A DNA stretch of 16,087 bases from Promethearchaeota archaeon (GTDB taxonomy: Archaea; Asgardarchaeota; Lokiarchaeia; Sigynarchaeales; SOKP01), in contig JAHLWV010000023.1 of the NCBI GenBank assembly GCA_019057735.1, positions 1 to 16,087 of the forward strand, written 5' to 3'. The number at the start of each line of letters is the position of its first letter. Position 1 is the stretch's first letter. Positions 1 through 16,087 of the stretch are shown piece by piece. The notes under the pieces are model-generated. The model was not told where the DNA came from, ran no database searches, and was given only the letters and a program-made list of their open reading frames with translations. The position numbers and the translations under genes are program-made.

Positions 1-97
1 AAAAATTGGTCTCCATTAAGTTAATTAAAACTAAATTCTATTATGATCTTAAGTTAAAAAGGAGCAATCTAAAGATATAAAAAAAAGAGTATACAAA

Positions 98-781
98 ATG
101 GGAAACGATAAATATAATCAAAATCGTGCGAAAAATCCTTATAGGGTAAGTAAAGAACCTGTACGTGAACCAACTCCCACGAGTTTTGCAAAACCTGGCG
201 TTAATTTTGAAACTCAACGTATTTGCGTTTCGTGTGGAAAAGTCATTAAAATTGGACATAATTTTTGCAAATTTTGCGGAGTAGATTTAAGCGGCATACA
301 ACCGCTTGGATATTCGGATAGAACTTTAAAAGAATTAGCCAACACGGCTTTAACAGATCCTAATCCCGGCGTTAGGAAAGATGCTGTAGATACTTTAGGA
401 GAATTAGGAGAAAACGAAGTTTTGGGAGTTCTTGCTTACATCCTATTAAACGACAGAGACGAACTAGTTCGAAAAGAGGCAGCGGATGAGTTAGGAGACT
501 TCCATCACCCCCACTCCCTTGACGTGTTAGCAAAAGCTTTAAAAGATCCAAGTCCAATAGTCCGAAAAGAGGCAATCGAGGGTTTAAAGAAAATTAAAAA
601 GAAAAACAAACCCAAGAAAAAAATCGAAGCGGAAAAAGAGGAAGAGAAAGCATCAGAAACAGTTGAAAACGAAAAAGAAATTGCTGATCAAGATGATTTG
701 AAGGATGATGATGAAGTTGAATCCGAAGAGAATACCCTCAAAGAGATAGAAATAGAGGACGAAGATTCGTACGGACAATAA
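98..781 (+). CDS. Zinc-ribbon/HEAT-repeat protein with acidic tail
   Basis: A 227-residue soluble protein of unknown specific role. A basic, proline-containing N-terminus is followed by a C4 zinc ribbon (C43, C46, C57, C60; spacing 2-10-2). About three short HEAT or PBS-lyase-like repeats follow at residues 75-166, each built around a D-x-(3-4)-VR-x2-A-x3-L pattern. A lysine-rich hinge (163-180) then leads into a very acidic, probably disordered tail (178-227). HEAT repeats of this kind generally form protein-protein scaffolds, so an adaptor role is inferred; no catalytic motif is visible. The start is the ATG about 15 nt after a TATA-like A/T stretch. The gene is convergent with the gelsolin-like gene and ends in a GC hairpin. 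The CDS is confident and the function is open. Confidence 0.85.
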   Translation: MGNDKYNQNRAKNPYRVSKEPVREPTPTSFAKPGVNFETQRICVSCGKVIKIGHNFCKFCGVDLSGIQPLGYSDRTLKELANTALTDPNPGVRKDAVDTLGELGENEVLGVLAYILLNDRDELVRKEAADELGDFHHPHSLDVLAKALKDPSPIVRKEAIEGLKKIKKKNKPKKKIEAEKEEEKASETVENEKEIADQDDLKDDDEVESEENTLKEIEIEDEDSYGQ

Positions 782-786
782 AATCA

Positions 787-815
787 GCGAGAATCTCGCA
801 TATTTTAGTTTATTT
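787..815. terminator. Hairpin terminator between convergent genes
   Basis: GCGAG at 787-791 and CTCGC at 795-799 form a perfect 5-bp GC-rich stem with a 3-nt loop, 6 nt after the stop of the HEAT-repeat gene. T-rich sequence follows on the plus strand, and a T-rich run also follows on the minus strand, so it could end both convergent genes. GC stems are rare in this AT-rich sequence. Confidence 0.5.
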
Positions 816-847
816 TAAAATAATTAATTAAAAAGACCACTTGATAC

Positions 848-1780
848 TTAATCTTCTTTACTAGGGATTTTTGGTAGTTTTCTCCTAGTAGTAGTAGTAG
901 ACTTAGGTTTTTCAACATTAAGTTCGGAAGACGGTTCAATTTTCTTGAGAACTTCTATTGCTTCGACTATCCCCTTCTTATCATCAAAATAAACTCTAAA
1001 TACATTCTCATCCAATTCAAGTACGCCTTTCGGAACCTTTTTTACTTCTTCCCAGACAATTTCTACGACGTTCTTACCAAAAACATCTGTTACTTTCGAA
1101 ACGGCACCATATAAGGCATGTCCAAGAATAAGGTTTTGACGTTCCATATTTTCTGGTACGCTAATTTTTAATATTTTTTCTTTGATTTTTTCTTTTTCAG
1201 CTTCTGCTAACCCAATAGTGGCATTAATTTTAGAAGGTTGTACAGATCGACCTTTTTCTTTTTTCAAAGGGCGTCCTATTCCAATTGAAGACATTACGAT
1301 ATCATCGGTCGTGTCTTCTAAAGCTGGAGAATAGTAGTCTTCATCAGGTCCCCCCTTCTTCTCTTTCGATTCTCTCTCAATACGTTCTAGCTCGAGCAAC
1401 CTATCGCGTTCAATGTTTCTTACATAGCGCATATCGGGAGGTCGTTCTGTTACTTCCATAGATTCCAACCTGAACGCGCTTAAAAATTCTTGGAGTTCAT
1501 CTCCTTGATCTATGGAGACAATTTTACATCTATGATACCGGGCGTCTTTAATTAAATCTCTTTGCAAATCTTGTGCTACTCGAGAGCTTATGAACCTTTT
1601 TCTTACAGGAGATTTCACTCCTTTCCAAATAAAAATCCTTCTAAGGTCCTCACGTATTATTATTAGCACTTGCTCAGGATTTAAATGATTTTTAAGCTCT
1701 TCTGGCTTAATATTTAATCTCGTGCGGTCGCCCGTGTTTTGTAGGTCGTAAACTATGAATTCATCGTAGATTTCGGTCAT
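848..1780 (-). CDS. Gelsolin-like domain protein
   Basis: A 310-residue soluble protein. Residues 8-106 read like one gelsolin/severin-type repeat: a beta strand ending in IIIRED, a strand followed by IFIWKG (compare the I-x-x-W-x-G core of gelsolin domains), a long helix (residues 62-80, FISSRVAQDLQRDL), and a strand plus DQGDE turn followed by a helix (residues 86-102). A charged linker (107-200) precedes a second folded region (about 200-282) that I do not recognise. The tail is Thr/Arg/Lys-rich. Gelsolin-family proteins bind, cap or sever actin, and gelsolin-like proteins are known from Asgard archaea, so an actin-regulatory role is inferred. No calcium-site residues could be assigned. 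The ATG start has no strong Shine-Dalgarno. The family call rests on pattern resemblance only. Confidence 0.6.
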   Translation of the reverse strand: MTEIYDEFIVYDLQNTGDRTRLNIKPEELKNHLNPEQVLIIIREDLRRIFIWKGVKSPVRKRFISSRVAQDLQRDLIKDARYHRCKIVSIDQGDELQEFLSAFRLESMEVTERPPDMRYVRNIERDRLLELERIERESKEKKGGPDEDYYSPALEDTTDDIVMSSIGIGRPLKKEKGRSVQPSKINATIGLAEAEKEKIKEKILKISVPENMERQNLILGHALYGAVSKVTDVFGKNVVEIVWEEVKKVPKGVLELDENVFRVYFDDKKGIVEAIEVLKKIEPSSELNVEKPKSTTTTRRKLPKIPSKED

Positions 1781-1912
1781 GAGTTATTTCTATAACATGT
1801 TTAAGTTTAAAAATTAGATTTAAAAACGGTTTAATTTAACGAAATAGTCTTTTTACCAAAATATAAAATTTCCGATATTAAAATCTATTTGAAAACGCAC
1901 TTACTTTAGGAT

Positions 1913-1950
1913 TAAAAAAAACAAAATTAGAAAAAAAAATAACAAAATAA
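1913..1950 (-). terminator. T-rich terminator after LOR gene
   Basis: Just downstream of the minus-strand stop at 1960, the minus strand carries two runs of eight or nine T residues (complement of the A-runs at 1915-1922 and 1932-1940). Archaeal RNA polymerase often stops at such U-tracts. It would separate this gene from the gelsolin-like gene that follows on the same strand. Confidence 0.4.
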
Positions 1951-1959
1951 ACTAGACTC

Positions 1960-2493
1960 TTAATTTCTATTTTCTTCTTTTTCGTGGTGTAGCATTATGA
2001 CTATCCCAAGGATAAGCATTGCTGATTCGTCGTCAAGGTCTGGAGACATTTTTACTCCGAACGTATTCTTTAGAAGACTTTTCCATAATTTTTTTCGTAT
2101 TTCGGCAATTTCCTGTCCATCTTTAAAAATTTTGAATTTAAGTGTCATAATGTTTCCTTTCATCGTGAAAACTTTGTTCTCATCAGGATCCTCAAACCAA
2201 TAGCTAGGTTTAATAGATATGAGCTTTCTTTTTAGCTGCCCAATTAACTTATCGTCCTCTTTCTCACCTCCCCTATAAAATTTATAGGATGAGCGAAGAG
2301 AGATTATTTTTTCTGAAATTGTTAATATGGGGACCTCATCAAGATCTCTTATCCGGTAGGTATTACCAATCTTTATTAACTTTCCCCTAAAAGTCCCTAA
2401 TAGTTCGTTGTCTAAATTCCTAATCTCACCCTTGTCCGTTAAAGAAATCATCTTTTCACGCATCATAAATTCTCGTGTTTTTTGAAGCGACAT
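1960..2493 (-). CDS. LURP-one-related (LOR/YxjI) protein
   Basis: A 177-residue protein that looks like a single LOR (tubby-C2-like) beta-barrel domain. The evidence is repeated hairpins of the type 'D-x-(D/E)-x-x(L/V)...I..K...L', for example DLDEVPILTISEKIISL and EDPDENKVFTMKGN, then a late FKIFKDGQEIAEIRKK strand pair, and a final hydrophobic helix (SAMLILGIVIMLHH, residues 157-170). These match the order in YxjI-type proteins, which end in a D(D/E)-x-(A/L)-helix. The family is related to tubby and phospholipid scramblase folds, and a membrane-lipid role is only inferred. The start is fixed by a good Shine-Dalgarno (GAGAGG) eight bases upstream. No zinc ribbon is fused here, unlike the second LOR gene at 3228-4007. 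Confidence 0.75.
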   Translation of the reverse strand: MSLQKTREFMMREKMISLTDKGEIRNLDNELLGTFRGKLIKIGNTYRIRDLDEVPILTISEKIISLRSSYKFYRGGEKEDDKLIGQLKRKLISIKPSYWFEDPDENKVFTMKGNIMTLKFKIFKDGQEIAEIRKKLWKSLLKNTFGVKMSPDLDDESAMLILGIVIMLHHEKEENRN

Positions 2494-2501
2494 TTTTTTT
2501 T

Positions 2502-2507
2502 CCTCTC
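2502..2507 (-). promoter_or_regulatory. Shine-Dalgarno of LOR gene
   Basis: The minus strand reads GAGAGG, 8 nt before the ATG at 2493. It supports that start over the internal Met codons at residues 10 and 11. Confidence 0.6.
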
Positions 2508-2612
2508 TTTTTCTTTATATTAAGGTTTTAAAGGTATAATCATATTATAGCTATAAAAATTTTTGCTCTTTTTAACAATTGGACTACTAGAACTTATTAA
2601 TATGAGAGTGCA

Positions 2613-2622
2613 CATATAAAAT
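2613..2622 (+). promoter_or_regulatory. Candidate TATA box
   Basis: CATATAAAAT lies about 65 nt upstream of the ATG at 2686, which would give a leader of about 40 nt. The surroundings are AT-rich, so chance occurrence is likely. Confidence 0.25.
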
Positions 2623-2685
2623 AAGAAACTCAGAAATAATTGTATTTTAAGAAGAATAATACAAAATAAGTAAAAGAATTGAAAA

Positions 2686-3177
2686 ATGGCGTTAGTATAT
2701 AGTACCGAAGGTTATTTTTGCGAAGGGGAAGTAGTAAAAGACTGGAAGTTTAGCATGGAATATGGAAGAATCGTTTTATCAGCAATAGAACTCTCACTTG
2801 TAAAAAAATCAAATATAAACCTAACTGAAATGGGTTCCTCAGTTGATAATTATAAAGATGGTTTCGTAATTCCTTTAACTCAAATTAAAAAAGCGTATAG
2901 TGCAAAAATCCAAAAAATCTACGTTGTAGTAGTTGAAACCAGGGATGGCCTTTTGTTTTCCTTAACTATGGCGAATAACAGAAGTATTGGCCGTCTAGAA
3001 AGTATGAATTTAAGCGAAATGATAAATTCCACCGTATTACTCGCGAATAAAACGAGTAAAAACACACAGAATGTTGACGATTATAAGGTAAAGCCTCTCT
3101 CTAATAAATGTACAAAATGTGGTGAAGAGATTTCTTATAGTTGGCAATTCTGCAAAAATTGTGGAAAAGAGCTATAA
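2686..3177 (+). CDS. PH/GRAM-like protein with C-terminal zinc ribbon
   Basis: A 163-residue protein. Residues 1-118 alternate short beta strands in the order expected of a PH/GRAM-type barrel: an early strand with G-x-V-x2-(D)W, VIPLTQIKKAYSAK as the 'I-P-x-x-x-I' strand seen in bacterial PH and GRAM domains, IYVVVVETRDG as the following hairpin, and a final amphipathic helix (LESMNLSEMINSTVLLA, residues 104-120). A linker leads to a C4 zinc ribbon (C142, C145, C156, C159; spacing 2-10-2). PH/GRAM domains commonly bind lipids or proteins at membranes, and that function is inferred here. The gene stands alone on the plus strand between two minus-strand LOR genes. The PH assignment rests on strand pattern only; another small beta barrel is possible. 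Confidence 0.6.
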   Translation: MALVYSTEGYFCEGEVVKDWKFSMEYGRIVLSAIELSLVKKSNINLTEMGSSVDNYKDGFVIPLTQIKKAYSAKIQKIYVVVVETRDGLLFSLTMANNRSIGRLESMNLSEMINSTVLLANKTSKNTQNVDDYKVKPLSNKCTKCGEEISYSWQFCKNCGKEL

Positions 3178-3207
3178 AAATTCAAAAAAAGAAAGGAATT
3201 TTTTTTT
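3176..3207 (+). terminator. Hairpin plus T-tract terminator
   Basis: AAAAATTC (3176-3183) and GAATTTTT (3196-3203) form an 8-bp stem around a 12-nt A/G-rich loop, with T residues continuing to 3207. It overlaps the last bases of the stop codon of the PH-like gene and lies before the convergent LOR gene. Confidence 0.5.
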
Positions 3208-3227
3208 ATTAATAAATTCTTGAATCA

Positions 3228-4007
3228 TTATCTACGACGAAGGCCTCCAAAAGGACCTGGAAACCTCCCACGGCGGCGTGAACCCATCCCCCCCATCATA
3301 CCACCCATTCCACCTGAATCGTGCATCACATTATCAATTGATAACACGAATCCTACTAATATTCTTCTATCAGTCTCGTTGTCCAGAATTCTTAGGGCGT
3401 ATCTATCAGCAAAGTCAAATATTCCTCCCAAGAATACATCTCGCCATCGGTCGGCTTTTTCTATTTCTGCTACTAATTTTCCTGTAGTAATATCGTAGAT
3501 TTTAAACGACCAGCCAAAAAAGTCTCCAACAGCTTCATACCATCGATTTCCCATAGGATCTTCCAAAAAGAATTTCGACTTAAAGAGTGTTAGTATTTTT
3601 TTTTTAATTCTTGCTATAAGTTCTCCATCAGGGGTTTTTAAATCTTGAGCCCCCCGGGCAGAAACTATTTTACTATGGATGGTGGCAACAATCGTACCAT
3701 CAAGTTCTTGGAGTTCAACTCTTCTCCTTATACTTAGAAGAATTCTATGCATCCTTCCAATCAGTTTCCCTTCTTCATCCATAATATCGCCAAATCCCAT
3801 ATCCCACATGCGTTCATGTATCAGGTAGTACGACCTACTTAGATCAAACAAACTAGCGCCATCCGAAAGAGTCTGTTTTGGAGCTGAAGTTAAGCTAATT
3901 TCCTGTTTCTTTTCGGGAGGAGCTTTTACAGATCGCAATTCCGCTCCACATTTCTCACAGAATTTTTGTCCTGGATCTATTTTATCTCCACAATTTGGAC
4001 AACTCAC
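3228..4007 (-). CDS. Zinc-ribbon LOR/YxjI protein with Gly-Met-Arg tail
   Basis: A 259-residue protein with three parts. Residues 3-20 are a C4 zinc ribbon (C3, C6, C17, C20). Residues about 57-227 are a LOR (tubby-C2/scramblase-like) domain with the family's successive beta hairpins (D-E-x-G-K-L-I-G-R; DGTIVATI; TPDGELIARIKKKIL; EDPMGNRW; GDFFGWSFKIYD) and a closing helix after 'RYALRILDNETDRR'. The last 30 residues are a low-complexity Gly/Met stretch followed by an Arg/Gly-rich basic end. The start is GTG, with AAAGGTTGA a few bases upstream acting as a plausible Shine-Dalgarno; the first codons already encode the zinc ribbon. LOR proteins are thought to act at membranes, but the biochemical role is uncertain. 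The basic tail could bind acidic lipid or nucleic acid. Confidence 0.75.
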   Translation of the reverse strand: MSCPNCGDKIDPGQKFCEKCGAELRSVKAPPEKKQEISLTSAPKQTLSDGASLFDLSRSYYLIHERMWDMGFGDIMDEEGKLIGRMHRILLSIRRRVELQELDGTIVATIHSKIVSARGAQDLKTPDGELIARIKKKILTLFKSKFFLEDPMGNRWYEAVGDFFGWSFKIYDITTGKLVAEIEKADRWRDVFLGGIFDFADRYALRILDNETDRRILVGFVLSIDNVMHDSGGMGGMMGGMGSRRRGRFPGPFGGLRRR

Positions 4008-4170
4008 AAAATCAACCTTTTCATTATTTTATTAAATTTTATTTTAATCATCAATAATCAACTTAGTCTAATAAATGTAAGGATAGGTTGGTATCTCTAA
4101 TTGCATTATAAAGAAATGTTTTAATTAAACTAAGATTTTACTAATAGTATAAAAAAGAAGTGGGAAAAAA

Positions 4171-4956
4171 TTGTCAACAAAAACAACGATACCAAGTTTA
4201 TTAAAAATTAAAGATTATGTAACGCTTATAGGGACCACGATAGGAATTATTGCGTTAATTTGTGGCTCATTTGGAACGAGGGATGCTATTTCCTTAGGCT
4301 TCTTTTTAATTTCAATTACTTTAGGTACAGATCTAATTGATGGCTATATCGCAAGAAAAACGGGAACTGTAAACGATATGGGCAGAGAATTAGATTCTCT
4401 AAGCGATTCTTTAACATTCGGTATTGTTCCAGCAATCTTGTCCTTTCAAGCGTTCAAAACTGGAACACTCTACGATTTTATCTTAATAATCGCATGCATA
4501 TGCTTCGCCTTAGGAGCAGTGTTAAGATTAGCTAGATTTAATATCCTCGAAGATCCAGGATATACGGGTGTGCCTACACCCGTAAGTTGTCTTTTAATGA
4601 TAGGCTTCTTCTATATAAATTATTTCCATGCGTTTGCATTAGGTGGTTTAACATATCCTTTCTTAGCTATAACCTATTACATTGTACCCTTTCTATTAGT
4701 ATTCATTGGCTGGTTAAATATAACTACGCACATTAAGTTTGGTGAAAAAGGTAAAATCGTGTATTACGGTTTTATTGTTTTAGCTCCACTCTCTCCGATT
4801 TTTGGCATCATTGGTATATTAAATCCCAATTTTATCGTATCAATGACCGTAGCAATTATTTTTTTGATATTATTTCTTATATTGTTTGTGTGGACGCTCT
4901 TTCACTCTTTTTTGTTAAACTTTCTAGCAAAAGGGAAAGAAACAAAATCAGATTAA
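4171..4956 (+). CDS. pssA: CDP-alcohol phosphatidyltransferase, likely archaetidylserine synthase
   Basis: A 261-residue integral membrane enzyme. It carries the full family signature D-x2-D-G-x2-A-R-x8-G-x3-D-x3-D: D54, D57, G58, A61, R62, G71, D75, D79. These residues bind two metals and the CDP-lipid. The following 'SDSLTFGIVPA' and 'GVPTPV' (about 132-137) are typical of the PssA subfamily, which transfers a CDP-activated lipid to L-serine; in archaea the product is archaetidylserine. Several hydrophobic helices span the protein. The start is TTG with GAAGTGGGA just upstream, since an in-frame TAA sits at 4150 and no ATG intervenes. A related transfer to inositol or glycerol cannot be fully excluded, but the motif context favours serine. 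Confidence 0.85.
   Translation: MSTKTTIPSLLKIKDYVTLIGTTIGIIALICGSFGTRDAISLGFFLISITLGTDLIDGYIARKTGTVNDMGRELDSLSDSLTFGIVPAILSFQAFKTGTLYDFILIIACICFALGAVLRLARFNILEDPGYTGVPTPVSCLLMIGFFYINYFHAFALGGLTYPFLAITYYIVPFLLVFIGWLNITTHIKFGEKGKIVYYGFIVLAPLSPIFGIIGILNPNFIVSMTVAIIFLILFLILFVWTLFHSFLLNFLAKGKETKSD
4563..4584 (+). repeat. Perfect inverted repeat inside pssA
   Basis: TACGGGTGT (4563-4571), a GCCT loop, and ACACCCGTA (4576-4584) form a perfect 9-bp stem. It covers the codons for the conserved G-V-P-T-P-V motif, so protein constraint may explain part of it. Confidence 0.5.
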
Positions 4957-4972
4957 TTACTATAGGAATTTT

Positions 4973-4989
4973 AAAAAAGATTTAATCTT
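4973..4989 (-). terminator. Hairpin plus U-tract after TrmB-like gene
   Basis: On the minus strand, AAGAT-TAA-ATCTT followed by a run of T residues lies 8 nt past the stop at 4997-4999. It resembles an intrinsic terminator and sits in the 40-nt gap between this gene and the convergent pssA. Confidence 0.4.
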
Positions 4990-4996
4990 GTACGAG

Positions 4997-6979
4997 CTAT
5001 AGGATGCGTTCCTTCCACTCTTCTATACTTTCAATAATGTGCTTAATATCTACAACGTTTAAATGACTCATGTGATTTTTATATTGGTTTATTTTACTTC
5101 TAATCTTGTGAAGGGTCACGCTAAATCCTTTTTTCTCTAAAATTAGATCTGCGATGATCGCAATTTCTTTACTAAATTCATCGCCTTTAAGCTTATGTAG
5201 CCTTTTGATTAAATCCTTGAATGCGTTATTTATTTCAATTCCCGATTCATCGAGTTTCATGGGCTTTTCTGTAGGTTTAGGTGTTTGGCTGGATTCACGT
5301 TCTTTTTTAGGTTCGTTGATTTTGTTATTGAGTTCTTCAGCTAAATGTGCAATTTTACCATCTGATGATATATCTTTTTGTTTTTTAACTTGATTAATAA
5401 CCGATTTTTTAGTTATCGTTGTAGGAGTAGTTTTTAGCGGTGTTTTTATCGGAGAGGGTCTAACAGGTTTAGATATTTTTGTGGTAATTGAAGTTTTTAA
5501 AACGCTGCTCTTTTTTGGGACCGCTATATTAAGAGTTCTAGGCGTTTCCTGCAGACTCGAGCTACCAATATCCCATATCGCTTTAACTACAAATTGGAAC
5601 ATTTTTATTAGTGATTTGTTTTTTGAAGCAAAACCAGTAAAATTATCTGAAGCGTTTTTTGATTCCATATCTACAATACCAATTACAAGGCTATCATCGT
5701 CCCCCCTACAAATGATAACACTTTCGTTTTTAAGGATTCGGTATTCGAGATTTTTTAAATCTTTATATTTTTTAACGAGGCTATTTGTATGAGCTTCTGA
5801 GGAAGCAATTTGAATTTTAATTGGACCTGATTTATCTTTAAAATCATCGAATGAAAGACTTTCTTCTAGTTTTGGAACAACTACTAATAAACTTTGAGTA
5901 GATTGAGAGATAATATTCCTTATTTCTTCTTTTGCTCTTGTTATGTTTTTGATTTGCCAAAAGTTATCGGATTCTTGCTCCATTGATTCTTTAATTATAT
6001 TATAATAGCTGTCTAAAGTATTATTAATTGGTTCGTTTAGAGCTGCCACTGAATCGACGGATTTTCCTATTATTTCGGAGAAATTATCGATTATTGTTTT
6101 TTCGAACTCATCTAAGTCACTTTCTAAGCGTATTTTTTTAGTTTTGATCAGTTCAATTATTTGTTTAATTTTTTTTTCATTTGTAGATAGCATGTTAAGT
6201 AATACCATCTGAAAATCGTCTCGAAATCGAAATGTGGAATTAAGAATATTGTTAAGCGACTCGATTGTGTTATCAAACTCGTCTCCAATCAATTTATGTA
6301 AATTGGCAGTAAAATCTCCAAGCATTTTATTAAAATTTTCCTTGAAGGCTCTTTCTACTATTTCTTTTACAGCCTTCTCTGATTTTTTTAACTCTAAACT
6401 CTCAATTTTACTATAAATATCCTTTTTAATATTGGCAATTAGTTTGATTAACGATGAAAATTGAGTTTGAGTTACTCCCTTGATTGTTTGACGTAAGTTC
6501 TCCAATACTTCCTTTATAGCTTTTAAATTTTCCATTCCTTGTACAATATCATCAATATCTAGTTTCTGGATAATAACATCTTCTTCGACATCTTTTCTTA
6601 ATTCTTGCACCGCATCATACACCGTATCCAATTCAATTATTTGATTATCTTGGAAAATTTTCGCTAAAGATTTTGAGAGTAGAATTTGTAATTGTTTTTT
6701 GATGCTAGGTAGATTATTGTTTATGTTTTCATAATAATTTAATATCGGTTTTATTGGCGGGATTGCTAAGTATTGCAAAATACCTAGTTTTTGATTGGAA
6801 TTTGGAATAAATAAACCGTTATCAATGATGTCTCCTAATACATTATTAAAATCTTCTTGAGATATATTTGGTAAAAAAGAATAGAGTTCAGACGATGATA
6901 AGGGCTGTTGACCAAGGCATTTGATATATAATTTAATAGCGTTATCTGAAAGTTGAAAGTTTTTTAAAAATTCTTCCAT
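4997..6979 (-). CDS. TrmB-like winged-helix protein with long coiled coil
   Basis: A 660-residue protein from the ATG at 6979, which has AAAGGAA about 10 nt upstream; an upstream ATG at 7018 would add 13 mostly basic residues. Residues about 8-57 form a TrmB-type winged helix-turn-helix (LSDNAIKLYIKCL, then a recognition-helix-like LSSSELYSFL). Residues about 85-350 are highly helical and probably coiled coil. Residues about 345-470 resemble the TrmB C-terminal regulatory domain: helix AKEEIRNII, strand SLLVVVP, a later strand pair with VIICRGDDDSLVIGI, and a final helix ending AIWD. A Pro/Thr/Lys-rich disordered linker (475-580) leads to a helical C-terminal domain (580-660). Ordinary TrmB proteins are about 250-350 residues, so the coiled coil and tail are large additions. 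DNA binding is inferred; the effector is unknown. It is divergent from the vWA-RING-like pair. Confidence 0.65.
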   Translation of the reverse strand: MEEFLKNFQLSDNAIKLYIKCLGQQPLSSSELYSFLPNISQEDFNNVLGDIIDNGLFIPNSNQKLGILQYLAIPPIKPILNYYENINNNLPSIKKQLQILLSKSLAKIFQDNQIIELDTVYDAVQELRKDVEEDVIIQKLDIDDIVQGMENLKAIKEVLENLRQTIKGVTQTQFSSLIKLIANIKKDIYSKIESLELKKSEKAVKEIVERAFKENFNKMLGDFTANLHKLIGDEFDNTIESLNNILNSTFRFRDDFQMVLLNMLSTNEKKIKQIIELIKTKKIRLESDLDEFEKTIIDNFSEIIGKSVDSVAALNEPINNTLDSYYNIIKESMEQESDNFWQIKNITRAKEEIRNIISQSTQSLLVVVPKLEESLSFDDFKDKSGPIKIQIASSEAHTNSLVKKYKDLKNLEYRILKNESVIICRGDDDSLVIGIVDMESKNASDNFTGFASKNKSLIKMFQFVVKAIWDIGSSSLQETPRTLNIAVPKKSSVLKTSITTKISKPVRPSPIKTPLKTTPTTITKKSVINQVKKQKDISSDGKIAHLAEELNNKINEPKKERESSQTPKPTEKPMKLDESGIEINNAFKDLIKRLHKLKGDEFSKEIAIIADLILEKKGFSVTLHKIRSKINQYKNHMSHLNVVDIKHIIESIEEWKERIL

Positions 6980-7056
6980 TTTAAGCTTATTCCTTTTTCT
7001 TTTTAATAATATATACAATCAATATTTATTTTTTAAAGTTTTTTAGATAAAAAAAA

Positions 7057-7066
7057 TATTTAAAGA
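7057..7066 (+). promoter_or_regulatory. Candidate TATA box for first vWA gene
   Basis: ATATTTAAAG preceded by an A-run fits an archaeal BRE/TATA arrangement. It lies about 57 nt upstream of the ATG at 7114, in the divergent gap shared with the TrmB-like gene. Confidence 0.35.
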
Positions 7067-7113
7067 ATAACTTTCTACACTAAATATATATCTTACCGGT
7101 ATTCAAAATCATT

Positions 7114-8460
7114 ATGAGCCCGCACGAAGATGTTTTTTTCTACTTAGATTTAGCTAAGGACATTTTGAAGAAGAAGGAAGTTAGCAAAGCCCTAAAATTC
7201 TATATATCGGAGAAGAACAAGACAAATATTAAAGGACATTATGGTTTACTAATATTCCAAGAAGAAGGAAATCCAATTTTTATAACTGATAAAAAAGACT
7301 CTAGTATTATAGAAAACGCTATTGAAGAAAATTGGAAATCGCGCCCAAAAAAACAATCCTTTTTTGAAAATGGTTTATTTTATATCTTCTCGTATATCGC
7401 AGAGAGTATACAGAAAAAATCAAGGCATAACAGAATAATCATAATTACTGATACACCAAGTGATCTATCTGAAGATTATACAGAAGCTCTATTTGGATTA
7501 GTTTCTAAAATAAAAGTTATACCAACATTTATAGATATCATACGAGTATCAGAGAAAGAAGAACGATTTTTTAAAGATGATGTTAAATTAAACATACTTT
7601 CTAGCGATACGAATGGTGGGATATTTTATCTCTCAGAAAAGAAAGATTTTATGTCGATTATTAAGAAATTAACTAAAACTAAACAAATTGTTAATTTATT
7701 CGTGGATAAATCGGAAAAAATTAAAATACAGAAAGATGATTACTATTTTTATTCTAATTTAGCTAAGAGTTTAAAACCTTCACACACCAACGATGTTGGT
7801 TTGAAGTGTCATCTATGCCAAGAAGAAATTTGCCCTTGTTGTGCCGATATAAACGATACTTTGCAACTTTGTGAAGGATGTGGGGCGGCATTTCATAATT
7901 GTTGCGTGACTAATTACACGATTCAGAATAATATTGGGATTCCTCATATTTTTCGATGTCCTAAATGTGATATTCTATTAAAAATTAGACAAGACGAAAT
8001 TGTAGCACCTTTTGAGGATTCCGTTGAAACAATTGATGAATATTTAGAATCTGAAGAAGAAAGCATGGATCTAACTGACGATATTAATGTTTCTGAACTC
8101 GAACCCATTGAAGTTGACGAATCCACAAGTGGAGAAATGCCCGATAAAGGAATTCAGCAAGTAAGAATTGGAGGGTTTTTTGGAAAGACGTACACTATTA
8201 AAAAGGAAGGTGATAAACTAGTGTATGAAAAAGTTAGCTCTCTTAATAATAACGAAAAGTCTCACCAAGTAGATGTTAATGAGACCGATTCCACAGCACC
8301 ACTTAATCTTAAAAAACCGGAAATTCCAAAATTCTGGAGCCCTTCCAAGAATCGAAAAAGACCGACTTTTATAAATTGTCCTGGATGCGGAACGCAATTA
8401 AAAGAAGGCGACATTAATAAACAATCATGTTCTTATTGTGGATTCAAACTTGATATTTAA
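7114..8460 (+). CDS. vWA-like/RING-like/zinc-ribbon protein, paralog 1
   Basis: A 448-residue protein. Residues 5-190 look like a von Willebrand A fold: strand FFYLDLAKDIL, strand YGLLIF, helix FFENGLFYIFSYI, central strand IIIITDTPSDLS, strand TFIDIIRV and strand GGIFYLS. The metal site (MIDAS) is degenerate; only D-x-A is seen where D-x-S-x-S is usual. Residues 232-285 hold a dense Cys/His cluster: C232/C235, C240/C243, C253/C256, H261/C264 and C282/C285, resembling a RING-like finger (C-x2-C-x4-H-x2-C, then C-x2-C). An acidic linker (295-345) contains V-R-I-G-G-F-F-G (350-357), and the end is a zinc ribbon (C422, C425, C439, C442). A vWA plus RING-like layout recalls TFIIH p44/Ssl1 or vWA-RING ubiquitin ligases. 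Ligase or TFIIH-like activity is inferred, not shown. Confidence 0.65.
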   Translation: MSPHEDVFFYLDLAKDILKKKEVSKALKFYISEKNKTNIKGHYGLLIFQEEGNPIFITDKKDSSIIENAIEENWKSRPKKQSFFENGLFYIFSYIAESIQKKSRHNRIIIITDTPSDLSEDYTEALFGLVSKIKVIPTFIDIIRVSEKEERFFKDDVKLNILSSDTNGGIFYLSEKKDFMSIIKKLTKTKQIVNLFVDKSEKIKIQKDDYYFYSNLAKSLKPSHTNDVGLKCHLCQEEICPCCADINDTLQLCEGCGAAFHNCCVTNYTIQNNIGIPHIFRCPKCDILLKIRQDEIVAPFEDSVETIDEYLESEEESMDLTDDINVSELEPIEVDESTSGEMPDKGIQQVRIGGFFGKTYTIKKEGDKLVYEKVSSLNNNEKSHQVDVNETDSTAPLNLKKPEIPKFWSPSKNRKRPTFINCPGCGTQLKEGDINKQSCSYCGFKLDI

Positions 8461-8499
8461 TTTCAACCTTTAACATTTTTTAGCAAAAGTGAAAATTTC

Positions 8500-8527
8500 T
8501 TATTTTTATTTTAATCAATAAAAATAA
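8500..8527 (+). terminator. AT-only inverted repeat after first vWA gene
   Basis: TTATTTTTA (8500-8508) and TAAAAATAA (8519-8527) form a 9-bp AT stem 40 nt past the stop, embedded in a larger imperfect inverted repeat (about 8491-8538). It may mark a transcript end, but AT composition makes it weak evidence. Confidence 0.25.
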
Positions 8528-8550
8528 ATAAAAATTCTCTTATTATTGAG

Positions 8551-8559
8551 TATATAAAT
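8551..8559 (+). promoter_or_regulatory. Candidate TATA box for second vWA gene
   Basis: TATATAAAT lies 45 nt before the ATG at 8605, leaving room for transcription to start about 25 nt downstream. It suggests that the second paralog has its own promoter. Confidence 0.4.
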
Positions 8560-8604
8560 TTACTTTGATTTTAGATATAATTTATATTTCACTTGGAACG
8601 TAAG

Positions 8605-9981
8605 ATGTTTAAGAAAAAGTCAGTGAATTCTGAAGAATATATTTTTTACATTGATCTCATAACAGATTTTTTAAAGAGAAAGAATCTTGTTAAGAGCATT
8701 AATACTTTCATGAAAGAAAAAGCTAAATTCAATACCCAAACTTCCTATGGTCTCTTACTATTCCAAAAAGATGAGAATCTTGTGACTCTTTATGATGAAA
8801 ATGATTTTGAATCGTATAAAAAGGTATTAGAAGAAAAATGGGAAACTCGAGAAACTGAGAGAAGTCTATTTGAAAATGGGTTATTTGAGATATTAGCTTA
8901 CATTTTCAGAAAAAGTCGAGATGCTCGAAAAAATTATAGAATAATAATAATTTCAGACACACCTAGCACCTTATCTGATGATTATCACAATGCTCTTTAC
9001 GATCTACTACTCAAAGCAAAGAAATTTGATACATTTATTGATGTTATTCGCGTAGGAGATCAAAAGTTCTACGACGACGACGTAAAATTGAAAGTAGTTA
9101 CAAGCGAAACCCATGGAGGAGTTCTTTATTGTAACGAAGGAAAATCTTTCTTAAACATAATCACCTCACTAATGCAAAATCGATCAGAATTTAATGTAGT
9201 TCACCCTGAATCAGATAATCAAATTCTTGACGAAGATAAAATCTTTTACGAAAGATTAGCAGTAGATTTGATTTCGCTTGATCCCGATGATGAAGAAAAG
9301 TGTGACATTTGCGAAAAAGAAGTCTGTCCCATTTGCAGCGCCTATTCCGACGAAGTTCATAAATGCTTTAATTGTGATGCTAAATATCATGCATGTTGCG
9401 CTGCAGATTATTCAATATCAAATAACATAGGTTTTAAACACCTATTTAGATGCACTCAATGCGATACGCTCTTAAAACTCGATGAAGATTACGTAGAGAT
9501 GATTTATGAAGAAGAATACGAGTCGGAAACAGTTGAAGTGGAACAAGATATAGAGATTGAAGCGATCATAAGTAAGGCAGTTGAGGATGATATTCCTGAG
9601 GCTCAGACTATCGATGAAACTACTTATGATGAAGGAGATCAAAAATTAACTATTGGCGAAGGAATATTAAATCCTGAAACTCTTAAAACACCTCCAAGTT
9701 TAAACAATATTCCACGAGAATCTCACTCCACTAAAAAAGTTAAAGTTGGAGGGTATTTTGGGCAGGAGATAACCGTTAAACCTAATGAATTAAACGGAAA
9801 TCTGCTTCCCTCTGCAACTGAAACAATAATAAGGGAATCAGACGGTTCCACTCAAGTTAAAGAAAAAATTTCTATAACTACCCTGAAACCTCCAAGAAGA
9901 AGTACTATTAAATTCTGTAAGATGTGTGGTTTCACTTTAAGAGGTATTTCTACTTGTCCTAAATGTGGATTCAAGAATTAA
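8605..9981 (+). CDS. vWA-like/RING-like/zinc-ribbon protein, paralog 2
   Basis: A 458-residue protein, clearly a tandem paralog of the gene at 7114, with the same order of parts. The vWA-like domain spans about 12-192 (FYIDLITDFLKRK; YGLLLF; LFENGLFEILAYI; IIIISDTPSTLSDDY; TFIDVIRV; GGVLYC). The RING-like cluster uses C233/C236, C241/C244, C254/C257, H262/C265 and C283/C286, so all ten ligands align with the first copy. A longer acidic linker (293-345) is followed by V-K-V-G-G-Y-F-G (379-386) and a terminal C4 ribbon (C438, C441, C451, C454). The ATG at 8605 is chosen because it aligns with the paralog start; an in-frame TTG at 8593 would add four residues. The two copies may form a heterodimer, but that is speculation. 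Function is otherwise unknown. Confidence 0.65.
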   Translation: MFKKKSVNSEEYIFYIDLITDFLKRKNLVKSINTFMKEKAKFNTQTSYGLLLFQKDENLVTLYDENDFESYKKVLEEKWETRETERSLFENGLFEILAYIFRKSRDARKNYRIIIISDTPSTLSDDYHNALYDLLLKAKKFDTFIDVIRVGDQKFYDDDVKLKVVTSETHGGVLYCNEGKSFLNIITSLMQNRSEFNVVHPESDNQILDEDKIFYERLAVDLISLDPDDEEKCDICEKEVCPICSAYSDEVHKCFNCDAKYHACCAADYSISNNIGFKHLFRCTQCDTLLKLDEDYVEMIYEEEYESETVEVEQDIEIEAIISKAVEDDIPEAQTIDETTYDEGDQKLTIGEGILNPETLKTPPSLNNIPRESHSTKKVKVGGYFGQEITVKPNELNGNLLPSATETIIRESDGSTQVKEKISITTLKPPRRSTIKFCKMCGFTLRGISTCPKCGFKN

Positions 9982-10084
9982 GGATATTTAGTCCTAGTAC
10001 GATTATTGACGAATTAAAATACATTTAATACGATTACTAATTTTCTTATTTTATCAGTATAAAAACTGAAAATTTATACTACAT

Positions 10085-10090
10085 GAGGAG
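10085..10090 (+). promoter_or_regulatory. Shine-Dalgarno of aminotransferase gene
   Basis: GAGGAG sits 3 nt before the ATG at 10094 and is one of the clearest ribosome binding sites in the window. Confidence 0.55.
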
Positions 10091-10093
10091 AAA

Positions 10094-11434
10094 ATGTTCG
10101 TCAAAGAAGAATTAGAAACATTCGAAAGAAACCGACCTAAATCAAAAAAACTCTGGGAAAAAGCCATCAAAGTTTTACCAGGGGGTATATCACATAACAT
10201 TCGAACTTTTGGCTTGACTGCTCTTGGTGGGTTTCCCGTTATTATTAAATCAGCTATGGGACCCTATCTTACGGATATTGATGAAAACAAGTATCTCGAT
10301 TTTTGGAACGGTCATTTTGCTATGATTTTGGGTCATAATCATCCTAAAATCCAAGAAGTTTTAAGAGAGCATTTATCGTATGGTTGGCATTTTGGTACAA
10401 ATACTAAAAATCAAATTGAATTAGCGTCTAGATTGATTGACGATAATCCTGGAGTGGAAAAAGTTAGATTCTGCACCAGTGGAACCGAGGCTACTATGTA
10501 TGCTACACGACTAGCTCGAGCATATACTAAAAGAAGACTTGTAGCAAAAGCGGTAATGGGATGGCATGGGGCGAGTGATACACTATGTTATGATGTTGGG
10601 GGTTTAGTGGACGGAAAAGCTCCCTTAGGACAATTAAAAGCAGAAGACGCAGGAATTATTACTTTTGAAATCAATAACGATAAGGCTTTCGATATTATAC
10701 GAAAAAACTCAGCGGATTTAGCAGCTGTAATTTTAGAACCGCTATTAGGCGGCGGAGGGGGTTTTCCCGTTAATATCGATTTTTTAACAAGATTACGTGA
10801 AGAAACTGAAAAATCGGGCATTCTTCTTATTTTCGACGAAGTAATTACGGGATATCGCTTTAAAAACTCTCTCTTTCAGAACGAATTAAATGTAATTCCC
10901 GATTTAACTACTATGGGAAAGATTATTGGTGGAGGGCTGCCAATAGGTGCTATTGGTGGGAAATACGAGATCATTGAACGTTCAAGTCCACAAAATGATA
11001 ATCAGGTTTTAATTGGGGGAGGTACCTTTTCGGGTTATCCTCTTAGTATGATAGCGGGATTAGAAACATTAAATTTGCTGAGAGAATCTCAACAAAACTA
11101 TTCTCGGATAAATGACGAAGGGGATAATTTGAGGAATCTTCTAAACCAATTTTTTAATGAACAAAAATTACCAATGCTCGCAATCGGACATAAATCAATG
11201 ATTATGCTTCATATAATGTCAAAATGGATTGAAAATCCTTCATTTAAGGAAATAATTGAATATAAAGATAAAAATAGAGAAGGCCTACTTCAATTAGCTC
11301 TTTTTAACCGAAAAATTTCAGGTTTACATGGACTAGGGGCATTGTCTATGGTAAATACCCACGAACATATGACACAAATTCTTGAAGTGTTTAAAGAAAT
11401 ATCTCAACTTGTTTCTAATTCTCCCATGAAGTAA
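10094..11434 (+). CDS. Class III PLP aminotransferase, GSA-aminomutase-like
   Basis: A 446-residue cytosolic PLP enzyme of the class III (fold type I) family, closest in pattern to glutamate-1-semialdehyde 2,1-aminomutase (HemL). Visible motifs: LPGGISHNIR near 28-37, DFWNGHFAMILGHNHP (69-84), the phosphate-binding SGTEA (129-133), GWHG (156-159, a GSAM-like variant of YHG), EP (215-216), DEVITGYR (248-255; D248 contacts the PLP nitrogen), and the Schiff-base lysine K276 in TTMGKIIGGGLPIGA. Length matches HemL. However, no heme genes are nearby, and the next gene resembles a diaminopentanoate dehydrogenase, so an amino acid transaminase or mutase in a degradative or biosynthetic step is as likely as heme synthesis. 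The substrate cannot be read from the sequence. Confidence 0.85.
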   Translation: MFVKEELETFERNRPKSKKLWEKAIKVLPGGISHNIRTFGLTALGGFPVIIKSAMGPYLTDIDENKYLDFWNGHFAMILGHNHPKIQEVLREHLSYGWHFGTNTKNQIELASRLIDDNPGVEKVRFCTSGTEATMYATRLARAYTKRRLVAKAVMGWHGASDTLCYDVGGLVDGKAPLGQLKAEDAGIITFEINNDKAFDIIRKNSADLAAVILEPLLGGGGGFPVNIDFLTRLREETEKSGILLIFDEVITGYRFKNSLFQNELNVIPDLTTMGKIIGGGLPIGAIGGKYEIIERSSPQNDNQVLIGGGTFSGYPLSMIAGLETLNLLRESQQNYSRINDEGDNLRNLLNQFFNEQKLPMLAIGHKSMIMLHIMSKWIENPSFKEIIEYKDKNREGLLQLALFNRKISGLHGLGALSMVNTHEHMTQILEVFKEISQLVSNSPMK

Positions 11435-11515
11435 AATCTAAGCGTAATTTTAAAAAAACCTAAATACTAAAAATCTATTTACTACCAATTATTTGCTAAA
11501 CTAAGCTGACTAATT

Positions 11516-12541
11516 ATGTTGACTAAATACAATGTAGTGCAAGTGGGTTTAGGTCCCATGGGAAGCATAGTTGCGAAACTTATTCTTAAACGCGAAAACC
11601 TTTCTTTTAAAGGAGTTGTTGATATTGATCCTAAACTACAAGGTTTAGGTCTTAGTAACATTCTCAATCTTGAAAAAGATACCGAAATCATTGTAGAGTC
11701 TGATTTAGCACCTATTCTGGCAAAAAACGAAATTGATGTTGTTATAATAGCTACTTCTTCTTCATTAGAAAAAGTAGCGCCTCTAATCAGACAAGCGGTA
11801 AATTCTGGAAGTAATGTAATATCAATCTGTGAAGAATTATCCTATCCTTTTGAGAAATACCCAATATTGTCCGAGGAATTGGACGATTTAGCAAAATCTA
11901 ATAATGTAACGGTAGTTGGAACTGGTATTAATCCCGGATATCTTATGGATTTATTACCTATTGTCGTCACAGCTCCTTGTCAAAGCGTTGAATCAATTAA
12001 AGTAACGAGAATGATGAATTCAGCCAAAAGAAGGGTTCCTTTCCAGAAGAAGATCGGGACTGGGTTAACACCAGAAGAATTTCGCCGAAAAATTGACGAT
12101 AAAGTTATTACTGGGCATGTAGGATTAATTGAATCAATACAAATGATTTGCGATGCGTTAGGTTTTGAATATGATGACATAACAGAACATCCACCTGAAG
12201 CAGTAATTACTGAAACAGATTTCACAACTTCTTATGGGGAATTAGTTCCAAAGGGTTATGTTCGTGGATTGAGAAGCAAGGCAGTAGCTGAAAAAGATGG
12301 TAAAGTGATAGTCCTTTTAGATTTCCAAGCGTACGCTGGTGATCACGATGAATACGATAGTATCGAAATAGAAGGAACCCCCAATATTCATCAAAAGATC
12401 ATTGGTGGTGTTCATGGTGATTTAGGTACTTCTGCTATGGCGGTAAATTTAATTCCTATCGTGAAAAAAGCAAATGCAGGGCTTTTAACTATGAAAGATC
12501 TACCGGTTCCTTGTAACACAGAACGTGTATTGAAGAATTAA
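11516..12541 (+). CDS. 2,4-diaminopentanoate dehydrogenase-like oxidoreductase
   Basis: A 341-residue NAD(P)-dependent dehydrogenase. The N-terminal Rossmann fold has the dinucleotide motif GLGPMG (11-16) and an acidic strand end at VVDID (34-38), followed by VVIIATSSS (75-83). The catalytic half contains GTGINPGYLMDLL (135-147), GTGLTPEEF (181-189), GHVGLIES (200-207) and a C-terminal KDLPVP (327-332). From memory these match the Ord family, which converts 2,4-diaminopentanoate to 2-amino-4-oxopentanoate in ornithine fermentation and is distantly related to dihydrodipicolinate reductase. No other ornithine-pathway gene (OraS/OraE, OrtA/OrtB) is in the window, so the true substrate may differ. 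The preceding PLP enzyme ends 81 nt upstream and could supply or use the same amino/keto acid. Confidence 0.75.
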   Translation: MLTKYNVVQVGLGPMGSIVAKLILKRENLSFKGVVDIDPKLQGLGLSNILNLEKDTEIIVESDLAPILAKNEIDVVIIATSSSLEKVAPLIRQAVNSGSNVISICEELSYPFEKYPILSEELDDLAKSNNVTVVGTGINPGYLMDLLPIVVTAPCQSVESIKVTRMMNSAKRRVPFQKKIGTGLTPEEFRRKIDDKVITGHVGLIESIQMICDALGFEYDDITEHPPEAVITETDFTTSYGELVPKGYVRGLRSKAVAEKDGKVIVLLDFQAYAGDHDEYDSIEIEGTPNIHQKIIGGVHGDLGTSAMAVNLIPIVKKANAGLLTMKDLPVPCNTERVLKN

Positions 12542-12603
12542 GTAGATATAGAAAAAATAACATAATTCTTATAATATTATTCAAAAGTAAAAGATGAAAT
12601 ACG

Positions 12604-13320
12604 ATGCCAATAGATAAGGGAAATGAAATTGAAAGAATTAAAGAAGTAGAAAGCATTAATTTAGCTCGAGAAGAGATAAGAGACGAAGTTATCGAGACTA
12701 AAAAAGCGGTTGAGAAAGACAACGAATTGTTAGCTAATCGAGTACATCAAAAGTTTAAAGATAATAACATAAAATCTTTTGATATTGTAGGGGCTATCGG
12801 AGCAGGGAAAACTGCTTTATTAGAAAAGATAATCGAGAAAATATCCTCACAATACCGAATATTAGTGATCTGTGGAGATATTACTACCCGTGTAGATGCT
12901 GATCGCATTGAAAAACATAACGCGGAAACTGTTCAGATTAATACTGGTCGAGAATGTGCCTTAAACGCTTATCATATAAACCAGATTATTAAAAATAAAG
13001 ATTTAAATAATTACGATCTTGTCTTTATTGAAAATGTAGGTAATTTAATATGCCCATCAGATTTCATTTTAGGAACTGACAAGAGACTAATTGTAGTCTC
13101 AACAACTGAAGGTGAATGGGTCGTTGAAAAACATCCATTGCTATTTAAAATGTCAGATATTGCGGTAATTAATAAGATCGATTTAAAAGAACGCCTTGGA
13201 ACTAATGTCGATAAGATGATCTCTGATGCAAAAAAAATCAACCCCAAAATAGAAGTAATTACAACAAGTGCAAAAACTGGGGAGAACATTGAAAAATTAA
13301 TGAATTTAATGAACATATAA
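12604..13320 (+). CDS. HypB-like GTPase with altered metal site
   Basis: A 238-residue SIMIBI-class GTPase. After a charged helical N-terminal extension (1-50), it shows the P-loop GAIGAGKT (63-70), GDI plus D98/D100 near the switch region (91-101), FIENVGNLICP (141-151), the guanine-specificity NKID (190-193) and SAKTGE (222-227). In HypB, which inserts nickel into [NiFe] hydrogenase, the GTPase domain binds metal through a Cys-His pair and a second Cys. Here C118 and C150 are kept, but the His after the first Cys is replaced by Ala119 (ECAL instead of ECHL). No HypA or hydrogenase gene is nearby. It may still be HypB, or a relative serving a different enzyme. The next gene starts 20 nt downstream, suggesting an operon. 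Confidence 0.8.
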   Translation: MPIDKGNEIERIKEVESINLAREEIRDEVIETKKAVEKDNELLANRVHQKFKDNNIKSFDIVGAIGAGKTALLEKIIEKISSQYRILVICGDITTRVDADRIEKHNAETVQINTGRECALNAYHINQIIKNKDLNNYDLVFIENVGNLICPSDFILGTDKRLIVVSTTEGEWVVEKHPLLFKMSDIAVINKIDLKERLGTNVDKMISDAKKINPKIEVITTSAKTGENIEKLMNLMNI

Positions 13321-13340
13321 ATTAATCGTAGTGAGAAATT

Positions 13341-13760
13341 ATGAAAGAAGAATTAATCAAGATTGAAGAACTTATTGGGAATTTTGATAACATTGAAAAA
13401 TCAGATATAAAAGAAGTAATGCAAAAATTCTTTTCAAAATTAGGTAACCGCCTTGAAAAATTCGTAGGAGATTATCCAACTTTTATAGAACCCGTTTATT
13501 TAGAAGACAACGTAAAAATTGGAGACGACGTTCTTTTAGGACCGAATGTATACATAGGAGAAAATTCTGAGATTCAAGATTACGTCGAAATGTCAAACAC
13601 AATCATCTTTGAAAATGTTATTATAGGAGAAAACTTTAAACTGGAGAATTGCGTCGTTGCTAAGGATAGCTCGTTTAAATTTAAAAATCTGAATCTGAAA
13701 AATAGCGTGTTAATCGGAGAAACTAATTCAAAAGACGAGTTACAGAGTAAAGAATTTTAA
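13341..13760 (+). CDS. Stand-alone left-handed beta-helix (hexapeptide) protein
   Basis: A 139-residue protein. Residues 1-45 are predicted helix. Residues about 50-128 are hexapeptide-like repeats typical of a left-handed parallel beta-helix: VYLEDNVKIGDDVLLGPNVY, then IGENSEIQDYVEMSNTIIF, ENVIIGENFKLENCVVAKDS and a final LKNSVLIGETN. This resembles the C-terminal helix of sugar-nucleotide pyrophosphorylases (NTP-transferase family), without the nucleotidyltransferase domain. No gamma-carbonic-anhydrase zinc histidines are present, and no acyltransferase catalytic His is evident. It may be a regulatory or trimerisation partner, or a remnant. It lies 20 nt after the HypB-like gene and 28 nt before the methyltransferase, so it is probably cotranscribed. 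Confidence 0.75.
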   Translation: MKEELIKIEELIGNFDNIEKSDIKEVMQKFFSKLGNRLEKFVGDYPTFIEPVYLEDNVKIGDDVLLGPNVYIGENSEIQDYVEMSNTIIFENVIIGENFKLENCVVAKDSSFKFKNLNLKNSVLIGETNSKDELQSKEF

Positions 13761-13788
13761 ATTAACAAAATAAAATAGATGAGTTTAT

Positions 13789-14610
13789 TTGGAAGATAAC
13801 GAGGAATACTTCAAAACAAATTTAAGAAGATGGAACGAATTAGTTGTGGTTAATGCGAAATCTAAATTCTATAACTTAGATGGATTTAAATCCGGAAAAT
13901 CTTCGCTTTTTCCAATTGAGCTCAAGGAAGTAGGAAATGTAGAAGGTAAAACGTTATTACATTTACAATGTCATTTTGGTATGGACACACTTTCTTTTGC
14001 GCGAATGGGGGCAAATGTCACTGGCGTAGATTTCTCAGATAAGGCTATTGCTCTTGCACGAAAATTAAGCAAAGAATTAGATATCCCTGCTACCTTTATT
14101 CATGCAAATATATACGATATACCAGATATTTTAGAAGATAAGTTTGACATTGTTTTCACTTCTAATGGGGTTATCGGTTGGTTGCCGGATTTGTTTAAAT
14201 GGGCTGAAATAATCGATTTTTGTTTAAAACCCGGTGGCACCTTTTATATTGTAGAAAACCATCCTTTTGGTAATTTAATCAACGAAAAGTACGATGGAGC
14301 ATTTCAAGTTGGCTACGATTATTTTAACGAAGGAAAACCTTATCATTTTGATGAAGATGAGGGAGCATACGCCGATCCTAATATTAAATTACAAAATTTT
14401 GAAACCTACGATTGGTTTCATCCAATGGAAGAAGTTATTAACTCACTATTGAAAGTTGGGTTAGAATTGGAATTCCTTCACGAGTTTCCGTTCAGCTTCT
14501 TTCAAATCCATCCGGATATGAAACAAAGAGAAGATAATTATTGGGAATTCCAGACTTTAAAACATTCGGTCCCGATGATTTTTTCGATAAAATCACATAA
14601 AAAGATGTAG
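13789..14610 (+). CDS. Class I SAM-dependent methyltransferase
   Basis: A 273-residue methyltransferase of the Rossmann type. Motif I is LLHLQCHFGMDTLSFARMG (56-74), which fits the 'HLQCHFG-x-DTLS' subgroup. The SAM-ribose acidic residue is D81 in VTGVDFS, motif II follows at IHANIYDIP (104-112), and the motif IV strand is FDIVFTSNGVIGWL (119-132). LKPGG (146-150) and FYIVENHPF precede a C-terminal region (165-265) rich in Asp, Phe and Tyr that probably forms the substrate lid. The target is unknown. The start is TTG, because an in-frame TGA occurs at 13780-13782 and no ATG precedes motif I. The ATG at 13779 is in another frame and stops after six codons. It is likely the last gene of the hypB-like transcript. 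Confidence 0.8.
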   Translation: MEDNEEYFKTNLRRWNELVVVNAKSKFYNLDGFKSGKSSLFPIELKEVGNVEGKTLLHLQCHFGMDTLSFARMGANVTGVDFSDKAIALARKLSKELDIPATFIHANIYDIPDILEDKFDIVFTSNGVIGWLPDLFKWAEIIDFCLKPGGTFYIVENHPFGNLINEKYDGAFQVGYDYFNEGKPYHFDEDEGAYADPNIKLQNFETYDWFHPMEEVINSLLKVGLELEFLHEFPFSFFQIHPDMKQREDNYWEFQTLKHSVPMIFSIKSHKKM

Positions 14611-14692
14611 TAATTCATTTTATTTTACTTTATATCTAAATTCCTTTTCCAAAAGTAATAAATCTCTTATATTACACTTGAATGGGAAACTG

Positions 14693-14740
14693 ATGGGAAG
14701 CAAATCACAAGAATCTTTTTCAAGATCGATATCTTATTAG
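14693..14740 (+). other. Possible 15-codon leader ORF ending in Tyr
   Basis: An ATG at 14693 opens MGSKSQESFSRSISY and stops with TAG, 31 nt before the tyrosine phenol-lyase start. The last sense codon is TAT (Tyr). It lies within the 161-nt gap and overlaps an AGATC/GATCT inverted repeat at 14723-14744. It could be chance, because such ORFs are common in AT-rich DNA. Confidence 0.2.
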
Positions 14741-14744
14741 ATCT
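14723..14744 (+). repeat. Inverted repeat upstream of tyrosine phenol-lyase
   Basis: AGATC (14723-14727) and GATCT (14740-14744) flank a 12-nt spacer that contains GATATC. It ends 27 nt before the lyase ATG and could be an operator or an RNA hairpin. Weaker complementarity extends outward through the CTTTTT and AAGAAAG flanks. Confidence 0.35.
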
Positions 14745-14768
14745 AAGAAAGAAAGTATAAGTGAATAA

Positions 14769-16087
<1,319 letters not shown>

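Follow-up and report, generated by a model that had tools for sequence, protein, structure and literature searches.

The window analysed here, a stretch of 16,087 nucleotides from a Promethearchaeota archaeon, carries on its forward strand two adjacent genes for zinc-binding vWA proteins, ORF1 (7114..8460, 448 aa, ATG start) and ORF2 (8608..9981, 457 aa from the ATG at 8608, with a TTG at 8593 as an alternative start). Their parts follow the same order, i.e., vWA domain, RING/PHD-like finger, acidic linker with a GG[FY]FG motif and zinc ribbon. According to our analysis, there is about an even chance that the pair acts in the manner of p34/p44 or Rpn10, as a scaffold without catalytic activity that is probably a heterodimer. 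In the explanation that we regard as the best, the two genes would go back to an old tandem duplication in Lokiarchaea, of which they form the two arms, and their fold would work like that of the TFIIH vWA-zinc subunits, yet without the pair belonging to Ssl1.

The two proteins are paralogs (BLASTP aligns them over 473 columns at 34% identity, with 244 bits), as claimed by the original prediction, which had been made from the DNA letters alone. Identity reaches 42% in the vWA domain and 46% in the finger, while it falls to 10% and 4% in the linkers, in line with the divergence of acidic linkers that had been anticipated (the first ORF1 linker has 21 D/E and a single K/R within 53 residues). 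Four dN/dS comparisons, in which ORF2 regions were set by ORF1 numbering and the finger value was computed from 61 codons, yielded 0.009–0.123 in the vWA domain and the finger of ORF1 and ORF2, and 0.23–0.46 in the linkers. Both genes are under purifying selection, and the conservation of the vWA domain and the finger is not due to chance, given these low ratios, which also confirm the constraint postulated for the finger. An Rfam scan gave nothing above the gathering score and a tRNA search found none.

All 15 named loci (15/15) come from Lokiarchaeota/Lokiarchaeia metagenome-assembled genomes (MAGs), so that the suspected archaeal origin is secured. One homolog search returned 375 homologs, and two others scored about 8,000 candidates each; among the 120 listed of the 375, 21 carry an organism label, always of Asgard archaea (9 Promethearchaeota, 6 Lokiarchaeota, 2 Hermod-, 2 Hod-, 1 Thor- and 1 Odinarchaeota). 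These labels, which are MAG names as deposited, are thus wider than Lokiarchaeota, since they include Hermod-, Hod-, Thor- and Odinarchaeota, and many of the related genomes are incomplete. The tree is a quick one (no bootstrap, midpoint-rooted for drawing). It was built on 78 of the 110 distinct rows, with alternate ORF1 and ORF2 rows left out and the window proteins retained. In the literature searched, from which subscription journals are largely absent, we found no description of the ORF1/ORF2 family.

The vWA domain spans residues 2–190 of ORF1 (7117..7683, forward strand) and, as placed by alignment to ORF1, positions 8617..9171 (forward strand) of ORF2. In the ORF1 model, vWA strands and helices occupy residues 5–186, with ten-residue pLDDT means of 62–93, and the structural matches listed for ORF1 are vWA domains; judging from this predicted fold, the protein belongs to the vWA superfamily, as had been proposed. 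The MIDAS motif is lost in both copies, DxSxS being replaced by DLAKD in ORF1 and DLITD in ORF2, a loss that had been overlooked at first reading. This metal-site motif occurs in none of the 33 ORF1-type and none of the 34 ORF2-type proteins, and the lone match among three single-copy relatives (L068) falls outside the metal-site strand. The vWA domains of p34, p44 and Rpn10 are thought to bind their partners metal-free, and by analogy those of the pair may do so as well. Rpn10 also has ubiquitin-binding helices; the matched region of Rpn10/PSMD4 is devoid of a zinc finger, unlike the pair.

The predicted structural comparison with p44 and other vWA proteins, suggested earlier as a check, places TFIIH vWA subunits in the first Foldseek rows of ORF1 (E 2e-9). 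Chain names in these comparisons, and in those of the sister family below, are those of the molecules where given, and otherwise presumed ones, in part from residue numbering. The Foldseek rows extend past the vWA domain with a high rmsd, while the VIA rows cover essentially the vWA domain. The proposed resemblance to p44/Ssl1 stands for the structural likeness of ORF1, but not for family membership: neither ORF1 nor ORF2 matches Pfam Ssl1 (PF04056), Tfb4 (PF03850) or RING at E ≤ 1, so that the suggested profile searches returned nothing for the pair, and the window genes as Ssl1/Tfb4 members are rejected. At that threshold, ORF2 has only zf-tcix (0.041) and C1_2 (0.042), and ORF1 only two unrelated DUFs. 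Two vWA-zinc paralogs, with the vWA domain followed by zinc modules, are common to the pair and to p44/Ssl1 plus p34/Tfb4; unlike the latter, the pair has a long disordered linker with the GG[FY]FG motif and then just a simple ribbon at its end, lacks any TFIIH-zinc Pfam match at E ≤ 1 and has no helicase gene among its annotated neighbours.

The p44-like domain order is instead found in a sister family from the same archaeal order as the window genome, in which the MIDAS is intact (except for row L102, without DxSxS). This family has both the vWA–finger–RING order and the Pfam Ssl1 match of p44, to which it is matched length-wide (Foldseek E 2e-18; residues 3–389 aligned, rmsd 13.7). Accordingly, the survey of Asgard genomes proposed at the outset does recover Ssl1 above the cut-off in 31 of 119 genomes, all in the order of the window genome, but through the sister family and not the window pair. 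Outside two families of that order, no sampled genome has Ssl1 above the cut-off, and one weak match below it was seen elsewhere; among 14 controls, E. coli matches below the cut-off. Moreover, when 148 genomes were searched with a profile, sister proteins of full or nearly full length turned up only in the class of the window genome, the 10 matched genomes outside this class showing only vWA-length stretches. On these two results, the idea that the sister family arose in Asgard lineages closer to eukaryotes was rejected.

One could go further and regard the pair and the sister family as archaeal equivalents of p34/p44 that work with XPD/XPB, in a TFIIH-like complex for transcription or excision repair. 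We hold this to be highly improbable. Co-distribution with XPD is uninformative, because DEAD_2 helicases are near-universal in the genomes examined, the DEAD_2 family also includes DinG, and 4 of the 14 controls match too. We found no archaeal counterpart of TFIIH p34 and p44 in the literature searched.

The finger lies at 7807..7968 in ORF1 (ligands C232, C235, [C240, C243], C253, C256, H261, C264, C282 and C285) and at 9301..9462 in ORF2, both on the forward strand, and the ten Cys/His ligands are conserved between the copies, as first noted. All ten are present in 33/33 ORF1-type and 32/34 ORF2-type proteins, but in 0/10 intermediates and 4/27 sister-family proteins, while the eight-ligand pattern without 240/243 is found in 33/33 and 33/34 of the two types. 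From these alignments, the family-wide core consists of eight ligands and does not include the 240/243 pair; ten ligands are therefore rejected as a defining trait. As for the type of finger, a finger-only profile of 23 family members has as best PDB sequences the MTF2 PHD (5e-5), the RING-like domain of NSE1 (4e-4) and the FANCL RING (1e-3), and at E ≤ 1 Pfam PHD matches 19 of these 23 fingers and zf-RING_2 matches 18. The secondary structure of the ORF1 model (a hairpin, a helix from the third ligand pair, then the last pair) fits, and with its eight ligands in four pairs the finger is of the binuclear RING/PHD kind; a zinc cross-brace is consistent with the predicted arrangement. The claim of a ten-ligand RING-type cluster must nonetheless be narrowed, not only to eight ligands family-wide: the ORF1 finger alone matches only PHD (E 0.027, 15 bits for a cut-off of 24), the zinc-ribbon families DZR and Zn_ribbon_3 each match 10/23 fingers, and the curated Pfam cut-off for RING/PHD is reached neither by the ORF1 finger nor by the whole ORF1 and ORF2 proteins. 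The VIA rows for ORF1 contain neither RING nor PHD chains, which is not counted against the assignment because the vWA domain fills the list. Compared with the treble-clef fingers of MTF2 PHD, NSE1, FANCL and Prok-RING_1, the pair shares the spacing C-x2-C ... C-x2-C-x4-H-x2-C ... C-x2-C and an aromatic residue two before ligand 7, but differs by an extra CPxC in loop 1, a last pair spaced C-x3-C or C-x4-C in some ORF1 orthologs, a Tyr where Trp would follow ligand 6, and the lack of a linchpin Arg.

These latter differences bear on another reading, in which ORF1 and ORF2 would serve the Lokiarchaeal ubiquitin system as RING ubiquitin ligases or E2 adaptors, with the vWA domain picking the substrate as in vWA-RING ligases. 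Such a role would suit the RING/PHD type of the finger and the presence of E2 in 56/58 and of ubiquitin above the cut-off in 53/58 related genomes. In vitro activity is reported for an archaeal E1/E2/RING cascade, whose RING needs an Ile, a Trp and an Arg (PMC5654768); the mapping of these residues onto the present fingers is our own. In the sister family, an Ile precedes ligand 2 of finger 1 and a Trp follows ligand 6 in 35/35 sequences, Pro is present in 28/35, and the second finger matches the Arkadia RING (1e-6). In the pair itself, the E2-facing residue is L/F/I in 34/34 ORF1 orthologs, Pro is present in 34/34, and Ile/Leu is kept in ORF2. In contrast, the RING Trp is Tyr/Phe in 34/34 ORF1 orthologs and Tyr/His in 27/27 parsed ORF2 rows (one counted twice, L015 and L031 being the same gene), Pro after ligand 7 occurs in only 6/27 of these rows, and the linchpin Arg/Lys is found in 0/34 ORF1, 0/27 ORF2 and 0/35 sister-family finger 1 sequences. 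The one intermediate-type gene located (by eye) about 4 kb from an E2 gene, G027:C24, is at chance level by a rough estimate, and annotated neighbours, in the window and in related loci, include no ubiquitin, E2, TFIIH-helicase or repair gene. Because of these residue checks and the lack of ubiquitin genes among annotated neighbours, the standing of the pair as active E3s was lowered, and we consider the ligase or E2-adaptor role unlikely. The hallmarks of E3s are lost in part in these two proteins.

Ribbons with four Cys close both proteins in the same order, as stated at first (8377..8439 in ORF1, with C422, C425, C439 and C442, and 9916..9966 in ORF2, both on the forward strand), and the CxxC...CxxC pattern holds in 29/29 ORF1-type and 25/26 ORF2-type full-length proteins, i.e., those above 430 aa (29/33 and 26/34 proteins, respectively). 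Inside the linker, the first reading had missed the GG[FY]FG motif: RIGGFFG (residues 351–357) within a conserved stretch at 8155..8232 of ORF1, where the strands modelled in the disordered linker are of low confidence (pLDDT 38–49), and KVGGYFG at 9742..9762 of ORF2, both on the forward strand. The motif is present in 29/29 and 26/26 full-length proteins of the two types and in none of 611 other ORFs, which are mechanical ORFs of at least 200 aa and not all genes.

The two copies usually occur together, with the same winged-helix-like/coiled-coil gene next to them. This neighbour (4997..6979, reverse strand; TTG at 7018 is a possible start, Met at 6979 being found in most relatives) has a weak winged-helix-like N-terminus, a coiled coil and a conserved C-terminal stretch, and occurs in 21 loci, 19 of which have it directly head-to-head. 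Its identification with a known regulator was rejected: among 12 members, TrmB matches one (E 0.0044) and Regulator_TrmB one (0.2), the other matches being weak or coiled-coil. Genes of membrane or cytoskeleton type also lie near the pair: a CDP-alcohol phosphatidyltransferase (4171..4956, forward strand), the cluster of which occurs in 21/21 of the same loci, a gelsolin-repeat protein (848..1780, reverse strand; cluster in 17/21), a LURP-one-related/scramblase-like protein (1960..2493, reverse strand) and a zinc ribbon plus LURP-one-related protein (3228..4007, reverse strand). In a further reading, ORF1 and ORF2 would form a signalling or coat-type pair, comparable to ArnA-ArnB or to the core of Sec23/Sec24, with vWA domain and zinc finger acting together with membrane and gelsolin-type proteins. 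ArnB of Sulfolobus has a vWA fold and a zinc-finger partner (PMC12852372), and, to that extent, vWA fold and zinc finger are common to the pair and to these systems. However, the pair has a RING/PHD-type finger that shares a chain with the vWA domain, the ORF1 model (of poor quality past residue 297) shows neither a beta-sandwich nor a helical domain following residue 190, and vWA matches alone do not discriminate. We deem this reading distinctly unlikely.

Returning to the scaffold, ORF1 and ORF2 would most likely build a heteromeric, non-catalytic assembly, in which the finger may serve as a protein-docking module rather than as an active ligase, while the GG[FY]FG stretch might bind a partner or the other copy. 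Whether the sister family belongs to the same story is a bolder matter: that Lokiarchaea have a p34/p44-like module outside TFIIH, composed of the MIDAS-intact p44-like family (vWA, RING-like finger and C-terminal RING, with one branch head-to-head with a Rag-type GTPase gene) and of the MIDAS-less p34-like tandem pair, seems very unlikely to us. If true, Asgard adaptors that first worked in GTPase or ubiquitin signalling would be the ancestors of the TFIIH vWA subunits of eukaryotes, or would have a common origin with them. The p44-ordered Lokiarchaeal family and the diverged pair without metal site are testable candidates for the origin of eukaryotic vWA-zinc-finger subunits, and the pair is also practical to study biochemically, as it comprises two small zinc proteins, whose linker motif is conserved, and comes with a conserved partner gene in head-to-head orientation.

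ORF1 (7114–8460) and ORF2 (8608–9981), two neighbouring paralogs sharing 34% identity, have no match over cut-off in Pfam or in NCBIfam. The window comes from a Lokiarchaeal-type Asgard genome, and all 15 named loci belong to Lokiarchaeota/Lokiarchaeia MAGs. A search of 5.8 billion proteins returned 375 ORF1 homologs; among the 120 listed, every one of the 21 with an organism shown is Asgard, six of them under other Asgard names and the rest under Promethearchaeota or Lokiarchaeota. In the related genomes, 51 of 58 gave a match.

The structure model of ORF1 (57-sequence alignment, mean pLDDT 66) bears out the predicted succession of a vWA domain (about residues 2–190; ten-residue pLDDT means 62–93), a finger (residues 232–285; 67–87) and a C-terminal ribbon (residues 422–442; 75–79), along with a disordered acidic linker (mostly <50) and short strands of low confidence (residues 348–373; 38–49). 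At the position of the DxSxS metal site (MIDAS) of the sister family, i.e., the MIDAS-intact relatives likened to TFIIH p44/Ssl1, the pair carries DLAKD and DLITD, and the motif is found in none of the 33 ORF1-type and 34 ORF2-type proteins vs. 26 of 27 sister-family members. The ten finger ligands of the original prediction hold within the branch of the pair (33/33 ORF1-type, 32/34 ORF2-type) but not as a family trait, the family core consisting of eight ligands, with a first-loop CPxC that varies in relatives outside this branch. The linker motif GG[FY]FG occurs in all full-length copies of both types (29/29 and 26/26), and in none of 43 other family members or 611 background ORFs. As predicted, the finger is under constraint and the linkers are looser: across four pairwise comparisons, dN/dS is 0.009–0.118 for the finger and 0.065–0.123 for the vWA domain vs. 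0.23–0.46 for the linkers.

In a quick maximum-likelihood tree (78 of 110 distinct rows), 30 rows, 29 of them with DxSxS, are split from 48 rows that all lack it in the metal-site strand (SH-aLRT 100). ORF1 (17 rows) and ORF2 (18 rows) form two sides of one branch (support 99 and 82), and thus their duplication probably predates the genera sampled. Other paralogs with MIDAS are the sister family (27 rows, about 395 aa, second C-terminal RING) and three longer proteins (608–686 aa); ten intermediates (333–414 aa) and three single-copy relatives are without it. The long proteins (L036:6860–8683, L037:5136–7193, L039:6719–8575) carry an additional middle part, and the C-terminal stretch of the last one weakly matches DDRGK (0.05) and PCI (0.18). 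For the pair itself, a Sec23/ArnB-like role appears improbable.

A finger-only profile built from 23 family members first retrieved, among PDB sequences, the MTF2 PHD (5e-5), the NSE1 RING-like (4e-4) and the FANCL RING (1e-3) domains, followed by the KAT6A PHD and RAF-1 C1 fingers. At E<=1, Pfam matches over these 23 fingers were to PHD (19), zf-RING_2 (18), C1_1 (11) and the zinc-ribbon families DZR and Zn_ribbon_3 (10 each). The sole Pfam match of ORF1's own finger is PHD (0.027, under cut-off). The finger is therefore most likely of the RING/PHD kind, and may be either of the two, with a putative zinc cross-brace; a zinc-ribbon nature is less likely.

Since E2-like genes (56/58) and ubiquitin over cut-off (53/58) are widespread in related genomes, the pair could in principle have an E3 role. 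For one archaeal RING, an Ile, a Trp and an Arg are reported to be required (PMC5654768), the assignment of these residues to finger positions here being our own mapping. At the positions by which RINGs act on E2, all 34 ORF1 orthologs retain the hydrophobic residue and the Pro and replace the Trp by Tyr or Phe, and none has the linchpin Arg/Lys. Among the 27 parsed of 30 ORF2 rows, 24 have Tyr and three have His in place of the Trp, six retain the Pro, and Arg/Lys never follows ligand 8. We regard an E3 or adaptor function as rather unlikely.

Gene context was compared across 21 loci (20 genomes of eight genera plus the window), some stretches of which end early. The two copies are side by side in 18 loci; L056 stops at a contig edge, and L035 and L067 have one ORF2-type copy each. 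The same winged-helix-like/coiled-coil gene is near the pair or single copy in all 21 loci, directly head-to-head in 19 (genes intervene in L035 and L061). Its window copy (4997–6979), without any family over cut-off, begins like a winged helix, contains a long coiled coil and, judged by eye, a TrmB-effector-like stretch, and is well conserved in its C-terminal stretch. CDP-alcohol phosphatidyltransferase occurs in 21/21 loci, LURP-one and gelsolin-type clusters in 18 and 17. In the window (848–4956), two LURP-one/scramblase-like proteins lie near a gelsolin-repeat protein and the phosphatidyltransferase, possibly as one membrane/cytoskeleton cluster that the Lokiarchaeal family has kept. The flank beyond ORF2 is less conserved, its commonest gene being common to 6 of 17 loci. 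The window also has a HypB-type nickel GTPase (12604–13320), flanked by genes of amino-acid metabolism: a tyrosine phenol-lyase/tryptophanase and a gene that resembles, below cut-off, 2,4-diaminopentanoate dehydrogenase. No hydrogenase gene was recognised in the window. The suggested repair, transcription or ubiquitin module found no echo here: among those neighbours in the 21 loci that could be annotated, there are no ubiquitin, repair or helicase genes, TFIIH-type included. A TFIIH-like complex is the least probable reading, and a very doubtful one; the ERCC-3/RAD25-like "TFIIH-like" family reported from other Asgard genomes (PMC9258230) is a different protein.

In one branch of the sister family (L086–L105), a GTPase of one cluster is head-to-head in 13 of 16 loci (e.g., L091:5067–6272 and 6470–7660). 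Of two copies compared to a library, that of L091 matches Gtr1/RagA (72 bits) and that of L093 small_GTP, under cut-off. Because small GTPases are numerous in Lokiarchaea, this pairing is a lead rather than proof. MtrH-like and TPR-like genes often lie downstream in this branch. Of the three single-copy relatives without MIDAS, two likewise have a head-to-head small GTPase gene (L034:7791–8378, L068:2348–2989). In L043–L046, all in one family, MIDAS-intact and MIDAS-less vWA-finger genes flank methionyl-tRNA synthetase and a CoA-ligase-like gene (e.g., L046:4292–5464 and 11522–12523); the synthetase cluster is seen again in L047, L095, L098, L100 and L102.

Burroughs, Iyer and Aravind (2011) reportedly noted RING-vWA combinations among prokaryotic RING fingers. 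No description of the present family was found in the searched, largely open-access literature on Asgard TFIIH/Ssl1, RING/E3, von Willebrand/vWA and prokaryotic RING with vWA. As to mechanism, the pair may well act as a scaffold, to which we give an even chance. ORF1 and ORF2 are a genuine Asgard pair under selection, whose parts are ordinary and whose combination and p44-like sister family are unusual.
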